A stretch of 64,000 nucleotides of DNA from Couchioplanes caeruleus (GTDB lineage: Bacteria; Actinomycetota; Actinomycetes; Mycobacteriales; Micromonosporaceae): the NCBI RefSeq assembly GCF_023499255.1, contig NZ_CP092183.1, positions 6,754,501-6,818,500 of the forward strand, in the 5' to 3' direction. The notes under the pieces were generated by a model that did no database searches, was not told the DNA's origin, and saw only the letters and a program-made list of their open reading frames with translations. Shown piece by piece: positions 1 to 64,000 of the stretch (position 1 is the first letter of the stretch; each line of letters begins with the position of its first letter). The position numbers were made by a program, and so were the translations under genes.

Positions 1-132
1 CGCGTACCGGTCGGCCAGCTCGGTGACGGTCGCCTCGCCGGCGCTGAGCCGGGCGACGATGTCCCGCCTGGTGCGGTCGCTGAGCGCGGTGAACACGGCA
101 TCGAGCCGCTGCTCGTCGACGGTGGTGGTCAT
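1..132 (-). CDS. ArsR-family transcriptional regulator (3'-truncated by window edge)
   Basis: Only the first 44 residues lie in the window, starting at the ATG read from 132 to 130. They contain the start of a winged helix-turn-helix: ALSDRTRRDIVARL followed by AGEATVTELADRY, the usual ArsR/SmtB opening in which a 'predict Ser-Asp-x-Thr-Arg-Arg' helix precedes the recognition region. ArsR proteins are dimeric repressors that bind short palindromes near their own promoter. A perfect 18-bp palindrome lies 15 bp upstream of the start. No metal-binding cysteines are visible in this part, so the ligand is unknown; many actinobacterial ArsR genes of this type are paired with SRPBCC genes. The rest is outside the window. 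Confidence 0.85.
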   Translation of the reverse strand, partial: MTTTVDEQRLDAVFTALSDRTRRDIVARLSAGEATVTELADRYA

Positions 133-147
133 GCCGCTAGTCAAGCG

Positions 148-165
148 GACGCTTTATAAAGCGTC
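148..165. promoter_or_regulatory. 18-bp perfect palindrome, probable ArsR operator
   Basis: The sequence gacgctttataaagcgtc is a perfect inverted repeat, AT-rich in its centre, placed between the divergent ArsR gene (start 132) and the DUF6010-like gene (start 254). Position and symmetry fit an autoregulatory ArsR operator that could also act on the neighbour. Binding itself is inferred. Confidence 0.6.
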
Positions 166-253
166 AACTAGAGAAGCGGCGTGGCGGTAATCCGTGGGAA
201 CGTGGCAGCCAGACCGGTGTCCCCGGCGCCGGGGCGCTCCTAGGTTTTCCGGC

Positions 254-787
254 ATGCTTCGTTACCTCACGCCGGTGATCATCGGTCTGACCTGGGCCCT
301 GGCCTGCTCGTTCATCCCGGAGCCGCGCCGCCGTCAGGCCAACGCGGTCGTCGTCGGGGGCGCCGGGGCCGCGTACATCAGCGGCGGCGGCTTCGGCCTC
401 GGCGAGCTCGCCTTCACCGCGCTGATGACCGTGGTGGCCTGTCTCGGGCTGCGGTCGTGGACCTTCATCGGGGTGGGCTGGCTGCTGCACACGGCCTGGG
501 ACGTCCTGCACCATCGGCGCGGAACCCCGCTGATCCCCTCGGTGCACGACTCGTCGTTCGGCTGCGCCGTCTGCGACCCGGTCATCGCCCTGTGGTGCTT
601 CGCCGGCGGCCGCTCCCCCGCGGAGCTGATCCGGTGGTTCACTGCGGCGGGTGCGCGCTCAGCCAGGCGGACGCCCGGCGCGCCGACGCCCGGGACAGCC
701 ACGCGTCCTGGACGAGCTCGGCGAGCTCCGTACGCGTCAGCTCCCCGATCCGGCACGCCCGCAGCAGCACCGACGGATGGCCGTTGA
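254..787 (+). CDS. DUF6010-like membrane protein
   Basis: The 177-residue product has two to three hydrophobic segments near its N-terminus and middle (LTPVIIGLTWALACSFI; FTALMTVVACLGL) and a GWLLHTAWDVLHH stretch, followed by a Cys-containing FGCAVCDP motif. This arrangement resembles the DUF6010 family of small membrane proteins of unknown function. The ATG at 254 is chosen because the hydrophobic first helix begins there; an upstream ATG at 194 would add a polar tail. The last 45 or so residues are Arg/Pro/Thr-rich and overlap the 3' end of the convergent MmcQ-type gene by about 150 bp, so the natural end may simply be where a stop happens to occur. Function unknown. Confidence 0.6.
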   Translation: MLRYLTPVIIGLTWALACSFIPEPRRRQANAVVVGGAGAAYISGGGFGLGELAFTALMTVVACLGLRSWTFIGVGWLLHTAWDVLHHRRGTPLIPSVHDSSFGCAVCDPVIALWCFAGGRSPAELIRWFTAAGARSARRTPGAPTPGTATRPGRARRAPYASAPRSGTPAAAPTDGR

Positions 788-1064
788 AGTGCTCGGTCGT
801 GAAGAACGGCGACGCCTCGTCCTGGACGAGCGCCTGCTTGTCCGTCTCCGACTCGACCCAGAACACGACGACGTCCGGATAGCGTTCGCCGGTCGCGGGG
901 TCGACCGCGTCCGGCCGGGGGTTGCGGAAGAAGATGAAGGACCTCCCGCCGACCTGGTAGACCGGTTTGTCCCCGGCGGCGTGGTCGACGGTCACATGCG
1001 GCATGGCCAGGGCCAGCTCATGGACGTCCTCGATGCGGGCCGGCCGGTCCTCGTCCCGTGACAT
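639..1064 (-). CDS. MmcQ/YjbR (DUF661) family protein
   Basis: The 141-residue product matches the MmcQ/YjbR fold: MPHVTVDHAAGDKPVYQVGG, then the IFFRNP strand, the ETDKQALVQD helix and a C-terminal VQDAWLSRA helix. These are small DNA-binding-like proteins with a CyaY-like fold and no established reaction. The start at 1064 is chosen over a GTG at 1079 because ggaggg sits 8 nt upstream of the ATG. It is the last gene of a four-gene operon (SRPBCC, EVE, MarR, MmcQ) and begins 1 nt after the MarR stop. Confidence 0.8.
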   Translation of the reverse strand: MSRDEDRPARIEDVHELALAMPHVTVDHAAGDKPVYQVGGRSFIFFRNPRPDAVDPATGERYPDVVVFWVESETDKQALVQDEASPFFTTEHFNGHPSVLLRACRIGELTRTELAELVQDAWLSRASARRASAWLSAHPPQ

Positions 1065-1065
1065 G

Positions 1066-1512
1066 TCACTGCCCTCCACGACGCAGTACGCGCAACGCCT
1101 TCGTGAACCCGGGCAGGTCGCCGCCGAGGCCTGCGAAGAAGGCGGTGTCGCAGGCCTCCACCGCGATCACGGCCTCGTTGGCGAGGTCGCGCCCCGCCTC
1201 GGTGACGGCGACCGCCCGGGCACGCCGGTCGGTCGGGTGCGGCGGGCGGTGCACCAGGCCGCGGCTCTCCAGCGTACGGAGCACCTGCGAGGTCATCATC
1301 GGATCGGTGGCGGCCATGTCGGCGAGGGCGCGCTGGGTGACCGCCCCGGACGCCTGCAGGTACGTGAGCGTGGCCAGCAGCACGAACTGCACGTGCGTGA
1401 TGTCGTACGGCTTCAGCGCCGCCCGCTGCGCGGCCTGCCACCGGTTCGTGACCTGCCACAACAGCAGGCCCGGGCTGTCGTCGGCGCTCTCGTGGCGGGT
1501 GGCCAGGCTCAC
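1066..1512 (-). CDS. MarR-family transcriptional regulator
   Basis: The 148-residue product carries a MarR winged helix: ITHVQFVLLATLTYLQ, the recognition helix region TQRALADMAATDPMMTSQVL, and the wing RPPHPTDRRARAVAVTEAGR, which holds the D-x-R-A-R signature. The GTG start at 1512 overlaps the stop of the upstream EVE gene as GTGA, so it is probably translationally coupled. The DPMM element before the recognition helix is a variation of the usual S-x-x-T pattern. MarR proteins usually repress their own operon, and an imperfect 18-bp palindrome precedes the first gene of this operon. Confidence 0.88.
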   Translation of the reverse strand: MSLATRHESADDSPGLLLWQVTNRWQAAQRAALKPYDITHVQFVLLATLTYLQASGAVTQRALADMAATDPMMTSQVLRTLESRGLVHRPPHPTDRRARAVAVTEAGRDLANEAVIAVEACDTAFFAGLGGDLPGFTKALRVLRRGGQ

Positions 1513-1928
1513 CGCCCCACCCGCTGTCCCGTCATCGCCGCATGAATCCGGCCGAAGTCCTCGACGGTGAGAGGGACCAGGCCGCGGCGCAGCTGGGCGC
1601 CCCAGCCGGGCCGGGCGGTGAGTTCCAGGCCCAGCGACCGGATCGGCGTCTCGGTGACGTCCGGGAGGTAGCCGACCCGGCGCCGCCACGGGTGGAAGTC
1701 GCCCTCGTGCGCCTGCCAGATCTCGTCGTCGGCGACCACGCCCAGCGCGGTGAACGCCTGCAGCGGTTCACCGTCGCGCAGGCTGGTCCGCGGCGAGTAG
1801 TAGACGAGCCAGTCGCCGGCCGCGAGCCGGGCGAGCCCGTCGCGCTTACCGTGGCCGAGCTGGGCGATGCCCCGCTCGGTGCCATGCCGGACGTGATCGC
1901 GGCACACCACGCCGAGCCAGTGGTTCAT
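1509..1928 (-). CDS. EVE domain-containing protein
   Basis: The 139-residue product is an EVE-type domain (PUA-like fold): it opens HWLGVVCRDHV, has the LAAGDWLVYYSPRT strand typical of EVE/ASCH proteins and the HPWRRRVGY basic patch. EVE domains bind modified bases in nucleic acids, and stand-alone actinobacterial versions are uncharacterised. The ATG at 1928 overlaps the SRPBCC stop by 4 nt (ATGA), and its own stop overlaps the MarR GTG start. Family assignment is from sequence pattern, the cellular role is unknown. Confidence 0.75.
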   Translation of the reverse strand: MNHWLGVVCRDHVRHGTERGIAQLGHGKRDGLARLAAGDWLVYYSPRTSLRDGEPLQAFTALGVVADDEIWQAHEGDFHPWRRRVGYLPDVTETPIRSLGLELTARPGWGAQLRRGLVPLTVEDFGRIHAAMTGQRVGR

Positions 1929-2359
1929 GCCGTCACCCCGGCCGTACGCGCAGCCGCTTCGAGCCGGGCGAGGTCCTCGCCGAGACCCTTCGCGATGCCC
2001 CGGCCCAGGACGGCCTTCCAGAAGAAGGAGAGCGGGCCGGTGAGGGTGACCCGAACCGAGACCGTGGTGGCCCCCGCGGCGTCCACGGCGACCAGGTGCT
2101 GGAAGGTCAGCCGCGCGCCCAGCAGCAGGGAGACGTCGGTGAACTCCCGGCCCGGGACCAGCGAGGTGACCACGAACCGGGTGACCGGGCCGCCCCTGGG
2201 CTTGAGCGCGCCGGTCGCGCCGGTGCGGAACGGGCCGTCGAGGCGTACCCATTCGGTGTCGGTGTTCCAGTCCGGCCAGGTGGCCATGTCGGCCCAGCGG
2301 TCGAAGAAGGCCTGGGGCGGGACGTCCGAGGTGAGCTCGGCGGTGGCGATCGTCGTCAT
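1925..2359 (-). CDS. SRPBCC (START/Bet v1-like) domain protein
   Basis: First gene of the MarR operon, 144 residues. The layout is that of SRPBCC ligand-binding proteins: an N-terminal strand, the PPQAFFDRWADMATWPDWN helix region with its characteristic W-x-x-W, and a long C-terminal helix (GLGEDLARLEAAARTAG). These cavities bind hydrophobic ligands; the ligand here is not evident. ATG at 2359 follows an imperfect palindrome 6 to 23 bp upstream, which is a good site for MarR control. The downstream gene starts inside its stop codon. Confidence 0.8.
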   Translation of the reverse strand: MTTIATAELTSDVPPQAFFDRWADMATWPDWNTDTEWVRLDGPFRTGATGALKPRGGPVTRFVVTSLVPGREFTDVSLLLGARLTFQHLVAVDAAGATTVSVRVTLTGPLSFFWKAVLGRGIAKGLGEDLARLEAAARTAGVTA

Positions 2360-2364
2360 GAAGT

Positions 2365-2382
2365 TAGTATGCGCGCTTACTA
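2365..2382. promoter_or_regulatory. Imperfect 18-bp palindrome, candidate MarR operator
   Basis: tagtatgcgcgcttacta is symmetrical apart from one base pair of positions (6 and 13). It sits directly upstream of the SRPBCC-EVE-MarR-MmcQ operon, where MarR autorepression would be expected. The length and AT-flanked GCGCGC core suit a MarR dimer. Not proven. Confidence 0.5.
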
Positions 2383-2449
2383 TCTTCTCCGCAAGCCCCC
2401 GTACACTCGTGACACAGTGGACAGTCGGCGAGGGGTGACAGCCAGCGCC

Positions 2450-3235
2450 ATGAGCGACATCGGGATCGACACGACGCGCCCCCACGTGGCGCGGATGTAC
2501 GACTACTACCTGGGCGGCAAGGACAACTTCGCGGTCGACCGGGAGGCCGTCGCCGCGGTCGAGGCGGCGATGCCGGAGGTACGGCAACTCGCCCGGGAGA
2601 ACCGTGCGTTCCTGCGGCGGGCCGTCACCTTCATGACCTCCGCCGGGATCCGGCAGTTCATCGACATCGGCGCCGGGCTGCCCACCGCGGGCAACACGCA
2701 CGAGGTCGCCCAGGCCACCGCACCCGGCGCCCGGGTCGTGTACGTGGACAACGATCCGATCGTGCTGGCACACGGCCGCGCGCTGCTGGCCACCGACGGC
2801 GACACCACCGTCGTCACCGCGGACCTGCGGGACCCGGACGACGTCATCGGCCACGACGAGGTCCGCCACCTGATCGACTTCACCCGGCCGGTCGGCGTAC
2901 TCCTGATCGCGATGACGCATTTCCTCCGCGACGACGAACGCGACCGGGTCATGGGGACGCTGCGCGGGTCACTGGCCCCCGGCAGCTACCTCGCCGCCAC
3001 CCACGTGACCGGGGACGGCCACTCCCGCGAAGCAGTCGAGGGGGTCGAGGCCGCGTACCGCAAGACCCCGACCCCGATCTACTTCCGCCGGCACGACGAG
3101 GTCGCCCGGTTCTTCGACGGCTTCGCGCTCGTGGAGCCGGGGCTGGTCACCGTGGACGAGTGGCGGCCGGACCCCGGCGACCCGGCGCCCGAGCCGACCC
3201 GGTGGCTGTACGGCGGCGTCGGCCGCCGGTCCTGA
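2450..3235 (+). CDS. SAM-dependent methyltransferase, DUF574 (Methyltransf_19) family
   Basis: 261 residues. The N-terminal PHVARMYDYYLGGKDNFAVD and the glycine-rich SAM loop FIDIGAGLPTAGNTHEVAQ are the hallmark of the actinobacterial DUF574 methyltransferases; VVYVDNDPIVLAHGRALL is motif II. Substrates of this large family are unknown. ATG at 2450 places the conserved ID.TRP..ARMYDY motif at the N-terminus as in relatives; a longer in-frame extension upstream would run through the promoter of the divergent MarR operon. Monocistronic; its end is 13 bp from the convergent CvnA-like kinase. Confidence 0.88.
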   Translation: MSDIGIDTTRPHVARMYDYYLGGKDNFAVDREAVAAVEAAMPEVRQLARENRAFLRRAVTFMTSAGIRQFIDIGAGLPTAGNTHEVAQATAPGARVVYVDNDPIVLAHGRALLATDGDTTVVTADLRDPDDVIGHDEVRHLIDFTRPVGVLLIAMTHFLRDDERDRVMGTLRGSLAPGSYLAATHVTGDGHSREAVEGVEAAYRKTPTPIYFRRHDEVARFFDGFALVEPGLVTVDEWRPDPGDPAPEPTRWLYGGVGRRS

Positions 3236-3248
3236 ACGACGCCCCGCC

Positions 3249-5246
3249 TCAGTCCTCCGCGGCGTGGCGGGGCGCGGCGCCGCGGTCGGCGGTGACCCGG
3301 GCCCGCTGCCCGGCGATGCCCACCAGCTTGGCCGCGTTGGACCGGCGGGTCAGCGGGACCGGCCTGGCCTCCGGCGGGGAGACGGGCACCGCCAGCTCGC
3401 CCGGCACCGTCACCGTCGCGGTGATGCCGCGCTGCGCCGACGGCGTGAGGACGACCCGGATGCCGCGCTGGGCCGCGAGCAGCGCCACCACGACGAGCCC
3501 CAGCCGCGAGCTCGTGGCCGGGTCGAACTCCTGCGGCTGGGCCAGCCTGCGGTTGGTCTCCTCCAGGGCGGACGCCGACATCCCCAGGCCCTGGTCCTCG
3601 ATCTCGACCACGACGCCCTCCGCGCCCCGGTGGCCCGAGACCCGCACGGTGGTGTCCGGCGGGGAGAAGGTGGTGGCGTTCTCCAGCAGTTCGGCGAGCA
3701 GGTGGCCGATGTCGGCGACGGCCCGCTCCGGCACCTCGGCGTCCGGCACCACCCCGATCCGGATGCGCTCGGCGTGCTCGACCTGGCCGGCGGCCCGGGA
3801 GACGATCGCGGACAGCGACTCCGGGCCCAGCCCACGCCGGCTCCGGGCCGAGCCGGAGAGAATCACCAGGTGCTCGGCCTGCCGGCGCATCTGCACGGCG
3901 AGCTGCTCGGCGCGGTCACCGGCGGCGTCCACCGCGGACACCTGGGCGAGGGCCTCGAGCTGACGGTCGATCAGCGTCTGGTTGCGCCGCGCCACGTTCA
4001 CGAGGACGCGGTTCATGTCGTACCGCATGGCGGCCTCGCCGGCGGCGGAGTCGACCGCGCTGCGCTGCACTTCGCTCAGCGCCGCACCGACGTCGGCTAT
4101 CTCGTCATCGCCGAGCGAGAGCCGCAACCTGTTGCTCTCCACGTCGATCTGCTCCCCGGCCCGCAGCCGCGCGACCATCTCGGGCAGCCGCCGGTGCGCG
4201 AGGTCGTTCGCCGCCGTACGCAGCACGGACAGCCGCCGCACCACGGAGCCACCGATGCGGACCGACAGGAACAGCGAGATGAGGATTGCGATCAGGCCCA
4301 GGCCGCCGGAGATGCCGAACCGCCACAGGACCCGGTCGCGTGCCGCGCTCGCGAAGCCCACGGCCTTGTCGTAGCCCGTACCGAGGAAGTCGTAGAGCTG
4401 CCGTACGGCCGGGGTGAAGGTGGCCTTCCAGACCTCACGCGTCAGCGGTACGGCGTCCCCCGCTCCCCCGGTGCCGAGCAACTGGTCCTCGGCGGCCCGC
4501 AGCGCGGCGAAGGCCGGCCCGCTCAGCATGCTCTTGAAGGTGGCCTGGTCCGGGGCCGGCAGCGTGGAGCCGGCGGTGGGGATCTGGAACCGCAACGCCC
4601 CGACGATCTCGGTCAGCTGCCGGTACTCCCCGTCGCCGAAGCGCCCGGCCGTCGTCACGCCGGTCAGCAGCGCGTCCTCCTGGTGCAGCAGCTCGCCGGC
4701 CCGGCGCAGGCCGATCGAGGTCCGCATGACCCGTTCCACCAGCGGATCGCTGGACGCCGCGGTGGCCGTCGAGACGCTGAAGGCGTAGCTGATGACGCTG
4801 CTGTACCCGCTCAGCACGGCGGCCGGCGTGACGCTCCGGGCGTCGACCTGGGTCCGGAGCAGCGCGAGGGAGTCGAACGCCGCGCCCATGTCCGCGATCC
4901 GGGACCGGAGGATCTCGGCGGAGATGCCCCTGCCCCGATACAGCTTGGCGTGCTCACGGAACCCGGCGACGGACGCGTCGGTCGCCGCACGCTGGGACCC
5001 TGCTGAGGCATTCCCACCCGGCGCCGCGAGCACCTCGATGGACGCGCTGCGCTCGGCCTGCAGCGCCGCCACCAGCTGGTCGCACGGGATGCTCACGTTC
5101 TCCCGGGTGTTGCGGCTGTCCCGCAACCCCGCCGCGGCATCGAAAGAGTCCTGCACGTCCAGCGCCCACAACGCGATCAGCGCCACCACCGGCAGCAGCA
5201 GCGCCAGCATGATCTTCGAGCGAATGGACCGTGGTTTGCTCCGCAT
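3249..5246 (-). CDS. NIT-domain sensor histidine kinase, CvnA-like
   Basis: 665 residues. An N-terminal membrane helix (IMLALLLPVVALIALWAL) is followed by a roughly 270-residue extracytoplasmic nitrate/nitrite-sensing (NIT) type region, a second helix at about residue 310 (GISGGLGLIAILISLFLSV), a HAMP-like linker, a degenerate dimerisation helix (VLVNVARRNQTLIDRQ, no canonical phospho-His box) and a HATPase domain with N-box LLENATTFSPPD, G1 box EDQGLGMS and G2 SSRLGLVVV. This is the architecture of CvnA in actinobacterial conservons. Conservon partners (roadblock CvnB, DUF742 CvnC, GTPase CvnD) do not follow; the next gene downstream is convergent. Likely regulated separately from its neighbours. 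Confidence 0.85.
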   Translation of the reverse strand: MRSKPRSIRSKIMLALLLPVVALIALWALDVQDSFDAAAGLRDSRNTRENVSIPCDQLVAALQAERSASIEVLAAPGGNASAGSQRAATDASVAGFREHAKLYRGRGISAEILRSRIADMGAAFDSLALLRTQVDARSVTPAAVLSGYSSVISYAFSVSTATAASSDPLVERVMRTSIGLRRAGELLHQEDALLTGVTTAGRFGDGEYRQLTEIVGALRFQIPTAGSTLPAPDQATFKSMLSGPAFAALRAAEDQLLGTGGAGDAVPLTREVWKATFTPAVRQLYDFLGTGYDKAVGFASAARDRVLWRFGISGGLGLIAILISLFLSVRIGGSVVRRLSVLRTAANDLAHRRLPEMVARLRAGEQIDVESNRLRLSLGDDEIADVGAALSEVQRSAVDSAAGEAAMRYDMNRVLVNVARRNQTLIDRQLEALAQVSAVDAAGDRAEQLAVQMRRQAEHLVILSGSARSRRGLGPESLSAIVSRAAGQVEHAERIRIGVVPDAEVPERAVADIGHLLAELLENATTFSPPDTTVRVSGHRGAEGVVVEIEDQGLGMSASALEETNRRLAQPQEFDPATSSRLGLVVVALLAAQRGIRVVLTPSAQRGITATVTVPGELAVPVSPPEARPVPLTRRSNAAKLVGIAGQRARVTADRGAAPRHAAED

Positions 5247-5321
5247 GAGATGTCAGCCCCTCCGGACCCTCCAAGGTGATCCGGCATTATGTACTCGCGC
5301 GGCCCTGAAACGGCTCAGCTT

Positions 5322-6464
5322 TCAACGATGTGTGTCTGAAGAACGACACGGAAGGGCCTCCGGGGCAGCGCACCGCAGCCGCACCGTGACCACAAGGCCA
5401 CCGGGGGTGCCGGGAGCCAGGTCGAGCGTTCCGTAGTGGGCGCGGACGATGCTGCGCACGATGGCCAGACCGAGACCGGCCCCGGCGTGCTCGTCGGTGC
5501 GTACGCGCTCCGCCCCGCGCTGAAAGGGTTCGGTGAGCGTCGGCACCACGGCCGGGGCGAGCGGGCGGCCCGTGTTCTCCACCCGCAGCACGCTCGTGTC
5601 GCCGTACGCCCCGGTGTGCACGTGCACGCTGCCGCCGCTCGGGAGGTTGTGGACGACGGCGTTCTGGACGAGGTTCATGACCATGCGCAGCAGCAGCTCG
5701 GCGGAGCCGCTCACCGGAGCCGTACCCCCGGAGACGTCCAGCGTGATCCGGCGCTGTTCGGCGAGGGGCAGCAGCGTCTCGGCGGCCTCCTCGGCGAGCA
5801 GCGAAAGGTCCACGCGCTCGCGGGCGAAGTCCCCGCGGTCGCCTCGGCTGAGCACGAGCAGCGCCTCGGTGAGGTCGATCGCGCGGGTGTTCATGGCGTA
5901 CAGGCGCTCGATCAGTTCGTCGCGGTCCAGCGTGGGATCCCTGCGGGCGACCTCGAGGAGCGTGCGCGAGACGGCCAGCGGCGTACGCAGCTCGTGCGAC
6001 GCGTTCGCGGCGAACCTCTGCTGCTCGGCGACGTGCGCCTCGAGCCGTTCGAGCATCGAGTCGAACGCGTCGGAGAGCTCACGGAACTCGTCCCCCCGGC
6101 CCGCCAGCCGGATCCGGTGGGACAGCGACCCGTCCGCGGCCAGCCGGGTGGCCCGGGTGATGCGGCTCAGCGGCGCGAGCATCCGGCCGGCCAGAACCCA
6201 TCCCCCGGCCAGGCCGAACAGGAGCAGGAAGGCCAGCACCACGGCCGCCCTCGGGGCGAAGGCGCGCAGCAGGTCCGAACGGTCGGGCACGAACCTGAGG
6301 GGCACGGCGAACTCGGGCGGCCGCGGGTTCTCGACCACCTCGGGTACGTAGCGCAGCAGGAAAACCCACACCGTGGCCAGGATCAGGCCCCCGGCCAGCA
6401 TGACGAACCCGGCGTAGCTCAGCGTCAGCTTGAGCCGGGCGCTGAGACCGGGCGCCCTAGTCAC
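5322..6464 (-). CDS. Sensor histidine kinase (OmpR-partner type)
   Basis: 380 residues with two membrane helices (about residues 12-38 and 74-92) around a short extracytoplasmic loop, HAMP (RITRATRLAADG), H-box ASHELRTPLA, N-box LVQNAVVHN and G2 box GAGLGLAIV. It is the cognate kinase of the preceding response regulator: its GTG start at 6464 lies inside the regulator's last codons (8-bp overlap). Last gene of the hydrolase-VanZ-regulator-kinase operon, so its signal is plausibly a cell-envelope condition. The short sensor loop suggests intramembrane or membrane-proximal sensing. Confidence 0.9.
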   Translation of the reverse strand: MTRAPGLSARLKLTLSYAGFVMLAGGLILATVWVFLLRYVPEVVENPRPPEFAVPLRFVPDRSDLLRAFAPRAAVVLAFLLLFGLAGGWVLAGRMLAPLSRITRATRLAADGSLSHRIRLAGRGDEFRELSDAFDSMLERLEAHVAEQQRFAANASHELRTPLAVSRTLLEVARRDPTLDRDELIERLYAMNTRAIDLTEALLVLSRGDRGDFARERVDLSLLAEEAAETLLPLAEQRRITLDVSGGTAPVSGSAELLLRMVMNLVQNAVVHNLPSGGSVHVHTGAYGDTSVLRVENTGRPLAPAVVPTLTEPFQRGAERVRTDEHAGAGLGLAIVRSIVRAHYGTLDLAPGTPGGLVVTVRLRCAAPEALPCRSSDTHR

Positions 6465-7128
6465 CGTCCGCCCCCTCGATGCGGTAGCCGACGCCGGGCA
6501 CCGTGGCGATGATCCATGGTTCGCCGAGCCGTTTGCGCAGCGCGGAGACGGTGATGCGGACCGCGTTGGTGAACGGGTTGGCGTTCTCGTCCCACGCCCG
6601 TTCGAGCAGCTCCTCGGCGCTCACGACGCCACCCTCGGCCGCCGCGAGCACCTCCAGCACGGCGAACTGCTTGCGGGTGAGCGGAACGTACCGTCCGTCG
6701 CGGAAGACCTGCCGGCGGAAGGGATCGAGGCGCAGACCCGCGATCTCGCGGACCGGGGGCCGGGCGTACGCGCGCCGGCGGTCGAGCGCCCGCAGCCGCA
6801 GGACGAGCTCCCGCAGCTCGAACGGCTTGGTGAGGTAGTCGTCGGCGCCCAGCTCGAACCCGGACGCCTTGTCGTCGATGCGGTCGGCGGCGGTGAGCAT
6901 GAGGATCGGGATGCCGCTGCCGGACGCGACGATGCGCCGCGCCACCTCGTCCCCGGAGGGACCCGGTATGTCCCGGTCGAGGATGGCGAGGTCGTAGGAG
7001 TTGACGCTGAGCAGGTCCAGCGCCGTCCCGCCGTCCCCGGCGACGTCGGCGGCGATCGCCTCCAGCCGCAGCCCGTCCCGCACGGCCTCGGCCAGGTACG
7101 GCTCGTCCTCCACGATCAGGACCCGCAC
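6457..7128 (-). CDS. Response regulator, OmpR/PhoB family
   Basis: 223 residues: receiver domain with acidic pair EDE near residue 7, phosphoacceptor in LAILDRDIPG, Thr in LMLTAAD and Lys in YLTKPF, then an OmpR winged helix ending TVPGVGYRIE. GTG start at 7128 is 1 nt from the stop of the VanZ-like gene (spacing too short for an independent promoter) and the kinase gene overlaps its 3' end. It likely binds tandem direct repeats upstream of the operon, but none is obvious by eye. Confidence 0.92.
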   Translation of the reverse strand: MRVLIVEDEPYLAEAVRDGLRLEAIAADVAGDGGTALDLLSVNSYDLAILDRDIPGPSGDEVARRIVASGSGIPILMLTAADRIDDKASGFELGADDYLTKPFELRELVLRLRALDRRRAYARPPVREIAGLRLDPFRRQVFRDGRYVPLTRKQFAVLEVLAAAEGGVVSAEELLERAWDENANPFTNAVRITVSALRKRLGEPWIIATVPGVGYRIEGADGD

Positions 7129-7129
7129 C

Positions 7130-7780
7130 TCAGCCCGCCACCCGCTCGGTGCAGCGCCCGGCCTCCGCGCCGCTCCGCCACCACCTGCGCGACGCCAGCC
7201 CGGCCAGCACGGCGCCGGCGGCGTTGACCAGGACGTCGTCCACCGAGGACACCCGGTCGAGCCGCAGCACGTACTGCGCGACCTCGACCAGGGCCGAGCA
7301 GCCCGCCCCGAGCGCCAGGACCCGCGGCACGGACGCCAGCACGGCGAACCGCATCGGGGCGAAAAGGCCCAGCGCCGCGAAGATCAGCAGGTTGCCGGCG
7401 ATGCCGAGCGGCCCCATCGTGGCGAGATCCCGCAACGGCACCAGGCTCACCCGGCCGGGCACGATCCCGGCGCCCGGCCCCGGCATCATGGTGATCCACA
7501 CGAACGGCACCGTCCCGTACACCATGCCCACCTCCGCCAGCGACAGCCGCCACGCCGGCCCGGCCCCGGCGGCACGCCGCCACCGGGCCAGGGCCCACGC
7601 CACCAGGCCGGCGCCCGGCAGGCCGGCCAGCATCATGAGCAGCACACCGTTCTCGGTGTCGTAACAGCCGTGCCACCGCCCGGCCAGGCACTGCGGCGCG
7701 GCCATCATGAGCGGCCGCCGCAGAACGTACGCGATCCCCGCGATGCAGACCACCACCAGAACCGCCCGCACCCACCTCAC
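7130..7780 (-). CDS. VanZ-like membrane protein
   Basis: 216 residues with five predicted membrane segments. The C-terminal block with LVEVAQYVLRLDRVSSVDDV and LVNAAGAVLAG is the VanZ signature (E-x-x-Q, D-x-x-D-V, N-x-x-G). VanZ of enterococci gives low-level teicoplanin resistance; actinobacterial relatives are widespread and mostly uncharacterised. Its ATG overlaps the stop of the serine hydrolase gene (ATGA) and the response regulator follows after 1 nt, so it belongs to one operon with a two-component system. Confidence 0.85.
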   Translation of the reverse strand: MRWVRAVLVVVCIAGIAYVLRRPLMMAAPQCLAGRWHGCYDTENGVLLMMLAGLPGAGLVAWALARWRRAAGAGPAWRLSLAEVGMVYGTVPFVWITMMPGPGAGIVPGRVSLVPLRDLATMGPLGIAGNLLIFAALGLFAPMRFAVLASVPRVLALGAGCSALVEVAQYVLRLDRVSSVDDVLVNAAGAVLAGLASRRWWRSGAEAGRCTERVAG

Positions 7781-8985
7781 CCGCCGGCCCCGCCCTCGGG
7801 CACGACCCCCGTGACGGCCGCCGTCTCCCGGGCGATCATCTCCTCCAGCGGCGCGCCGTCACAGTTACCGAGAATGACACCGACCCAGCCGGTATCCGGG
7901 TAGATGCTCCAATTCGCGCCGACCCCGGGATTCCCCCCGGCCCGCTGAAAAGCCCACTGACCGCCGACGATGTCGATCGCGACCCCGTACGCCCCGAACG
8001 ACGCCGGACCGTGCGGCAGCTTGGCGCCGGTCAGCACATCGGCCCACGGCCGGTCGAGCAGGGTGCCGTCGCGCAACGCGTACGCGAACCGGACAAGGTC
8101 CGGAGCGGTGGCGAAACCCCCGTCGCCGGGGGCATCGATGAAGGCCCGCGCCGGATTCCTGCCGGCCAGATACGGGTACGCGCTCCCCGCGTCCAAGTGC
8201 CGCACGGCATCCACCACGCTCCCACCGGCCACCTCCATGTACGGGTGCGCGACGTGCCCGTCGGTGAGCCACCGAGGCCGGGTGAAGAAGCCGGAGCCGG
8301 TCATCCCGCACCGCCGGAAGACGTGCTGCTCGACGTAGTCCCAGTACGTCGTACCGGCCACGGCCTCCACGACCAGGGCGGGAAGAAGAACCTCGGGTTC
8401 GGCGTGGGTGGTGCTGGGAAGCCCCGGAACATCCACCAGAGTCGACTGTTCAGCGCGGTGAACGTAATACGCATGCACCTCTGCCCTGCTCCGGAAGACC
8501 CGTTCGACGTCCTCCTCCGGGCCGGCCAGCCCGGAGGCGCCGGAGAGCAGATGATGAACACTCACCCGCTCGGCGATCTCCTTGTCCAGCCCCCGCAGAT
8601 ACTTGCCCACCGGATCGGACAACTGCAGCTTGCCCCGCTGCGCCAGCTGAAGAATGGCCACGGCGTGGAACGGCTTCCCGGCGGAACTGAGGCTGAACGC
8701 TGTGCCCTCGTGGTTACGGATCCCGCGCTCCCGGTCGGCCATGCCGTAACTGCGGGACAGGACGGTCCGGCCCCGGTGCGACAGCAGAACCACACCGGAG
8801 AACCTGCCGTCGGCGGCGAGCTTCGCCACGTACCGGTCGTACGCCCCGCCGGGCCGGGCATCGGGTGGGATCGAGGAACGCGCACCGGCAGCGGGAGCGC
8901 CCACCAGCGGCACGCCGGCCGCAGCCGCCCCGCTCCAGGCGAGCACCCGGCGGCGTGCTATGCCCCGTACGGAATCTAAAGCCAT
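7777..8985 (-). CDS. Exported serine hydrolase, beta-lactamase class C/PBP4* fold, altered active site
   Basis: 402 residues. Residues 1-36 form a probable Tat signal (RRRVLAWSG then an alanine-rich core ending PAAGA). The S-x-x-K motif is present (SSAGK near residue 102), with the usual downstream VHHLLSGASGL block. However, where family members have Y-S-N before LL..VVE, this protein reads THA (PGLPSTTHAEPEVLL), and the H-x-G-G element reads RAGGNPG. The general-base Tyr and the oxyanion-side His therefore seem replaced. It may be a sensor, a binding protein or an esterase with changed chemistry. First gene of the VanZ/two-component operon. Confidence 0.85.
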   Translation of the reverse strand: MALDSVRGIARRRVLAWSGAAAAGVPLVGAPAAGARSSIPPDARPGGAYDRYVAKLAADGRFSGVVLLSHRGRTVLSRSYGMADRERGIRNHEGTAFSLSSAGKPFHAVAILQLAQRGKLQLSDPVGKYLRGLDKEIAERVSVHHLLSGASGLAGPEEDVERVFRSRAEVHAYYVHRAEQSTLVDVPGLPSTTHAEPEVLLPALVVEAVAGTTYWDYVEQHVFRRCGMTGSGFFTRPRWLTDGHVAHPYMEVAGGSVVDAVRHLDAGSAYPYLAGRNPARAFIDAPGDGGFATAPDLVRFAYALRDGTLLDRPWADVLTGAKLPHGPASFGAYGVAIDIVGGQWAFQRAGGNPGVGANWSIYPDTGWVGVILGNCDGAPLEEMIARETAAVTGVVPEGGAGG

Positions 8986-9131
8986 CGTCTCGGCCCCTCC
9001 CAGTCGACAGACCCCAACTGAAACCGAACCGATGTTGCGACGACGTATGCGTTTTCCAATACACGCGCAATACCCACCAACCGGCCTGCGCCCCGGCCGG
9101 TAGGGTCGTTGCCGATTGTCGGCGGAACCCG

Positions 9132-9605
9132 TCAGCGGGCCTGCCGCTCCACGTCCTTGGCCATCGCCCGCAGGGTCGCCCCGAAGCCGACACGACCGGC
9201 AAGCGACAACACCGGCCCCACCATCCGCGTAACGCGATGAGGAGTCACCGTCACGTCCTCGTGCCAGTCCACCCGGCTCCGGCCACCCGCCAGCGGCACC
9301 ACCGAGAAGCCGGCCCGGCCCAGCACCACCCTCCCCCGCTTGACCACCTCGCAGCGCCCGGGGCCATCGTCGGGGGCGTTCCCGCCCGGCGGCTGCCAGA
9401 GCTCCACCGTCATCGGGTCGTCGAACGCGAGCGGCCCGATTCCGGTCCGGGCGACGAAGCCGGCGCCCACGCCGTCGGGCCGGGGTGTCGTCACCCGTAC
9501 GCGGGTGAGCGGCGCCCAGTCGCCGTGCCGGGGCCAGTCGACCATCGTGGCCCAGACCGTGGTGGCGGGCGCAGCCACCTGTTGTGGGACGGTGAACCGG
9601 GCCAT
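9132..9605 (-). CDS. SRPBCC family protein
   Basis: 157 residues. The start MARFTVPQQVAAP leads into a Polyketide_cyc2-like SRPBCC fold (TTVWATMVDWPRHGDWAPL, then GRSRVDWHEDV and the C-terminal helix GATLRAMAKDVERQA). ATG at 9605 is preferred to a TTG at 9614 because ggag lies 5 nt upstream of it. These proteins bind hydrophobic ligands or act as cyclases or toxin-antitoxin-like partners; nothing here decides. It ends 146 bp before the hydrolase operon and starts 30 bp after the end of the permease gene, so it might be cotranscribed with the sugar ABC genes. Confidence 0.8.
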   Translation of the reverse strand: MARFTVPQQVAAPATTVWATMVDWPRHGDWAPLTRVRVTTPRPDGVGAGFVARTGIGPLAFDDPMTVELWQPPGGNAPDDGPGRCEVVKRGRVVLGRAGFSVVPLAGGRSRVDWHEDVTVTPHRVTRMVGPVLSLAGRVGFGATLRAMAKDVERQAR

Positions 9606-9636
9606 GTGCTCCAAGATAGCCCGGTGAAACCTATGG

Positions 9637-11655
9637 TCAGCCCTTCACCGCCCCCGCCGTCAGCCCTTCCGTGAGGAACCGCTGCCCGAAGGCGTACATG
9701 ATCACCACCGGGATGCTCACCAGCAACGATGCCGCCGCCAGCTGCCCCTGCGGCACCACGTCCCCGGCGATCATCGACTGCATGCCGACCGGGAGCGTCT
9801 TGTACTCGTCCTTGGTGATGAACACGAACGCGAAGAGGAACTCGTTCCAGGCGTTGGTCAGGGTGAACAGCGCGACCGCCAGCACTCCCGGCTTGGCCAG
9901 CGGCAGCACCACCCGCCCGAACGCCTGGACGCGCGAGCAGCCGTCGACCAGCGCGGCCTCCTCGAGCTCGGCCGGGATGGAGGAGAAATATCCCGCCAGC
10001 AGCCAGGTCGCGAACGGCAGCGTGAAGGTCGGGTACGTCAGCACCAGCGACCACAGCGAGTCGGTGAGCCGTACGCCGATGAGCAGCTGGTAGAGCGGGA
10101 TGAACAAGAGCGCGCCGGGCATCACGTACGTCAGCAGCACCGTGACGGTGAAGCCCTGCGCGCCGCGGAAGCGCAGGCGGGCCAGCGCATAGCCGGCCAG
10201 GACCGCGCAGATGAGGGCCACCACCGTCGACGCGCCGGAGACCAGCAGGGTGTTGGCGTACCAGCGGGCGAACGGCTGGTTGGTGAACAGCGCGGTGAAC
10301 TGCTCGAGGGTCCACGGCGTCGGCCACAGGTCGTGGGTGCGCGTGACGACCTGGCCCTCGGACTTGAAGGCCGTGACGGCGATCCAGTACAGCGGGGCCA
10401 GCACGAAGCCGAGCAGCCCCGCCATCGCCACCCAGGATCCCGTACGCGACACCACGGTCGACGTACGGCGACCGCCGCGGGCCTGGAGCGTCGAGACCAC
10501 CCGGCCCACCATGGCCGCGATCAGCAGGATCACGCCGAGGACGACCACCGCCTTCCAGAAGATCTGCGGCGACGCCCAGGCCAGCAGGCCGGTGAACACC
10601 GCCGCGAGGATCCAGGGCAGCGCCGTGCGGATGGTGCCGGGCCGGCCGTCGCTGCGGCGCCCCCGGAGCGGCCCGGTGCCGGAGTCGCGGCGCAGCAACC
10701 GGACCAGGAAGAAGACCAGCGCGCCGATGACCGGCAGCATGACGAGCGTGACCGCCGCTCCCGCGCCGTACTGCAGCTGCAAAATCGCTTTCGAGTACGC
10801 GACCAGCACGTACGGTGCGGTCACGTTGCCCGGACCGCCCTGGGTGAGCAGCCAGATGAGGTCGAAGTTGTTGAACGTCCAGATCGACGACAGGGTCACC
10901 GTGACGGTCATGACGTGCCGCAGTCCGGGCAGCGTCACGTGGGCGAAACGCTGCCAGGCGGAGGCGCCGTCGATGGTCGCCGCCTCGTACTGGTCCGCCG
11001 GGATGGCCTTCAGGCCCGCGAGGAAGCAGACGGTGAAGAACGGCACGCCCTTCCACACGTTGACCAGGATCACGGACGGCATCGCCAGCGACGGGTCGGA
11101 CAGCCAGCCCGCCGGCCAGCTGTCGACGAGGTGCGCGTCGGCCAGCAGCGGGCCGATCCCCGAGCTGGTGAGCAGGGTGTTGACGCTGCCGAAGATCGGG
11201 TCGAGCAACGTACGCCAGCTGAACGCCGTCACCACCGTCGGCACCACCCACGGCACCAGCAGCAGCCCGGTGAGCACGGCGCGGCCGCGGCGCCGGTGAT
11301 GCAGCAGCAGGGCCGCGGCGAGACCCAGGACAACCTTGAAGATCTCGGCGTACGCGGTGAAGACGAAGGAGTTCACGACGCCGGCGTGGAACTGCTCGTC
11401 GCCGGCGAGGGCGAGGTAGTTGTCCAGGCCGACGAAGACGTCGTCCTGCCCGTGCCGTTCGGTGGTGCTGGTGATCATCGACCGGGCGATGGGCAGGAGC
11501 ACGAGCACGCCGACCAGGACGGCCGTCGGCGCCAGGAACAGCGCTGCGAGGCGCCAGTCCCGGCCCAGCCACCGCTGGGTCCTGGTGAGCGAGCCGGGCC
11601 CCGGCGGCGAGGGTGCCCGCCTGACCGGGGCCGGCGCTTGGCGCACCGTGCTCAC
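9637..11655 (-). CDS. Sugar ABC transporter permease, MalF and MalG domains fused in one polypeptide
   Basis: 672 residues without interruption. The first half is a MalF-type permease with EAA loop EAATIDGASAWQRFAHVTLP at about residue 224; the second is a MalG-type permease with EEAALVDGCSRVQAFGRVVL at about residue 564. The halves are joined by an Arg-rich cytoplasmic stretch and two extra hydrophobic segments (ILAAVFTGLLAWAS; AVVVLGVILLIAAMVG) before the second permease begins. These extra helices would keep the topology right. The GTG start overlaps the stop of the binding-protein gene (GTGA). No ATPase is encoded nearby; MsiK-type shared ATPases normally serve such actinobacterial importers. 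Confidence 0.88.
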   Translation of the reverse strand: MSTVRQAPAPVRRAPSPPGPGSLTRTQRWLGRDWRLAALFLAPTAVLVGVLVLLPIARSMITSTTERHGQDDVFVGLDNYLALAGDEQFHAGVVNSFVFTAYAEIFKVVLGLAAALLLHHRRRGRAVLTGLLLVPWVVPTVVTAFSWRTLLDPIFGSVNTLLTSSGIGPLLADAHLVDSWPAGWLSDPSLAMPSVILVNVWKGVPFFTVCFLAGLKAIPADQYEAATIDGASAWQRFAHVTLPGLRHVMTVTVTLSSIWTFNNFDLIWLLTQGGPGNVTAPYVLVAYSKAILQLQYGAGAAVTLVMLPVIGALVFFLVRLLRRDSGTGPLRGRRSDGRPGTIRTALPWILAAVFTGLLAWASPQIFWKAVVVLGVILLIAAMVGRVVSTLQARGGRRTSTVVSRTGSWVAMAGLLGFVLAPLYWIAVTAFKSEGQVVTRTHDLWPTPWTLEQFTALFTNQPFARWYANTLLVSGASTVVALICAVLAGYALARLRFRGAQGFTVTVLLTYVMPGALLFIPLYQLLIGVRLTDSLWSLVLTYPTFTLPFATWLLAGYFSSIPAELEEAALVDGCSRVQAFGRVVLPLAKPGVLAVALFTLTNAWNEFLFAFVFITKDEYKTLPVGMQSMIAGDVVPQGQLAAASLLVSIPVVIMYAFGQRFLTEGLTAGAVKG

Positions 11656-13082
11656 TGGGGCAGCCCTTGCTGGTTGAAGATCTGCACCATCTTCGCGTGG
11701 GCGGCGGTCACCGCCTGCGCGGGAGCCGTGCCCTGAACGACCTGCTGCATCATGTCGGTCAGGACGTACGCCGCGACGACGGCCTGCTGGCCGGCGCTGG
11801 CCTTCTGCGGGAAGGCGAGACCGTTCTTCGTCTTCAGCGGCAGCGGCTGCTGGGACATCGTGCGCAGCAGCGGGAACGACGGGTCGCCGCCGGTGAAGTA
11901 CGGGTCGGCGTCCCACACCTTGTCCCAGGCGGGCATCACCAGGCCGGGCGCCTCCTTTGCGACCCCGACCAGGGCGGGCCCGCTGACCAGGTACTGCGCG
12001 AGGAGCTTGGCGAGCGCCGCGTTCTTGGCCCCCTTGAAGACGACGAACCCCTGGGACTGGCCGAGCAGCAGGGACTTGTCGGTCGCCGGCCCGATGCAGT
12101 CCGAGAAGACGTGCGTGTTGGCGTACACCGGATTCTTCTTGGTCTTGGAATCCGCATAGACGCTGAAGCTGTTGCGGGTGTAGCCGAGGATGCCGGCGAG
12201 CCAGTTCTCGTTGTTGCTGGTGTCGGTCCAGCTGGCCACGCCCGGCGGCAGCATCGGCTTGTACTTGGGGTTGGTGTAGATGTCGCCCAGGAACGTCACG
12301 GCCTGCACCGTCTCGGGCGAGTTGAACGTGACCTTCCTGCCGTCGTTGGAGGCGATCGATCCGCCGTACGCGTTGATCAGCGCCTCGATCACGCCGTTGC
12401 CGTCGCCGGACCGGTTCATCGTCAGGCCCCACCCGAACCGGCGCTTGCCCGGATCCGAGATGGCGAGGCACACGTCGCGCAGTTCCTCCCAGCTGTAGAC
12501 GTCCTTGGGGGCGATGCCCTTCTCCTGCATCCAGTCCTTGCGCAGGAACGACCCGATACCGATGAAGTGGTACGGGATGGCGTACCACTTGCCGTCGAAG
12601 ACGCAGAAGTTCTTGGCCTCCGCGCAGGGCTCGCCGTACTTGGCGGTCAGCGCCTCGACGACGTCCGTCACGTCCTCCAGGTCGCCCAGGGCGTGGAACT
12701 GCGCGATGAACCGGGAGTCCGTCATGAACGCCAGGTCGCGCGCCACCCCGCCCTTCACCTCGGCGTCGATCTTGGCGACGACGTCGCCGGCGTCGGCCTG
12801 CACCAGGCTGTTCTCGATCTTCGTACCGGTGGAGTCGGCGAACTTGCGGATCGACTTGTCGAGCGCATCGTTCGCCGTGGTCGAGTACAGCTTCTGCGAC
12901 AGCACACCCATCGTGGAGCCCTTGAGCGACGCCGCGCTGTCGAGCAGTTCCTTCGGCACGTCCGGCTGCACACTGGCCGACGAGCCGGAGCTGTCCCCGC
13001 ACGCGGCCAGGCCGGCCGCGCCGAGCACGCCCGCTCCCATCCCCAGAAAATTGCGCCGCGACCACAACTGCCTGTCCTGCAT
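11652..13082 (-). CDS. Carbohydrate ABC transporter substrate-binding lipoprotein
   Basis: About 476 residues. The N-terminus SRRNFLGMGAGVLG carries a twin-arginine motif and ends in lipobox LAAC, so it is exported folded and anchored outside the membrane. The mature part has the family-1 extracellular binding-protein layout (WYAIPYHFIGIGSFLRKDW; NGVIEALINAYGG). ATG at 13082 is favoured since gggagg is 9 nt away, against 3 nt for the ATG at 13088. It is cotranscribed and translationally coupled with the fused permease. Ligand unknown, probably an oligosaccharide; IclR upstream is the likely regulator. Confidence 0.9.
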   Translation of the reverse strand: MQDRQLWSRRNFLGMGAGVLGAAGLAACGDSSGSSASVQPDVPKELLDSAASLKGSTMGVLSQKLYSTTANDALDKSIRKFADSTGTKIENSLVQADAGDVVAKIDAEVKGGVARDLAFMTDSRFIAQFHALGDLEDVTDVVEALTAKYGEPCAEAKNFCVFDGKWYAIPYHFIGIGSFLRKDWMQEKGIAPKDVYSWEELRDVCLAISDPGKRRFGWGLTMNRSGDGNGVIEALINAYGGSIASNDGRKVTFNSPETVQAVTFLGDIYTNPKYKPMLPPGVASWTDTSNNENWLAGILGYTRNSFSVYADSKTKKNPVYANTHVFSDCIGPATDKSLLLGQSQGFVVFKGAKNAALAKLLAQYLVSGPALVGVAKEAPGLVMPAWDKVWDADPYFTGGDPSFPLLRTMSQQPLPLKTKNGLAFPQKASAGQQAVVAAYVLTDMMQQVVQGTAPAQAVTAAHAKMVQIFNQQGLPQ

Positions 13083-13220
13083 GGACATTCGCCTCCCTCG
13101 TATCCCCTGAGCGCTGCACTCCTGCGTGTCTCGACGGCAGCGGCCATGGACGCCGCCGGCTCGGCACTTGTGATGCGATCGGCGACGGGCTGAGGAAGCG
13201 ACGCTGACGGTCCTATGGCG

Positions 13221-13254
13221 TTCGAGATTTCGAACGATGGTTCGAGATATCGTA
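13221..13254. promoter_or_regulatory. Two tandem IclR-type operator half-palindromes
   Basis: ttcgagatttcgaa (13221-13234) and ttcgagatatcgta (13241-13254) are 20-bp-phased copies of a TTCGA-N4-TCGAA type inverted repeat. They lie just downstream of the promoter of the sugar-binding-protein operon and next to an IclR gene, so a roadblock mode of repression is likely. Inference from position and symmetry. Confidence 0.6.
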
Positions 13255-13267
13255 TGGAGTGGTCGCG

Positions 13268-13296
13268 ACGCTAGAGGACACCCACAGGGGTGTCAA
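13268..13296 (-). promoter_or_regulatory. Promoter of the sugar ABC operon with an internal inverted repeat
   Basis: Reading leftward: -35 TTGACA (complement of 13291-13296), a 17-nt spacer and -10 TAGCGT (complement of 13268-13273). The spacer and -35 hold an inverted repeat gacaccc-N4-gggtgtc at 13277-13294, suitable for a regulator that blocks RNA polymerase. Transcription would start near 13261, running over the two operator copies. Confidence 0.6.
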
Positions 13297-13334
13297 TGTT
13301 TCGATACGGTTTCTGGCCCGAAGCGGCAAGCGGC

Positions 13335-14105
13335 CTAACGAACGCGGCCCGAGTAGCCCATGCGCGCGGACAGCGTGGCAGCGCCCTCGCGCACCAGATC
13401 GGCCCACTCCACGTGCGCCTGCGGCGTCCACCGGATGATCGGCGCCGAAACGCTCATCGCGGCGATGACGACGCCCGAATGGTCCCGTACCGCCGCAGCG
13501 ACGCACCGCATCGCGCCGTCGGACTCCCCGCTGTCGACTGCGAGGCCCTCGGCCCGTACGCGATCCAGGTGCTCGCGCAGAAGGTCGGGGTCGGTGATGC
13601 TGTCCGGTGTCATGCCCGGCAGGTCACCCTTCGCCAGCACGGCGTCCAGCGCCACCGGATCGAGACCCGACAGCAGGACCTTGCCCACCGCCGTACAGTT
13701 CGCCGGCAGCCGCCGCCCCACCGCGGAGACCATCCGGACGGGGTGGGTGCTGTCGACCTTGACGAGGTAGATGACATCGGCACCGTCGAGCACGGCGACA
13801 TGGACGGCCTCATTGCACGCGGCGGCCAGATCGCGCGTGACGCCCTGCGCCTCGCGCACCAGATCCAGCTGTCCGGCGAAGGCCGCGCCGAGCTGGAACA
13901 GCGGCATCCCGAGCCGGTACTGGACCGGCTGGCCGGGCACGGAGATCAGGTACGCCCGCTCCACCAGCGTGACGAGCAGCTCATGAACAGTGGTACGCGG
14001 CAGATCGAGCCGCTCCATCACCTCGCGCGCCGACAGCTGCGGCCGCTCCAGGAAGAGCTCGAGGATGTCGAGCGCACGGCTGACCGCCGGTACCACACGA
14101 GGCAT
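13335..14105 (-). CDS. IclR-family transcriptional regulator
   Basis: 256 residues: N-terminal winged helix (VSRALDILELFLERP; LDLPRTTVHELLVTL) and the IclR effector domain with GRRLPANCTAVGKVLLSGL and a C-terminal GVVIAAMSVSAP block, the usual effector pocket strands. ATG at 14105 is used as MPRVVPAVSRALDIL matches family starts. Transcribed in the same direction as and 250 bp upstream of the sugar ABC operon whose control region carries matching operator-like repeats. It probably senses a sugar or sugar acid. Confidence 0.9.
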   Translation of the reverse strand: MPRVVPAVSRALDILELFLERPQLSAREVMERLDLPRTTVHELLVTLVERAYLISVPGQPVQYRLGMPLFQLGAAFAGQLDLVREAQGVTRDLAAACNEAVHVAVLDGADVIYLVKVDSTHPVRMVSAVGRRLPANCTAVGKVLLSGLDPVALDAVLAKGDLPGMTPDSITDPDLLREHLDRVRAEGLAVDSGESDGAMRCVAAAVRDHSGVVIAAMSVSAPIIRWTPQAHVEWADLVREGAATLSARMGYSGRVR

Positions 14106-14252
14106 GGTGAGGATCCCTTCGCAATACCTGAGAAGGGTAACTGCGTCCGATCCTTGCGCCACGTACCGGCCTCGTCGCAACCAGCGACAGCCGCCAACAT
14201 TGACGCCTCCGCGACCGCCATTCAATGATCCAGCCCGGCGTTCACGGCATTC

Positions 14253-14625
14253 GTGATGCTCCAGATCGCCTCCGGCTATGCGGTGGGAATCCTGGAGTCG
14301 GTGCTCAACGCGTACCTGTCAGACCTGCCCGGCGCCACCACCCTGCTGAACCGGCGGCACGGCTTCTTCGGAATCGGGGCGCTGCTCGGACTGCCGGTCG
14401 CCACCGGGATCATCGCCGCCGCCGCCTGGCCGGCGGCCATGCTGCTGGATGCGGTGGCCATCCCACTCACGGCCGGCTACCTCGTCGAGGCGCGGCAACA
14501 GACCGAAACCTTTGCCGGGTACGCGGTCAGCGGTTACTGGCTCGGGTTGGCCGCGGGCCGGTTTCTGCTGAGTCCGATCGTCGCGCGGCTCGGGTTCACC
14601 GCGGTCGGCTTGATGCAACCCGGCT
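14253..14625 (+). pseudogene. MFS transporter remnant
   Basis: The frame beginning at 14253 reads GILESVLNAYLSDLPGATTLLNRRHGFFGIGALLG, a middle piece of a fucose-permease-like MFS protein (E-x-x-LNAYLS, N-x-x-H-x-FFG-x-GALLG), then jumps to another MFS piece with SGYWLGLAAGRFLLSPIV. Helices in between are missing, there is no credible start, and the frame then runs into the opposite PAP2 gene. Best read as an internally deleted leftover of a roughly 400-residue transporter. Confidence 0.7.
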
Positions 14626-14626
14626 G

Positions 14627-15244
14627 TCAGAAACCTCGGAACAGGACGAACACCACCACCATCGCCAGCCCCACCGCGGCACCGGCGACGACCTGGGCGC
14701 CTGTGTGGTCGGTGAGGCGCACCCGCGACCAGGCGACCAACGCGACCAGCGGCAGCAACGCCCACAGCACGCGACCGTGGACGACCGCCAGAATGCCTGT
14801 CGTCATCATGGCCACCATCGCGTGGACCGAGATCTTCCAGAAGCTGCTGACCACGATGAGCACCGCGGCATCCGCCAGAATCACGCCGACGACCGCCACC
14901 AGATCACGCGGCGCGCCGCCCACCAGCAGCCCCACCAGCCCGGCCACGACGCTGACCAGGCCCACGACGAACGGCAGCAGCCGGTGCTCGCGAACACCGA
15001 CGTGCATGTCGGTGAGGGTCCGTCGCCGTACGCGGGCGAAGATGTAGCCGAGAGGGACCACGCTGACGAACACGACGGCGAGCAGACCCCAGCCCAGGCC
15101 CGGCCAGGCACCGACGGCGTGCACGGGAACAACCACCAGCAGCACGCTCAGCAGCGCCCCCGGCGACAACACATCGGTGATCAGCTTGGCAGCCCGCCGC
15201 GACCGGCCGCGCTCATCGGGCGCCGCGCCGGCGGTAGTCATCAT
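14627..15244 (-). CDS. PAP2-superfamily membrane phosphatase
   Basis: 205 residues with five to six membrane helices. The catalytic C-terminal block WSRVRLTDHTGAQVVAGA keeps the S-R-x-x-L-x-D-H-x-x-x-Q-V core of PAP2 motif 3; an upstream KISVHAMVA supplies the motif 2 histidine. Motif 1 is not obvious, as in many PAP2-like actinobacterial proteins. Likely dephosphorylates a prenyl or lipid phosphate at the membrane. A ggaggaggg precedes the ATG at 15244 by 9 nt. Confidence 0.8.
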   Translation of the reverse strand: MMTTAGAAPDERGRSRRAAKLITDVLSPGALLSVLLVVVPVHAVGAWPGLGWGLLAVVFVSVVPLGYIFARVRRRTLTDMHVGVREHRLLPFVVGLVSVVAGLVGLLVGGAPRDLVAVVGVILADAAVLIVVSSFWKISVHAMVAMMTTGILAVVHGRVLWALLPLVALVAWSRVRLTDHTGAQVVAGAAVGLAMVVVFVLFRGF

Positions 15245-15303
15245 GGTGATGAGCCCTCCTCCGACACAACCGCGACACCCGGCGCCACCCCGGCCCGATC
15301 GGC

Positions 15304-15792
15304 CTAGAGACGGTCTGCCAGGGCGACGGTGAAGGCTTTGACCTGGTCCGGCGTACTGGTCCGGTCGGGCTGGACCGTAATCGTCACCACCAGATTGCTG
15401 ACCCGCACATAAAAGTCACGATCCTGGACGTACGCGTCGTCGCCGACGCCGGCCAGCGGGGTCATACCCGGCCGGGAACCGATGTCGCTCATCAACTGCT
15501 TCGCCCCGGCGATGTCGCGCACCGGCTCACTGAAGCTCACGGTGATCTTGGGCGCGTCGGTGTACTGCGGGTGGCCCTCCGGCAGCCGGAGATCACAGAT
15601 CCCCGGCTTACCGGCCGGCCGCAGCTCGTACGGCACGCCCAGCTCGTCGACCACCGGCTCGATCTTGGGGCACGCGCGCGGGGCCATGTCGTAGCGGCCC
15701 TCCTTCTGCGTCACCACGTACCAGACCCCGACACCGGCCGCGATCAGCAGGACGGGCGCGAGGACGAGAATGACAAAGGCACGCAGGCGCAT
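15304..15792 (-). CDS. Membrane-anchored hypothetical protein
   Basis: 162 residues. One N-terminal membrane helix (FVILVLAPVLLIAAGVGVWYVV) puts the remainder outside the cell. The ectodomain has two Cys (in RACPKIEP and GICDLRLPEG) that may form a disulfide, and a pattern resembling DUF3558-type actinobacterial exported proteins (GVGDDAYVQD, VRVSNLVVTITVQ). That resemblance is tentative. Start ATG at 15792 begins the helix directly. It ends 60 bp upstream of the PAP2 start in the same direction. Confidence 0.65.
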   Translation of the reverse strand: MRLRAFVILVLAPVLLIAAGVGVWYVVTQKEGRYDMAPRACPKIEPVVDELGVPYELRPAGKPGICDLRLPEGHPQYTDAPKITVSFSEPVRDIAGAKQLMSDIGSRPGMTPLAGVGDDAYVQDRDFYVRVSNLVVTITVQPDRTSTPDQVKAFTVALADRL

Positions 15793-15922
15793 GGCCGCCG
15801 ATCCTAGATCAGGCGGCCGAGAGGTTCGGGGTGAGCAGCCGCCCGGTCTCGCCATGTCGTCGAGCCGCCGACCGACGCTGTTGCCCACCCCCTGCGAGGC
15901 GGGCAACGGCGTCAGCGTCCGG

Positions 15923-16354
15923 TCAGGGCTTGTAGTACGACTGGGAGGTGAGGTCGTATTCCTTGTCGTTCATCCAGACCGTCACGTAGTTCGCGCCGCC
16001 GGGGACGTCCGCCGGGGCCGTGAAGTCAACTGCGTAGCTCCTCGTCACCGAGGCGTCGTTGCAGGCCCAGGAGCTCGACATCTGGCCGAGGTAGGAGCCC
16101 CCGCCATCGGCGGTGACGGTGGCTGTGGTGGCGCCCACCTTCCGGCAGTTGCCCGCCGTGACCCGCAGAGTGCCCTCGACGCGGACGCTACGGTTCTGCC
16201 ACTGGGCAGTGCCCGAGAAGGTCGAGTTGCCATAGGCAAGGCTGACCGCGGTCGTGGGATACGCCGCCTGGGCCGGGCCGGCGACGCCGGCCAGAGCCGC
16301 GGTCGCCCCGATCACCAGAAGGGCCCCGGCGCTGACTTTGTGGTTGATGGCCAA
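15923..16354 (-). CDS. Small secreted protein of unknown function
   Basis: 143 residues from a TTG start at 16354 with gaggag about 8 nt upstream. Residues 1-30 are a Sec signal peptide (SAGALLVIGATAALAGVAG ending AQA). The mature 110 residues look like a single beta-rich domain with two Cys (GNCRKVG, SSWACNDAS) that probably pair. No catalytic motif seen; I do not recognise a family. Intergenic spacing on both sides suggests monocistronic transcription. Confidence 0.7.
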   Translation of the reverse strand: MAINHKVSAGALLVIGATAALAGVAGPAQAAYPTTAVSLAYGNSTFSGTAQWQNRSVRVEGTLRVTAGNCRKVGATTATVTADGGGSYLGQMSSSWACNDASVTRSYAVDFTAPADVPGGANYVTVWMNDKEYDLTSQSYYKP

Positions 16355-16473
16355 CGGAATATCTCCTCGCAACGTCCATTGAGGAGGCGAGGGTAGCAAT
16401 AGACCATCCTCATGCTGCGCAGCGGCGATCCGTGCAAAGCCACGTCCCTTCGGCCCACCTGCCGGCGTCGTGC

Positions 16474-16683
16474 CTACATCAGCGTGACTTCGACGGTGAA
16501 GCCGCGGGCCATCACCTTCTCGAGATGCGCGGCGTGCGCACCGAGGTACTGGATATCGCCGCTGCTCCCCTCGGTGATCACGCCGATCACCACGTAGTCT
16601 TCCGCACCTGCCGTGTCGTCCCCGCAAATGCAACACCGGATCCGCCGCGACACCGGACCGGTCCACTCGGCACCGTAGGTCAT
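16474..16683 (-). CDS. Small Cys-rich conserved-looking protein
   Basis: 69 residues. The core reads EWTGPVSRRIRCCICGDD, then DYVVIGVITEGSSGDIQYLG and AHAAHLEKVMA. CC-x-x-C and the H-x-x-H suggest a possible zinc site. Its ATG overlaps the stop of a 32-residue ORF as ATGA, and that ORF repeats its N-terminal EWTGPV..R.RCC sequence. Codon use is typical for the window, supporting translation. Function unknown. Confidence 0.55.
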   Translation of the reverse strand: MTYGAEWTGPVSRRIRCCICGDDTAGAEDYVVIGVITEGSSGDIQYLGAHAAHLEKVMARGFTVEVTLM

Positions 16684-16778
16684 TCGCGGCCCTCAAATTG
16701 AAAGCCGGACGCCATCCCGGCGCAGCACCGCATCCGCGCTGTCACCGGGCCGGTCCACTCCCGCTGCTCTGAGCTCAT
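16680..16778 (-). CDS. 32-residue mini-ORF, partial duplicate of the next gene
   Basis: Starts at the ATG 16778-16776 with the reading [20 protein letters not shown] and ends in the ATGA that starts the following gene. The stretch [13 protein letters not shown] is clearly homologous to EWTGPVSRRIRCC in that gene, so it is a tandem duplication truncated after the Cys pair. It may be a translational leader for its neighbour or simply a decayed copy. Confidence 0.45.
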
Positions 16779-16949
16779 CACTCCCACCTTCGCCGCTTGG
16801 ATCGCACCGCGGTCGTCATCCGCGCTGACCGCGGACGCACCTCGCACGCCGGCGCGACGTACCTGTTCCCGGCGCCGAATCTAATCCTGGCCTCAGGTTG
16901 GTCGGGGAGAATGAGCGGCAAAGGCATCGACGGGAGGGGGCGGGCCGGC

Positions 16950-17642
16950 GTGCGGATCATGATCGCGGATGACGAGGCGGCCATCCGTGAGTCGCTGGAG
17001 CGGGTGCTCCAGGTCGAGGGTTACGACACCAGCATCGTCGCCAACGGTCTCGCCGTGCTCGACGGGGTCGAGGGGGTCGATGGGGACACGCTGGATCTGC
17101 TGATCCTCGACGTGATGATGCCCCGCCTCGGCGGGTTGGAGACCTGTCGGCGTCTGCGGGCCGCGGGCCGGGATCTGCCGGTGCTGATGCTGACCGCCCG
17201 TGATCAGGTCTCCGACCGGGTGGCGGGGCTGGATGCGGGCGCCGACGACTACCTACCCAAGCCGTTCGCCACCGAGGAGTTGCTGGCCCGGGTGCGGGCC
17301 CTGCTGCGCCGGCGTACGCCTGCCGACGGGGAGTCGCACGTCCTGTCGTTCGCCGACGTCCGGCTGGATCCCGACAGGTTCGAGGCGTGGCGGGGCGGGC
17401 GGCCGCTGCGCCTGACCCGGACCGAGTTCTCCCTCCTGGAGGTCCTCATGCGCAACGCGACCCGGGTCTTGACCCGCGACGCGCTGTTCGAGGCGATCTG
17501 GGGCTTCGACATGAGCGCCACCGCCAACAACCTCCAGGTGTACGTGAGCTACCTGCGCCGCAAGATGGAGGCCGAGGGCGAGCCGCGATTGATCTACACG
17601 CTGCGCGGCCTGGGATACACGTTGCGGGAGACTCCTCCGTGA
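16950..17642 (+). CDS. Response regulator, OmpR/PhoB family
   Basis: 230 residues. Receiver: [12 protein letters not shown] (acidic pair), [13 protein letters not shown] (phospho-Asp), LMLTARD, YLPKPF. Effector: winged helix with [20 protein letters not shown] and YVSYLRRKM...[10 protein letters not shown], closest in style to MprA/TcrA-like regulators. GTG at 16950 gives the conserved VRIMIADDE start and has gggaggggg 10 nt upstream; an ATG at 16911 is possible. The partner kinase overlaps as GTGA. Confidence 0.9.
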
Positions 17643-19093
17643 GCGGGTCCGCCGGCCGGGAACCGCGCCGGCTGACCCGATGGTGGCGCCGGCGGTCCCT
17701 GCGGACCAGGATGACGGTGATCGCGGCGACGGCCATCGCGGTCAGCGTGTTCGTGGCCTTCCAGGTGGCCACCGAGCTGTTGGGCGGGGAGCTGCAAGAA
17801 ACCGCGAGAAATCAGCTACGCGCCGACTCCCGCGCCCTGGCGACGAACGCGGAGCGCGCCGGTCTGGCCAGGGTCGAGCTACCGCCGTATCCCGGGTCCG
17901 GTCAGCTGGTACGGGTCATCCTGCCCGACGGCTCGACCCGGACGCCGGCCGGTCAACCCGCGCTGCCCCCGGTCAGCGAGCACGCCGGGCGCGTGGCACA
18001 GGGCGGCCCGGCCGACCTGATGGAGTCGAGCGACAGCGACGAGGACGGCTACATCATCTACACGCTGCGGGCGGGCGACGGCGCGGTTCAGGTGGCCCGT
18101 GTCTCCGACGACAGCCCGATCAACCAGCTGGGTTTCGGCATGCTGCTGATCGGGCTGCTCTGCGTGGCCGGCGGCGCCCTTGTCGGGCGGACCGTGGCAC
18201 GGACCGGGCTGGCACCGATCGACCGGCTGACCGCCGCCGCGGTCCATGTCGCGCACACCCAGGACCTCGACGCCTCCATTCCGGATGAGGGCGGTGGCGA
18301 GATCCGGCGGCTGATCCAGTCGATCAACGACATGCTCACCGCGCTGCGGGAATCCCGGCAGGCCCAGCGGCTGCTCGCCGAGGACGCCGCTCACGAGCTC
18401 AAGACCCCGCTCACCAGCCTGCGCCTCAACGTCGAGCTGCTGATCCGGCTCGACCGGCGGGGCACCCTGGACAGCGCACTGCCGGCGGAGAGCCGGACCC
18501 GGCTGCTCAACGATCTCGGCGCTCAGGTCGCCGAGTTGACCACCCTTGCCGCCGAGCTGACCGACCTGGCGCGCGGTGACATCAGCGACGAGAACACCGA
18601 GGTGCTCGACCTCGCCGACGTGGTGGTGGCCGCCGTGACCCGGGCGCGTTCCCGCATGCCGGACATCGAGGTCGCGCTCGACGTGAGCTCCGTCTGGGTG
18701 AGCGGGCGTCCCGCCGCGCTCCAGCGGGCGGTGCTCAACCTCCTCGACAACGCCGGCAAGTGGTCCCCCGCGGACCAGCCGGTCCAGGTCCGGCTCCGCG
18801 CCGAGGGCACGTCGGCGGTGCTCGAGGTCGACGACGCCGGGCCGGGCATCGACGTCGCCGACGTACCGCGGGTGTTCGACCGGTTCTACCGTGCCGACAG
18901 TGCCCGGGCGCTGCCGGGATCCGGTCTGGGGCTGTCGATCGTGCAGCGGGTGGCCGACGCCCACGGCGGGCGGGCCACCGTCGCCCGCTCCGCACGCGGC
19001 GGCACGCTGCTCCGGGTCGACCTTCCGGCCGCGTCGCCGCCCGCCGCCCCGGTCGCGCCGTTCACCGCCGGGGAGGACACCGCGGTGCGCTGA
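17639..19093 (+). CDS. Sensor histidine kinase, MprB-like
   Basis: 484 residues: membrane helix ([20 protein letters not shown]), a roughly 120-residue extracytoplasmic region, a second helix ([17 protein letters not shown]), HAMP, H-box [18 protein letters not shown]-box LLDNAGKW, G1 DDAGPGID and G2 [12 protein letters not shown] start overlaps the regulator stop (GTGA). Order and features resemble MprAB-type envelope-stress pairs. The convergent neighbour is an MMPL exporter, a possible target but with no operator evidence. Confidence 0.92.
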
Positions 19094-19149
19094 TCCACCC
19101 CTGTGGTGCGGCGCAGGGACAAGGGACTGCGGCCTCCGGCCCCATGAAA

Positions 19150-19181
19150 GATCCGGGACGGGCTGAACCCCGTCCCAGATC
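19150..19181. terminator. Bidirectional intrinsic terminator-like hairpin
   Basis: gggacggg (19155-19162) pairs with cccgtccc (19169-19176) around a 6-nt loop, and flanking gatc copies extend the stem. It separates the histidine kinase gene (stop 19093) from the convergent MMPL gene (stop 19200). No long T-run, as usual for actinobacteria. Confidence 0.65.
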
Positions 19182-19199
19182 TCGTCCGTGCCGCCGCGT

Positions 19200-21344
19200 T
19201 CACCGTTGCAGCACGGGCTCCTCGTCGTGGGCGAGCGCCCGGTGCCCGGTCGGCGGCTCCGCCGCTGGACGCGACAGCCGGCTCGGCCACCAGATCCGCC
19301 GGCCGATCACCAGGGTGAGGGCGGGCACCAGGACCGACCGCACCAGCAGGGCGTCGAGCAGCACGCCGAAGGCGACCAGGAACCCGACCTCGATCAGCAT
19401 CACCAGCGGAAGGGTGGCGAGGACCGCGAAGGTGGCCGCCAGGACCAGGCCGGCCGAGGTGATGACGCCACCGGTGGCCGAGAGGGCTTTGAGCATGCCC
19501 CCTCGGGTGCCGAGACGTACGGTCTCTTCCCGGGCCCGGCTGGTCAGGAAGATGTTGTAGTCGACGCCGAGCGCGACCAGGAACATGAATGCCAGCAGCG
19601 GAACCGAGGAGTCGATGCCCTTGAACCCGAGGATCGTGTCGAAGATGAACACGCTGCCGCCGAAGGCGGCGGCGAATGAGACGATCACGGTGGCCATCAG
19701 GACCAGCGGGGCCGCGATCGCGCGCAGCAGCAGCCCGAGGATGATCAGTACGACGGCGAGCACCAGCGGGATCACCAGCTTCTCGTCGCGGCTGGTGGTC
19801 ACCTCGGTGTCGAGGTTCTCGGCACTCGGCCCGCCGACGATCGCCTCCGCCCCGTTCACCGTGTGCACGGCGGTGCGCACCCGCTTGATCGTGTCGTACT
19901 CTGCGACGGTGTCCGGCGCGTCCGTCGGGAACACGGAGATGGTGGACCAGCCACCGCTGGTCTGCTCCGGGACGGCCATGGCCACACCGCGGGTGCCCTT
20001 GACGATGCCGAGCACCCGCTCCTGGTACGCCGGCCGCGTGAAGATCGTCATCGGCTGGCCGCCGAGCTCCGGGAAGTGCTGGCGTAGGACGGTGAAGCCG
20101 GTGACCGACTCCGGCGCGGACAGGAACTGGTCCTGTTCCCGCAGGGCGCCGGTGTTGCCCGCCAGCCCGACGGCGAGCACGCCGAGGATTCCGAGCGAGC
20201 CGAGCGTCGCCACCCACCGGCGGCGGCTGATGGCGGTGCCGAGCCGTTCCCACAGCCCCGGCTTCTGCGCCACGGCCGTGCCGAACCGCGGGATGGCCGG
20301 CCAGAAGATCCGCCTGCCGAGCACCACGAGCACCGCTGGGAACAGCGTCAGCATGGCCACCAGCGCGCACAGGATGCCGGCCGCCCCGATCGGGCCCAGC
20401 CCGCTGGTGCTGTTCAGGTCTGCGGCGAGCAGGCAGAGCAGGCCGGCGACCACGGTGGCCGCGGACGCGACGATGGCCGGCGCCGCGCCGCGTAGCGCGT
20501 GGACCATCGCGACCCGGACGTTCTCGTGGTGGTGCAGTGCCTCCCGGTACCGGGATATGAGCAATAGCGCGTAGTCCGTCCCGACGCCGAAGACCAGGAT
20601 CGTCAGCAGCGCCGAGTTCTGGTCGTTGACCACGATGCCGAAGCCTTTGACGAGCAGGTAGACGGTCGCCATCGCGGTCAGTGCGGCCGCGCCCACGACC
20701 ACCAGCGGGATGAACCACAACACCGGGCTGCGGTACGTGAGGATGAGCAGGAGCGTGACGACGACGACGGTGGTGAGGAGGACCTGCGTGTCGACGCCGT
20801 CGAAGATGGCGTCCATGTCGCCGTCGACCGCGGCCGGGCCGGTCACGTCGAGTTCCAGGCCGGCGGGGCGGTCCTTCGCAGCGTCACGCAACGGGCCGAC
20901 GATGGCCTCCGGCGCGCCGTAGGTCGTGCTCACCTGGAGGGTGAACATCATCGCCTTGCCGTCGGTGGAGAGTCTCGTCGGCGGGCCCTCGTCCTCACCG
21001 CTGGCCGCCGACGTCGGCGGATACCGCTTGGCGAGGGACTTGAACTGGCGATCGACCGACGCACGGTCGGCGTCGGTCATGCCGCCGGCACGGTGGTACA
21101 CGAAGACGAACGTGTTGTCCTCACCGCCCGGGAGCCTGTCCTCCAGAACCGCGACCTTGGTTGACTCGGCACTGGCCGGCAGGGTGTCCACGGCTTTGTC
21201 GGTGGTAACGGAACTCAGCTTTCCGCTCAGCGGCACCATGACCGCCGCCAGTGCCAACCACAATCCGATCACCAACCACGGCACCCACCGGCCTGCCAAC
21301 CGACCGGGCGGCGCTTCCTTGGACGGCGCAGCGTTGACTGCCAT
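19200..21344 (-). CDS. MMPL/RND-family transporter
   Basis: 714 residues with 12 membrane segments in two halves, each preceded by a large external loop. Characteristic elements are FGVGTDYALLLISRYREAL in the first half and ALGVDYNIFLTSRAREE in the second; these are the TM4/TM10 regions with the proton-relay Asp-Tyr pairs of MMPL proteins. Homologues export lipids or drugs. aggagg lies 6 nt before the ATG at 21344. A 41-bp sequence at 21394-21434 upstream is shared with the promoter region of the LuxR-type regulator at 23.6 kb, suggesting common control. Confidence 0.92.
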   Translation of the reverse strand: MAVNAAPSKEAPPGRLAGRWVPWLVIGLWLALAAVMVPLSGKLSSVTTDKAVDTLPASAESTKVAVLEDRLPGGEDNTFVFVYHRAGGMTDADRASVDRQFKSLAKRYPPTSAASGEDEGPPTRLSTDGKAMMFTLQVSTTYGAPEAIVGPLRDAAKDRPAGLELDVTGPAAVDGDMDAIFDGVDTQVLLTTVVVVTLLLILTYRSPVLWFIPLVVVGAAALTAMATVYLLVKGFGIVVNDQNSALLTILVFGVGTDYALLLISRYREALHHHENVRVAMVHALRGAAPAIVASAATVVAGLLCLLAADLNSTSGLGPIGAAGILCALVAMLTLFPAVLVVLGRRIFWPAIPRFGTAVAQKPGLWERLGTAISRRRWVATLGSLGILGVLAVGLAGNTGALREQDQFLSAPESVTGFTVLRQHFPELGGQPMTIFTRPAYQERVLGIVKGTRGVAMAVPEQTSGGWSTISVFPTDAPDTVAEYDTIKRVRTAVHTVNGAEAIVGGPSAENLDTEVTTSRDEKLVIPLVLAVVLIILGLLLRAIAAPLVLMATVIVSFAAAFGGSVFIFDTILGFKGIDSSVPLLAFMFLVALGVDYNIFLTSRAREETVRLGTRGGMLKALSATGGVITSAGLVLAATFAVLATLPLVMLIEVGFLVAFGVLLDALLVRSVLVPALTLVIGRRIWWPSRLSRPAAEPPTGHRALAHDEEPVLQR

Positions 21345-21393
21345 CAATAGCCTCCTACATACGAGTTGCGTCGCTCATGTGAGGCCGATTTCG

Positions 21394-21434
21394 TACCGAG
21401 CGAACCTGAGACGATCGTTAATGCGGTGCTCAGG
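21394..21434. promoter_or_regulatory. Promoter-region repeat, copy 1 (upstream of MMPL)
   Basis: Begins taccgagcgaacctgagacg. Its first 27 bases match a sequence at 23755-23781 in 24 of 27 positions; both end with ctcagg, forming a cctgag...ctcagg inverted repeat. The copy lies 50 bp upstream of the MMPL start in the same relative orientation as the copy ahead of the LuxR-type gene. Candidate regulator site or shared promoter. Confidence 0.5.
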
Positions 21435-21515
21435 ACGGGTGGCCGAACCAGGTGCCCGGCGCACGCACCAGCGTGGGGGCGTCGAGGTCCTGCTCGGCAG
21501 ACGCTCCGGAAGGTA

Positions 21516-21527
21516 GTACCGCGGTAC
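21516..21527. promoter_or_regulatory. 12-bp palindrome gtaccgcggtac
   Basis: A perfect palindrome in the divergent intergenic region between the MMPL gene and the monooxygenase gene, 70 bp upstream of the latter. It resembles TetR-like operators in size, but no adjacent TetR gene is present, so the role is open. Confidence 0.3.
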
Positions 21528-21583
21528 CGCCTCCCTCCCGACGATGACGACCGCAGTACGACGAAACGGGACGGAATCGGTCC

Positions 21584-21589
21584 TAGCGT
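21584..21589 (+). promoter_or_regulatory. -10 hexamer tagcgt for a probably leaderless monooxygenase mRNA
   Basis: tagcgt ends 7 nt before the ATG at 21597 and no Shine-Dalgarno sequence precedes that ATG. Transcription would begin at or next to the A of the start codon, as in the many leaderless actinobacterial transcripts. No clear -35 box is seen. Confidence 0.4.
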
Positions 21590-21596
21590 TCGGGTT

Positions 21597-22799
21597 ATGA
21601 GGAAAGCTGACAGTCCACGGTGGAACGTCGGAGCGGCCACCATGACGCTGGTGACGACGTTCGCTGCCGTCACCGCCTGCGGGTCGAACGCCGACAGCGC
21701 GACGCCCCCAGCGGCCGCCACGCACAGCGGGCACGCGGGCGGATCATCCGCCCCGCCGCAGCCGTTGCGGGCCGGCGAGCGGTTCCTGGACCTGAAGATG
21801 GCCGAGGCCTACACGCCCGTGCCGCCGCAGGGCGGCACGGACGAGTACCGGTGCCAGCTGGTCGATCCAGGTCTGACCAAGGGGGCCTTCCTGACCGGAA
21901 CCCAGTTCATGCCGGAGAACGTCGCCATCGCGCACCACGCCATCGTGTACGCGGTGCCGCCGGGCGGCGCCGCCGCGGTGCGCGAGCAGGACGCGAAGAC
22001 CCCCGGCCCCGGCTGGCAGTGTTTCGGTGGGACCGGCGTGGCCGGCGCCGAGGTCGAAGAGGGGGACGCGGCGTGGGTGGACACCTGGGCGCCGGGTGCC
22101 ACGGAGACGCTGATCGACCAGGACGCCGGCTACAAGCTGGAGCCGGGCAGCCTGCTCATCATGCAGATCCACTACAACCTGCTCGCGACCGGCGGCAAGC
22201 CGGCCGGGCCGGACCGCTCGGCGGTGCGGTTGAGGCTCACGGACGGCACACCGCAAACCCGGGAACTCGAAACGTGGCCGGTCGACGCGCCGACCGAACT
22301 GCCCTGCGCGGCCGACGAGTCGGGGCCGCTCTGTGACCGAGCGGCCTCGATCGCGGACGTGACGAAGCGGTTCGGGCGGGACGTCGGCGAAATGGCGGAC
22401 CGCCAGGTGAGGGAATGCGACCGGGGCGTGCCGAAGCCCGGTAACACCCAGACCTGCGACCACAAGGTGGAGGCGCCGATGACGCTGTACGCCGGTTTCG
22501 GCCACATGCACATGCTCGGGCGGGCCATCAAGGTCGAACTCAACCCGGGCACGCCGAGGGCCAAGGTCGTACTGGACGTACCGCAGTTCGACTTCGACAA
22601 CCAGCGGCTGGTGCAGCTGCCGACGCCGGTGGAGATCGGTCCGGGGGACACACTGCGGGTGACGTGTACGCACGACGCGGGGCTGCGTAGACAGCTGCCG
22701 CAACTGAAGACGCTGCCGCCGCGCTACGTGGTGTGGGGCGACGGCACCAGCGACGAAATGTGCATCGGCATCATGACGGTTTCCCCCCGCAGACCCTGA
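21597..22799 (+). CDS. Exported copper type II, ascorbate-dependent (PHM/DBM-like) monooxygenase
   Basis: 400 residues. A signal with lipobox-like TACGS near residue 28 suggests a surface lipoprotein, followed by a Ser/Ala/Pro linker. Copper ligands expected from peptidylglycine alpha-hydroxylating monooxygenase are all recognisable: the His pair in AIAHHAIVYAV and the His of MQIHYNL for CuH, and the H-x-H of GHMHMLGR plus Met in TSDEMCIGIM for CuM. Substrate unknown; eukaryotic relatives hydroxylate peptides or catecholamines. Probably leaderless. Transcribed divergently from the MMPL gene; a strong hairpin follows. Confidence 0.8.
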   Translation: MRKADSPRWNVGAATMTLVTTFAAVTACGSNADSATPPAAATHSGHAGGSSAPPQPLRAGERFLDLKMAEAYTPVPPQGGTDEYRCQLVDPGLTKGAFLTGTQFMPENVAIAHHAIVYAVPPGGAAAVREQDAKTPGPGWQCFGGTGVAGAEVEEGDAAWVDTWAPGATETLIDQDAGYKLEPGSLLIMQIHYNLLATGGKPAGPDRSAVRLRLTDGTPQTRELETWPVDAPTELPCAADESGPLCDRAASIADVTKRFGRDVGEMADRQVRECDRGVPKPGNTQTCDHKVEAPMTLYAGFGHMHMLGRAIKVELNPGTPRAKVVLDVPQFDFDNQRLVQLPTPVEIGPGDTLRVTCTHDAGLRRQLPQLKTLPPRYVVWGDGTSDEMCIGIMTVSPRRP

Positions 22800-22804
22800 C
22801 GAAG

Positions 22805-22836
22805 CGCGGACGTGCATGAGGTCACGCACGTCCGCG
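22805..22836 (+). terminator. Intrinsic terminator-like hairpin after the monooxygenase gene
   Basis: cgcggacgtgc (22805-22815) and gcacgtccgcg (22826-22836) form an 11-bp perfect stem with a 10-nt loop, 5 nt after the stop codon. Confidence 0.7.
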
Positions 22837-22960
22837 CGGCACTCGTACCCGTTGGGGCGGTGACGCGGGCGGCTGCCCTCCGACCGGGCAGCGGAGCGGA
22901 TCGGTCCGCAGTGGCTGGGAAACTACGGTCGCGCCCCCGACCGAAGCGCGAGATCAAGCG

Positions 22961-23626
22961 CTAGACCGGCCGGGTGAGTCTCAGGTTGTAGGCGAGGATG
23001 ACGGCCTGGACCCGGTCCCTTGCGCCAATCTTGGCAAGAACCCGCCCGACGTGGGTCTTCACCGTCGACTCCGACAGCTCGAACCGTCGCGCGATCTCGC
23101 CATTGGTGAGGCCCTGCCCGATGGCCACGAGGACCTCGCGCTCGCGGCCGGTCAGCAAACCCAGCCGGGGATCCTCCCGCACGCGCCCGCACAGGTCATC
23201 GTCGAGCCGGTCGGCGACCGCGTCGAGCAGCCGCCGAGTCAGCGACGGCGCGATCACCGCGTCCCCGGCGGCGACGGCCCGGATGCCGGCGAGCAGCTCC
23301 TCCGGGCGGATGTCCTTGAGCAGGAAACCGCTCGCCCCGGCCCGCAACGCGGCGAACGCGTACCGGTCCAGATCGAACGTCGCCAGCACCAGGACCCGCG
23401 ACCGGCCACCGGCGGCCACGACCCGCCGGGTCGCCTCAATCCCGTCGACGCCCGGGATACGCATGTCCATCAGCACGACGTCGGGCCGCACCTCCGTGAT
23501 CCGCCGAACGGCCTCAGAGCCATTCTCGGCCTCACCGACGATCTCGGTGTCGGGCGCGCTCTCGAGCAGCACCCGAAACCCGAGGCGCTGCAACGGCTGA
23601 GCGTCCACCACGAGCACAGAAATCAT
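22961..23626 (-). CDS. Response regulator, NarL/LuxR family (orphan)
   Basis: 221 residues: receiver (ISVLVVDAQPLQRLG; phospho-Asp in VVLMDMRIPG; Lys in FLLKDI) and a LuxR helix-turn-helix (LTGREREVLVAIGQGLTNGE, STVKTHVGRVLAKIG). The usual Asp-Asp metal pair after the first strand is Asp-Ala, which may weaken Mg2+-dependent phosphorylation. No kinase gene adjoins it. A copy of the 41-bp promoter repeat sits 129 bp upstream, the same sequence as upstream of the MMPL gene, making this protein the first candidate for binding it. Confidence 0.88.
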   Translation of the reverse strand: MISVLVVDAQPLQRLGFRVLLESAPDTEIVGEAENGSEAVRRITEVRPDVVLMDMRIPGVDGIEATRRVVAAGGRSRVLVLATFDLDRYAFAALRAGASGFLLKDIRPEELLAGIRAVAAGDAVIAPSLTRRLLDAVADRLDDDLCGRVREDPRLGLLTGREREVLVAIGQGLTNGEIARRFELSESTVKTHVGRVLAKIGARDRVQAVILAYNLRLTRPV

Positions 23627-23754
23627 GAATGGCTGCCTTTCCCGGTCATGCCCGTCCGCTGCAGGGCCGACGCTGACCGTGCCGCCGTGAAACGCGGCGC
23701 ATTCGGCCGTACCGGCGCGGCCGAGACCCGCGTCGCCCGGCGATGCCTACGTCA

Positions 23755-23796
23755 TACCGAGCAATCCTGAGACGACCGTTAAAACGGGCGCTCAGG
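23755..23796. promoter_or_regulatory. Promoter-region repeat, copy 2 (upstream of the LuxR-type regulator)
   Basis: Begins taccgagcaatcctgagacg and ends gcgctcagg. It includes a ccgtt-aa-aacgg hairpin absent from copy 1. See copy 1 at 21394. The relative orientation and the presence before a regulator gene suggest autoregulation. Confidence 0.5.
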
Positions 23797-24441
23797 CCGG
23801 TCAACCATCGGGGCGGGTTCGTCGATGGGCGTTGTCGTACAAGACGACTAAGACGCCGGCTGCACCCTCGCGACCCCTCGCTACGCGTGACACCAAGGAC
23901 TTCATCGACACCGGCATCTCGCTCATCGGCCCGTCGCAGGAACACCCAACCGAAACACCAGCGCGATCACCGACCTGGAATCCGGCGCCGGTCAGCAATG
24001 GGCGGGCGGGACTCGAACCCGCGACCAAGGTCCACGAGAGAGCCCTTCCAGCTCTTCTGCAGCCTCTACCTGCAACTCTGCTAGAGGGATACGAGGCGCA
24101 GCCGGCGGACATCACTCCAGTGCCAGCACTCCCCTATCAAAGTGCGGTGCCGCCCGACGAGTGCGTACGTGGCCGGTTGACCTTCGCTCCCCGAAGAACA
24201 GTCCCATGTCGGAGATTCGCCTCATCGAGGACGCGCCCTTTCGGCCCGGAGACGGTACCTGGGACCCGGCGTCAGACAGGCTTCGCAAACCCGACCCTGG
24301 CACCGGGGGCCGTCGTAATGGGAATCTTCGCCGAGTGAGCCGGCAATCACGGCATGACGTCAAAGCGCATAGTCTGGCTACTGGCTCGACGGGGTCAGCA
24401 ACAATGCCAGGTGCAAGGGCGACAACGGACTCCGTCATCCC
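23797..24441. other. Gene-poor stretch, no convincing coding sequence
   Basis: About 650 bp of lower-than-average GC. Several open frames exist on both strands but none has family-like composition or a ribosome site. It contains the 27-bp tRNA-3'-end repeat (24000-24026) and a tRNA-like fold around it. Confidence 0.5.
24000..24026 (-). repeat. 27-bp copy of tRNA 3' end (att-like repeat or tRNA relic)
   Basis: Exact match to 25446-25472, the T-arm and acceptor strand of the tRNA-Met-type gene. Upstream of it on the minus strand a 5-bp stem agagc/gctct with a 7-nt loop can form, but the loop lacks U33 and no matching 5' acceptor strand exists, so it is not a working tRNA. Either an attachment-site duplicate left by an integrative element or a degraded tRNA gene. 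Confidence 0.5.
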
Positions 24442-24771
24442 CTACAGGAATCTAGTGTTCGACCACTTCCAGGACTTGACCGCTTTGAGCTCCTCCCGCC
24501 AGCGTTGGCGAACCTCTGGCGAATCCTCCCAGTCTCGTCCCTCAAACCGGGACGGCAAGCGGGTGTCTGCACCTACAACCAAGACCGTCAGGTCCGGCTC
24601 CTCGTTCTCAGCGCAGTCCTCGTAGATCCTCTGGAGGAAACGCCCTTGGTTCTGATACCCGCCCCCGAACCTCTGGTGCAGGTCGCCATACGTGGGGAGG
24701 CTCGCATCGGGCCGCCCGATCACCCCGATCAGGTAGCTCCGAATCATGAGGTTTCGCACGTCTAGAGCCAT
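24442..24771 (-). CDS. Hypothetical protein
   Basis: 109 residues from the ATG at 24771. The middle reads LPTYGDLHQRFGGGYQNQG then PDLTVLVVGADTRLPSRF, which follows the pattern of a small domain (Y-x-x-L...G...PxLTxLVV) found in assorted actinobacterial and phage-associated proteins. No enzymatic residues can be named. It is the only plausible gene between the two tRNA-3'-end repeats and its GC is lower than its surroundings. The Shine-Dalgarno is weak, so the start is uncertain. Confidence 0.5.
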   Translation of the reverse strand: MALDVRNLMIRSYLIGVIGRPDASLPTYGDLHQRFGGGYQNQGRFLQRIYEDCAENEEPDLTVLVVGADTRLPSRFEGRDWEDSPEVRQRWREELKAVKSWKWSNTRFL

Positions 24772-25443
24772 GATCCAAAGGTCGCATACCTCGGTGGCGC
24801 CGTCTCCCTTATCGGTGACTTGCCGGTCTTGAACCGTCCCCGGAGCCTGAGCGCTTCCGTCGAGCATGGTCGAAATGGGTTCCGGTCCGCATCGGGTGGA
24901 ACGCCGGCCCATGCGAGCACTTGCGGCGCCGGCAGATTTAGCGCGCGACCGGTTGCGCCTCGCTCGCTTGGCACGCTTCGATCCCGAGAGGCACCCGCGC
25001 AGAGCTGAAAACAAAATCGTGCAACCCGGTGGATCACCCGGCGCGGCGGCGCAAACCGGCCGGCGACGCGCAATTCAGGAAGGTCCATGACGTAGCTAGG
25101 ACGTTCTCTAGCTGCGTCTACTCCCACGTCTTTCGTGGCACGATCGTCTTCAGAGGCAAGAGTGAGCCAGATTTCGTGCCACGTGTCGAGCCACGCCGGA
25201 TATGCGGATCTGCACGTCAGCCGGTCCAGTCCCCATAGCTCACCTGCAACACTGAAAGCTTTCGGAAGGCACCCGCGCACCGGGTGCCTTCGCCCGCTGC
25301 GAGCCAGCCTCGAACCTTTCGCGTCGTCCCGAGGCCCGGCAAATCGCACGGGCAATCAGCGCAGCCAGCAACGGCGTGCAGGCGGGCCGTCCAGCGCCAC
25401 CACCGTAACGTGGGGTCTGGGGGTCGCCCCCAGGCAAGTAGGG
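24772..25443. other. Intergenic stretch without a convincing gene
   Basis: About 670 bp between the hypothetical gene and tRNA-Met. It holds a palindrome and a strong hairpin near 25254-25291; otherwise no coding signature or family-like frame is seen on either strand. Confidence 0.5.
25254..25291. terminator. Palindrome plus 11-bp hairpin
   Basis: gaaagctttc (25254-25263) is a perfect 10-bp palindrome. gaaggcacccg (25265-25275) pairs with cgggtgccttc (25281-25291) over a 5-nt loop. The pair lies 150 bp downstream of the tRNA on the minus strand and could terminate its transcript, though no T-run follows. Confidence 0.45.
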
Positions 25444-25517
25444 TGGGGCGGGCGGGACTCGAACCCGCGACCGAGGGATTATGAGTCCCCTGCTCTAACC
25501 CGCTGAGCTACCGCCCC
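25444..25517 (-). tRNA. tRNA with CAT anticodon (tRNA-Met type)
   Basis: 74 nt. Acceptor ggggcgg pairs with ccgcccc; D-arm tagctcagcgggttagagc; anticodon stem-loop with CAT (complement of 25481-25483); T-arm gcgggttcgagtcccgc; CCA is not encoded. A CAT anticodon could be elongator Met or lysidine-modified Ile; the loop ctcataa is common in actinobacterial tRNA-Met, which is why I call it so. Confidence 0.85.
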
Positions 25518-25564
25518 GTACCGGCGGCGATCCTATCCCGGGGCGTCCAGCGCGGGCCAGCGAT

Positions 25565-25717
25565 CTACTCGTCGTCCGCCTGCGGCGGTTCTTCGGGGGT
25601 CTGGCGGCCGGTGTCGTCGACCAGGCCGGGGGCCATGCTGCCGCCGTGCGCTTCCTGGGCCGGGTGGTCTTCCTCGGGGTTGCCGGGCGTCGGGTCGGGC
25701 TGTGTCGTGTCGGTCAT
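25565..25717 (-). CDS. Short acidic protein
   Basis: 50 residues from ATG at 25717 to TAG at 25565, opening MTDTTQPDPTPGNPEEDHPA and ending in PQADDE. Rich in Asp/Glu/Pro and without hydrophobic segments, so likely disordered. Its codon bias and a gap with no competing gene support it, but it could be chance. It follows the tRNA-Met gene on the other side. Confidence 0.4.
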   Translation of the reverse strand: MTDTTQPDPTPGNPEEDHPAQEAHGGSMAPGLVDDTGRQTPEEPPQADDE

Positions 25718-25747
25718 GCACCCGTCAATACCCCCATGCCGGCAGGC

Positions 25748-27010
25748 TCAAAGACCGACCAGAGCGCCCAGTGAGGCGAGTACCGCTCCTGCCGTGCGCC
25801 ATCCGCCCGCGAGCGCCCCTTGGATGGAGGGACTGTCGCGGTGGTCTCCGGCGACGAACAGGCCGTCCCCCAGTTCGACCGGCTTCCGGAGCCGGGCCTG
25901 TGGGACGGGGGCTGCCGGTAGGGCGTGCGGGATGGGTACGACCTGCAGCAGCTCCCACTGATCCGTGGGCACGCCGTAGATCCGTGCCAGTTCCACCCGC
26001 ATGACCTGCTCCGACGCTCCCGAGGGCGCCGCGACTCCCACGGTTGAGGCTGCGATCAGCGATCGGCCTGCCGGGGCGTATTCGGGGGCTGCGTTGGACA
26101 TGACGATGGTGTTGGCCACGATTTCGCGGCGGTCGCCGTCCAGCAGGAGGGTGGGTTCGTCGATGGGGGCTTGCGGGGCGCCGAAGTAGTACGTGGTCAG
26201 CCCTCGCATGTCCGGGCGGGGCAGGGACGGGAGGAGCTCGGATGCCGTGACCGGGTCGGTGGCCACGACGACCGCCCGGCAGCGGATCTCGCCGCCGTCG
26301 GTGATGACGCGGCCCGGGGAGACCGCGACCGTGCGGGCGTTGACCAGGAGTTGCGGGTACGGCAGGGGGCCCGCGACCGCGGCCGGGAGCATGGCCATGC
26401 CCTGCGCGGGGACGCCGATGCGGCCGCGGGCGAAGGAGCGGAGCACCATCGCGAGGACGTGGCTGGACGTGTCGAGGGAGCGGTCGGCGAAGACGCCGGA
26501 GAGGAACGGCCGCAGGACCTCTTCGATGATGCGGTGGGACAGGCCCGCTTTGCGCAGCGCCTCCTGGGTGGTCAGCTCCGGGGCGTCGAGGAGCCGGGCC
26601 GGCGGGTACGTCGCGCAGCGGGTCGCCAGCGCCGCGAACTTGAGGCGGTCGGCGAGCGTGCCGACCCCGCTGTTGAGGGTTTTCGGGGCGGCCATCGGGT
26701 CGCGGAGCGGGTTTTCCAGGCGGTGCAGGCGTCCGCCGCGGCGGACCAGGACGCCGGGCGTGAAGTAACGCATGTCGAGGGCGTCCAGGTCGACCAGGGC
26801 CGGCACCCTCGGGTACGCGGTGTTGAGGACCTGGAAGCCGCGGTCGAGCCGCCAGCCGTCCACGACGTCCGTGGCGACCCGGCCGCCGAGCCGGTCGGCG
26901 GCCTCGACGAGCAGCCAGTCGACGCCGGCGCGGTCCAGCCGGCGGGCAGCGGCGAGCCCCGCGAGGCCGCCGCCGACGATGACGACGTCCACCTCTGGCG
27001 GCTGCGACAC
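25748..27010 (-). CDS. FAD-dependent amine-oxidase-like oxidoreductase
   Basis: 420 residues. The N-terminal dinucleotide-binding motif VDVVIVGGGLAGLAAARRL plus the second FAD motif LVEAADRLGGRVAT define a flavin amine oxidase/phytoene-desaturase-like protein. The C-terminal GDGLFVAGDHRDSPSIQGAL is the third FAD-contact motif with the G-D at the ribityl chain. The GTG start at 27010 has gagg 6 nt upstream; the frame stays open further 5' but encodes no motif there. Substrate not predictable; protoporphyrinogen-oxidase-like members are close in pattern. Diverges from the glycosyltransferase gene. Confidence 0.85.
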   Translation of the reverse strand: MSQPPEVDVVIVGGGLAGLAAARRLDRAGVDWLLVEAADRLGGRVATDVVDGWRLDRGFQVLNTAYPRVPALVDLDALDMRYFTPGVLVRRGGRLHRLENPLRDPMAAPKTLNSGVGTLADRLKFAALATRCATYPPARLLDAPELTTQEALRKAGLSHRIIEEVLRPFLSGVFADRSLDTSSHVLAMVLRSFARGRIGVPAQGMAMLPAAVAGPLPYPQLLVNARTVAVSPGRVITDGGEIRCRAVVVATDPVTASELLPSLPRPDMRGLTTYYFGAPQAPIDEPTLLLDGDRREIVANTIVMSNAAPEYAPAGRSLIAASTVGVAAPSGASEQVMRVELARIYGVPTDQWELLQVVPIPHALPAAPVPQARLRKPVELGDGLFVAGDHRDSPSIQGALAGGWRTAGAVLASLGALVGL

Positions 27011-27070
27011 GGGCACCTCACAAGGGGACGAACAACGCAGGACCCAGCCTAACGGCGGACGCAGCCCGCG

Positions 27071-27180
27071 GCAGGCGAAAGAACAGGCCAGGCGAAAGAA
27101 CCAGGCAGGCGAAACAACGCGCCACGCCAGGGCGAAAGCGCAAGAGACGAACAAGGCAGCCGCAAGAACGGGTCAGGCGA
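27071..27180. repeat. Loose short repeats of caggcgaaa
   Basis: At least four close variants of caggcgaaa, spaced 13 to 60 bp, in the 215-bp divergent intergenic region between the flavoprotein and the glycosyltransferase. The region is poorer in GC than its flanks. No function assigned. Confidence 0.4.
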
Positions 27181-27225
27181 AGGCCCCAGCGCGGCCAACG
27201 GCTCAACCCGTTCCCACGGCGGCCG

Positions 27226-29127
27226 ATGGCGGGGTTCATGAGCGAGCAGGACACGGCTGCGCCGGTGGAAAGGCGCGTGCCCGGCCGGCTGTACGGGCGT
27301 ACAGCCACGGAGATCACCGGCCCGGTGCGGACACCCGCCGACCGGGTGCGGTACCGGCCGGTGCTGAGCCGCCGGCAGCACCGGTTCATGGTGGGCGTCG
27401 CCGGGCTGCACATCACGTTCGCGCTGGCCCTGGTCGGTTTCCTGGTGCTGCCCGGCAACCTGCCGGCGCTGCGGGCCGGGGACCGGGCCCGGGACCTCGC
27501 CATGCTGGTGGGCCTTTTCCTCATGGTCCTGCTGCAGGTGATCGTGGCGCTGCGGACCTGGGTGCTGGCGTACTTCGCCGCCCGGGCGCGCGACCCCGAG
27601 CCGATGCCGGCCCCGGCCGGCCTGCGGGTGGCCCTGCTCACCACGATCGTGCCCGGCAAGGAGCCGGTGGAGCTGGTGCTGACCACGCTGCGCGCGATGA
27701 AACGGGTACGCCACGACGGCCCGGTCGACGTGTGGCTGCTCGACGAGGGCGACGACGAGGAGGTGCGGCGCCGCTGTGAGGAGATCGGCGTACGCCATTT
27801 CAGCCGTAAGGGCCGCCCCGAGTGGAACCAGCCCAGCGGCGAGTTCAAGGCGCGGACGAAGCACGGCAACCACAACGCGTGGCGGGCCGCGTACGAGAAC
27901 GACTATGACGTGGTCGCCCAGATGGACCCGGACCACATCCCGTATCCGAACTTCCTCGAGCGCAGCCTCGGCTACTTCGCCGACCCGGACACCGCGTTCG
28001 TGGTCGCGCCGCAGGTCTACGCCAACCTCACCGAGTCGTTCGTCGCGCGCGGCGCGGCCGAGCTGGCGTACATCTTCCACGGGATCATGCAGCGCGGCGG
28101 GAACGGGCACGGCGCGCCGCTGCTGATCGGCACGAATCACCTGTACCGGCCGGTGGCCTTTCAGCAGATCGGCGGCTATCAGGACTGCATCATCGAGGAC
28201 CATCTGACCTCGATGGTGATCTACAGCGCCCGGAACCCGGCGACGGGCAACCACTGGAACGGCGTGTACACCCCGGACGTCCTGGCTGTGGGCGAGGGGC
28301 CGGCGACCTACTCCGACTTCTTCAGCCAGCAGAAGCGCTGGGCGTACGGAATCTGGGAGATTGCCCGCCGGCACTCCCCGGCGCTGATGCGCAGCCTGCC
28401 GCGGCGCAGCCAGCGGCTGTCGTTCTTCGCGCTGCAGTCGCACTATCCGACCACGGCCCTGTCCTGGGTGATCGGCGTCGCGCTCAGCGCGCTCTACCTG
28501 GTCGGCGGCGTCACGATCAGCCGCCTCCCGGCGCTGGTCTGGGGTGTGCTGTTCGTCGGCAACATCGTCGCCGGCCTGGCGTTCTTCCGCTTCACCCAGC
28601 GCTTCAACCTGGTCGAGCACGAACGGCGGTCGTTCGGCCTGGCCGGCATGGCCCTCGAGCTGGTCACCGCTCCGGTCTACGTCGCCGCCGCGGCGGCTCA
28701 GCTCGCCGGCCGCCCGCTCGCCTACGTGGTCACCCCGAAGGGCGCTGCGGCGACCGGCGACACGTGGCGCACGTTCCGCGCCCACCTCGGCTGGGCGGCG
28801 GTCGCTGCCGCATGCCTCGCCTGTGGCGTCGTCCTGGACCACCCCTTCTGGACCCTCTATCTCTGGGCCACGCTCACGCTCGTGATCTCCCTCGCGCCCC
28901 CGATCCACATGTACGCCCGCGGCGCCGCCCGCAGGTCTCGCCAGGTCGTCCCGCAGCGCCGGATCGGCCGGAAGCTGGTACGGGCGGGCCTGATCAGCGT
29001 GCAGCAGCTCGACGAACTGCTCGATCTGCAGGCGACGTCCGAGCAGGCGTGGCAGCGCCTGGGCGACCTCGCCGTGCAGCACGGGTACGTGAACGAGAAG
29101 CAGCTGTCCGACGTGCGTGGACGCTAG
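27226..29127 (+). CDS. Cellulose-synthase-like GT2 glycosyltransferase with C-terminal MshEN-type module
   Basis: 633 residues. Two N-terminal helices (about 60-78 and 90-110), then a GT2 catalytic domain: WLLDEGDDEE at 171, QMDPDHIP at 231, IIEDHLTS at 322 and QQKRWAYG at 367, giving the D, D-x-D, E-D and Q-x-x-R-W elements of processive beta-glycan synthases. Four more helices follow. Residues 579-633 fit the MshEN consensus: RIGRKLVRAGLISVQQLDEL with a Gln at the 24th position, a linker, then RLGDLAVQHGYVNEKQL. MshEN domains bind c-di-GMP, whereas BcsA uses PilZ. The alternative ATG at 27238 would remove four residues. Convergent with and overlapping the LacI gene by 4 bp. Confidence 0.85.
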   Translation: MAGFMSEQDTAAPVERRVPGRLYGRTATEITGPVRTPADRVRYRPVLSRRQHRFMVGVAGLHITFALALVGFLVLPGNLPALRAGDRARDLAMLVGLFLMVLLQVIVALRTWVLAYFAARARDPEPMPAPAGLRVALLTTIVPGKEPVELVLTTLRAMKRVRHDGPVDVWLLDEGDDEEVRRRCEEIGVRHFSRKGRPEWNQPSGEFKARTKHGNHNAWRAAYENDYDVVAQMDPDHIPYPNFLERSLGYFADPDTAFVVAPQVYANLTESFVARGAAELAYIFHGIMQRGGNGHGAPLLIGTNHLYRPVAFQQIGGYQDCIIEDHLTSMVIYSARNPATGNHWNGVYTPDVLAVGEGPATYSDFFSQQKRWAYGIWEIARRHSPALMRSLPRRSQRLSFFALQSHYPTTALSWVIGVALSALYLVGGVTISRLPALVWGVLFVGNIVAGLAFFRFTQRFNLVEHERRSFGLAGMALELVTAPVYVAAAAAQLAGRPLAYVVTPKGAAATGDTWRTFRAHLGWAAVAAACLACGVVLDHPFWTLYLWATLTLVISLAPPIHMYARGAARRSRQVVPQRRIGRKLVRAGLISVQQLDELLDLQATSEQAWQRLGDLAVQHGYVNEKQLSDVRGR

Positions 29128-30188
29128 GGGGTGTCCCGCTGGGGCGCGGCCGTGCTCGATCGGTGGATCAGGACGGTGGGTACGAGTTCGGTGCCCGGCG
29201 TGCCGCGCTCGCCGCGGATCTGGTCCAGCAGGCCGTGTACGCAGCGCCGGCCGACCTCGGCGAAGTCCTGGTGCACGGTGGTCAGCGGCGGCAGGTACGA
29301 CCCCGCGTCGGGGATGTCGTCGAAGCCCACGACGCTGACCTGCTCGGGCACCCGGCGGCCGCGCTCGTGCAGGGCCCGCAGCACGCCCAGCGCCATCTGG
29401 TCGTTGGCCACGAAAATGGCGGTGCAGGCGGGGTCGGCGGCGAGCCGCAGGCCGGCCCGGTATCCGGAGGTGGCGGACCAGTCGCCGCGCTCAATGGGTG
29501 GCAGGGGGCGGCCGGCGTCCTCGATGACGGCCCGCCAGGCCTGGGCCCGGCGCTCGGCGGAGAACGACTCGGCCGGGCCGCCGACGTGCCACACCGTACG
29601 GTGGCCGAGCCCGAGCAGGTGCCGCACCGCCTGCCGGGCGCCGTCGGCCTGGTCGGTGTCGACCACCGGGTAGCGGTCGCCGGCGTCGGAGTCGACCACC
29701 ACGACCGGCATGCCGGGCGGCAGGGTGAGGTCGGTGGCGTCGAGCAGGTGCACTTCCATGATCACGATGACGCCGTCGACGGCGAGCTCGCCGAGGCGGG
29801 TGAACGCGCCCAGCACGCCGTCCTGGGTGGGTGCGGCCACCGGGATGAGCGTGATGGCGTACCCCTCGAGCGCGGCCTGCGTGGCGATGGCCTCGACCGT
29901 GCGGCTGTTGCCGGTGGTGGCGAGGGTGAAGAGGATGACGCCGATGGTGCGGAATTCCCCCAGCTTGAGCGCCCGGGCCGCGCTGTTGGGCCGGTATCCG
30001 AGCTCTCGCATGGCGTCCAGCACGACGCGGCGGGTGGACTCGACGACGCCGGGATGGCCGGTGGACACGCGGGACACGGTCTGCGACGACACCCCGGCGA
30101 GGCGGGCCACGTCGGCCATCGAGACCCCGCGTGAGCGGCGGTTGATCGGCTTCCAGTCCGCCCCTGGTTTCCTTGACGATCCCGGCAC
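29124..30188 (-). CDS. LacI-family transcriptional regulator
   Basis: 354 residues. HTH: MADVARLAGVSSQTVSRVST, hinge YRPNSAARALKLG, then a periplasmic-binding-like effector domain with FVANDQMALGVLRAL and VGFDDIPDAGSYLPP. Starts at GTG 30188, which puts about 23 residues before the HTH; an ATG at 30119 would begin inside the first helix. It diverges from the oligosaccharide import operon, with two perfect 12-bp palindromes between them. Predicted to repress that operon and possibly itself until a sugar derived from the GH5/GH42 substrate binds. Confidence 0.92.
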   Translation of the reverse strand: MPGSSRKPGADWKPINRRSRGVSMADVARLAGVSSQTVSRVSTGHPGVVESTRRVVLDAMRELGYRPNSAARALKLGEFRTIGVILFTLATTGNSRTVEAIATQAALEGYAITLIPVAAPTQDGVLGAFTRLGELAVDGVIVIMEVHLLDATDLTLPPGMPVVVVDSDAGDRYPVVDTDQADGARQAVRHLLGLGHRTVWHVGGPAESFSAERRAQAWRAVIEDAGRPLPPIERGDWSATSGYRAGLRLAADPACTAIFVANDQMALGVLRALHERGRRVPEQVSVVGFDDIPDAGSYLPPLTTVHQDFAEVGRRCVHGLLDQIRGERGTPGTELVPTVLIHRSSTAAPQRDTP

Positions 30189-30210
30189 CGGGTGAAACTA
30201 TCACCGCCAA

Positions 30211-30222
30211 GTTTACGTAAAC
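30211..30222. promoter_or_regulatory. LacI operator palindrome 1 (gtttacgtaaac)
   Basis: Perfect 12-bp palindrome with the central CG typical of LacI operators, 23 bp upstream of the LacI start. The twin site lies 53 bp away, near five helical turns, so DNA looping between dimers is possible. Confidence 0.8.
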
Positions 30223-30263
30223 ATCACCCCCGTCCTGCTCTCGGAACACCGACGGTCATCGAT

Positions 30264-30275
30264 GTTTACGTAAAC
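30264..30275. promoter_or_regulatory. LacI operator palindrome 2 (gtttacgtaaac)
   Basis: Identical to the site at 30211, located 16 bp upstream of the first importer gene (ATG 30292), where bound repressor would block transcription start or elongation. Confidence 0.8.
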
Positions 30276-30291
30276 GTGGACGGAGGCGGGA

Positions 30292-31191
30292 ATGGCCATC
30301 TCGGACGCGCGGGCGCGGCCCGGCCGACGACGGCGCCGGTCCCTCGAGGGCTGGACGTTCGTCGGCCCGTTCATGCTGGTGTTCGCGCTGGTCTTCCTCG
30401 CGCCGATCGGCTACTCGATCTACCTCAGCCTCTACCGGAACCGGCTCATCGGCGGGAACTCGTTCGTCGGGCTCGACAACTACAGCCAGGCGATCGGGGA
30501 CGGGCAGTTCTGGTCCGGGTTCGGCCGGGTGGCGCTCTTCCTCGTGGTCCAGGTGCCGATCATGCTGCTGCTCGCGCTGCTGGTAGCGCTCGCCGTGGAC
30601 AGCGGCCGGCTCTACGGCAAAGCCTTCTTCCGGGTCTCGATCTTCCTGCCGTACGCGGTGCCGGCCGTGGTGGCCACGCTGATGTGGGGCTTCATGTACA
30701 GCAACCAGTTCGGGCTGGTCGGCAGCATCAACGACGCGCTGCACGTCACGCTGCCCGAACCGCTCTCCGCCGACCTCGCGCTCGCCTCCATCGGCAACAT
30801 CGTCACCTGGGAGTTCGTCGGCTACAACATGCTGATCTTCTACTCGGCGCTGCAGGTCGTACCGGTCGCGCTCTATGAATCGGCGGCGATCGACGGCGCC
30901 GGGCAGTTCCGGATCGTCCGGGCCATCAAGCTGCCACACCTGCGGGGCGCCCTGGTGATCGCGACGATCTTCTCGGTGATCGGCAGCTTCCAGCTGTTCA
31001 ACGAGCCCGCGATCATGCGCCCGCTGGCCCGCAACGTGATCACGACGGCATACACCCCCAACATGTACGCCTATTCGCTGTCGTTCGCGGGCCGGCAGTA
31101 CAACTACGCCGCCACCGTGGCGATCATCATGGGGCTCATCACGATGGCCATCGCGTACGCCGTGCAGCTGCGCGGCGCGAGGGAGAAGTGA
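30292..31191 (+). CDS. Sugar ABC transporter permease, MalF type
   Basis: 299 residues, six membrane helices, EAA loop YESAAIDGAGQFRIVRAIKL near residue 195. A ggaggcggg precedes the ATG. First gene of a five-gene operon with the MalG-type permease (1-nt overlap), a binding lipoprotein, GH42 and GH5 genes. The ATPase is missing, as is usual when a shared MsiK-type ATPase is used. Under probable LacI control by the palindromes upstream. Confidence 0.93.
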   Translation: MAISDARARPGRRRRRSLEGWTFVGPFMLVFALVFLAPIGYSIYLSLYRNRLIGGNSFVGLDNYSQAIGDGQFWSGFGRVALFLVVQVPIMLLLALLVALAVDSGRLYGKAFFRVSIFLPYAVPAVVATLMWGFMYSNQFGLVGSINDALHVTLPEPLSADLALASIGNIVTWEFVGYNMLIFYSALQVVPVALYESAAIDGAGQFRIVRAIKLPHLRGALVIATIFSVIGSFQLFNEPAIMRPLARNVITTAYTPNMYAYSLSFAGRQYNYAATVAIIMGLITMAIAYAVQLRGAREK

Positions 31192-32039
31192 TGCACCGGC
31201 GGCGCAGCGTCGTGCTGACGGCCCTGACCGCGCTGGTCGCGATCTACAGCCTCGTCCCGCTGTTCTGGCTGGTGGTGAACGCGACCAAGACACAGCAGGG
31301 CCTGATCAGTTCGTTCGGCCTGTGGTTCGACGACGGCAGATTCGCGCTCGTCGACAACATCCGGCTGACCCTCACGTACGACGACGGGGTGTTCGTCCGC
31401 TGGCTCGGCAACACCCTGCTGTACGTCGTGGCCGGTGCCGGCGGGGCGACGCTGCTGGCGACCCTGGGCGGGTACGGGCTCGCCAAGTTCGACTTCCCCG
31501 GCAAGCGCGCGGTCTTCGCCGTCGTGATCGGCGCTGTCGCCGTGCCCGGGACCGCGCTGGCCGTACCGACGTTCCTGATGTTCAGCAAGATGGGGCTGAC
31601 GAACACGCCGTGGTCGGTGATCATCCCGTCGCTGGTCTCGCCGTTCGGGCTCTACCTCATGTGGACGTTCTCCGCGCAGGCCGTGCCCGACGAGATGCTG
31701 GAGGCCGCCCGGATCGACGGCGCGGGCGAGTTCTTCACGTTCCTCCGCGTCTCGGTGCCGCTGCTCGGGCCCGGCATCGTCACCGTCCTGCTCTTCACCG
31801 TGGTCGCCACCTGGAACAACTACTTCCTGCCGCTGATCATGCTCAAGGACCCGCGGTGGTACCCGCTGACCATCGGCCTGAACTCCTGGAACGACCAGGC
31901 CGGGACGGTGGGCGGCGAGGCCGTGTTCAACCTCGTCATCACCGGATCGCTGCTGACGATCCTGCCCCTGCTCGCCGCGTTCCTGCTGCTGCAGCGGTAC
32001 TGGCAGTCCGGCCTGGCCGCCGGCAGCGTCAAAGAATGA
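31191..32039 (+). CDS. Sugar ABC transporter permease, MalG type
   Basis: 282 residues, six membrane helices, EAA loop MLEAARIDGAGEFFTFLRVS. Starts at ATG 31191 in the TGATG overlap with the preceding stop, with gggag at a good distance. Pairs with the MalF-type subunit to form the translocation pore. The binding protein follows after 10 nt. Confidence 0.93.
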   Translation: MHRRRSVVLTALTALVAIYSLVPLFWLVVNATKTQQGLISSFGLWFDDGRFALVDNIRLTLTYDDGVFVRWLGNTLLYVVAGAGGATLLATLGGYGLAKFDFPGKRAVFAVVIGAVAVPGTALAVPTFLMFSKMGLTNTPWSVIIPSLVSPFGLYLMWTFSAQAVPDEMLEAARIDGAGEFFTFLRVSVPLLGPGIVTVLLFTVVATWNNYFLPLIMLKDPRWYPLTIGLNSWNDQAGTVGGEAVFNLVITGSLLTILPLLAAFLLLQRYWQSGLAAGSVKE

Positions 32040-32049
32040 AAGGACGCCG

Positions 32050-33381
32050 ATGTCCAGATTCCTGAAGGCGGCCGCCGCCGCGACCGCCGCGATACTCACC
32101 CTCGCCGCGTGCAGTGACGACTCCTCCTCCGACATCGCCACGCCGCCGGCGAGCGGCTCCGAGGCGGACGTCACGGCTGCCCTGCAGAAGGGCGGCACCC
32201 TCACCGTCTGGGCCTGGGACAGTACGATCAAGGACGTCGCCGCCGGCTTCCAGAAGAAGTACCCGAACGTGAAGGTCGATCTGGTCAACGCCGGTACCGG
32301 CGACAAGCAGTACACGGCGCTGCAGAACGCGATCGCGGCCGGCAGCGGCGTACCCGACGTCGCGCAGATCGAGTACTACGCGGTCCTGCAGTTCGCCATC
32401 GCCAAGTCGCTGGCCAACATCTCCGGGTACGGCGCGACCGGCCTGAAGAGCAGCTTCACCCCCGGCCCGTGGAACGCGGTGACCCCGGACGGCGGCGTCT
32501 TCGGCCTGCCGCTCGACTCCGGGCCGATGGCGCTGTTCTACAACAAGGAGGTCTTCGACAAGCACGGCATCGCGGTGCCAGCGACCTGGACCGAATACGT
32601 CGAGGCGGCCCGCAAGCTGCACAAGGCCGACCCCAAGGCGTACCTGACCGCGGACACCGGCGACGCCGGCTTCACCACGAGCATGATCTGGCAGGCCGGC
32701 GGCAAGCCGTACCAGGTCGACGGCACGACCGTACGGATCGACTTCGCCGACCCCGGCGCCGCCAGGTTCGCCTCCGTCTGGCAGCCGATGATCAGCGAGA
32801 AGCTCGTCGCGCCGATCCCACCGTGGACCGACCAGTGGTTCAAGGCGCTGGGCGACGGCACCATCGCGAGCCTGCCCACCGGCGCCTGGATGCCGGGCAA
32901 CCTCGCCTCGGGCGCGGCCGCCGCGTCCGGCAAGTGGCGGGTGGCACCGATGCCGCAGTGGGAGGCCGGCGGCCAGGCGAGCGCGGAGAACGGCGGCAGC
33001 TCGCTGGGCGTGCTGGACAAGTCGGCCGACAAGGCGCTGGCGTACGCGTTCGTCAAGTACGCCTCGGTGGACGAGGGCAAGGACCTGCGGATCAAGGGCG
33101 GCGCCTTCCCCTCCACCACGGCCGACCTGCAGAGCCCGGCGTTCCTGAACACGCCGTTCCCGTACTTCGCGGGGCAGAAGGCCAACGAGATCTTCGCGAA
33201 GTCGGCCCAGCAGGTCGTGCCCGGCTGGTCGTACCTGCCCTTCCAGGTGTACGCGAACAGCGTCTTCAACGACACTGCGGGCAAGGCGTACGTGTCCTCG
33301 ACGACCCTGGCCGACGGCCTGAAGGCGTGGCAGGAACAGTCCGCGAAGTACGGCACCGAGCAGGGCTTCACCGTCAAGTGA
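32050..33381 (+). CDS. Sugar-binding lipoprotein of the LacI-controlled importer
   Basis: 443 residues. Signal SRFLKAAAAATAAILTLAAC ends in a lipobox with the Cys at about position 21. The mature protein is a family-1 extracellular solute-binding protein (VWAWDSTIKDVAAGFQKKYP; AQIEYYAVLQFAIAK). It probably captures a beta-linked oligosaccharide produced by the secreted GH5 enzyme encoded in the same operon. Spacing is 10 nt from the permease gene and 28 nt to GH42. Confidence 0.92.
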   Translation: MSRFLKAAAAATAAILTLAACSDDSSSDIATPPASGSEADVTAALQKGGTLTVWAWDSTIKDVAAGFQKKYPNVKVDLVNAGTGDKQYTALQNAIAAGSGVPDVAQIEYYAVLQFAIAKSLANISGYGATGLKSSFTPGPWNAVTPDGGVFGLPLDSGPMALFYNKEVFDKHGIAVPATWTEYVEAARKLHKADPKAYLTADTGDAGFTTSMIWQAGGKPYQVDGTTVRIDFADPGAARFASVWQPMISEKLVAPIPPWTDQWFKALGDGTIASLPTGAWMPGNLASGAAAASGKWRVAPMPQWEAGGQASAENGGSSLGVLDKSADKALAYAFVKYASVDEGKDLRIKGGAFPSTTADLQSPAFLNTPFPYFAGQKANEIFAKSAQQVVPGWSYLPFQVYANSVFNDTAGKAYVSSTTLADGLKAWQEQSAKYGTEQGFTVK

Positions 33382-33409
33382 CACCCGCCGGAGCGAAGGA
33401 GATCCTCTG

Positions 33410-35383
33410 ATGTCGTTCCGTTGGTTGCGCCGGGCGGGCACCCCGCGTCTGGAGTACGGCGCCGACTACAACCCCGAGCAGTGGCCGCGCGAGGTCTGGG
33501 ACGAGGACGTCGAGGCGATGCGGACGGCCGGCGTCACGATCGTCTCGCTGGGCATCTTCTCCTGGGCCCGGCTCGAGCCCGCCGACGGCGAGTACGACTT
33601 CGGCTGGCTCGACGACGCGATGGACCTGCTGCACACCAACGGGATCCTCGTCGACCTGGCCACGGCGACCGCCTCTCCCCCGCCCTGGCTGACCACGGCG
33701 CATCCGGAGATCCTGCCGGTGGACCGGGAGGGCCGCACCCTGTGGCCGGGCGGCCGGCAGCACTGGCGGCCGACGTCACCGGTCTTCCGCCGGTACGCGC
33801 TGCGCCTGGTCCGCGACCTGGCCACCCGGTACGCCGCCCACCCCGCGCTGGCCGCCTGGCACGTCAACAACGAGCTGGGCTGTCACAACGTGTACGACTA
33901 CTCGCCCGATGCGGCGTCGGCGTTCCGGGACTGGCTCCGCTCCCGGTACGGCACCCTCGACGCCCTCAACGAGGCCTGGGGCACCGCTTTCTGGTCGCAG
34001 CACTACGGGGATTGGGACGAGATCCTGCCGCCACGGCTTGCCGCCACCCATCCCAACCCGGGTCAGCAGCTGGACTTCAAGCGGTTCTCGTCGGCGGTGC
34101 TGAAGGACTATCTGATCGCGGAGCGGGACATCCTGCGGGCCATCACCCCCGACGTGCCGGTGACGACGAACTTCATGGTCATGGGCGAGACGAAGAGCAT
34201 GGACTACGCGGACTGGGCCGCCGAGGTCGACTTCGTCGCCAACGACCACTACCGGCAGCCGGGGCCGCGGTCCCGCGACGAGCTGTCGTTCTCGGCGAAC
34301 CTGACCGGGAACCTGGCCGGCGGGCGGCCGTGGTTCCTGATGGAACACTCGACCAGCGCGGTGAACTGGCAACCGGTCAACCTCGCCAAGCGGCCCGGCG
34401 AACTCGAACGGGACTCCCTGACGCACGTCGCGCACGGCGCCGACGCGGTCTGCTTCTTCCAGTGGCGGCAGTCCCGGGCCGGGGCCGAGAAATACCACTC
34501 GGCGATGGTCCCGCACGCCGGCACGGACAGCGACCTTTTCCGTACGGTGTCAGCGCTGGGCGCCCGGCTGCGGGAGCTGGCCTTCGTGGCCGGCGCACCG
34601 CGGACCCGCGCCCGGGCCGCCATCGTCTTCGACTGGACATCCTGGTGGGCCGGCGAGCAGGACTCCCACCCCACCGACCGGTTGCGCTACCGGCGGGAGG
34701 CCCTCGACTGGTACGCGGCGTTCCTCGACGCCGGCGTCCGCGTCGACGTCGTGCCGCTGTCGGCGCCGATCGAGGAGTACGACGTCGTCGTCGCGCCGAT
34801 CCTGCACGTCGTCCCGGCCGGCCTCGGCAAGCGCCTGTCCGCGTACGCCGAGAACGGCGGTCACCTGGTGACGACGTACTTCTCCGGCATCGTGGACGAG
34901 AACGACCACGTCTGGCTCGGCGGGTATCCCGGGGCGCTCCGGGACCTGCTGGGCATCCGCATCGAGGAGTTCGCGCCGCTGCCCGACGACGAGCGGGTGC
35001 TGCTGGACAACGGCACCACCGGGACGCTGTGGACGGACCGGATCGACGTCACCGGCCCAGGAACCGAGGTGCTGGCAACGTACGCCTCCGGCGACCAGGC
35101 CGGCCGGCCCGCGGTGACACGTCGCACCGTGGGAGCCGGCTCCGCCGCGTACATCTCGACGAGGTTGGGTCCGGACGGCCTGGCGCCGCTGCTCGGCGAT
35201 CTGCTCTCCCGGGCCGGCGTGGAAAGCGAGATCCCCCGCGCCCTGCGCGGGCGGGTCGAACTGGCGGTGCGCGGCGACGTCCGTTTCCTGCTCAACCGCA
35301 CCGACGAGGAGATCGACCTGACCTCCCTCGGCGGCGGCCCCGCGACGCTCACCCCCGGCGGGGTGGCCGTCATCCGTCCGTAG
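33410..35383 (+). CDS. Beta-galactosidase, GH42 family
   Basis: 657 residues, family length. Catalytic acid/base Glu in AAWHVNNELGCHN (near residue 150) and nucleophile Glu in RPWFLMEHSTSAVNWQP (near 312) are in place, followed by the trimerisation domain and a C-terminal domain. No signal peptide: an intracellular exo-enzyme that cleaves terminal beta-galactosides from imported oligosaccharides. ATG at 33410 has a gaaggagatc site upstream. Fourth gene of the operon. Confidence 0.93.
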   Translation: MSFRWLRRAGTPRLEYGADYNPEQWPREVWDEDVEAMRTAGVTIVSLGIFSWARLEPADGEYDFGWLDDAMDLLHTNGILVDLATATASPPPWLTTAHPEILPVDREGRTLWPGGRQHWRPTSPVFRRYALRLVRDLATRYAAHPALAAWHVNNELGCHNVYDYSPDAASAFRDWLRSRYGTLDALNEAWGTAFWSQHYGDWDEILPPRLAATHPNPGQQLDFKRFSSAVLKDYLIAERDILRAITPDVPVTTNFMVMGETKSMDYADWAAEVDFVANDHYRQPGPRSRDELSFSANLTGNLAGGRPWFLMEHSTSAVNWQPVNLAKRPGELERDSLTHVAHGADAVCFFQWRQSRAGAEKYHSAMVPHAGTDSDLFRTVSALGARLRELAFVAGAPRTRARAAIVFDWTSWWAGEQDSHPTDRLRYRREALDWYAAFLDAGVRVDVVPLSAPIEEYDVVVAPILHVVPAGLGKRLSAYAENGGHLVTTYFSGIVDENDHVWLGGYPGALRDLLGIRIEEFAPLPDDERVLLDNGTTGTLWTDRIDVTGPGTEVLATYASGDQAGRPAVTRRTVGAGSAAYISTRLGPDGLAPLLGDLLSRAGVESEIPRALRGRVELAVRGDVRFLLNRTDEEIDLTSLGGGPATLTPGGVAVIRP

Positions 35384-35406
35384 CCATCTCTCCCCGAGGA
35401 GTCGCC

Positions 35407-36402
35407 ATGGAACATCGCCGTGCACGTGCTCTCTTGAGAGCGGCCATGGCCGCCACCGTCGCAGTGTCGATCCTCGGGATCTCCCGGGAAGCTGCCGCGG
35501 CGACCACCGGGTTCCGCGGCGTCAACTGGGCCGACGCCCGCGACAACTACGTCAACGGCTGGGTCATCCCTACGGGGCTCACCGCGAGTGACAGCTACAG
35601 CACCGTCCGCTCCAAGTCGGACGGCATTCTCACCGGCTTCCAGAACCTGCTCGGCGCGAACACGGTCCGCCTGCCGATCAACCCGCCGAGCGTCACCTCC
35701 ACCTGGTGGAGCAGCTACAGAGCGGCGTTCGACTCGGCCCTCGCGCACGGCATGAAGGTCATCGTCTCCTACTGGGAGGCGGACACCGCGAAAGACGGCC
35801 TGGTGGACGACACCGCCGCCTGGAACGCCATGTGGGACCGGGTGACCGCCGACTACGGCAGCAATCCTGGCGTCTACTTCGAGCCGATGAACGAGCCCTT
35901 CGGCTACAGCCTCAGCTCGTGGGTGTCGCTCTGCTCGACCTGGCTGGCGCGGCACCCCGCCATCCCCCGCGGCCGGGTGCTGATCAGCGGCACGGGCTAC
36001 AACGACAACGTCACCGGCGTCGGCGCGGCAAGCCAGCTCGACGGCACCCTGTTGTCGCTGCACTTCTACGGCTTCTGGGCGTCCGACACGACCCGCGCGG
36101 CGTGGACGGCCAACCTCAGCAACCGGCTCGGGGCGTACTCCTCGCGCACCATCATCGACGAGGCCGGCGCCCCGATGACCACGGGCCTCACCTACACGAA
36201 CGGCGCGACGCAGGACGGGAACGTCTTCACCGCGTACTTCGCCGCGACCACCGATCTGACCCGGGCACGGCAGATGGGGGTGGTCTACTGGCCCGGCCTG
36301 CGCGCCGGCGACAGCTACTCCATCACCCGGCAGAGCGGTTCCGGGCTGGCGGTGAACAACACTTCCGGTGTGGCGCAGCTGCGTTGGGGCTGGGGCCTCT
36401 AG
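35407..36402 (+). CDS. Secreted GH5 family glycoside hydrolase
   Basis: 331 residues with a signal peptide (ALLRAAMAATVAVSILGIS, cleavage near AAAA-TTG). GH5 core: PGVYFEPMNEPFGYS holds the acid/base Glu after N, TIIDEAGAPM the nucleophile Glu, and HFYGFW the conserved His-Tyr. No carbohydrate-binding module. GH5 activities vary (cellulase, mannanase, galactanase); with GH42 beside it, a galactose-containing beta-glycan is plausible but not shown. Last gene of the LacI operon; a repeat element begins 5 bp after its stop. Confidence 0.9.
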   Translation: MEHRRARALLRAAMAATVAVSILGISREAAAATTGFRGVNWADARDNYVNGWVIPTGLTASDSYSTVRSKSDGILTGFQNLLGANTVRLPINPPSVTSTWWSSYRAAFDSALAHGMKVIVSYWEADTAKDGLVDDTAAWNAMWDRVTADYGSNPGVYFEPMNEPFGYSLSSWVSLCSTWLARHPAIPRGRVLISGTGYNDNVTGVGAASQLDGTLLSLHFYGFWASDTTRAAWTANLSNRLGAYSSRTIIDEAGAPMTTGLTYTNGATQDGNVFTAYFAATTDLTRARQMGVVYWPGLRAGDSYSITRQSGSGLAVNNTSGVAQLRWGWGL

Positions 36403-36446
36403 GGGATGTCCCGCGGATCACGGCGACGCGGAGGCGAGGTCCAGGT

Positions 36447-36528
36447 TTCGCGTCGCAAGCGTGGCGGGCGGTCGGATACCGGGGTTGTATCCGGCCGTTC
36501 GGCACGTGCCGCGAGGCGGAAGCTGGGC
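36447..36528 (+). repeat. 82-bp direct repeat, copy 1
   Basis: Begins ttcgcgtcgcaagcgtggcg, ends aagctgggc. One mismatch to copy 2 (G versus A after ggatacc). Confidence 0.85.
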
Positions 36529-36580
36529 TCCCGTGCCGATGCGCCGGCCGGTCTGCAGGACCGCGCCCACGCTGGCGCAG

Positions 36581-36662
36581 TTCGCGTCGCAAGCGTGGCG
36601 GGCGGTCGGATACCAGGGTTGTATCCGGCCGTTCGGCACGTGCCGCGAGGCGGAAGCTGGGC
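36581..36662 (+). repeat. 82-bp direct repeat, copy 2
   Basis: See copy 1 at 36447. The 52 bp between copies is unrelated to the repeats. Confidence 0.85.
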
Positions 36663-36692
36663 CCGGCGCAGGCCGTCATGATCCGCGGGACA

Positions 36693-37005
36693 CTCCCTGG
36701 CCGCGCTGTGTCACTGCCGGGACTCCGCTCGTGCCGCGGCCGGGTCACGGGCGCCCGAGCCGTCGGCGCCGGGGGGCACCGTCATTGTTGGTGAGATGAC
36801 GCGTGGACCAGGGATGCCAGCCGGCGCTCAACCGCCCGGCCGCCATCGCCATCGCCAGCCACCGTTACGAGCGTAGCCGGTCAGAGGTTGTTCGGACCCG
36901 AAACGCATCCGTCAATTCTGGTTCGCGATTTGGCTGTGACGATCGTCGCGCTTCTGGGGTGATCGTTTAGTGTGGTCGGGCGGCAGCTTGAGGAAGAATT
37001 ATCCT
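36693..37005. other. Lower-GC intergenic region
   Basis: 313 bp between the repeat element and the gene at 37006. Contains the 10-bp palindrome gacgatcgtc (36938-36947) and presumably the promoter of the following gene; no coding signal seen. Confidence 0.4.
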
Positions 37006-38112
37006 ATGCGGCAGCTTCAGTTGTTCTCGACGGCGGAATTGGCCGCGATGCGGGACCGAACCGCGTCGCGTCGCTATTCTGCCGAGCGAGATGAGTTTCG
37101 CCGCGAGCATGCACGTCATCGGGCGTGGGGATTAGCGCAAAGACACGCCACTAAGCTGGGCCGCTTGCACGGCGATCGTGGCACGGACCGGCCGGTGAGC
37201 GCGCGAAGCCCCGGGGCGCCGACGCCACACCGCAGGGCACCGGCGGCACAGCAGCGGCCGATCCTCCCCCCAGCGCGAACATCCCTGTCAGAGCGTGCGC
37301 AGATGCGGCCGGTTCAGCCCTTAGGCGGGCCGGAAAGCGCGCAGCCCGCAAAGGTGCAGGGCGTCACCACGGCCGAGCCAGAAGTCACCCCCACCACGGA
37401 TAGGCCGGCAGCGGCACTCGGCACCGCCACGATCCAGCCCGTAGGAACCCCCGCCTCCACCACGGCCGAGCCGACAGCGTCGCCGACAATCACGGATGGT
37501 GCCGGTATCGGCCATGATCCGTCAAGCGACCGCGCGGAGCGACTCCCCAATACGCGCACCTTTCCGACACACGCTGTCTTGACAAATAGACATCGCGTCA
37601 CATGCTGGAAAGCATTCACCAGGAAAGGCGTGACGTCACGCGCGTATGGGTGGTCGACAAGCCGAATACCGACATTGTCGCCGACGCCAATCAGTGCGCG
37701 TCGGCCAAGTCCGGCGTCGGCCATAACGCTGAGGCGGGCCACAACCTCACCGAGACGGGCGGATCGTTTAGGGCGAGGTCCGCCACCGCTTCAGGCCAAT
37801 CCGCTCTGGGCTGCCTACCGCACGTTGCTGACGCGCTCGCACCATGGCGGCATCACCGACCGGGGCGACCCTCACCTCGGGTGCGTTCTGCCGGTCACGG
37901 CGGCGTGGAGTGGCGGCTACAGCGCGATGCTCGCCGGGCGCCGCAAGCACGCCGATCGGAGCCATCAGAGCCATCAGAGCCATCAGAGCCATCAGAGCCA
38001 TCAGAACCGGAGGTCCGGGCAGCGAGGGCGTCCAAGTCGTGGTGACTCGTCGGCAAGTGTCCGCCGGAGCCACGGGGCGGTACGCGAAAGGGGCCACCGA
38101 AGTGGCCCCTGA
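37006..38112 (+). CDS. Hypothetical protein: conserved-looking N-terminus, low-complexity tail
   Basis: From the ATG at 37006 (gaggaag about 9 nt upstream) the first 50 residues read QLQLFSTAELAAMRDRT, FRREHARHRAWGLAQRH, a charged helical pattern I associate with short Micromonosporaceae proteins of unknown function. After about residue 65 the sequence is Pro/Thr/Ala-rich, codon bias weakens, GC falls (around 37.5-37.7 kb) and five Ser-His-Gln triplets occur near the end. The frame ends 13 bp before the tRNA-Asn gene on the other strand. The native protein may have been shorter and extended by decay or insertion. Confidence 0.4.
   Translation: MRQLQLFSTAELAAMRDRTASRRYSAERDEFRREHARHRAWGLAQRHATKLGRLHGDRGTDRPVSARSPGAPTPHRRAPAAQQRPILPPARTSLSERAQMRPVQPLGGPESAQPAKVQGVTTAEPEVTPTTDRPAAALGTATIQPVGTPASTTAEPTASPTITDGAGIGHDPSSDRAERLPNTRTFPTHAVLTNRHRVTCWKAFTRKGVTSRAYGWSTSRIPTLSPTPISARRPSPASAITLRRATTSPRRADRLGRGPPPLQANPLWAAYRTLLTRSHHGGITDRGDPHLGCVLPVTAAWSGGYSAMLAGRRKHADRSHQSHQSHQSHQSHQNRRSGQRGRPSRGDSSASVRRSHGAVRERGHRSGP
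37959..38003. repeat. Five tandem copies of a 9-bp unit (gagccatca)
   Basis: Five perfect contiguous copies, then a degenerate sixth. In the + frame of the surrounding ORF they encode Ser-His-Gln; being a multiple of three, copy changes would not break the frame. Confidence 0.9.
38089..38110 (-). terminator. Terminator of tRNA-Asn
   Basis: aggggccac pairs perfectly with gtggcccct around a cgaa tetraloop, followed on the minus strand by ttt. It lies 15 bp beyond the tRNA 3' end. Confidence 0.75.
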
Positions 38113-38124
38113 CCTGGGTAACTG

Positions 38125-38197
38125 CTCCCCCGATTGGACTCGAACCAATAACCTGCCGGTTAACAGCCGGCTGCTCTGCCAATTGAGCTACAGGGGA
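38125..38197 (-). tRNA. tRNA-Asn (GTT)
   Basis: 73 nt. Acceptor tcccctg with cggggga, D-arm tagctcaattggcagagc, anticodon stem gccgg/ccggc around loop ctgttaa with GTT (complement of 38162-38164), T-arm attggttcgagtccaat, discriminator G. CCA not encoded. A clear terminator follows. Confidence 0.93.
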
Positions 38198-38651
38198 TCG
38201 GACCGCGGCTCCCCGCTTTCGCGGGTTGTCGTGGCGACCGGGAAAACAATACATGACCGAGGCCGTCTCCCGCTCGAGGGGTACCCGACACACCGGCGCA
38301 CGGCCAGACGGCCGGCGCCGACACCCGCCGGCCGGCCCGGCACCCACCAGCGGCCCGGCATCGGCAACCGCTCGGCGGCCCGGCGTCGGCAACCGCTCGG
38401 CGGCCCGGCATCGGCAACCGCTCGGCGGCCGGGCCCAGCCGGGGGCCGGCACCGCCGTCGCCGGGCAGCAGCAGCCCGGGCTGAGCGGACCCCGGGCCGG
38501 GCCGGCGCCGGCCCGGCACCCGGGCGAGGGATCCGACACACCCGGGAGAGCCGCAACAGGGACGAAACGCAGCCGGGGCGAATGATCCAGCGGCAGGATG
38601 GGTATGGACCGGAACCAGACGCACGCGCGTCAACGAACGGAAGGAGCCGCC
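38198..38651. other. Intergenic region with a 25-bp triple repeat
   Basis: 454 bp between tRNA-Asn and the YtxH-like gene. Contains three perfect-length tandem 25-bp units (38351-38425) and C-rich flanks; no gene seen. Confidence 0.5.
38351..38425. repeat. Three tandem 25-bp units
   Basis: Each unit begins cggcccggc and ends aaccgctcgg; the middle unit differs by one base (gtc for atc). A decaying partial unit precedes and follows. Confidence 0.9.
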
Positions 38652-38963
38652 ATGCGCGGAAAGCTCATGTTCATCACGGGTCTCGCGGCGGGCTTCGTCC
38701 TGGGCAGCCGTGCCGGCCGGGAGAAGTACGAGGAGATCGCGGCCAACGCCAAGAAGGTGTGGGAGCACCCGACGGTCCAGGAGGCCGCCGGTGTCGCCCA
38801 GGCCCAGGCCAACAAGCTGTACAGCGAGGGCAAGGACAAGCTGAACCAGTCCAAGCTCGGTGAGAAGCTGTCGTCGGCCAGCTCGTCCTCGTCGTCGGAC
38901 ACCACCACCGGCGACCTGTCGACCTCGAGCGTCAGCTCGAACAGCACGGGCACCACGTACTGA
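38652..38963 (+). CDS. YtxH-like small membrane-associated protein
   Basis: 103 residues. The hydrophobic start KLMFITGLAAGFVLGSRAG followed by REKYEEIAANAKKVWEHP is the pattern of YtxH-type actinobacterial proteins: a short membrane anchor and an amphipathic helix, then a Ser/Thr-rich tail (SSASSSSSSDTTTG). aaggag lies 6 nt before the ATG at 38652. Role unknown, possibly envelope stress. A hairpin terminator follows. Confidence 0.75.
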   Translation: MRGKLMFITGLAAGFVLGSRAGREKYEEIAANAKKVWEHPTVQEAAGVAQAQANKLYSEGKDKLNQSKLGEKLSSASSSSSSDTTTGDLSTSSVSSNSTGTTY

Positions 38964-38977
38964 CCCACCGCAGCTGA

Positions 38978-39008
38978 ATGGCCCGGCCCCGCTGAGGGAC
39001 CGGGCCAT
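38978..39008. terminator. Bidirectional terminator-like hairpin
   Basis: atggcccgg (38978-38986) pairs with ccgggccat (39000-39008). It lies between the convergent YtxH-like and isomerase genes. Confidence 0.65.
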
Positions 39009-39058
39009 CGGCATGTGGTCAGGACGACGCTCCGAACGCCGCTCAGCCGGGCAACGGC

Positions 39059-40066
39059 TCAGGACGAGGACGAGAAGGCCGCGTCGAACGCTGCCGAGGG
39101 GGCGTCGAAGGCCAGCCGGCGGACGAACTGCAGCGCCTCCGGGGCTCCCACCAGCCGGTCCATCCCGGCGTCCTCCCACTCGATCGAGAGGGGGCCGTCG
39201 TACCCGATGGCGTTCAGGGCCCGGAAGCAGTCCTCCCACGGCACGTCGCCGTGCCCGGTCGAGACGAAGTCCCAGCCGCGGCGCAGGTCCGCCCAGGGCA
39301 GGTGGGACGACATCCGGCCGCGGCGGCCGTCGCCCGTACGGACCTTCGCGTCCTTGCAGTCGACGTGGTAGATGCGGTCCTTGAACTCCAGGATGAAGTT
39401 GACCGGGTCGAGGTCCTGCCACACGAAGTGGGACGGGTCCCAGTTCAGGCCGAACGCCGGGCGGTCGCCGATGGCCTCCAGGGTGTGCCGGGTCGTCCAG
39501 TAGTCGTACGCGATCTCGCTGGGGTGCACCTCGTGCGCGAAGCGGACGCCGACCTCGTCGAAGACGTCGAGGATGGGGTTCCAGCGGTCGGCGAAGTCCT
39601 GGTAGCCGCGTTCGATCATCGCGGGCGGCACCGGGGGGAACATGGCCACGGTGTGCCAGATCGACGAGCCGGTGAAGCCGACCACCGTCTTGACGCCCAG
39701 CTTGGCGGCCGCCCGTGCGGTGTCCTTCATGCGTTCCGCGGCCCGTTCCCGTACGCCCGAAGGGTCGCCGTCGCCCCAGATCGCCGCCGGCAGGATGTCC
39801 TTGTGGCGTTCGTCGATGGGGTGGTCGCAGACGGCCTGGCCGACGAGGTGGTTGGAGATCGCGAAGACCCGCAGGTTGTGCTTGGCGAGCTGCTCACGCT
39901 TGCGGTCGACGTAGTCGTCCTCGGCGAGCGCCCGGTCCACCTCGAAGTGGTCGCCCCAGCAGGCGATCTCGAGGCCGTCGTAGCCCCACTCGGAGGCCAG
40001 CCGGCAGACCTCCTCGAACGGCAGGTCGGCCCACTGGCCGGTGAAGAGCGTGATGGGTCGTGCCAT
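39059..40066 (-). CDS. Sugar phosphate isomerase/epimerase (AP endonuclease 2-like TIM barrel)
   Basis: 335 residues. TIM-barrel metal sites of the xylose-isomerase-like family are seen: [16 protein letters not shown] (Glu), [12 protein letters not shown] (Asp and His), YHVDCKDAK (His/Asp) and LSIEWEDAG (Glu). Homologues act with Gfo/Idh/MocA dehydrogenases in inositol and sugar catabolism, and such a gene lies upstream at 42758. ATG at 40066 is chosen, gggag 7 nt away. Same strand as the ABC/ROK operon but 2.7 kb downstream of it. Confidence 0.88.
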
Positions 40067-40229
40067 GGTCATCTCCCTGTTCGCAGGCTCTACGAAGAGG
40101 GTTCCGGGCCGGCGCGAGGAGACCGGCGGCGGCACGCCGGGGGACGTCGCGGCCGTGCCGGGTCTGCGCCTCCCGGCCGGCCCGCCCACCGGCGGGTGCC
40201 AGGTCAAACTCTAGGTGCGGGCGGCCCGC

Positions 40230-41291
40230 TCAACAAGAGATGTGGACGGCGGGCGGCGACAGGCCGAGGTCCGCGAGCTCGGTCGCGCCCTGCGCCTCGA
40301 TGTCGAGATGCTCGGTGCCGGGCAGGGCGCCGGCCATCAGCCGGCTGACGGCCGTCCGCCAGACCTCGGTGGTCGCCCTGAGCGGCGCCGGCGGCTGCTC
40401 CTTCAACGGTACGGGGGTGAGCACCCGCCACGGCCCCGCGGGCGGGTCCCGGAGCGCGTCCGCGAGGTCCAGGCAGCCGCCGTCCGGGGTGGTGACGGGG
40501 TGGCGCTGAGAGTGCACGTACCCGCGCAGGGCCTCGGTCGCCGCGGCCGGGTCGTCGGCCTGCAGGGCGGCGGTGACCTGCGCCTGGATGACCGACACGC
40601 CGGCGCCGGCCAGCCGGTCGAGGTACGCGCCCGGCTCCTCCCAGGTGCACGCGAGGGCGGCGAGGTCGAGGCTGACGCCGAGCCGGTCCTTGTCGACGCG
40701 GGTGAACGCGGCCGCGACCGAGGCGGAGCCGTCGAGCACAGCGCCCGGGCCGGGACGGAACCCGACGCGGACGGCGCGGCCGGTCTGCCACGCCACCTCG
40801 GCGAGGCCGCCGGAGAGCCGGCCGAGGATGCGGGCGCACGCCTTCTGCTTGGCGTCGTCCCAGCCGTCGGCGCGGCCCAGGCCGATGGTGGTCACGGCAC
40901 CGCGTACGGCGTCGTCGGGCAGCAGGTCCACGAGGATGCGGGCGAGGTCGAGCGTGTACTCCAGGCGCGCCGGGTCGCTCCAGTCCGGCTCGTCGGAGCC
41001 CTCGTCGCCGCCCTCCGCGTACGGCACTCCGCTCAACGTGACGACCTCCAGCCCGCGGGCTGTCAGCTCGGCACGAAGCCGGGTACGGGAGCGCCCGTCG
41101 ATGGCGAGGGCGGCGGCGAGGGTGGGCGGGAGCCAGAGGCTCACCCCGAGGGTGTCCACGTCCAGACGGGACCGGACGGCTTCCGCGTACGCGTCGAGCT
41201 GCTCGACGATGGCCGGGAGGTCCCGGGCGGGCCGTACCGCGGTGCCGTGGGTCAGGTGGACGACCCGGCCCGAATGGTGGCGCAGACGCAT
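40230..41291 (-). CDS. EboE-like xylose-isomerase-type TIM-barrel protein
   Basis: 353 residues. The opening VVHLTHGTAVRPARDLPAIV, LGVSLWLPPTLAAAL and LTARGLEVVTLSGVPYA match the EboE 'metabolite traffic' proteins, whose usual NGFPYG is SGVPYA here. EboE genes normally lie in eboABCDEF clusters (UbiA-like prenyltransferase, TatD, etc.) that route metabolites to the periplasm; no other ebo gene is in the window. The isomerase gene follows 163 bp downstream. Enzymatic role unknown. Confidence 0.65.
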   Translation of the reverse strand: MRLRHHSGRVVHLTHGTAVRPARDLPAIVEQLDAYAEAVRSRLDVDTLGVSLWLPPTLAAALAIDGRSRTRLRAELTARGLEVVTLSGVPYAEGGDEGSDEPDWSDPARLEYTLDLARILVDLLPDDAVRGAVTTIGLGRADGWDDAKQKACARILGRLSGGLAEVAWQTGRAVRVGFRPGPGAVLDGSASVAAAFTRVDKDRLGVSLDLAALACTWEEPGAYLDRLAGAGVSVIQAQVTAALQADDPAAATEALRGYVHSQRHPVTTPDGGCLDLADALRDPPAGPWRVLTPVPLKEQPPAPLRATTEVWRTAVSRLMAGALPGTEHLDIEAQGATELADLGLSPPAVHISC

Positions 41292-42757
41292 CAGAATCCC
41301 TCCTGGAGCGGGGCGTCACCGGTGCATTCGCACGTGCATCGGTTCGTGCGGGGTCCAGTATGGACCATTTGGCCGCGGGTCACCGCTGCCGTCGTGGCGG
41401 ACCGACGGGGTGCCATGACGCCTCCATCTCATGCGTTGTCTGCCCTCGGATACGAGCCTCGGCGCGTTGCCGGATCAGCGGCGTACTCGCCGTGCGACGC
41501 CGTGACCGGTACGAACATGATCTCCACGCGCCGGGCGGATCGGCGGTCATGGATGTCGTCGCCCCCGCTGAGCAGCCCGGGAACCCGGATCGGGGCAAGT
41601 CGGCGCACCGGCGCGGAGAGCGTTTTCTGTGCATCAATTGCACACTCGGGCACGCACCGGACAGCGACACGTGCGAATGGCCGCCAGGCGGCTGCACGCG
41701 GCAAACGCTCCCCGGAGGGCGGCCGGCCGGGGCGCGAGCGGGGCGCTACCGGGGGGGCGGGGCGCGGTGCGCGGGTGAGCGAGGCACGCAGCGCTGGCGG
41801 CGGGCCGCGGGCCGCGTGGGCGCGCGGGCAGCGTGGGCGCGCGGGCAGCGTGGGCGCGCGGGCAGCGTGGGCGCGCGGGCAGCGCGGGCGCGCGGGCAGC
41901 GCGGGTGCCGCGGTGAGGGCTGCGCGGGTGAGCGAGGCACGCAGCGCTGGCGGCGGGCCGCGGGCAGCGCGGGCGCGCGGGCAGCGCGGGCAGCGTGGGC
42001 GCGCGGGCAGCGCGGGCAGCGTGGGCGCGCGGGCAGCGCAGGTGCCGCGGTGAGGGCTGCGCGGGTGAGCGAGGCACGCAGCGCTGGCGGCGGGCCGCGG
42101 GCCGCGGGCCGCGTGGGCGCGCGGGCAGCGCGGGCGCGCGGGCAGCGCGGGCGCACGGGCAGCGCGGGCGCGCGGGCGCGCGGGCAGCGCGGGCAGCGCG
42201 GGCAGCGTGGGCGCGCGGGCAGCGCAGGTGCCGCGGTGAGGGCTGCGCGGGTGAGCGAGGCGCGCATCGCGGGCGCGCGGGTGGCGGGCCGCAAGCAGCG
42301 CGGGGCGCACGGGTGGCGCGGGGCCGCGGTCGGGGTCGCGCGGGTGGCGCGGGAACCGCAGTGGGGCCGCGCGGGTGGCGGGTCGCGCTTGGCGGGCGGC
42401 GCGGGCTGGGGCTGCGCGGGTGAGCGAGGCGCGGACGGTGCAGGCACGCGGGCGACCAGCCCGGCGCGGCGGAGCGCGCGGTCGGCGCAGGGTCAGGGTG
42501 GCTGGCAGCGTGGGCGGCGCGGGGCGCCGGGGATGGGTGGTGCGGGTTGCCGGGTGGTCCGGCCCACCTTCCGGCCCGGATGGCGGCGTGGTGAGGTCGG
42601 GACGGCACGGCCCGTGGCGTGTGCCACGGGGCCGTGCTGTGCCCGTACTTGTGATGTGGTTGTTCGGCAGTGACCGGGAACCCGGCGGTCGATGCCGGAC
42701 AACCGAGGCCCTTGGCGGTCCGGGGCGCAACCGGGCCGTCCCTCGCGGGCCGTGGTG
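41292..42757. repeat. 1.4-kb intergenic field, G-rich degenerate tandem repeats
   Basis: From about 41750 to 42450 the + strand is built of 17-bp units such as gcagcgtgggcgcgcgg, interrupted by a 40-bp module starting gcgggtgagcgaggcacgca at 41771, 41924 and 42061 (identical), with shortened copies at 42247 and 42416. Long open frames cross the region on both strands but show only repeat-derived Ala/Arg/Gly composition. 41292-41750 holds no convincing gene; one frame has a few Cys (LCINCTLGHAPDSDTCEW) but runs into the repeats without a stop. Confidence 0.75.
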
Positions 42758-43942
42758 TCAGACAGAGGCCAGTTGCGCCTCCACCGGGACCCAGGCCGAG
42801 GAGGCTGCCGAGCGTTCCACGGCGTCGAGGACGAGCTGGACCTGGAGGGCGTCCGCGAAGGACGGTGCCGGGTCCTCGCCGGCTGCGATCGCGGCGATGA
42901 GGTCGTGGACTTCGTGGGTGAAGGAGTGTTCGTAGCCGATGAGGTGGCCGGCCGGCCACCAGGCCGCCATGTACGGGTGCTCCGGCTCGGTCACCAGGAT
43001 GCGGCTGAAGCCCTGTTCCGCCGCGGGGACCGTGGCGTCGTAGAACTCGAGTTCGTTCATGCGCTCGAAGTCGAACGCGACCGAGCCGTGGGAGCCGTTG
43101 AGTTCGACGCGGAGGCCGTTCTTGCGGCCGGTGGCGAAGCGGGTGGCCTCGTACGTGGCCACCGCTCCCCCGTCGAGGCGGGCCAGGAACAACGCCGCGT
43201 CGTCCACGGTCACCTCGCCCGAGCCGGCGTGGCCGTTGCCCGCCGCCGACAGGCCCGCCGCCTCCACGGGGAGCGGGCGTTCGCGGACGAAGGTCTCGGT
43301 GAGGGCGCTGACGCCGGTGATGAGCTGACCGGTGACGTACTGGGTGAGGTCGACGATGTGCGCGCCGATGTCGCCCAGCGCGCCCGAGCCGGCCACGTCC
43401 TTGCGCAGCCGCCAGACGAGCGGGAACTGCGGGTCGACGATCCAGTCCTGCAGGTACACCGCGCGGACGTGGCGCAGCGTGCCGATGCGCCCGGAGGCGA
43501 CGAGCTGGCGCATCAGCGCGACGGCCGGCACCCGGCGGTAGTTGAAGCCGCACATCGCCCGGATGCCCCGGGCCTGCGCCGCGGCCGCCGCCTCGGCCAT
43601 CTCGCGGGCCTCGGCCACCGAGTTGGCCAGTGGCTTCTCGCAGAGGACGTGTTTGCCGGCGGCGAGCGCCGCGAGGGCGATCTCCGCGTGCGTGTCGCCC
43701 GGCGTGCAGATGTCCACCAGGTCCACGTCGTCGCTGGCCACGACCTCGCGCCAGTCGGTGGCGTGCGACTCCCAGCCGAGCTTGGTGGCCGCGGCCGCGA
43801 CCTTGCCCTCGTCACGGCCGCAGACCACCGACATCCGTGCCGACAGCGGCAGGTCGAACGCGTGGTTGACGGTCCGCCAGGCCTGTGAGTGCGCGGCGCC
43901 CATGAACGCATAACCGACCATGCCGACCCGCAGCTGCCCCAT
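42758..43942 (-). CDS. Gfo/Idh/MocA family oxidoreductase
   Basis: 394 residues. Rossmann start RVGMVGYAFMGAAHSQAW, the AGKHVLCEKPLANSVAEA motif (Lys of the catalytic E-K-P) and GALGDIGAHIVDLTQYV (catalytic Asp and His). Enzymes of this family oxidise sugars or inositols with NAD(P). It ends the ROK-ATPase-permease-binding protein series, 40 bp after the binding-protein stop, so the imported substrate is probably oxidised here. The downstream isomerase-like genes are separated by the repeat field. Confidence 0.92.
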   Translation of the reverse strand: MGQLRVGMVGYAFMGAAHSQAWRTVNHAFDLPLSARMSVVCGRDEGKVAAAATKLGWESHATDWREVVASDDVDLVDICTPGDTHAEIALAALAAGKHVLCEKPLANSVAEAREMAEAAAAAQARGIRAMCGFNYRRVPAVALMRQLVASGRIGTLRHVRAVYLQDWIVDPQFPLVWRLRKDVAGSGALGDIGAHIVDLTQYVTGQLITGVSALTETFVRERPLPVEAAGLSAAGNGHAGSGEVTVDDAALFLARLDGGAVATYEATRFATGRKNGLRVELNGSHGSVAFDFERMNELEFYDATVPAAEQGFSRILVTEPEHPYMAAWWPAGHLIGYEHSFTHEVHDLIAAIAAGEDPAPSFADALQVQLVLDAVERSAASSAWVPVEAQLASV

Positions 43943-43982
43943 CGTGCTCTCCGATCGTGTGTTCGCTTGTGGTCGCGAGACG

Positions 43983-45026
43983 TCAGAAACCGAGCTTGCC
44001 GTACTGCTCCGCGTTCTCCTTGGTGATCGTTTCCGAGGCGAGCGTGATCTCCTTGGGCACCTGCAGCTCCACCAGGTCCGACATGCCCTTGCCCTGCCCG
44101 ATCAGGCGGGCCAGCGAGATCGCCGAGGACGCCATCGACGGGCTGTACGTGACGGTCGCCTTGAGCGGGGTGTTGTCGGCCTTGATCGTGTCGATGGCCT
44201 GCTTCGAGCCGGCGCCACCGACCATGATGAACTCCTTGCGGTTCGCCTGGTTGATCGCGGCGAGCACGCCGATGCCCTGGTCGTCGTCGTGGTTCCAGAG
44301 CGCGTCGATCTTCGGCAGCGCCCGCAGCAGGTCGGTCGCCGCCCGCTGGCCACCGTCGGCGGTGAAGTCCGCCGGGCGCCGGTTGGCCACCTTGAAGCCG
44401 TACGTGGCGAGGGCCTGGTTGAACCCACGGGTGCGCTCCTGGGTCAGCTCCAGCGAGTCGATGCCGGGGATCTCGCCGATGATCGGGTTGCTGATCCCCT
44501 TGGCCTTCAGCTGCTCGCCGATGTACGCGCCGGCGGCCAGGCCCATGCCGAAGTTGTCGCCCTTGATCTGCAGCCGGTACGCGCCCTGGTCGGGGAACGC
44601 CCGGTCCAGGTTCACCACCGGGATGCCGGCCTGCATCGCCTGCAGGCCGACCGCGTTGAGTTCCTTGCCGTCGTGCGGCAGCAGCACGATGACCGTCGGC
44701 TTCTGAGCGATGAGCGTGGACACCGCGGCGCGCTGCGCGGCGGCGTCGGCGCCGGCCGCGACGCTGCGGAACTCCACGTCCTTGTACGCGGCCGCCTGCG
44801 CCTTCGCGTTGTTGGTGATCGCGGCGACCCAGCCGTGGTCGGCGGCCGGGGCGGAGAAGCCGATGACGACCTTGTCGCCCGGCGCGGCGTTCTTGTTGTC
44901 GGAGTCCGCGTTGGTGTTGATCTGCGTGTTCTCGCTGGGCGTGTTGCTGGTGCAGGCGGTCAGTACGGCACCGGCGCCGAGGGCGGCGCCACCGAAGAGG
45001 ATGCGGCGACGGGACAGATCGATCAT
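43983..45026 (-). CDS. Ribose-type sugar-binding lipoprotein
   Basis: 347 residues. Tat-type signal DLSRRRILFGGAALGAG ending lipobox LTAC. Mature part is a type-1 periplasmic-binding protein (VVIGFSAPAADHGWVAAITN; VVNLDRAFPDQGAYRLQIKG; GDNFGMGLAAGAYI). ATG at 45026 with gggag upstream. The N-linker is Asn/Asp/Thr-rich. Delivers its sugar to the RbsC-type permease encoded just upstream. Confidence 0.92.
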   Translation of the reverse strand: MIDLSRRRILFGGAALGAGAVLTACTSNTPSENTQINTNADSDNKNAAPGDKVVIGFSAPAADHGWVAAITNNAKAQAAAYKDVEFRSVAAGADAAAQRAAVSTLIAQKPTVIVLLPHDGKELNAVGLQAMQAGIPVVNLDRAFPDQGAYRLQIKGDNFGMGLAAGAYIGEQLKAKGISNPIIGEIPGIDSLELTQERTRGFNQALATYGFKVANRRPADFTADGGQRAATDLLRALPKIDALWNHDDDQGIGVLAAINQANRKEFIMVGGAGSKQAIDTIKADNTPLKATVTYSPSMASSAISLARLIGQGKGMSDLVELQVPKEITLASETITKENAEQYGKLGF

Positions 45027-45091
45027 CGGTTTTCTCCCAGGGGTGACCGGACGGCCGTCGGGCGGTCGCCGGGTGAGATGTGGGGGCTGGG

Positions 45092-46183
45092 TCAGGCGGT
45101 CTTGCGGCCGAAGAGTTGCGTCAGCGAGCGGTAGCGGAACTGCTGGACGAGCACGGCGGCCACGATGATGCCGCCCTTGACCATGTTCTGGACCTCGGTG
45201 GAGAGGTTGTTGATGGCGAAGAGGTTGGTGATGGTGGAGAAGACCAGCACCCCGAAGAGGGCGCCGATGATGGTGCCGCGGCCGCCGCTGAGCAGCGTGC
45301 CACCGATGATCGCCGCGGCGATCGCGTCGAGTTCGTAGAGGTTCGCCATCGCGGCCTGCGCGCTGGTGGCCTGCGAGGTCAGCATGATCGCCGCGATGCC
45401 GCAGCACAGCCCGGACAGCGCGTACAGCAGCACGGTGTGCAGCCGCACGTTGATGCCGGCCAGCCGGGCCGCCTCGACGTTGCCGCCGACGGCGACCGTG
45501 CGCCGCCCGAACGTGGTGCGGTTCAGCAGCACCCAGCCGGCCGCGACGACCAGCGCCAGGATGATGACCAGCATCGGGATGCCGAGGACCTTCGTGCTGG
45601 CGATGTCGTTGATGGTCGTGTTGCTCGAGACCTGGGTCTGCTTGCCGGAGATCTGCGCGGCCAGGCCGCGCGCGGCGACCATCATCGCCAGGGTCGCGAT
45701 GAAGGGCACGAGCCTTCCGTACGAGACGAGCAGCCCGTTGACGAGCCCGACGACGATCCCCACGACGATCGCGGTGAAGATCATTCCGGCCGCGCCGTAG
45801 CTCTGGGTGGCGAGCGTGGTGGACCAGACGCCGGCCACCGCCACGATGGCGCCGACGGAGAGGTCGATGCCGCCACCGATGATCACGAAGGTCATGCCGA
45901 CGGTCACCACGCCGATCGCGGACGCCTGCTGCAGGATCGTCCAGACGTTGTCGGTCACCCAGCTCGCGTTGCCGTACAGCTCGGGACGGGTGACGACGCC
46001 GATGATCACCAGGACGACGAGGACGCCGACCAGGCCGAGGTTGCGGCGTACGGGCTCCGCGCCGTCGCTCTTCCACCAGCTCTGCCGGGGCTGCGCCGTC
46101 GTCTCCGCGGCCTCTCTGGTGATCGCCGGGTCGACCGGCGGCGACTGCGCCGGCACGCCAGGCTTGGTGCTCTGCTCGGTCAT
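45092..46183 (-). CDS. Ribose/xylose-type ABC transporter permease (RbsC-like)
   Basis: 363 residues, 8-10 membrane helices. Typical BPD_transp_2 motifs: GMTFVIIGGGIDLSVGAIVA, GLVNGLLVSYGRL and GGTLLSGGRGTIIGALFG. Lies between the two-domain ATPase gene (46 bp) and the binding-protein gene (65 bp) in one operon. Confidence 0.93.
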   Translation of the reverse strand: MTEQSTKPGVPAQSPPVDPAITREAAETTAQPRQSWWKSDGAEPVRRNLGLVGVLVVLVIIGVVTRPELYGNASWVTDNVWTILQQASAIGVVTVGMTFVIIGGGIDLSVGAIVAVAGVWSTTLATQSYGAAGMIFTAIVVGIVVGLVNGLLVSYGRLVPFIATLAMMVAARGLAAQISGKQTQVSSNTTINDIASTKVLGIPMLVIILALVVAAGWVLLNRTTFGRRTVAVGGNVEAARLAGINVRLHTVLLYALSGLCCGIAAIMLTSQATSAQAAMANLYELDAIAAAIIGGTLLSGGRGTIIGALFGVLVFSTITNLFAINNLSTEVQNMVKGGIIVAAVLVQQFRYRSLTQLFGRKTA

Positions 46184-46229
46184 GACCGTGCCCCCTCCAG
46201 CGTCCCCGCGTGGTTCCCGGTGCGCCGCC

Positions 46230-47966
46230 TCATGCCGGCTCTCCCTCCATGAGAGACCCCGCCATCACGAGGTCCAGCACGGTTGCTTCGTCGATGTCCT
46301 GTGCGGGCGCTTCATGGATCAGGTGTCCCTCGCGCATGACCAGCACCCGGTCGGCCAGGCCCAGCACCTCGGGCACCTCGCTGGAGACCAGCAGCACGCC
46401 CACGCCGCCGGCTGCGAGATCGTGGATCACCTGGTACAGCTCGGCCCGGGCGCCCACGTCCACACCCCGGGTCGGCTCGTCGAGCAGCAGCAGCTTCGTC
46501 TTGTCGAGCAGCCAGCGGCCGACGACGACCTTCTGCTGGTTGCCGCCGGACAGCGTGCGTACCGGGCGGTTCACATCGCGGGGACGCAGCTCCAGCTGGT
46601 CCGCCGTACGCATGGCCGCTTCCTTCTCCCTGCCGGCGTCGGTGAAGCCGCCGCGGGCGTACCCGGAGAAGGACGACAAGGTCATGTTGCGGTAGATCGG
46701 CTCGTCGAGCAGCAGCGCCTGGCTCTTGCGCTCCTCGGGGGCCATGCCCATGCCGTGGCGTACGGCGTCGCCGATGGACCGGATCCGCTTACCGGCCATC
46801 GTGACCGTGCCGGCGTCCGCCGGGCGCGCGCCGAAGATGGTCTCCAGCAGCTCCGACCGGCCCGAGCCGACGAGCCCGGCGATGCCGACGATCTCACCGG
46901 CGCGCACGGTCAGGGAGGCGTCGGCGAACTCGCCCTCGCGGGTCAGGCCCTCGACCTCGAGCAGCGGCTCGCCGCTCGTGGCCCGGCCCGTCCGCTGCGG
47001 GAAGACGTACTCGATGGTGCGGCCCGTCATGCGGCTGACCAGCTCGCGGGTCGGGGTGCTGCGGGCCGGCAGGTTCGCCGCGGTCGTCCGGCCGTCCTTG
47101 AGGACGGTGACCCGGTCGCCGATGTCGCGGATCTCCTCGAGGCGGTGCGAGATGTAGATGACCGCGATGCCGTGCGACGTCAGCTCCCGGATGATCCGGA
47201 ACAGGTTCTCGACCTCGTCGTGGGCGAGCACAGCGCTGGGCTCGTCCATGACGATCAGCTTGGCGTCGTGCGACAGCGCCCGGGCCATGCTGACGATCTG
47301 TTTGCCCGCCGCCGGCAGCGAGCGCACGGCCCGGCGCGGCGGGATCTGCGGGTGCCCGAGCCGGCCGAGGATCTCCCGGGTACGCGCTGCCGTCGAGCGC
47401 CGCCGCAGGAAGCCGCCGCGGCTCTCCTCGTGGCCCAGGAACGCGTTCTCGGCCACCGACAGGTCGTCGACGAGGTCGAGCTCCTGGTAGATCGTGGCGA
47501 TGCCGGCGCGCATCGCGGCCTGCGGCGTGGCCGGCGCGAACGGCTCGCCCAGCCACGTGATGCTGCCCTCGTCGGCGTGGTGCACCCCGGCCAGCACCTT
47601 GATCAGCGTGGACTTGCCGGCGCCGTTCTGGCCGAGCAGGCAGTGCACCTCGCCGGCGCGGACCTCGAGCTCCACGCCGTCCAGTGCCCGTACGCCGGGG
47701 AAGGTCTTCACGACGCCTTCCAGCCTGAGCACGACCTCGCCGGTCCGCTCCTGCTCTGGTCCCTGGCGGCCGTCCACGGCCGGTTCCTGGCCGCGTTGCC
47801 GGCGGCCGTCCACGGCCGGTTCCCGGTCGCGTTCCTGGCGGCCGGCCACGGGCGGTTCCTGGCCGCGTTGCCGGCGGCCGTCGACGGCCGGTTCCTGGTC
47901 GCGTTCCTGGCGGCCGGCCACGGGCGGTTCCTGGTCGCGGCGGGCGGCCTCGCCGGGGGTCGTCAC
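46230..47966 (-). CDS. Ribose-type ABC transporter ATPase (RbsA-like, two NBDs) with repetitive N-terminal extension
   Basis: 578 residues. NBD1 has Walker A GQNGAGKST, signature LPAAGKQ and Walker B LIVMDEPS; NBD2 has the degenerate Walker A GLVGSGRSE, signature LSGGNQQK and LLLLDEPTRG, as in RbsA/MglA. Before NBD1, residues about 10-70 consist of five 12-residue repeats of the type DQEPAVDGRRQR, encoded by a 36-bp DNA repeat. The GTG start overlaps the ROK stop (GTGA), which supports translation of the extension. Such an extension is not part of the family and is probably disordered. Confidence 0.9.
   Translation of the reverse strand: MTTPGEAARRDQEPPVAGRQERDQEPAVDGRRQRGQEPPVAGRQERDREPAVDGRRQRGQEPAVDGRQGPEQERTGEVVLRLEGVVKTFPGVRALDGVELEVRAGEVHCLLGQNGAGKSTLIKVLAGVHHADEGSITWLGEPFAPATPQAAMRAGIATIYQELDLVDDLSVAENAFLGHEESRGGFLRRRSTAARTREILGRLGHPQIPPRRAVRSLPAAGKQIVSMARALSHDAKLIVMDEPSAVLAHDEVENLFRIIRELTSHGIAVIYISHRLEEIRDIGDRVTVLKDGRTTAANLPARSTPTRELVSRMTGRTIEYVFPQRTGRATSGEPLLEVEGLTREGEFADASLTVRAGEIVGIAGLVGSGRSELLETIFGARPADAGTVTMAGKRIRSIGDAVRHGMGMAPEERKSQALLLDEPIYRNMTLSSFSGYARGGFTDAGREKEAAMRTADQLELRPRDVNRPVRTLSGGNQQKVVVGRWLLDKTKLLLLDEPTRGVDVGARAELYQVIHDLAAGGVGVLLVSSEVPEVLGLADRVLVMREGHLIHEAPAQDIDEATVLDLVMAGSLMEGEPA
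47758..47938 (-). repeat. In-frame 36-bp minisatellite in the ATPase gene
   Basis: About five 36-bp units alternating in two subtypes (one with gccgtccacggccgg, the other with ggccggccacgggcgg), so a 72-bp higher-order period is visible. Each unit encodes 12 residues, Q-E-P-x-V-x-G-R-x-x-R. Confidence 0.85.
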
Positions 47967-49141
47967 GACGCCTGCTCGAAGGCCGTGTCGCTGGCCAGGA
48001 CGGCCGCGCCCGTGACGCCCGCGCGGGCGCCCAGCTCGCTGAGCACCACCGGAAGGTTGCCGGTCGCCAGCGGCAGGGAGCGCCGGTAGACGACGCTGCG
48101 GATCTCGGCCAGCAGGATGTGGCCCAGCTGCGCGAGCCCGCCCCCGATGACGATCATCGACGGGTTCGCGAAGCTGACCAGCGTCGCCAGCGTCGCACCG
48201 ACCCGCCGGCCGCCGTCACGGATGAGCCGGATGCAGGTCACGTCGCCCTCGGCGGCCCCGTCGGCGACATCCCGCGCGCCCAGCTCGCCGTTGGTGGTGA
48301 GCCGCTCGGCCAGCGCGGGCGACTCCCCGCTGCGGGCGGCGGCGAGCGCGTCGCGGGACAGCGCCGCCCCGCTGAACAGCGCCTCCAGGCAACCGGCGTT
48401 GCCGCACGAGCACATCGGACCGTGCGCGTCGACCTGGATGTGCCCGATGTCGCCGGCACACCCGTCCACGCCCCGGTACACGTCGCCGGCCAGGTGGATG
48501 CCGCAGCCGATGCCCGTACCGATCTTGACGAAGAGGAAGTCGTCCACCGAGTGTGCGACCCCGCCGTGCCGCTCCCCGATCGCCATGATGTTGACGTCGT
48601 TGTCCACCACGGCCGGGCATCCGTGCTCGCGGGCCAGCAGCTCCCGCACCGGGTAGCGGTCCCAGCCCGGCATGATCGGCGGCGACACCGGCACACCGTC
48701 GCGGAAGCTGACCGGTCCGGGCACGCCGATCCCGACGGCATCGAGCTTCTCGTACGCACCGTCGGTCCGCGCCTTCGCCAGCAGCTCGTTCACCCGGTGC
48801 AGGATCGCCTTCGGGCCGCTGCGGATGTCGGCGATCTCCCGGTACGCGGCGACGGGCTCCAACCGCCCGTTCGTCACCTCGATGTCGATGGAGCTGGCGC
48901 CCAGGTCGACCGCGGCGAAGCGCAGCCGCGGATGCAGCTCCACCAGCGTGGATCGGCGCCCGCCACGCGACGCGGCCATCCCCGCCTCGGCGATGTAGCC
49001 GGCGGCCACGAGACGCTCCACCTCCGCGAGCAGCCGCGGCCGCGTCAGATCGAGCCGGTCACCCAGCTCGGCGCGGGAGATCGGACCCTCGTCCCGCAAC
49101 AAGCGGAGAAGGCGCAGATGAGGGGGGTCGACGACATGCAC
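47963..49141 (-). CDS. ROK-family transcriptional regulator/sugar kinase-like
   Basis: 392 residues: N-terminal winged helix (ISRAELGDRLDLTRPRLLAE) and a ROK domain with phosphate loops FAAVDLGASSIDIEV, AVGIGVPGPV, IGTGIGCGI and the zinc cluster GPMCSCGNAGCLEALFSG. GTG at 49141 has ggagg 6 nt away; the TTG at 49147 is too close. With an HTH it acts as a repressor responding to a sugar or its phosphate. It heads the ABC-ATPase/permease/binding-protein/dehydrogenase operon. Confidence 0.92.
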   Translation of the reverse strand: MHVVDPPHLRLLRLLRDEGPISRAELGDRLDLTRPRLLAEVERLVAAGYIAEAGMAASRGGRRSTLVELHPRLRFAAVDLGASSIDIEVTNGRLEPVAAYREIADIRSGPKAILHRVNELLAKARTDGAYEKLDAVGIGVPGPVSFRDGVPVSPPIMPGWDRYPVRELLAREHGCPAVVDNDVNIMAIGERHGGVAHSVDDFLFVKIGTGIGCGIHLAGDVYRGVDGCAGDIGHIQVDAHGPMCSCGNAGCLEALFSGAALSRDALAAARSGESPALAERLTTNGELGARDVADGAAEGDVTCIRLIRDGGRRVGATLATLVSFANPSMIVIGGGLAQLGHILLAEIRSVVYRRSLPLATGNLPVVLSELGARAGVTGAAVLASDTAFEQAS

Positions 49142-49363
49142 GGGCAACCTCCGGGCCGTTCAGACCGCCGAAACGGTACGGTGTCACGCCCGTCACACTA
49201 GGGCCCTTCCGGCGCGCTAGTCCATACCTTCTCGTTGATCACCGCAAACTTTTGTCATCTGATTCAAAAGTAGGTGGATGGTGCTGTCAGCTGGGGAGGC
49301 TGCGGTACGGCGGTTCGACCCCCCTTCGGTGGTGGGCGGTGGCTGCGCTTCGGGTCGAAGCAG

Positions 49364-49400
49364 CGACGGCCGCGCTTCCCGGGAGGAAGCGCGGCCGTCG
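49364..49400 (-). terminator. Strong hairpin terminator after the YihY/BrkB gene
   Basis: cgacggccgcgcttcc (49364-49379) pairs perfectly with ggaagcgcggccgtcg (49385-49400) around a 5-nt loop: a 16-bp stem, 15 bp downstream of the stop at 49415. Confidence 0.85.
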
Positions 49401-49414
49401 GTGAGGTTCGTCCG

Positions 49415-50548
49415 TCAATTCGTGCTGAGACCCTTTTCGCTGCCCTTCTTGAGCTTGCGGTCGTCGCGCAGCTGCAGGAACGGCTCGTCGTCCGGGGAGT
49501 GGCCGGCCGCGATGGCCCGGCCGCGCTCCAGCTCCGCGTCCAGCTCCGCGCCGAGCATGATGGCGATGTTCGAGATCCACAGCCACACCAGGAAGGCGAT
49601 GACACCACCGAGCGTGCCGTACGTCTTGTTGTAGTTGGCGAAGTTGGCCAGGTAGATCGCGAACGCGGCGGAGGCGGCGACCCACACGAGCACCGCGAAG
49701 ATGCCACCCGGGCTGACCCAGCGGAAGCCGCCGGTCTTCGCGTTCGGCGACGCCCAGTACAGGATCGCGAACATCAGGCTGACCAGGATGATCAGGACCG
49801 GCCACTTGGCGATGCTCCAGGCGGTGACGAAGCCCCCGCCGAGACCGATCTGCTTGCCGACCGCCTCGGCCAGGCCGCCGGTGAAGACGACGATGACCGC
49901 GGACATGATGAGCATGACGCCGATGACCGCGGTGACGCCCAGGCGGATCGGGATGGTCTTCCAGACCGGCCGGCCCTCGGGCACGTCGTAGATGGCGTTC
50001 GAGGCGCGCATGAACGCGCCGATGTAGCCGGAGGCCGACCAGAACGCGGCCACGATACCGATGATCGCGGCGATGCCGGCCTTGCCCGGGTCCTGCACCT
50101 GGGTGAGGACCTGGTTGACCAGGTTCTGGATCTGCTGGCTGGGCGCCACCTGCTGCACCGTCTCCTGCACGGTCTGCTGCCCGTTGTCGCTGAGCATGCC
50201 CAGGATCGACACGAGCACCAGCGCGCCGGGGAAGATCGACAGCACCCCGTAGTAGGTGAGGGCGGCCGCCCAGTCGGTGACGTTGTCCTCGGAGAACTGC
50301 TTGAAGGTCCGCTTCAGGGCGCCGAGAATCCCCTTGCCCTTCAGCTGAGCCGGGTTGTCGGGCCCGGCGTCGGGGTCGGGCGCGGACAGGTCGTTGTCGC
50401 GGTCGGCACCCGTACGCGACGTCGCAGCCGCATCCAGGTCCATCCCCTTGCGGTCGGCATCCCGCTCCCCGGCGGCACGCGCAGCGGCAGCCTCCTTGTC
50501 GTGGCCGCCGTCGTGCGACGTGTCACCGGCCTTGCCCAAAAGCTTCAT
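49415..50548 (-). CDS. YihY/BrkB family membrane protein
   Basis: 377 residues. An N-terminal acidic hydrophilic segment (about 75 residues) precedes six membrane helices with the YihY motifs DNVTDWAAALTYYGVLSIFP, AFWSASGYIGAFMRASN and ANYNKTYGTLGGVIAFLVWL. Not the RNase BN it was once called; probably a membrane transporter or flippase-like protein. ATG at 50548 has ggagg 9 nt upstream. Monocistronic, with a strong terminator. Tandem arrays lie upstream of its start. Confidence 0.9.
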   Translation of the reverse strand: MKLLGKAGDTSHDGGHDKEAAAARAAGERDADRKGMDLDAAATSRTGADRDNDLSAPDPDAGPDNPAQLKGKGILGALKRTFKQFSEDNVTDWAAALTYYGVLSIFPGALVLVSILGMLSDNGQQTVQETVQQVAPSQQIQNLVNQVLTQVQDPGKAGIAAIIGIVAAFWSASGYIGAFMRASNAIYDVPEGRPVWKTIPIRLGVTAVIGVMLIMSAVIVVFTGGLAEAVGKQIGLGGGFVTAWSIAKWPVLIILVSLMFAILYWASPNAKTGGFRWVSPGGIFAVLVWVAASAAFAIYLANFANYNKTYGTLGGVIAFLVWLWISNIAIMLGAELDAELERGRAIAAGHSPDDEPFLQLRDDRKLKKGSEKGLSTN

Positions 50549-50890
50549 CGCCACATACCTCCAGGGGCGCTACGCATGGTCTCGTCGGACGCACCCGCAT
50601 CGGCTCCGCCACACCGAGCCCCCTGCGATCCGCGACCTGGAAAAGGGGATGCCCGCCATCCTGGGGCTTTAACCACTTTCTGCCCAGGCTGCGTTCAGCG
50701 CTTGTCCAGCTCAGATGGTCTTGAGCAGGGCGGGAAGGGGTGGGGAGCGGTCCGGGGGGTGCCGGGAGGAGCCGCGGCGCCGGGCCCGGGAGAGGGATGT
50801 GGCGGCCGGGCTTCGGAAGGTCCGGGTCTGGGTCTGGGACGCAGGCGCGGCGGGTGAAGGCTCTGGATGCCAGCGGAATGTGCGCGCGCG
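50549..50890. other. Intergenic sequence before the 14-bp array
   Basis: Nothing recognisable apart from the promoter region of the YihY/BrkB gene and G-rich simple sequence. Confidence 0.4.
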
Positions 50891-51311
50891 GGGCGCGAGC
50901 CGCGGGGCGCGGACCGCGGGGCGCGAGCCGCCGGGCGCGGACCGCAGGGCGCGAGCCGCCGGGCGCGGACCGCAGGGCGCGGACCGCGGGGCGCGGACCG
51001 CAGGGCGCGAGCCGCCGGGCGCGGACCGCAGGGCGCGAGCCGCCGGGCGCGGACCGCAGGGCGCGAGCCGCCGGGCGCGAGCCGCCGGGCGCGAGCCGCC
51101 GGGCGCGGACCGCAGGGCGCGAGCCGCCGGGCGCGGACCGCAGGGCGCGAGCCGCCGGGCGCGAGCCGCAGGGCGCGAGCCGCCGGGCGCGGACCGCGGG
51201 GCGCGAGCCGCCGGGCGCGAGCCGCCGGGCGCCGGGCCGCAGGGCGCCGGGCCGCAGGGCGGACCGCGGGGCGCGAGCCGCCGGGCGCCGGGCGCGAGCC
51301 GCCGGGCGCGG
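50891..51311. repeat. Tandem array of about 30 x 14 bp
   Basis: Units alternate mainly between gggcgcgagccgcc and gggcgcggaccgca with variants; the phase is regular from 50891 and becomes irregular after about 51230. Since 14 is not a multiple of 3, all three frames stay open by chance, giving repeat-only Ala/Arg/Gly frames. No spacers, hence not CRISPR. Confidence 0.9.
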
Positions 51312-51613
51312 GATCGGGAGCGGTGCACGCACCAACGCGGGGTGGACGCCAGCACGGCGCGACAGGCGCGGCGCCCTGGGCGAGGCGCGCCGGGCGCCGG
51401 CGCGGGCTCCAATGCGCGGTAGCGCGGCGCGGACGCCGACGCACATCGCACGCCAACGCGAGCCGCACGTCAACGGCGGCCAGCGCACGTGGACGCCAAC
51501 ACGCTGGTCCGGCACCCCGGCACCCCGGCACTCGCGGCCGGGCAGGCGCAGACCCCCAGCCCGCCACGCACTCACAGCGGAGCCCCGGGCAACCCGGCAC
51601 GGGCAATCATCCT

Positions 51614-52004
51614 GGACGGGCGGCCACCGGGGACCGGCGGCCACCAGAGACGGGCAGCCACCAGAGACGGGCAGCCACCAGAGACGGGCAGCCACCAGAG
51701 ACGGGCAGCCACCAGAGACGGGCAGCCACCAGAGACGGGCAGCCACCAGAGACGGGCAGCCACCAGAGACGGGCAGCCACCAGAGACGGGCAGCCACCAG
51801 AGACGGGCAGCCACCAGAGACGGGCAGCCACCAGAGACGGGCAGCCACCAGAGACGGGCAGCCACCAGAGACGGGCAGCCACCAGAGACGGGCAGCCACC
51901 AGAGACGGGCAGCCACCAGAGACGGGCAGCCACCAGAGACGGGCAGCCACCAGAGACGGGCAGCCACCAGAGACGGGCAGCCACCAGGGACGGGCAGCCA
52001 CCAG
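51614..52004. repeat. Tandem array of 23 x 17 bp
   Basis: 391 bp, exactly 23 units of (a/g)gacgggcagccaccag. The first two units are variants (ggacgggcggccaccgg; ggaccggcggccaccag), the last two begin gg, and the 19 between appear identical. It lies 38 bp past the stop of the ABC-2 permease gene. Very recent expansion is implied by the homogeneity. Confidence 0.95.
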
Positions 52005-52042
52005 GGACGGGCGGGATGCGGGAAGGTGTGGGCCGCCTGCGG

Positions 52043-52852
52043 TCACTTGCAGAGGAGCTTTTCCATGCGCCTCCCCGCGATCGTCAGGCCGATGGCGAAC
52101 ACTGCCAGCAGGTAGACCACGTCCGCCGCCTGCACCCAGCCCACTCCCCCCGTGCTGATCGCCCGGATCAGGTCGACCGAGCGGTACAGCGGGGTGGCTT
52201 CCACGAGCCAGCGGAGGATCCAGGGGTATGCCTGGGCCGGGACGAAGGTGCCCGAGAAGAGGAACAGGGCGAACTGGGCCGAGGCGATCAGGTCGAAGTC
52301 CTGCCAGCTGCGCATGTACGTGGACAGCGCCATGCCCGCGCCGCCGAAGGCGAAGCCGACGAGGACCGCCGCCGCGAAGGCTGCCAGGGCGCGGGGCGGG
52401 GTGGTGAGGTCCATGAGCACCATGACGACGAGGAAGGCGGCCGCGTACAGGTTGCCGCGGATCATGGCCCAGGCCAGCTCGCCGAGGGCTATCTCGATGG
52501 GGCGTACGGGGGTGGCGAGCATCCCGTCGTACAGCTTCATGAACTTCATCTTGCCGAAGAAGTTGAAGGTGGTTTCCGACAGCGCGCCCGTCATGGCGGA
52601 GGAGGCGAGCATCGCGGGGGCCACGAACGCGGCGTACCCGATGATCCGGCCGTCGGGCAGCGTCAGGTCGCCCACCAGCGCGCCCACGCCCACGCCGATC
52701 GAGAAGAGGTAGAGGACCGGCTCGAGGAAACCGGAGATCAGCACCAGCCAGTACGCGGTGCGCAACGATGCCGCGTTGCGCTCGACGACGGAGGCCGAGC
52801 GGCGGCCCGCGCCCTCGAACGACACCAGCCGCGGCAGGACGAGAGTCACCAC
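52043..52852 (-). CDS. ABC-2 type transporter permease
   Basis: 269 residues, six membrane helices, with the NodJ/DrrB-like ABC-2 core (FFGKMKFMKLYDGMLATPVR; FLFSGTFVPAQAYPWILRWL). GTG at 52852 has aggagg 5 nt upstream. With its neighbour (52970) and the ATPase (53724) it forms an exporter with two different permease subunits. Last gene of the operon; its stop is followed by the 17-bp array. Confidence 0.9.
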   Translation of the reverse strand: MVTLVLPRLVSFEGAGRRSASVVERNAASLRTAYWLVLISGFLEPVLYLFSIGVGVGALVGDLTLPDGRIIGYAAFVAPAMLASSAMTGALSETTFNFFGKMKFMKLYDGMLATPVRPIEIALGELAWAMIRGNLYAAAFLVVMVLMDLTTPPRALAAFAAAVLVGFAFGGAGMALSTYMRSWQDFDLIASAQFALFLFSGTFVPAQAYPWILRWLVEATPLYRSVDLIRAISTGGVGWVQAADVVYLLAVFAIGLTIAGRRMEKLLCK

Positions 52853-52969
52853 GACGACCTCCTGGGCCGATGGGGAAAGGGCATGGAGGAGACGGCTCGG
52901 GCCCCAGCCACGGGCGGGACGGGCCGCGAAGGATCAGCCGGGGCGACGGCGAGCGGGTGCGGTGTCATG

Positions 52970-53722
52970 TCATACCACCAGCCGCTTGCGGAACCGGCGC
53001 AGCGCGAGCAGCCAGCCCGCTCCCGCCCACAGCGCGAGGTACACCACGTGGCCGGCCGCCGACCAGGACGGGGCCGTGCCGAGGGTGGCCGCGCGGCCCA
53101 GGTCGACGCCGTGCCAGAGCGGGAGGGCGTACGCGATCCAGCGGAAGACCGCCGGCAGCGACTCGACCGGGAAGAAGACGCCGGAGAAGAGGGACATCGG
53201 GATGACGCCCAGGCGGAACAGGATGGCCAGGTAGCTGTCGCTGCGGACGGTGGCCGCATACGCGAAAGTGGGGGTGGCAACCGCCAGGCCGACCAGCGCC
53301 GCGATCGGGAGGGTCGCCAGGGCCCACGCCGAGTGCATCGTGCCGAAGGCCGTGGCGATCAGCAGGAACGCCGCGCAGCTCGTCAGCGTGCGGAAGACGA
53401 CGAACAGCAGGTGGCCGTCGAGGATGTCCGCCACGCGCAGCGGCGCCGACGCCTGGCCGAAGTAGATCTTCTGCCATTCGAAGCCGCCGAAGACCGGCCA
53501 GCTGGAGTCGCCGATCGCGACCTGCATGGCGGTCGAGGCGATGAGGCCGGGGACCATCCAGTCGAGGTACGGCACGCCCTGGACGCCGCCGGTCACATAC
53601 GCCCCGACGCCCACGCCGAAGCCGAGCATGGTCAGCAGCGGCAGCACGAACGACGACAGGACGCTGGAGCGCCAGATGCGGCGGTAGCTGACCAGGTGGT
53701 ATTCGAGCACGGACCAGGTCAT
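52970..53722 (-). CDS. ABC-2 type transporter permease
   Basis: 250 residues, six helices, ABC-2 fold (FVLPLLTMLGFGVGVGAYV; FSGVFFPVESLPAVFRWIAY). Starts 1 nt after the ATPase stop, so tightly coupled to it. Paralogous to the permease that follows 117 bp downstream; the two probably heterodimerise. Substrate could be a drug, lipid or nodulation-factor-like molecule. Confidence 0.9.
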   Translation of the reverse strand: MTWSVLEYHLVSYRRIWRSSVLSSFVLPLLTMLGFGVGVGAYVTGGVQGVPYLDWMVPGLIASTAMQVAIGDSSWPVFGGFEWQKIYFGQASAPLRVADILDGHLLFVVFRTLTSCAAFLLIATAFGTMHSAWALATLPIAALVGLAVATPTFAYAATVRSDSYLAILFRLGVIPMSLFSGVFFPVESLPAVFRWIAYALPLWHGVDLGRAATLGTAPSWSAAGHVVYLALWAGAGWLLALRRFRKRLVV

Positions 53723-53723
53723 G

Positions 53724-54644
53724 TCAGTCCACCAGCGTCCGGCCGGTGAGGTGCAGGAACACGTCCTCGAGGCTGCTGCGGCGCACCAGCACGCTGGCCG
53801 GGCTCAGCGCGCGGCGCTGCACCTCGGCCACCGCGTCGTCGCCGTCGGCCACGTAGAGCAGGATGCGGTCGGGCAGGATCTCCAGGCGCTCGCCCACGCC
53901 GGCCAGCTTCTCCGCGAAGACGTCCTGGGACTCGACGTTGAAGCGCAGCTCGACCACCTCGCGCGTCGAATACTCGTCGATGAGCGCGCGCGGCGACCCC
54001 TCGGCGACGATTTTGCCGCCGTCCATCACCACGAGCCGGTCGCAGAGCTGCTCCGCCTCGTCCATGTAGTGCGTGGTCAGCACCAGCGTCACGCCCTGCT
54101 GCTTGAGCCGGAACAGCCGCTCCCAGACCAGGTGCCGGGCCTGCGGGTCCAGCCCGGTGGTGGGCTCGTCGAGCAGCACGATCTCGGGCTCGTTGACCAG
54201 GGCGCGGGCGATGGTGAGCCGGCGCTTCATGCCGCCGGACAGCGGCTCCACCTTGCTGCCGGCACGCTCGGTGAGCTGCACGAAATCGATCAGCTCGTCG
54301 GCACGCCGCCGGGCCACCTTGCGGGGGATGCCGAAGAAGCGGGCATACGTCGTCAGGTTCTCCCGGACGGTCAGCTCGAGGTCGAGGTTGTCGAGCTGCG
54401 GGCACACGCCGAGCCGCGCCCGGATCTTCGGCCCGTCGCGCAGCGGATCCATGTCGAGGATGCGCAGCACGCCCCCGGTCGGCGGCGAGACACAGCCGAT
54501 CATCCGCATGGTGGAGCTCTTGCCCGCCCCGTTGGGGCCGAGGAAGCCGAACGCCTCGCCGCGCTGCACGTCGACGTCGATCCCGTCGACCGCCGTGAAG
54601 CCCTCGAACCGCTTGACCAGCCCGCGAGCGTGAATGAGTGTCAC
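53724..54644 (-). CDS. ABC transporter ATP-binding protein (DrrA/NodI type)
   Basis: 306 residues. Walker A GFLGPNGAGKSSTMRMI, Q-loop CPQLDNLD, signature LSGGMKRRLTIARAL, Walker B IVLLDEPTTGLDP, then the roughly 90-residue C-terminal domain of drug-export ATPases. GTG at 54644 gives the family start VTLIHARGLVKRF; a TTG at 54674 is possible but without a better ribosome site. Drives the two ABC-2 permeases encoded next. Confidence 0.92.
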   Translation of the reverse strand: MTLIHARGLVKRFEGFTAVDGIDVDVQRGEAFGFLGPNGAGKSSTMRMIGCVSPPTGGVLRILDMDPLRDGPKIRARLGVCPQLDNLDLELTVRENLTTYARFFGIPRKVARRRADELIDFVQLTERAGSKVEPLSGGMKRRLTIARALVNEPEIVLLDEPTTGLDPQARHLVWERLFRLKQQGVTLVLTTHYMDEAEQLCDRLVVMDGGKIVAEGSPRALIDEYSTREVVELRFNVESQDVFAEKLAGVGERLEILPDRILLYVADGDDAVAEVQRRALSPASVLVRRSSLEDVFLHLTGRTLVD

Positions 54645-54677
54645 CCCGCCGACCCTAGTGAGGGGGTGTGACAAACC

Positions 54678-55208
54678 TCAGGAGGGCGGCGCCGCCGCTT
54701 CCCGGGCGGCCTCGACCAGCTGGTCGGTGACGTCCACGACCGGGTCCGCGTCGACCGCGGTGCGGGCGTCGTAGCGCACCGACCAGGTCAGGCCGTCGAC
54801 GCCGCTGATGCGGCGCCCGACCACCCGGACCCCGCCGTTGGGCGGCAGCGGATGGTGCGACGTGTACGCGACCGAGCGGGTGACCCGGGTCCGCACCTGG
54901 TCCGGCAGCTCACCCGGCTCCAGCAGCAGGAACCCGACGATCGGGGCGTCCACCGTCACCGCGTACCCGGCTCGTTCCTGCGCAACCTCCGCCGGGGTGA
55001 TCCGCAGTTCCCGGCCCGACCACTCGGCCTTCTGGATCTCGTGCCAGCCGAGCCGCCGGCCGTCCGGCTGCCACAGGCCGCGGTTGGTGGCCACGAGCAC
55101 CTGCTGCCCCGGCTCGCCCACGAAGGCCCAGGCGAGCACGCGCTCGTCGGCCTCCAGCGGTGGGCGCAGCTCCGGCGGAAGCTTGGGACGGCGGTGGAAC
55201 AGACTCAC
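54678..55208 (-). CDS. Hypothetical protein coupled to dnaG (PH-like fold suspected)
   Basis: 176 residues. The first half resembles bacterial PH-like domains (ADERVLAWAFVGEPGQQVLV, RRLGWHEIQKAEWSG); the rest is mixed alpha/beta with no known motif. GTG at 55208 overlaps the dnaG stop (GTGA), so it is translated with the primase. Conserved synteny with dnaG is common for such genes in actinobacteria, but its role is unknown. Confidence 0.7.
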   Translation of the reverse strand: MSLFHRRPKLPPELRPPLEADERVLAWAFVGEPGQQVLVATNRGLWQPDGRRLGWHEIQKAEWSGRELRITPAEVAQERAGYAVTVDAPIVGFLLLEPGELPDQVRTRVTRSVAYTSHHPLPPNGGVRVVGRRISGVDGLTWSVRYDARTAVDADPVVDVTDQLVEAAREAAAPPS

Positions 55209-57055
55209 AATGCACCTGCTGCCTGCTCGCGGAGCGCGCGAGCGTGCTGTTCGAGGGAGAAGAGCTCGCCGGCCAGGGCGAGGTACTCGTCCTTGTGGGC
55301 CACGGGGTTGAGGCGCTGGACCTTCGACTTCAGGTCCTTGATCCGGGTGGTCACCGAGCCGATCTGGAGCCGGGCCAGGGTGATCTGGACGTACCGCAGG
55401 TCGGCCTCGCCGTCGACCAGCAGCGGCTCCACCGACAGCTCGCCGATCAGCGCCTTCGCGCCGAGGTCCTGGCAGGCGTCGCGGACCGCCTCGATCCACA
55501 CCGCGCCGCCGGTCGCCGACGCCGTGCCGCCGGCCGCCGCGACCGCCTCGCGGATCGCGCGCAGCACCGGGTCGCCGTACGAGTCGGCCTCGATCGCGTC
55601 GAACATCGGCCCGGCCAGGACCGGAAGCTGCAGCGCCAGCTTCAGCGTCTCGCGCTCGACCTGGCGTTGCGGGCTCTCCGCGGCCCGGCGCTGGGACACC
55701 ACCGGGGCGTCCGGCGCCATCGCGGCGGCCACGGCCCGCTGCACCGGCTCCAGGTCCATGCCGAGGTCGCCGGCGAGCTTGCGGGCGTACTCCGGGCGCT
55801 TCTCCCGGTCCTTGATCTTCGCGACCAGCGGCGCGGCCTTGCGCATGGCCTCGACCCGGCCCTCGACGGTGTCCAGGTCGAAGCGCGCCAGCGTCTGCCG
55901 CAGCGCGAAGTCCACCAGCGGCTCCCGGCCGGCGATCATGTCGCGTACGGCGAGATCGCCGCGGGCCAGGCGCAGCTCGCAGGGGTCCATGTTGTCCGGG
56001 CTGACCGCGATGAACGTGCGCCCGACGAACCGCTGGTCCTCCTCGAACGCCCGCAGCGCCGCCTTCTGCCCGGCCGCGTCCCCGTCGAACGTGTAGATGA
56101 TCTCGCCGGTGAAGCTGTCGCTGTCCATCAGCAGCCGGCGCAGCACCCCGATGTGGTCGACGCCGAACGCCGTGCCGCACGTCGCCACCGCCGTCGGCTC
56201 CCCCGCCTCATGGCACGCCATGACATCGGTGTACCCCTCGACGATGACCGCACGGCCGCGCTTGGCGATCTCCCGCTTGGCGAAGTCGATGCCGTACAGG
56301 ACGTGGGACTTCTTGTAGAGCGGCGACTCCGGTGTGTTCAGGTACTTCGGGCCGTCGTCGTCCTCGAACAGCTTGCGCGCGCCGAAGCCGATGACGTCGC
56401 CGCTCAGGTCGCGGATCGGCCAGAGCAGGCGGCGGCGGAACCGGTCGATCAGCGAACCGGAGCGCGCCGGCTTGGCCAGGCCACCCGCGGTCAGCTCCTC
56501 GGCGGTGAAGCCCTTCTGCCGCAGATGCTTGGTGAGCAGGTCCCAGCCCTCGGGCGCGAAGCCGCACCCGTACTTCTCGGCGGCGTCCCGGCCGAACCCC
56601 CGCTGCGCGAGGAACTCCCGGGCCTTGCGCGCGCCGGCCTTCCCGAGCTGGTCACGGTAGAACTCGGCGGCCGCGGCGTGTGCCGCGATGAGCCGCTGCC
56701 GCTGCCCGGTCTGCGGCCTGGGTGCGCTTCCGGGCCGATCATCCGCGTACGTCTCATAGCGCAGCTGGATGCCGGCCTTGCCGGCGAGGCGCTCGAGCGA
56801 CTCGACGAAGCTCAGGTGCTCGGCGTCCATGAGGAACTTGATGGCGTCCCCGCCCGAGCCGCACCCGTGGCAGAAATACACGCCGCGAGCTGGGGAAACG
56901 GTGAACGAAGGGGTCTTCTCGTCGTGGAAGGGGCAGAGGCCCTTGAGGTTGCCGCCGCCCGCCGACCGCAGCGTCACGGTCTCGCTGATCACGTCCGCTA
57001 TCGAGGTGCGGTCGCGGACCAGCGCGATGTCTTCGTCCTTGACCCTGCCCGCCAC
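55205..57055 (-). CDS. dnaG: DNA primase
   Basis: 616 residues. CHC2 zinc finger with CPFHDEKTPSF and YFCHGCGSGG; catalytic core with the TOPRIM motifs VIVEGYTDVMA and FDGDAAGQKAA; then a C-terminal region shorter and more divergent than the E. coli helicase-binding domain, as in actinobacteria. It makes primers for Okazaki fragments. GTG start at 57055. The dgt gene lies just upstream (62 bp), the common actinobacterial dgt-dnaG order. Confidence 0.97.
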   Translation of the reverse strand: MAGRVKDEDIALVRDRTSIADVISETVTLRSAGGGNLKGLCPFHDEKTPSFTVSPARGVYFCHGCGSGGDAIKFLMDAEHLSFVESLERLAGKAGIQLRYETYADDRPGSAPRPQTGQRQRLIAAHAAAAEFYRDQLGKAGARKAREFLAQRGFGRDAAEKYGCGFAPEGWDLLTKHLRQKGFTAEELTAGGLAKPARSGSLIDRFRRRLLWPIRDLSGDVIGFGARKLFEDDDGPKYLNTPESPLYKKSHVLYGIDFAKREIAKRGRAVIVEGYTDVMACHEAGEPTAVATCGTAFGVDHIGVLRRLLMDSDSFTGEIIYTFDGDAAGQKAALRAFEEDQRFVGRTFIAVSPDNMDPCELRLARGDLAVRDMIAGREPLVDFALRQTLARFDLDTVEGRVEAMRKAAPLVAKIKDREKRPEYARKLAGDLGMDLEPVQRAVAAAMAPDAPVVSQRRAAESPQRQVERETLKLALQLPVLAGPMFDAIEADSYGDPVLRAIREAVAAAGGTASATGGAVWIEAVRDACQDLGAKALIGELSVEPLLVDGEADLRYVQITLARLQIGSVTTRIKDLKSKVQRLNPVAHKDEYLALAGELFSLEQHARALREQAAGAL

Positions 57056-57116
57056 GGCTACATACTGCCTCGCCCCACCGGCGGCCTGCCACGAGGGTCC
57101 GCCGCCGGAGCGGGCG

Positions 57117-58331
57117 TCACCGGCCCGCCACGAGCGCCCGGTGCCAGGCGACCGCCGCGGGGTCGGTCAGCGAGGCGACCTGGTCGATCACCACGCGCAG
57201 GCGGGCCGGGTCGTCGGCCGCTTCCTTCCAGAGGGCCGCGAACATGGGGTCGAGGTGGTCGGGGGCCCGGTCGCAGAGCGTCCCGACCAGGGTGGTGACG
57301 ATCTCGCGCTGCTGCTCGTACCAGTCTTCCGCGGCCCGGGCGCGCATCACGTAGCGCAATGCCATGCCCTTCAGGAGCGCGCACTGGTTGCGGACCGTAC
57401 GCGGCACGACGAGGTCCGCGGCGTAGCGGCGGACCGGTTCGCTGCCGTGCCGGCTGTTGGTGGCGCCGACCGCCGAGGAGACGAAGCGGCCGGTGAGCAC
57501 GCTGGTCATCCGCTTGAGCGCGACCTGGGCCCGGTACGTGCCGTCGTAGTCCGCGGCGGCGGCCACCACGTCGTCGGCGAGCAGGAGGTCGAGGGCTTCG
57601 CCGAGGTCCCGGGCGGTCTCGTCGGAGTAGGTGGCGGCCACGTCGGCGCACAGCTCGGCGCGTTCGCCGGCGTCGTGGAGCAGCGGGCGCAGCGACAGGT
57701 AGCCGCCGTGGATGCCGTCCTCGACGTCGTGGACCGAGTACGCGACGTCGTCCGCCCAGTCCATGACCTGCGCCTCGAGGCAGCGGCGGCCGTCTTCGGG
57801 GGCTGCTGCCCGTACCCATCGGAAGGTTTCCAGGTCGTCGGGGTAGACGCCGAACTTGCGGGTGCCGGGGCGCCGCGGCCAGGGGTATTTGCAGGTGGCG
57901 TCGAGGGAGGCGCGGGTGAGGTTGAGGCCGGCGCCCTCGACCTTGGCCTCGAGGCGGGTGAGCACGCGCAGGGTCTGTGCGTTGCCCTCGAAGCCGCCGC
58001 AGGGCTGGGCGATCGCGTCGAGGGCGGCCTCTCCGTTGTGGCCGAAGGGCGGGTGTCCGATGTCGTGGGCGAGGCCGGCCACGTCGACGACGTCGGGGTC
58101 GCAGCCGAGGCGGGCGCCCATCTCCCGGGAGATCTGGGCGACCTCGAGGGAGTGGGTGAGGCGGGTACGCAGGAAGTCGTCGGAGCCGGCGGTGTGCACC
58201 TGGGTCTTGGCCGCGAGCCGCCGGAAGCCTGCAGAATGCAGCACGCGGGCACGGTCGCGTTCGTACGGGGTCCGCCCGTAGCCGCTGTCCTTGGCAGGCT
58301 CGGTGACCCGGCGTTCCGCATCGCCCGTCAT
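57117..58331 (-). CDS. dgt: Deoxyguanosinetriphosphate triphosphohydrolase-like protein
   Basis: 404 residues, HD-domain dNTPase. Metal ligands H...HD...D: RLTHSLEVAQ, GLAHDIGHPPFGHNGE and MDWADDVAYSVHDVEDG. The N-terminal YGRTPYERDRARVLHSAGF and RRLAAKTQV are typical of dGTPase type 1/2 proteins. Hydrolyses dNTPs to nucleoside and triphosphate, shaping the dNTP pool beside the primase gene. Confidence 0.93.
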   Translation of the reverse strand: MTGDAERRVTEPAKDSGYGRTPYERDRARVLHSAGFRRLAAKTQVHTAGSDDFLRTRLTHSLEVAQISREMGARLGCDPDVVDVAGLAHDIGHPPFGHNGEAALDAIAQPCGGFEGNAQTLRVLTRLEAKVEGAGLNLTRASLDATCKYPWPRRPGTRKFGVYPDDLETFRWVRAAAPEDGRRCLEAQVMDWADDVAYSVHDVEDGIHGGYLSLRPLLHDAGERAELCADVAATYSDETARDLGEALDLLLADDVVAAAADYDGTYRAQVALKRMTSVLTGRFVSSAVGATNSRHGSEPVRRYAADLVVPRTVRNQCALLKGMALRYVMRARAAEDWYEQQREIVTTLVGTLCDRAPDHLDPMFAALWKEAADDPARLRVVIDQVASLTDPAAVAWHRALVAGR

Positions 58332-58399
58332 GCGCTGAACCCGTCGCCCGTCATGCGATCAACCCTAAGCGGAACCCGCCGGGGGCCGGTGCGATTGAC

Positions 58400-59169
58400 G
58401 TGGAGTCCGAATCGTACGGCCGGTCCCGGGTGAGCATCGCCGCCCGACTGATGATCATGGCGGGTATCGCGGTGGCGGCCGTGGCACTGGTGGGCGCCGC
58501 GGCGGCGTGAGGTTCGTCGAACCAGGCGACGGCCACCGCGGACATGGCCCGGATCAGCGACGGCATGAGTCACCAGTGGAACGCCGACATGATGCACGAC
58601 GGGTTGCGTGCCGACGTGATGTCCGCGATGTACGCGACGACCGCGCAGCAGCGGGCCGCCTTCGGCGTGGATGAGGTGAACGAGCACGCCCGGTCGCTGG
58701 TCGGCAACTTCGACGCCGCCGCCGAGCGGGCACCGGCCGCGTTGACCGCCCGCTACGCGCAGGTGCGGCCGGATGTCGTCGCGTACGGTGACGCGGCGAC
58801 GTCGATGGTGGCGCTCGCCGCCTCCGACCGGGCCGCCGCGGCCGCCGCGGCCGCCCACGGCGATCCAGGACATGACCTCGCGGACGGCCACGGCCATCGA
58901 CGGCATCACGGGGGTGATCACGCACATCGACGACGGGCAGCGCACGATCGCCGCGGCGGTGGAGGAACAGTCGGCGACGACCGAGATGATGGCCGGCAAC
59001 GTCGGAGCGGTGTCGGCGGCGGCCACCGAGATCAGCGGCACGGTCGGTGAGATCACCACGTCGACCGGGCGCCACCGCGGAGGAGGCGAACACGACCCGG
59101 CGCTCCGCGGAGCGCGTGAGCGCCGCCGCCACCGAGATCCGGGGCCTGATCGGTCAGTTCACCTACTGA
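58400..59169 (+). pseudogene. Decayed methyl-accepting chemotaxis protein
   Basis: From GTG 58400 (or 58430) the frame encodes VSIAARLMIMAGIAVAAVAL, a chemoreceptor TM1, then a TGA at 58508, after which the same frame continues as a helical sensor region (DGMSHQWNADMMHDGLRADV). Near 58860 it shifts frame into signalling-domain sequence (AAAVEEQSATTEMMAGNVGA, TEISGTVGEI) and again near 59067 to end EIRGLIGQFTY. HAMP and most of the cytoplasmic hairpin are deleted. So: nonsense codon, deletion and frameshifts. Confidence 0.8.
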
Positions 59170-59516
59170 CGGCGGGACGCCAGCACGCAGAACTCGTTGC
59201 CCTCCGGGTCGGCGAGAACCACCCAGCCGACGTCGTGCTGGCCGATGTCGACCGGCCGGGCGCCCATGTCGACGAGGCGCTCGACCTCCGACTCCTGGTC
59301 GTCCGGGCGCAGGTCGATGTGCAGGCGGTTCTTCGTGGTCTTGGCGTCCGGCACGGGGGTGAAGAGCAGCCCGGGCAGCTCGTCCGGGGTGCGCCGGATC
59401 TCGACCTCGCCGGGCGCCTCGTGCACGATCCGGTAGCCGAGCGCCTCGGCCCACCAGCGGGCGAGCCGTGCCGGGTCCTCGGCGTCGACGACGATCTGCT
59501 CCCACCGGCTGGGCAT
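59163..59516 (-). CDS. VOC (glyoxalase/bleomycin-resistance-like) family protein
   Basis: 117 residues, two beta-alpha-beta-beta-beta repeats: start WEQIVVDAEDPARLARWWAE and end VLADPEGNEFCVL with the Glu. NRLHIDLR gives the metal-side His. The pattern is that of Glyoxalase_6 proteins. ATG at 59516 has ggagg 8 nt upstream. Substrate not predictable. Overlaps the end of the chemoreceptor pseudogene by 7 bp. Confidence 0.85.
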   Translation of the reverse strand: MPSRWEQIVVDAEDPARLARWWAEALGYRIVHEAPGEVEIRRTPDELPGLLFTPVPDAKTTKNRLHIDLRPDDQESEVERLVDMGARPVDIGQHDVGWVVLADPEGNEFCVLASRRQ

Positions 59517-59661
59517 ACGGCAAACCTCCACGAGACGCCATCGAAAGTGACGATCATGTTACGCGCAGACGGCGTCCCCACCACCGGGGAACGACGCACG
59601 CGTCGTGCGACATCCTCCCGCCCCGGCGCGCCGACACTGGCCGCGAGGAGGAGACCGATCG

Positions 59662-60186
59662 ATGAATGCGTTGCACCGCCGTCTCACCGCGCTGGCCGAG
59701 GCCGGCTGCACCGGCGCCCTGCACGTCGGGGGCACGCCGGGCGGGGTCGTCTATCTCATCGCCGGACGCATCTCGTACGCCGAGTCGCCGGGCTGCCCGG
59801 GCATCGGGGCGCGGCTGGTGGGCTGCGGCCGGCTGTCCGCGCGGCATTGGCGGGAGGCGTACGCGGCCGGGCACGGCGAGGGGCGGGTCGGCCGGCTGCT
59901 GCTGCGTGACGGGCACCTCGGCCACCACGAGCTGGCGTGCCGGGTGGTGGCCACCATCACTGCCGTGACGCAGGTCCTGCTCGCGGCGGGCGACGCGCCG
60001 CTGCGGTTCGTACCGGGCGAGCGGCACTGGTTCGGCACGGTCCCCCACTGTGAGCTGGGCGCGCTCGGTCCCGAGGCGGCCAAGCGGCTGCTGACCCGGC
60101 CCGCGCCGCGCCGGGCGTCCCGCGCGCGTACGCACGCCGCCGGACGAGCATCGACGCACATGACGCACAGCGGGTGCGACTCGTGA
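59662..60186 (+). CDS. DUF4388 (PATAN-like) domain protein
   Basis: 174 residues; first gene of a five-gene cluster. The fold-defining run is CTGALHVGGTPGGVVYLIAG, then ISYAESPGCPGIGARLV and VGRLLLRDGHLGHHEL, the DUF4388/PATAN pattern described in PatA-like proteins, thought to be a protein-interaction module in bacterial signalling. The C-terminal 30 residues are Arg/Thr-rich. A gaggagga site precedes ATG 59662. A second DUF4388 protein follows two genes on. Confidence 0.75.
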   Translation: MNALHRRLTALAEAGCTGALHVGGTPGGVVYLIAGRISYAESPGCPGIGARLVGCGRLSARHWREAYAAGHGEGRVGRLLLRDGHLGHHELACRVVATITAVTQVLLAAGDAPLRFVPGERHWFGTVPHCELGALGPEAAKRLLTRPAPRRASRARTHAAGRASTHMTHSGCDS

Positions 60187-60319
60187 GCGCGGCTCACCCG
60201 CAGGATGGCCCCTTGTGACGGCGGGAACCTCCAGACCCCGCCCGAGCGGAACCGCATCCACCCGAACCGCCGGCAGCTTGAGGGAGCCACCGGCGGAGCA
60301 TCACTCGGCGAGGAGAGAT

Positions 60320-60700
60320 GTGCCCGGGGTCGAGCACTGTCTGCAGGAGGCCATGGCGATCCCCGGCGCGATCGGGGCCAGCATCGTCGACTACACCACC
60401 GGTTTCCCGGTCGCCACGACCGGGGCCGCACCCAACGAGGACCACGAGGCCGCGGCCGCCGGCACCGCCGACGTCGTCCAGGCCGCGCAGAGCCGGTCGC
60501 TGTTCGTCTCGGCCGTGCCGCACGACCTCCTCGAGGACCTGATCATCACGACCGCGGGGGGTTACCACCTGCTGCGGCTCGTCCGGACCGACTTCGACAG
60601 CCGGCTGGTGCTCTACGTGTGGCTGGACCGGGTCCGCGGCAACCTCGCCGTGGCCCGCCGCCGCATGGAACGCCTCGCCGACGAGCTGATCTCCACCTGA
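60320..60700 (+). CDS. Roadblock/LC7 domain protein
   Basis: 126 residues, single roadblock domain: GAIGASIVDYTTGFPVAT, central helix and DLIITTAGGYHLLRLVRT followed by RLVLYVWLDRVRGNLAVARR. Roadblock/MglB-like proteins are usually GTPase partners. GTG at 60320 is used, with aggag just upstream. Paralogous to the roadblock protein at 62283. No GTPase gene in this cluster. Confidence 0.85.
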   Translation: MPGVEHCLQEAMAIPGAIGASIVDYTTGFPVATTGAAPNEDHEAAAAGTADVVQAAQSRSLFVSAVPHDLLEDLIITTAGGYHLLRLVRTDFDSRLVLYVWLDRVRGNLAVARRRMERLADELIST

Positions 60701-60714
60701 CCCTAGGAGCCACC

Positions 60715-61716
60715 GTGAAGTCCCCGACGTCCGCGGCGCCCGGCAGCCTGCTCACGCAGGCGGCCGGCGAAGGGCGAACCGGTGCCCTGGTCGTCGGCGG
60801 CCCGCCGGGCGGCACGCTCTACCTGGTCGACGGCCGGGTGACGTACGCCGAGTCGGCCGCGGCGCCGGGCGTCGGTGAGCTGCTGACCGCCTCCGGCCGG
60901 CTGGCGCCGCGTACGTGGCAGGCGGCGCTGGACACCGCCACCTCGCAGGCCCGGGTGGGGCGGGTGCTGCTCGAGCAGGGCCACATCACCCAGGGGGAAC
61001 TGGAGCTGTGTGTGCTGGGAGCCACGTACGACGCCGCGTACTTCGCGCTCGCCCCGGCGGCGGCGCCGGTGAACTTCCTCGACGGGGCGGCGCACTGGCT
61101 GGGTGACGTCGTACGCGTCGACGCGGCCGCCGTGGTCCGCGAGTCCCGGCGGCGGGCCCGGCTGCTCGACGACATCTTCCCCAACGTGCGGATCGACACC
61201 GCGGCGGTGACCCCGGTACCCCGGCCGCCCCGGGAACGGATCACCGTCACCGCGGCGCAGTGGGAGCTGCTGGTGCACGCCGACGGCCAGCGCACCCCGG
61301 CCGACCTGGCGCTGCTGCTGGGCCGCGCCGGGTACGCCACGGTCCAGGAGCTGCGCCGGCTGGCGGCCCTCGGTCTCATCGAGTCGCCCGGCGAGCGGGT
61401 GGCCGGCACCGACCCCGCCTTCGCCCGCGTGCCCCGGGCGCGCACCTCGGCCCCGCAGAGCGCGGTCGCTTCCCCGGCGACGGTGCCGGACGGGCCGACC
61501 GTACCCATCGTCACCCGGGCCCGTCCCGGTCTCGCCTCGGGCGACCCCCCGCGCGAGGCTGAACCCGGCCCGGCCAACCGGCCGCCGCGGCTCGCCCGGC
61601 GCAAACCCGGCGCCAAGCTCCCCAAGGAGCTCATCGCCCAGCCGGCGCCGCCGCATCCGGGGACCGACGAAGTCCTGCTGAAACGCATCCGCACCGCGCT
61701 GCGGGCCCTGCGGTGA
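60715..61716 (+). CDS. DUF4388 (PATAN-like) domain protein with winged-helix-like region
   Basis: 333 residues. N-terminal DUF4388: GRTGALVVGGPPGGTLYLVD, TYAESAAAPGVGELLTASG, RVGRVLLEQGHITQGELE. Residues around 180-235 look like a winged helix (ITVTAAQWELLVHADG, ADLALLLGRAGYATVQELRR), as in PatA-type proteins. The tail is Pro/Arg-rich and ends in a short helix (EVLLKRIRTALRAL). GTG at 60715 with taggagc 8 nt upstream; 14 nt from the roadblock stop. Confidence 0.75.
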   Translation: MKSPTSAAPGSLLTQAAGEGRTGALVVGGPPGGTLYLVDGRVTYAESAAAPGVGELLTASGRLAPRTWQAALDTATSQARVGRVLLEQGHITQGELELCVLGATYDAAYFALAPAAAPVNFLDGAAHWLGDVVRVDAAAVVRESRRRARLLDDIFPNVRIDTAAVTPVPRPPRERITVTAAQWELLVHADGQRTPADLALLLGRAGYATVQELRRLAALGLIESPGERVAGTDPAFARVPRARTSAPQSAVASPATVPDGPTVPIVTRARPGLASGDPPREAEPGPANRPPRLARRKPGAKLPKELIAQPAPPHPGTDEVLLKRIRTALRALR

Positions 61717-61763
61717 CGCGGGCGCCCCCGCTGACGGCCGACATGAGGAAGGAGACACCGAGG

Positions 61764-62240
61764 ATGACGGTGGATCCGGCGGTACTGACGGAACTCGGCA
61801 ACCTCCGCCACCGGCTGCCCGAACTCACCGGCAGTGTCCTCGCCACCACCGACGGCATGGTCGTCGCGCACGACGCCCACGGCATCGAGCCCGACAGCAT
61901 CGCCGCCCTCGCCGCCGCCCACCTCGCCCTCGCCAGGCGCTTCGCGCACGCCGTCAACCACGGCGACCTGCGCGAATCGGTGGTGGAGTGCGACGGCGGG
62001 TACATCACCTCGTACACCGCGGGGCCCAGTGCCCTGCTGACGCTCGTGACGACCGGGAACGCCAACCTGGCGATGGTGCACCTCGAGGCGCGCCGGGCCG
62101 TACGCCGGCTCGTGCAGGTCCTGGTCCTCGACGCCGCGCCGGCCCCGCGGCCGGAGATTCCCGTACAGGCCGGCCCGGCCATCCCGCTCGCACGGCGCAC
62201 GCCGATGGCCACCCTGCCCAGCTCCATCCGAGGCCGCTGA
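61764..62240 (+). CDS. Roadblock/LC7 domain protein
   Basis: 158 residues. Roadblock core: LTGSVLATTDGMVVAHDAHG, ESVVECDGGYITSYTAG, ALLTLVTTGNANLAMVHLEA, then a basic/Pro-rich tail of about 40 residues. More divergent than the other two roadblock proteins of the cluster and closer to CvnB-like proteins in pattern. ATG at 61764, aaggag upstream, 47 nt after the DUF4388 gene. Confidence 0.8.
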   Translation: MTVDPAVLTELGNLRHRLPELTGSVLATTDGMVVAHDAHGIEPDSIAALAAAHLALARRFAHAVNHGDLRESVVECDGGYITSYTAGPSALLTLVTTGNANLAMVHLEARRAVRRLVQVLVLDAAPAPRPEIPVQAGPAIPLARRTPMATLPSSIRGR

Positions 62241-62282
62241 GGCCTCACCCAACACCCCACTGCACAGACGGAGGAATTCCCC

Positions 62283-62654
62283 ATGCCCGACATGGACACC
62301 GCACTCAAAGAGATCATGGACATCGACGGCGCGGTCGGCGTCGCGCTGGTCGACCACACCAGCGGCATGGCCCTCGGCACCGCCGGCGGCGGCAAGGACC
62401 TCGACCTGACGGTCGCCGCGGCCGGCAACACCGACGTGGTCCGCGCCAAGCTGCGGGCGATGGAGATGCTCAACCTCAGCGAGAAGATCGAGGACATCCT
62501 CATCACCCTGGACACCCAGTACCACATGATCAGGCCGCTGACGAGCCGCTCCGGCAAGGGCCTCTTCCTGTACGTCGCCCTGCGCCGCGACCGCGCCAAC
62601 CTGGCGATGGCCCGGCACCAGCTCAAGCGCATCGAGAACGACCTCGACGTCTGA
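62283..62654 (+). CDS. Roadblock/LC7 domain protein
   Basis: 123 residues: DMDTALKEIMDIDGAVGVAL, NLSEKIEDILITLDTQYHMI and GLFLYVALRRDRANLAMARH. Clear paralogue of the protein at 60320, which has the same I-x-G-A-x-G...LIIT...YHLLR...LYV-x-L-D-R-x-x-x-NLA-x-AR series. ggagg lies 7 nt ahead of ATG 62283. Last gene of the cluster, followed by a strong terminator. Confidence 0.9.
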   Translation: MPDMDTALKEIMDIDGAVGVALVDHTSGMALGTAGGGKDLDLTVAAAGNTDVVRAKLRAMEMLNLSEKIEDILITLDTQYHMIRPLTSRSGKGLFLYVALRRDRANLAMARHQLKRIENDLDV

Positions 62655-62672
62655 GCCGGCCGTACGATGCGG

Positions 62673-62703
62673 GGCGGGGAGGGCACCTGGCGCCCTCCCC
62701 GCC
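62673..62703. terminator. Bidirectional terminator after the roadblock cluster
   Basis: ggcggggagggc (62673-62684) pairs with gccctccccgcc (62692-62703), 12-bp stem and 7-nt loop, between convergent genes. Confidence 0.8.
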
Positions 62704-62730
62704 TCCCTGTCCGCCTGAGGCCGGCAGCGC

Positions 62731-62949
62731 CTAACGCAGCAGTGAGCGGGCGGTCGGAGCGAGCACCAGCACCGGCTCGCTCCCCCGGCGGTCCGCCAGG
62801 TAGGCGTCCGCCGCGGCCTGGTCGTGGAACCTCGCGAACCAGGCGAAGACGTGCTCGCCCTCGCGGACCGGCAGCGCCGGGAAGGTGTTGGGGGGGTACT
62901 CCGTGGTGAAGCAGGCCAGCGGAGGCAGGTCGGGCTGCGGGTACGTCAT
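62731..62949 (-). CDS. Small conserved-looking protein coupled to dus
   Basis: 72 residues, MTYPQPDLPPLACFTTEYPP then EGEHVFAWFARFHDQAAADA. The latter half resembles a NIPSNAP/dimeric-barrel strand-helix pattern. Its ATG at 62949 overlaps the dus stop (ATGA). Function unknown. Confidence 0.6.
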   Translation of the reverse strand: MTYPQPDLPPLACFTTEYPPNTFPALPVREGEHVFAWFARFHDQAAADAYLADRRGSEPVLVLAPTARSLLR

Positions 62950-64000
62950 CCGCCGCTGTTCTCCATCTCGGCGCCCTCCGGGACGGTGTCGTCGTCGCGG
63001 CTGTCGAGCCAGCCGTACGGCAGCGACACCTTGCCCGGCGCGTTGATCCGGCCGCGCGGCTGCCCGAGCGACTCGTGGGGGAATGGCAGGTCCCCGTCCA
63101 GCTTGCCGAGCAGGTCGTCGAGTTCGGCGAGCGAGGAGACCATCGCGAGGGCGCGGCGCAGGTCGCCGCCGACCGGGAAGCCCTTGAGGTACCAGGCGAC
63201 GTGCTTGCGGAAGTCCGCGCAGCCGTGCTTCTCGTCCTCGAGCGCCTCGACCAGCAGGTGCGCGTGCCGGGACATGATGGCTGCCACCTCGCCCAGGGTG
63301 GGCAACTCCTGCGACTCGACGCCGTTGAACGCCGCCTGCAGGTCCTTGAAGAGCCAGGGCCGGCCGAGGCAGCCGCGGCCCACGACCACGCCGTCGACGC
63401 CGGTGTGCGCGACCATGCGCAGCGCGTCCGAGGCCTCCCAGATGTCGCCGTTGCCGAGCACCGGGACGTCGAGGGCCTGCTTCAGCGTCGCGATCGCGTC
63501 CCAGTCGGCCGTTCCCGAGTAGCGCTGCTCGGCCGTACGCGCGTGCAGCGCCACCGCCGCGACGCCCGCCTCCTGCGCGATCAGGCCGGCCTCGACGTAC
63601 GTCAGGTGGTCGTCGTCGATGCCCTTGCGCATCTTGACGGTGAGCGGGATGCCGGCCGGCGCGGCCGCCTCGACCGCCTGCTTGACGATCCGGCCGAAGA
63701 GCTTGCGCCGCCACGGCAGGGCGCTGCCGCCGCCGCGGCGGGTGACCTTGGGGACCGGGCAGCCGAAGTTGAGGTCGACGTGGTCGGCGAGGTTCTCCTC
63801 GGCGACCATCCGGACGGCCGCGGCGGTCACGTCCGGGTCGACGCCGTACAGCTGGAGGCTGCGGAAGTCCTCGTCCGGGCCGAACTGGATCATCTTGAGG
63901 GTCTTGGGGATGCGCTCGACGAGGGCCCGGGTGGTGATCATCTCGCAGACGTAGACGCCGCCGCCCTGTTCGCGGCAGAGCTTGCGGAAGGCCACGTTGG
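62946..64000 (-). CDS. dus: tRNA-dihydrouridine synthase, DusB-like (5' end outside window)
   Basis: 351 residues visible, beginning NVAFRKLCREQGGG; only the first 20 or so residues are missing. Family marks: MITTRALVE, DLNFGCPVPKVTRRGGGSAL with the catalytic Cys, VKMRKGIDDDHL, LHARTAEQRYSG and the FMN phosphate site VLGNGDI and VVVGRGCLGRPW. FMN enzyme reducing uridines in tRNA D-loops. The following small gene overlaps its stop by 4 nt. Confidence 0.95.
   Translation of the reverse strand, partial: NVAFRKLCREQGGGVYVCEMITTRALVERIPKTLKMIQFGPDEDFRSLQLYGVDPDVTAAAVRMVAEENLADHVDLNFGCPVPKVTRRGGGSALPWRRKLFGRIVKQAVEAAAPAGIPLTVKMRKGIDDDHLTYVEAGLIAQEAGVAAVALHARTAEQRYSGTADWDAIATLKQALDVPVLGNGDIWEASDALRMVAHTGVDGVVVGRGCLGRPWLFKDLQAAFNGVESQELPTLGEVAAIMSRHAHLLVEALEDEKHGCADFRKHVAWYLKGFPVGGDLRRALAMVSSLAELDDLLGKLDGDLPFPHESLGQPRGRINAPGKVSLPYGWLDSRDDDTVPEGAEMENSGG

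Follow-up and report, generated by a model that had tools for sequence, protein, structure and literature searches.

The synthase gene and its surroundings

The window analysed here, a stretch of 64,000 nucleotides from the soil actinomycete Couchioplanes caeruleus, carries a gene for a membrane-bound GT2 synthase of the BcsA/CslA type, which ends in a short tail that resembles the c-di-GMP-binding MshEN_N module. The database copy of the protein (P0001) has 629 residues, so that its start may lie four codons downstream, at 27238. The gene, its parts and its neighbours are as follows:

25748-27154, minus strand: amine oxidase gene, divergent to the synthase gene
27226..29127, plus strand: GT2 processive polysaccharide synthase with a C-terminal MshEN_N-like module (open reading frame of 633 amino acids)
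27370..27582, plus strand: two predicted N-terminal membrane helices, about residues 49-73 and 87-119 (AF2 model; hydropathy maxima centred at 62-73 and 97-110)
27925..27933, plus strand: DXD motif, Asp234-Pro-Asp236, then His237 (alignment; invariant in the 90-row alignment)
28192..28200, plus strand: equivalent of TED, here Ile323-Glu-Asp325, or IED (alignment)
28327..28341, plus strand: QxxRW motif, Gln368-Gln-Lys-Arg-Trp372 (alignment)
28723..28743, plus strand: gating loop YVVTPKG, residues 500-506, resembling FxVTxK of BcsA and CslA (alignment)
28960..29031, plus strand: MshEN motif I, residues 579-602
29032..29055, plus strand: spacer between the halves, 8 residues (canonical 5)
29056..29124, plus strand: MshEN motif II, residues 611-633
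29124-30188, minus strand: LacI-family gene, convergent, its 3' end overlapping the synthase stop codon

The first-pass annotation had read the protein as a GT2 processive synthase, and this identification was borne out by the DXD and QxxRW motifs, by the gating loop and by the best PDB match, BcsA bound to c-di-GMP and UDP. A Pfam scan gave a Glyco_trans_2_3 match (5.4e-12), while the equivalog model TIGR03030 matched at 6.9e-21 with 73.9 bits, far below its cut-off of 699.1. The AF2 model of the whole synthase reached a mean pLDDT of 86.7, and a VIA-align comparison, which by its own note barely tests the tail, also gave the synthase fold. Six membrane helices precede the tail in the AF2 model, the last of which (542-569) falls below the hydropathy threshold, and the module placed after these predicted helices would be cytosolic.

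BcsA shares the DXD, the QxxRW, the gating loop and the fold with our protein, but has TED and a PilZ domain where the query has IED, an MshEN_N-like tail and no PilZ match. In BcsA, PilZ relieves autoinhibition. The closest well-studied kin of the query glycosyltransferase (GT) is CslA of Streptomyces, which works with GlxA; the Streptomyces loci are 40-45% identical to the query and both proteins have the gating loop, but CslA has TED and no MshEN, and its gene is followed by glxA and a GH6 gene. A Pfam scan of one Streptomyces CslA copy gave no PilZ match, and partial PilZ elements in CslA are described in sections of PMC11022532. In the query's subfamily and its MshEN-less sisters, IED followed by His stands in place of TED, a variant that may mean another sugar or acceptor than that of CslA.

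The host does possess a CslA-like cluster away from the window gene: at L096:6266-11108, a second GT2 synthase, with TED and no MshEN, is followed by GlxA (PF21110, 1.9e-24) and GH6 (4.9e-68) genes, which by gene content is a cslA-glxA-cslZ-like arrangement, and GlxA and GH6 genes also come after the relative in a Streptomyces locus (L025). At the window synthase gene, glxA is not adjoining, the neighbours being the amine oxidase and LacI genes, with sugar ABC genes and a GH42 beta-galactosidase beyond the latter. Relatives of the LacI gene occur in L017, at the same place, and in L005 and L006, at least 6 kb away; an amine oxidase relative occurs in L017 only, and no operon partner is common to all 20 stretches compared. 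The window holds no GGDEF gene and, at gathering thresholds, no c-di-GMP riboswitch, two tRNAs being the only matches.

A neighbour of another kind was observed in four Geodermatophilaceae loci, where a GH26-like gene divergently adjoins the MshEN synthase (1e-9 to 2.8e-15):

L009:6760-7866, minus strand: GH26-like gene
L014:6751-7857, minus strand: GH26-like gene
L015:4234-5577, minus strand: GH26-like gene
L020:6527-7762, minus strand: GH26-like gene

This neighbour is constant within Geodermatophilaceae only, and none adjoins the window synthase gene. GH26 enzymes cut beta-mannans and some beta-glucans; the association hints at a polymer of the beta-mannan or beta-glucan type in that family, or alternatively, by analogy with bcsZ for cellulose, at a trimming enzyme.

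An altered MshEN_N-like module at the C-terminus

The proposal that residues 579-633 follow the MshEN pattern was confirmed with the half-motif consensus of PMC5013675, RLGxx(L/V/I)(L/V/I)xxG(L/V/I)(L/V/I)xxxxLxxxLxxQ, and with profile models. Motif I agrees at 11 of 11 defined positions when Ile or Val is allowed at the Leu of RLG (the query has Ile at position 2, where the published half-motif has Leu). Motif II agrees at 7 of 11, with Leu58 (Vibrio MshE numbering) replaced by Arg and the final Gln absent, as the protein is one residue short. The pair thus scores 18 of 22, against a maximum of 14 among 20,000 shuffled tails and 13 among 300 shuffled whole proteins. NF053729, a model of the MshE-related c-di-GMP motif, matched residues 579-630 with E 2.4e-10 and 40.0 bits, above its cut-off of 38; with the tail by itself the score was 46.1 bits (2.8e-12) and in the genome search 44.9 bits.

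Searches against solved structures pointed the same way. A profile of 16 orthologous tails ranked MshE (5htl, 4.5e-8), PilB (5zfr, 8.4e-8) and PilF (6f8l, 8.5e-8) at the top, and the bare tail returned first designed TPR proteins, by summed repeats with no single stretch passing, and then PilB (4e-4) and MshE (1.4e-3). In the whole-protein AF2 model the tail forms helices at 579-586, 592-604, 612-618 and 624-632, the expected places, with pLDDT block means of 89, 85, 64, 87 and 91 over 581-630 and of 51 for 571-580. That all this reflects a chance likeness of a helical, Leu-rich tail is hardly credible: such tails do attract other Pfam models at E 0.1 (FumaraseC_C in 15 of 16, best 8.4e-6; DUF4388 in 13 of 16, best 0.0014), but NF053729 matches all 16 (E 0.01), no shuffle reaches 18 and solved MshE and PilB chains lead the profile search, so that we consider this reading refuted as far as sequence allows.

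The HMM search suggested earlier, with an MshEN (T2SSE_N) model, came out divided, as NF053729 matched at 579-630 and the Pfam MshEN model PF05157 gave no match in the synthase or in any of the 16 tails. In E. coli NfrB, PF05157 covers 542-628 and the c-di-GMP motif sits at 489-540; since the match adjoins the motif and does not cover it, PF05157 models the neighbouring MshEN_C and not the binding motif. We therefore dropped it as a test of the finding, the query being without MshEN_C, which PF05157 likewise failed to find in the 16 tails scanned. Excerpts of PMC5013675 report that isolated MshEN_N of MshE binds c-di-GMP slightly better (0.35 uM) than the whole domain, so that binding in MshE does not require MshEN_C.

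To follow the module through the family we scored 8000 candidate homologues, 2854 of which passed E 1e-3, and used the best 120 of these 2854, so that the counts below describe close kin only. Both half-motifs are present in 119 of the 120, the remaining one (P0119) ending too early to hold them. In the first half, again in Vibrio MshE numbering, the 119 homologues keep R9 in 117, L10 (L/I/V) in 119, G11 in 118, G18 in 111, L25 and L29 in 118 each and Q32 in 119. The second half retains R38 in 110, L39 (L/I/V) in 118, G40 and G47 in 119 each and L54 (L/I/V) in 117; L58 (L/I/V/M) is kept in 97 and lost in 22, the query with its Arg among them. The second Gln, Q61, occurs in none of the 119, although 111 do have a residue there. 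The spacer has 8 residues in 115 homologues, 11 in 3 and 7 in 1.

The remark that the second half stops before its last Gln was therefore correct, and describes a family trait. By these alignments the module departs from the canonical form across the family, with a spacer of 8 and no second Gln; the longer spacer (8 not 5), the change of Leu58 to Arg and the missing PF05157 match go beyond what had been noted. MshEN_N of MshE, PilB and PilF has in common with the query the tandem 24-residue half-motifs and, as far as the whole-protein model predicts for the query, four helices, but the query differs in its spacer, in the second Gln, in lacking MshEN_C and in sitting on a synthase and not on an ATPase.

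Judged by substitution patterns, the tail is under constraint, weaker than that on the GT. The mean majority fraction in the 90-row alignment is 0.85 for the GT (125-515), 0.39 for the linker (562-576) and 0.69 for the tail (579-630), and dN/dS in eight ortholog pairs ranges over 0.09-0.43 for the tail and 0.05-0.18 for the GT, with 0.32-1.52 for the linker in the seven computable pairs. Motif I taken separately gave 1.16 in one pair (window against L005), a value from few changes (5 synonymous, 14 nonsynonymous), and 0.04-0.54 in the other seven.

A second protein of the host shows a related feature. The 8.42 Mb genome, one contig with 62 GGDEF matches, contains two matches to the MshE-type motif, namely the synthase and, below cut-off, a CheA (L003:997-3160, C1 near 715598) in which an MshEN-like pair (residues 169-222) precedes the kinase core; its NF053729 scores were 31.4 bits in the protein scan and 35.1 in the genome search (cut-off 38). 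PMC5013675 mentions fusions of CheA with MshEN. The host PilB has a PF05157 match and no motif match.

Origin and distribution of the tail

Fusions of this general type have precedents. For NfrB of E. coli, PMC8669469 and PMC8669472 proved in 2021 that a GT2-MshEN synthase works and depends on c-di-GMP, and PMC5013675 mentioned MshEN-glycosyltransferase fusions already in 2016. NfrB is, like the query, a membrane GT2 synthase with a c-di-GMP motif behind the membrane helices. It is nevertheless very improbable that our protein is simply the actinomycete orthologue of NfrB. The domain order is the same, NfrB-type equivalog models match the tail weakly at the motif, and an NfrB homologue is noted in the Gram-positive Eggerthella lenta (excerpt of PMC8669469); against this, the NfrB equivalog model NF008411 gives the query 10.3 bits, in the tail only, where the cut-off is 1170 and NfrB itself scores 1332.7. 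In hhalign, the alignment of the family profile with NfrB was confined to the tail (57 columns, E 1.9e-5), whereas that with BcsA took in the GT and the gating loop and ran to 370 columns (E 4.2e-12). The proteins differ further in that NfrB belongs to the PRK14716 types among NCBI models and the query matches CelA best, that NfrB has no FxVTxK at the place aligned with YVVTPKG, and that it has the MshEN_C missing from the query. On the equivalog score and the hhalign alignments we rejected orthology.

Since the GT does not resemble that of NfrB and its gating loop is of the BcsA/CslA type, we take the two fusions to be probably independent, and the actinomycete one seems to have arisen separately and in altered form. 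In this alteration NfrB mirrors the query family: R9, G18 and Q32 are gone from its first half and its second half is complete, with a spacer of 4 by count. The GT2-MshEN idea itself is not new, and our reading of the protein is new only in part; in the open-access PubMed Central literature, supplements lying outside the search, we found no report of MshEN in CslA/BcsA-kind synthases of actinomycetes, and PMC5013675 carries a supplementary table of MshEN fusions.

To trace the origin of the tail we read 89 loci (L005-L093), the window itself included and several genomes present twice. A position filter found the first half-motif in the C-terminal part of 22 of them; it counted as motif-less two sequences with early ends that carry motif I without the second half (L012 and L074, 77% identity, the same gene from two collections by length and scores). 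No half-motif occurs in relatives of 35-57% identity, which include Streptomyces, Frankia, Acidimicrobiales and Saccharibacteria loci, and regular expressions applied in six frames to the stretches scanned found no MshEN remnant near the ends of L016, L018, L019, L029, L036, L075 and L096.

A GT-core tree was built from 60 chosen rows (14 listed homologues, 41 loci, the query, its own paralogue and three E. coli proteins) over 392 columns; with PgaC, NfrB and BcsA of E. coli as root the end branches were saturated (length 10), and the tree was used within the actinomycete family only. In it, 28 MshEN rows and the MshEN-less L016 form one group with support 100/99, comprising Actinoplanes and relatives, Geodermatophilaceae and Kineococcus. 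L016 (Modestobacter sp. DSM 44400, 63%) belongs there by its GT core, and no trace of MshEN was found behind it, its own position being unsure (80/64). This grouping fits one gain and one loss of the module, which probably entered a single time, in a subfamily of actinomycetes with relatives that are without it. The IED motif is common to the MshEN-less sister rows and so predates the tail.

The description of the module as standing in place of PilZ proved loosely worded. It is right in that neither the synthase nor the host genome gave a PilZ match, but ten MshEN-less relatives carry neither domain, nor any domain besides GT2-type ones (Pfam, limit E 0.01), so that an addition of MshEN to a synthase that had no recognised sensor domain is likelier than an exchange for PilZ.

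In the class sample of 394 genomes, 57 have a relative at 1e-60, and there, among the matches listed, only the window's own reaches residue 633 and the next ends at 603. The family sample gave a relative at 1e-180 in 11 of 250 genomes, all from the host's genus, and the genus sample one of at least 68% in 11 of 67, one gene copy (G423) being cut short. Nucisporomicrobium flavum is the nearest named kin, with 95-96% identity of the synthase.

A candidate c-di-GMP switch on the synthase

The gene most likely encodes a c-di-GMP-controlled exopolysaccharide synthase, perhaps of weakened affinity, and on the sequence evidence it is probable, with some room for doubt, that the tail is an MshEN_N-like module exerting this control; we infer the binding of c-di-GMP, the direction of control, the topology and the product. 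The membrane-embedded processive synthase would polymerise a beta-glycan from a cytosolic nucleotide sugar and extrude it through its own channel, gated by the YVVTPKG loop. The small module of four predicted helices, in the cytoplasm after the last membrane helix, would hold c-di-GMP between its half-motifs, with contacts from the complete first half and from the Arg-Leu-Gly, Gly and Leu of the second. Bound c-di-GMP would lift the autoinhibition of the synthase, a part played by PilZ in BcsA and, it is thought, by MshEN in NfrB, and the control would be activation rather than inhibition.

Several features count against this explanation, namely the absence of Q61 in all 119 homologues, the loss of L58 in 22 of them and the spacer of 8. 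Further points against it are the motif I dN/dS of 1.16 in the L005 pair, the lack of a GGDEF gene and of a c-di-GMP riboswitch in the window, and the lack of a partner gene common to the loci compared. According to PMC12002112, four hydrogen bonds come from the pair of glutamines in domains that bind, and in GSPII-A of T. thermophilus PilF every construct in which binding returned had been given back Arg39 and the two glutamines together, so that the second Gln was not separated in its effect. Affinity is uncertain because of the family-wide spacer and missing Gln and the query's Arg58, which together suggest weaker binding than in canonical MshEN.

The same departures would fit a degenerate MshEN that has given up c-di-GMP binding and acts as a helix bundle with a structural or protein-docking role, such as holding a partner or dimerising the synthase. 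Arg58 sets a charge where Gua2 packs, and XpsE and PilF GSPII-A are MshEN folds without binding (passages of PMC5013675 and PMC12002112). We nevertheless hold this to be rather unlikely: the ligand contacts rank with the best-conserved residues of the tail (Q32 and G40 invariant in the 119 homologues, R9 nearly so), the linker before it drifts, and NfrB binds despite a degenerate half, its piece 414-745 having a Kd of 1.0 uM for c-di-GMP (excerpt of PMC8669469).

It is a more speculative thought, and an unlikely one, that the family carries a new working form of MshEN. With only its first half complete, the spacer lengthened and the second Gln clamp gone, the module would grip c-di-GMP asymmetrically, whether to sense local c-di-GMP at a suitably low affinity or to share one c-di-GMP between two synthases. 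If such sharing were true, the signal would both assemble and open the enzyme.

The candidate switch bears on the way in which c-di-GMP governs the making of exopolysaccharides in actinomycetes. Full activity of the CslA-GlxA complex requires c-di-GMP, for which PMC11022532 identifies no binding site; the window synthase is a CslA relative with a recognisable candidate sensor, in a host with its 62 GGDEF matches and no PilZ match, and its MshEN-less relatives are natural controls. Set beside NfrB, the family suggests that GT2 synthases acquired MshEN on two or more occasions, and that decay can set in on either of the module's halves.
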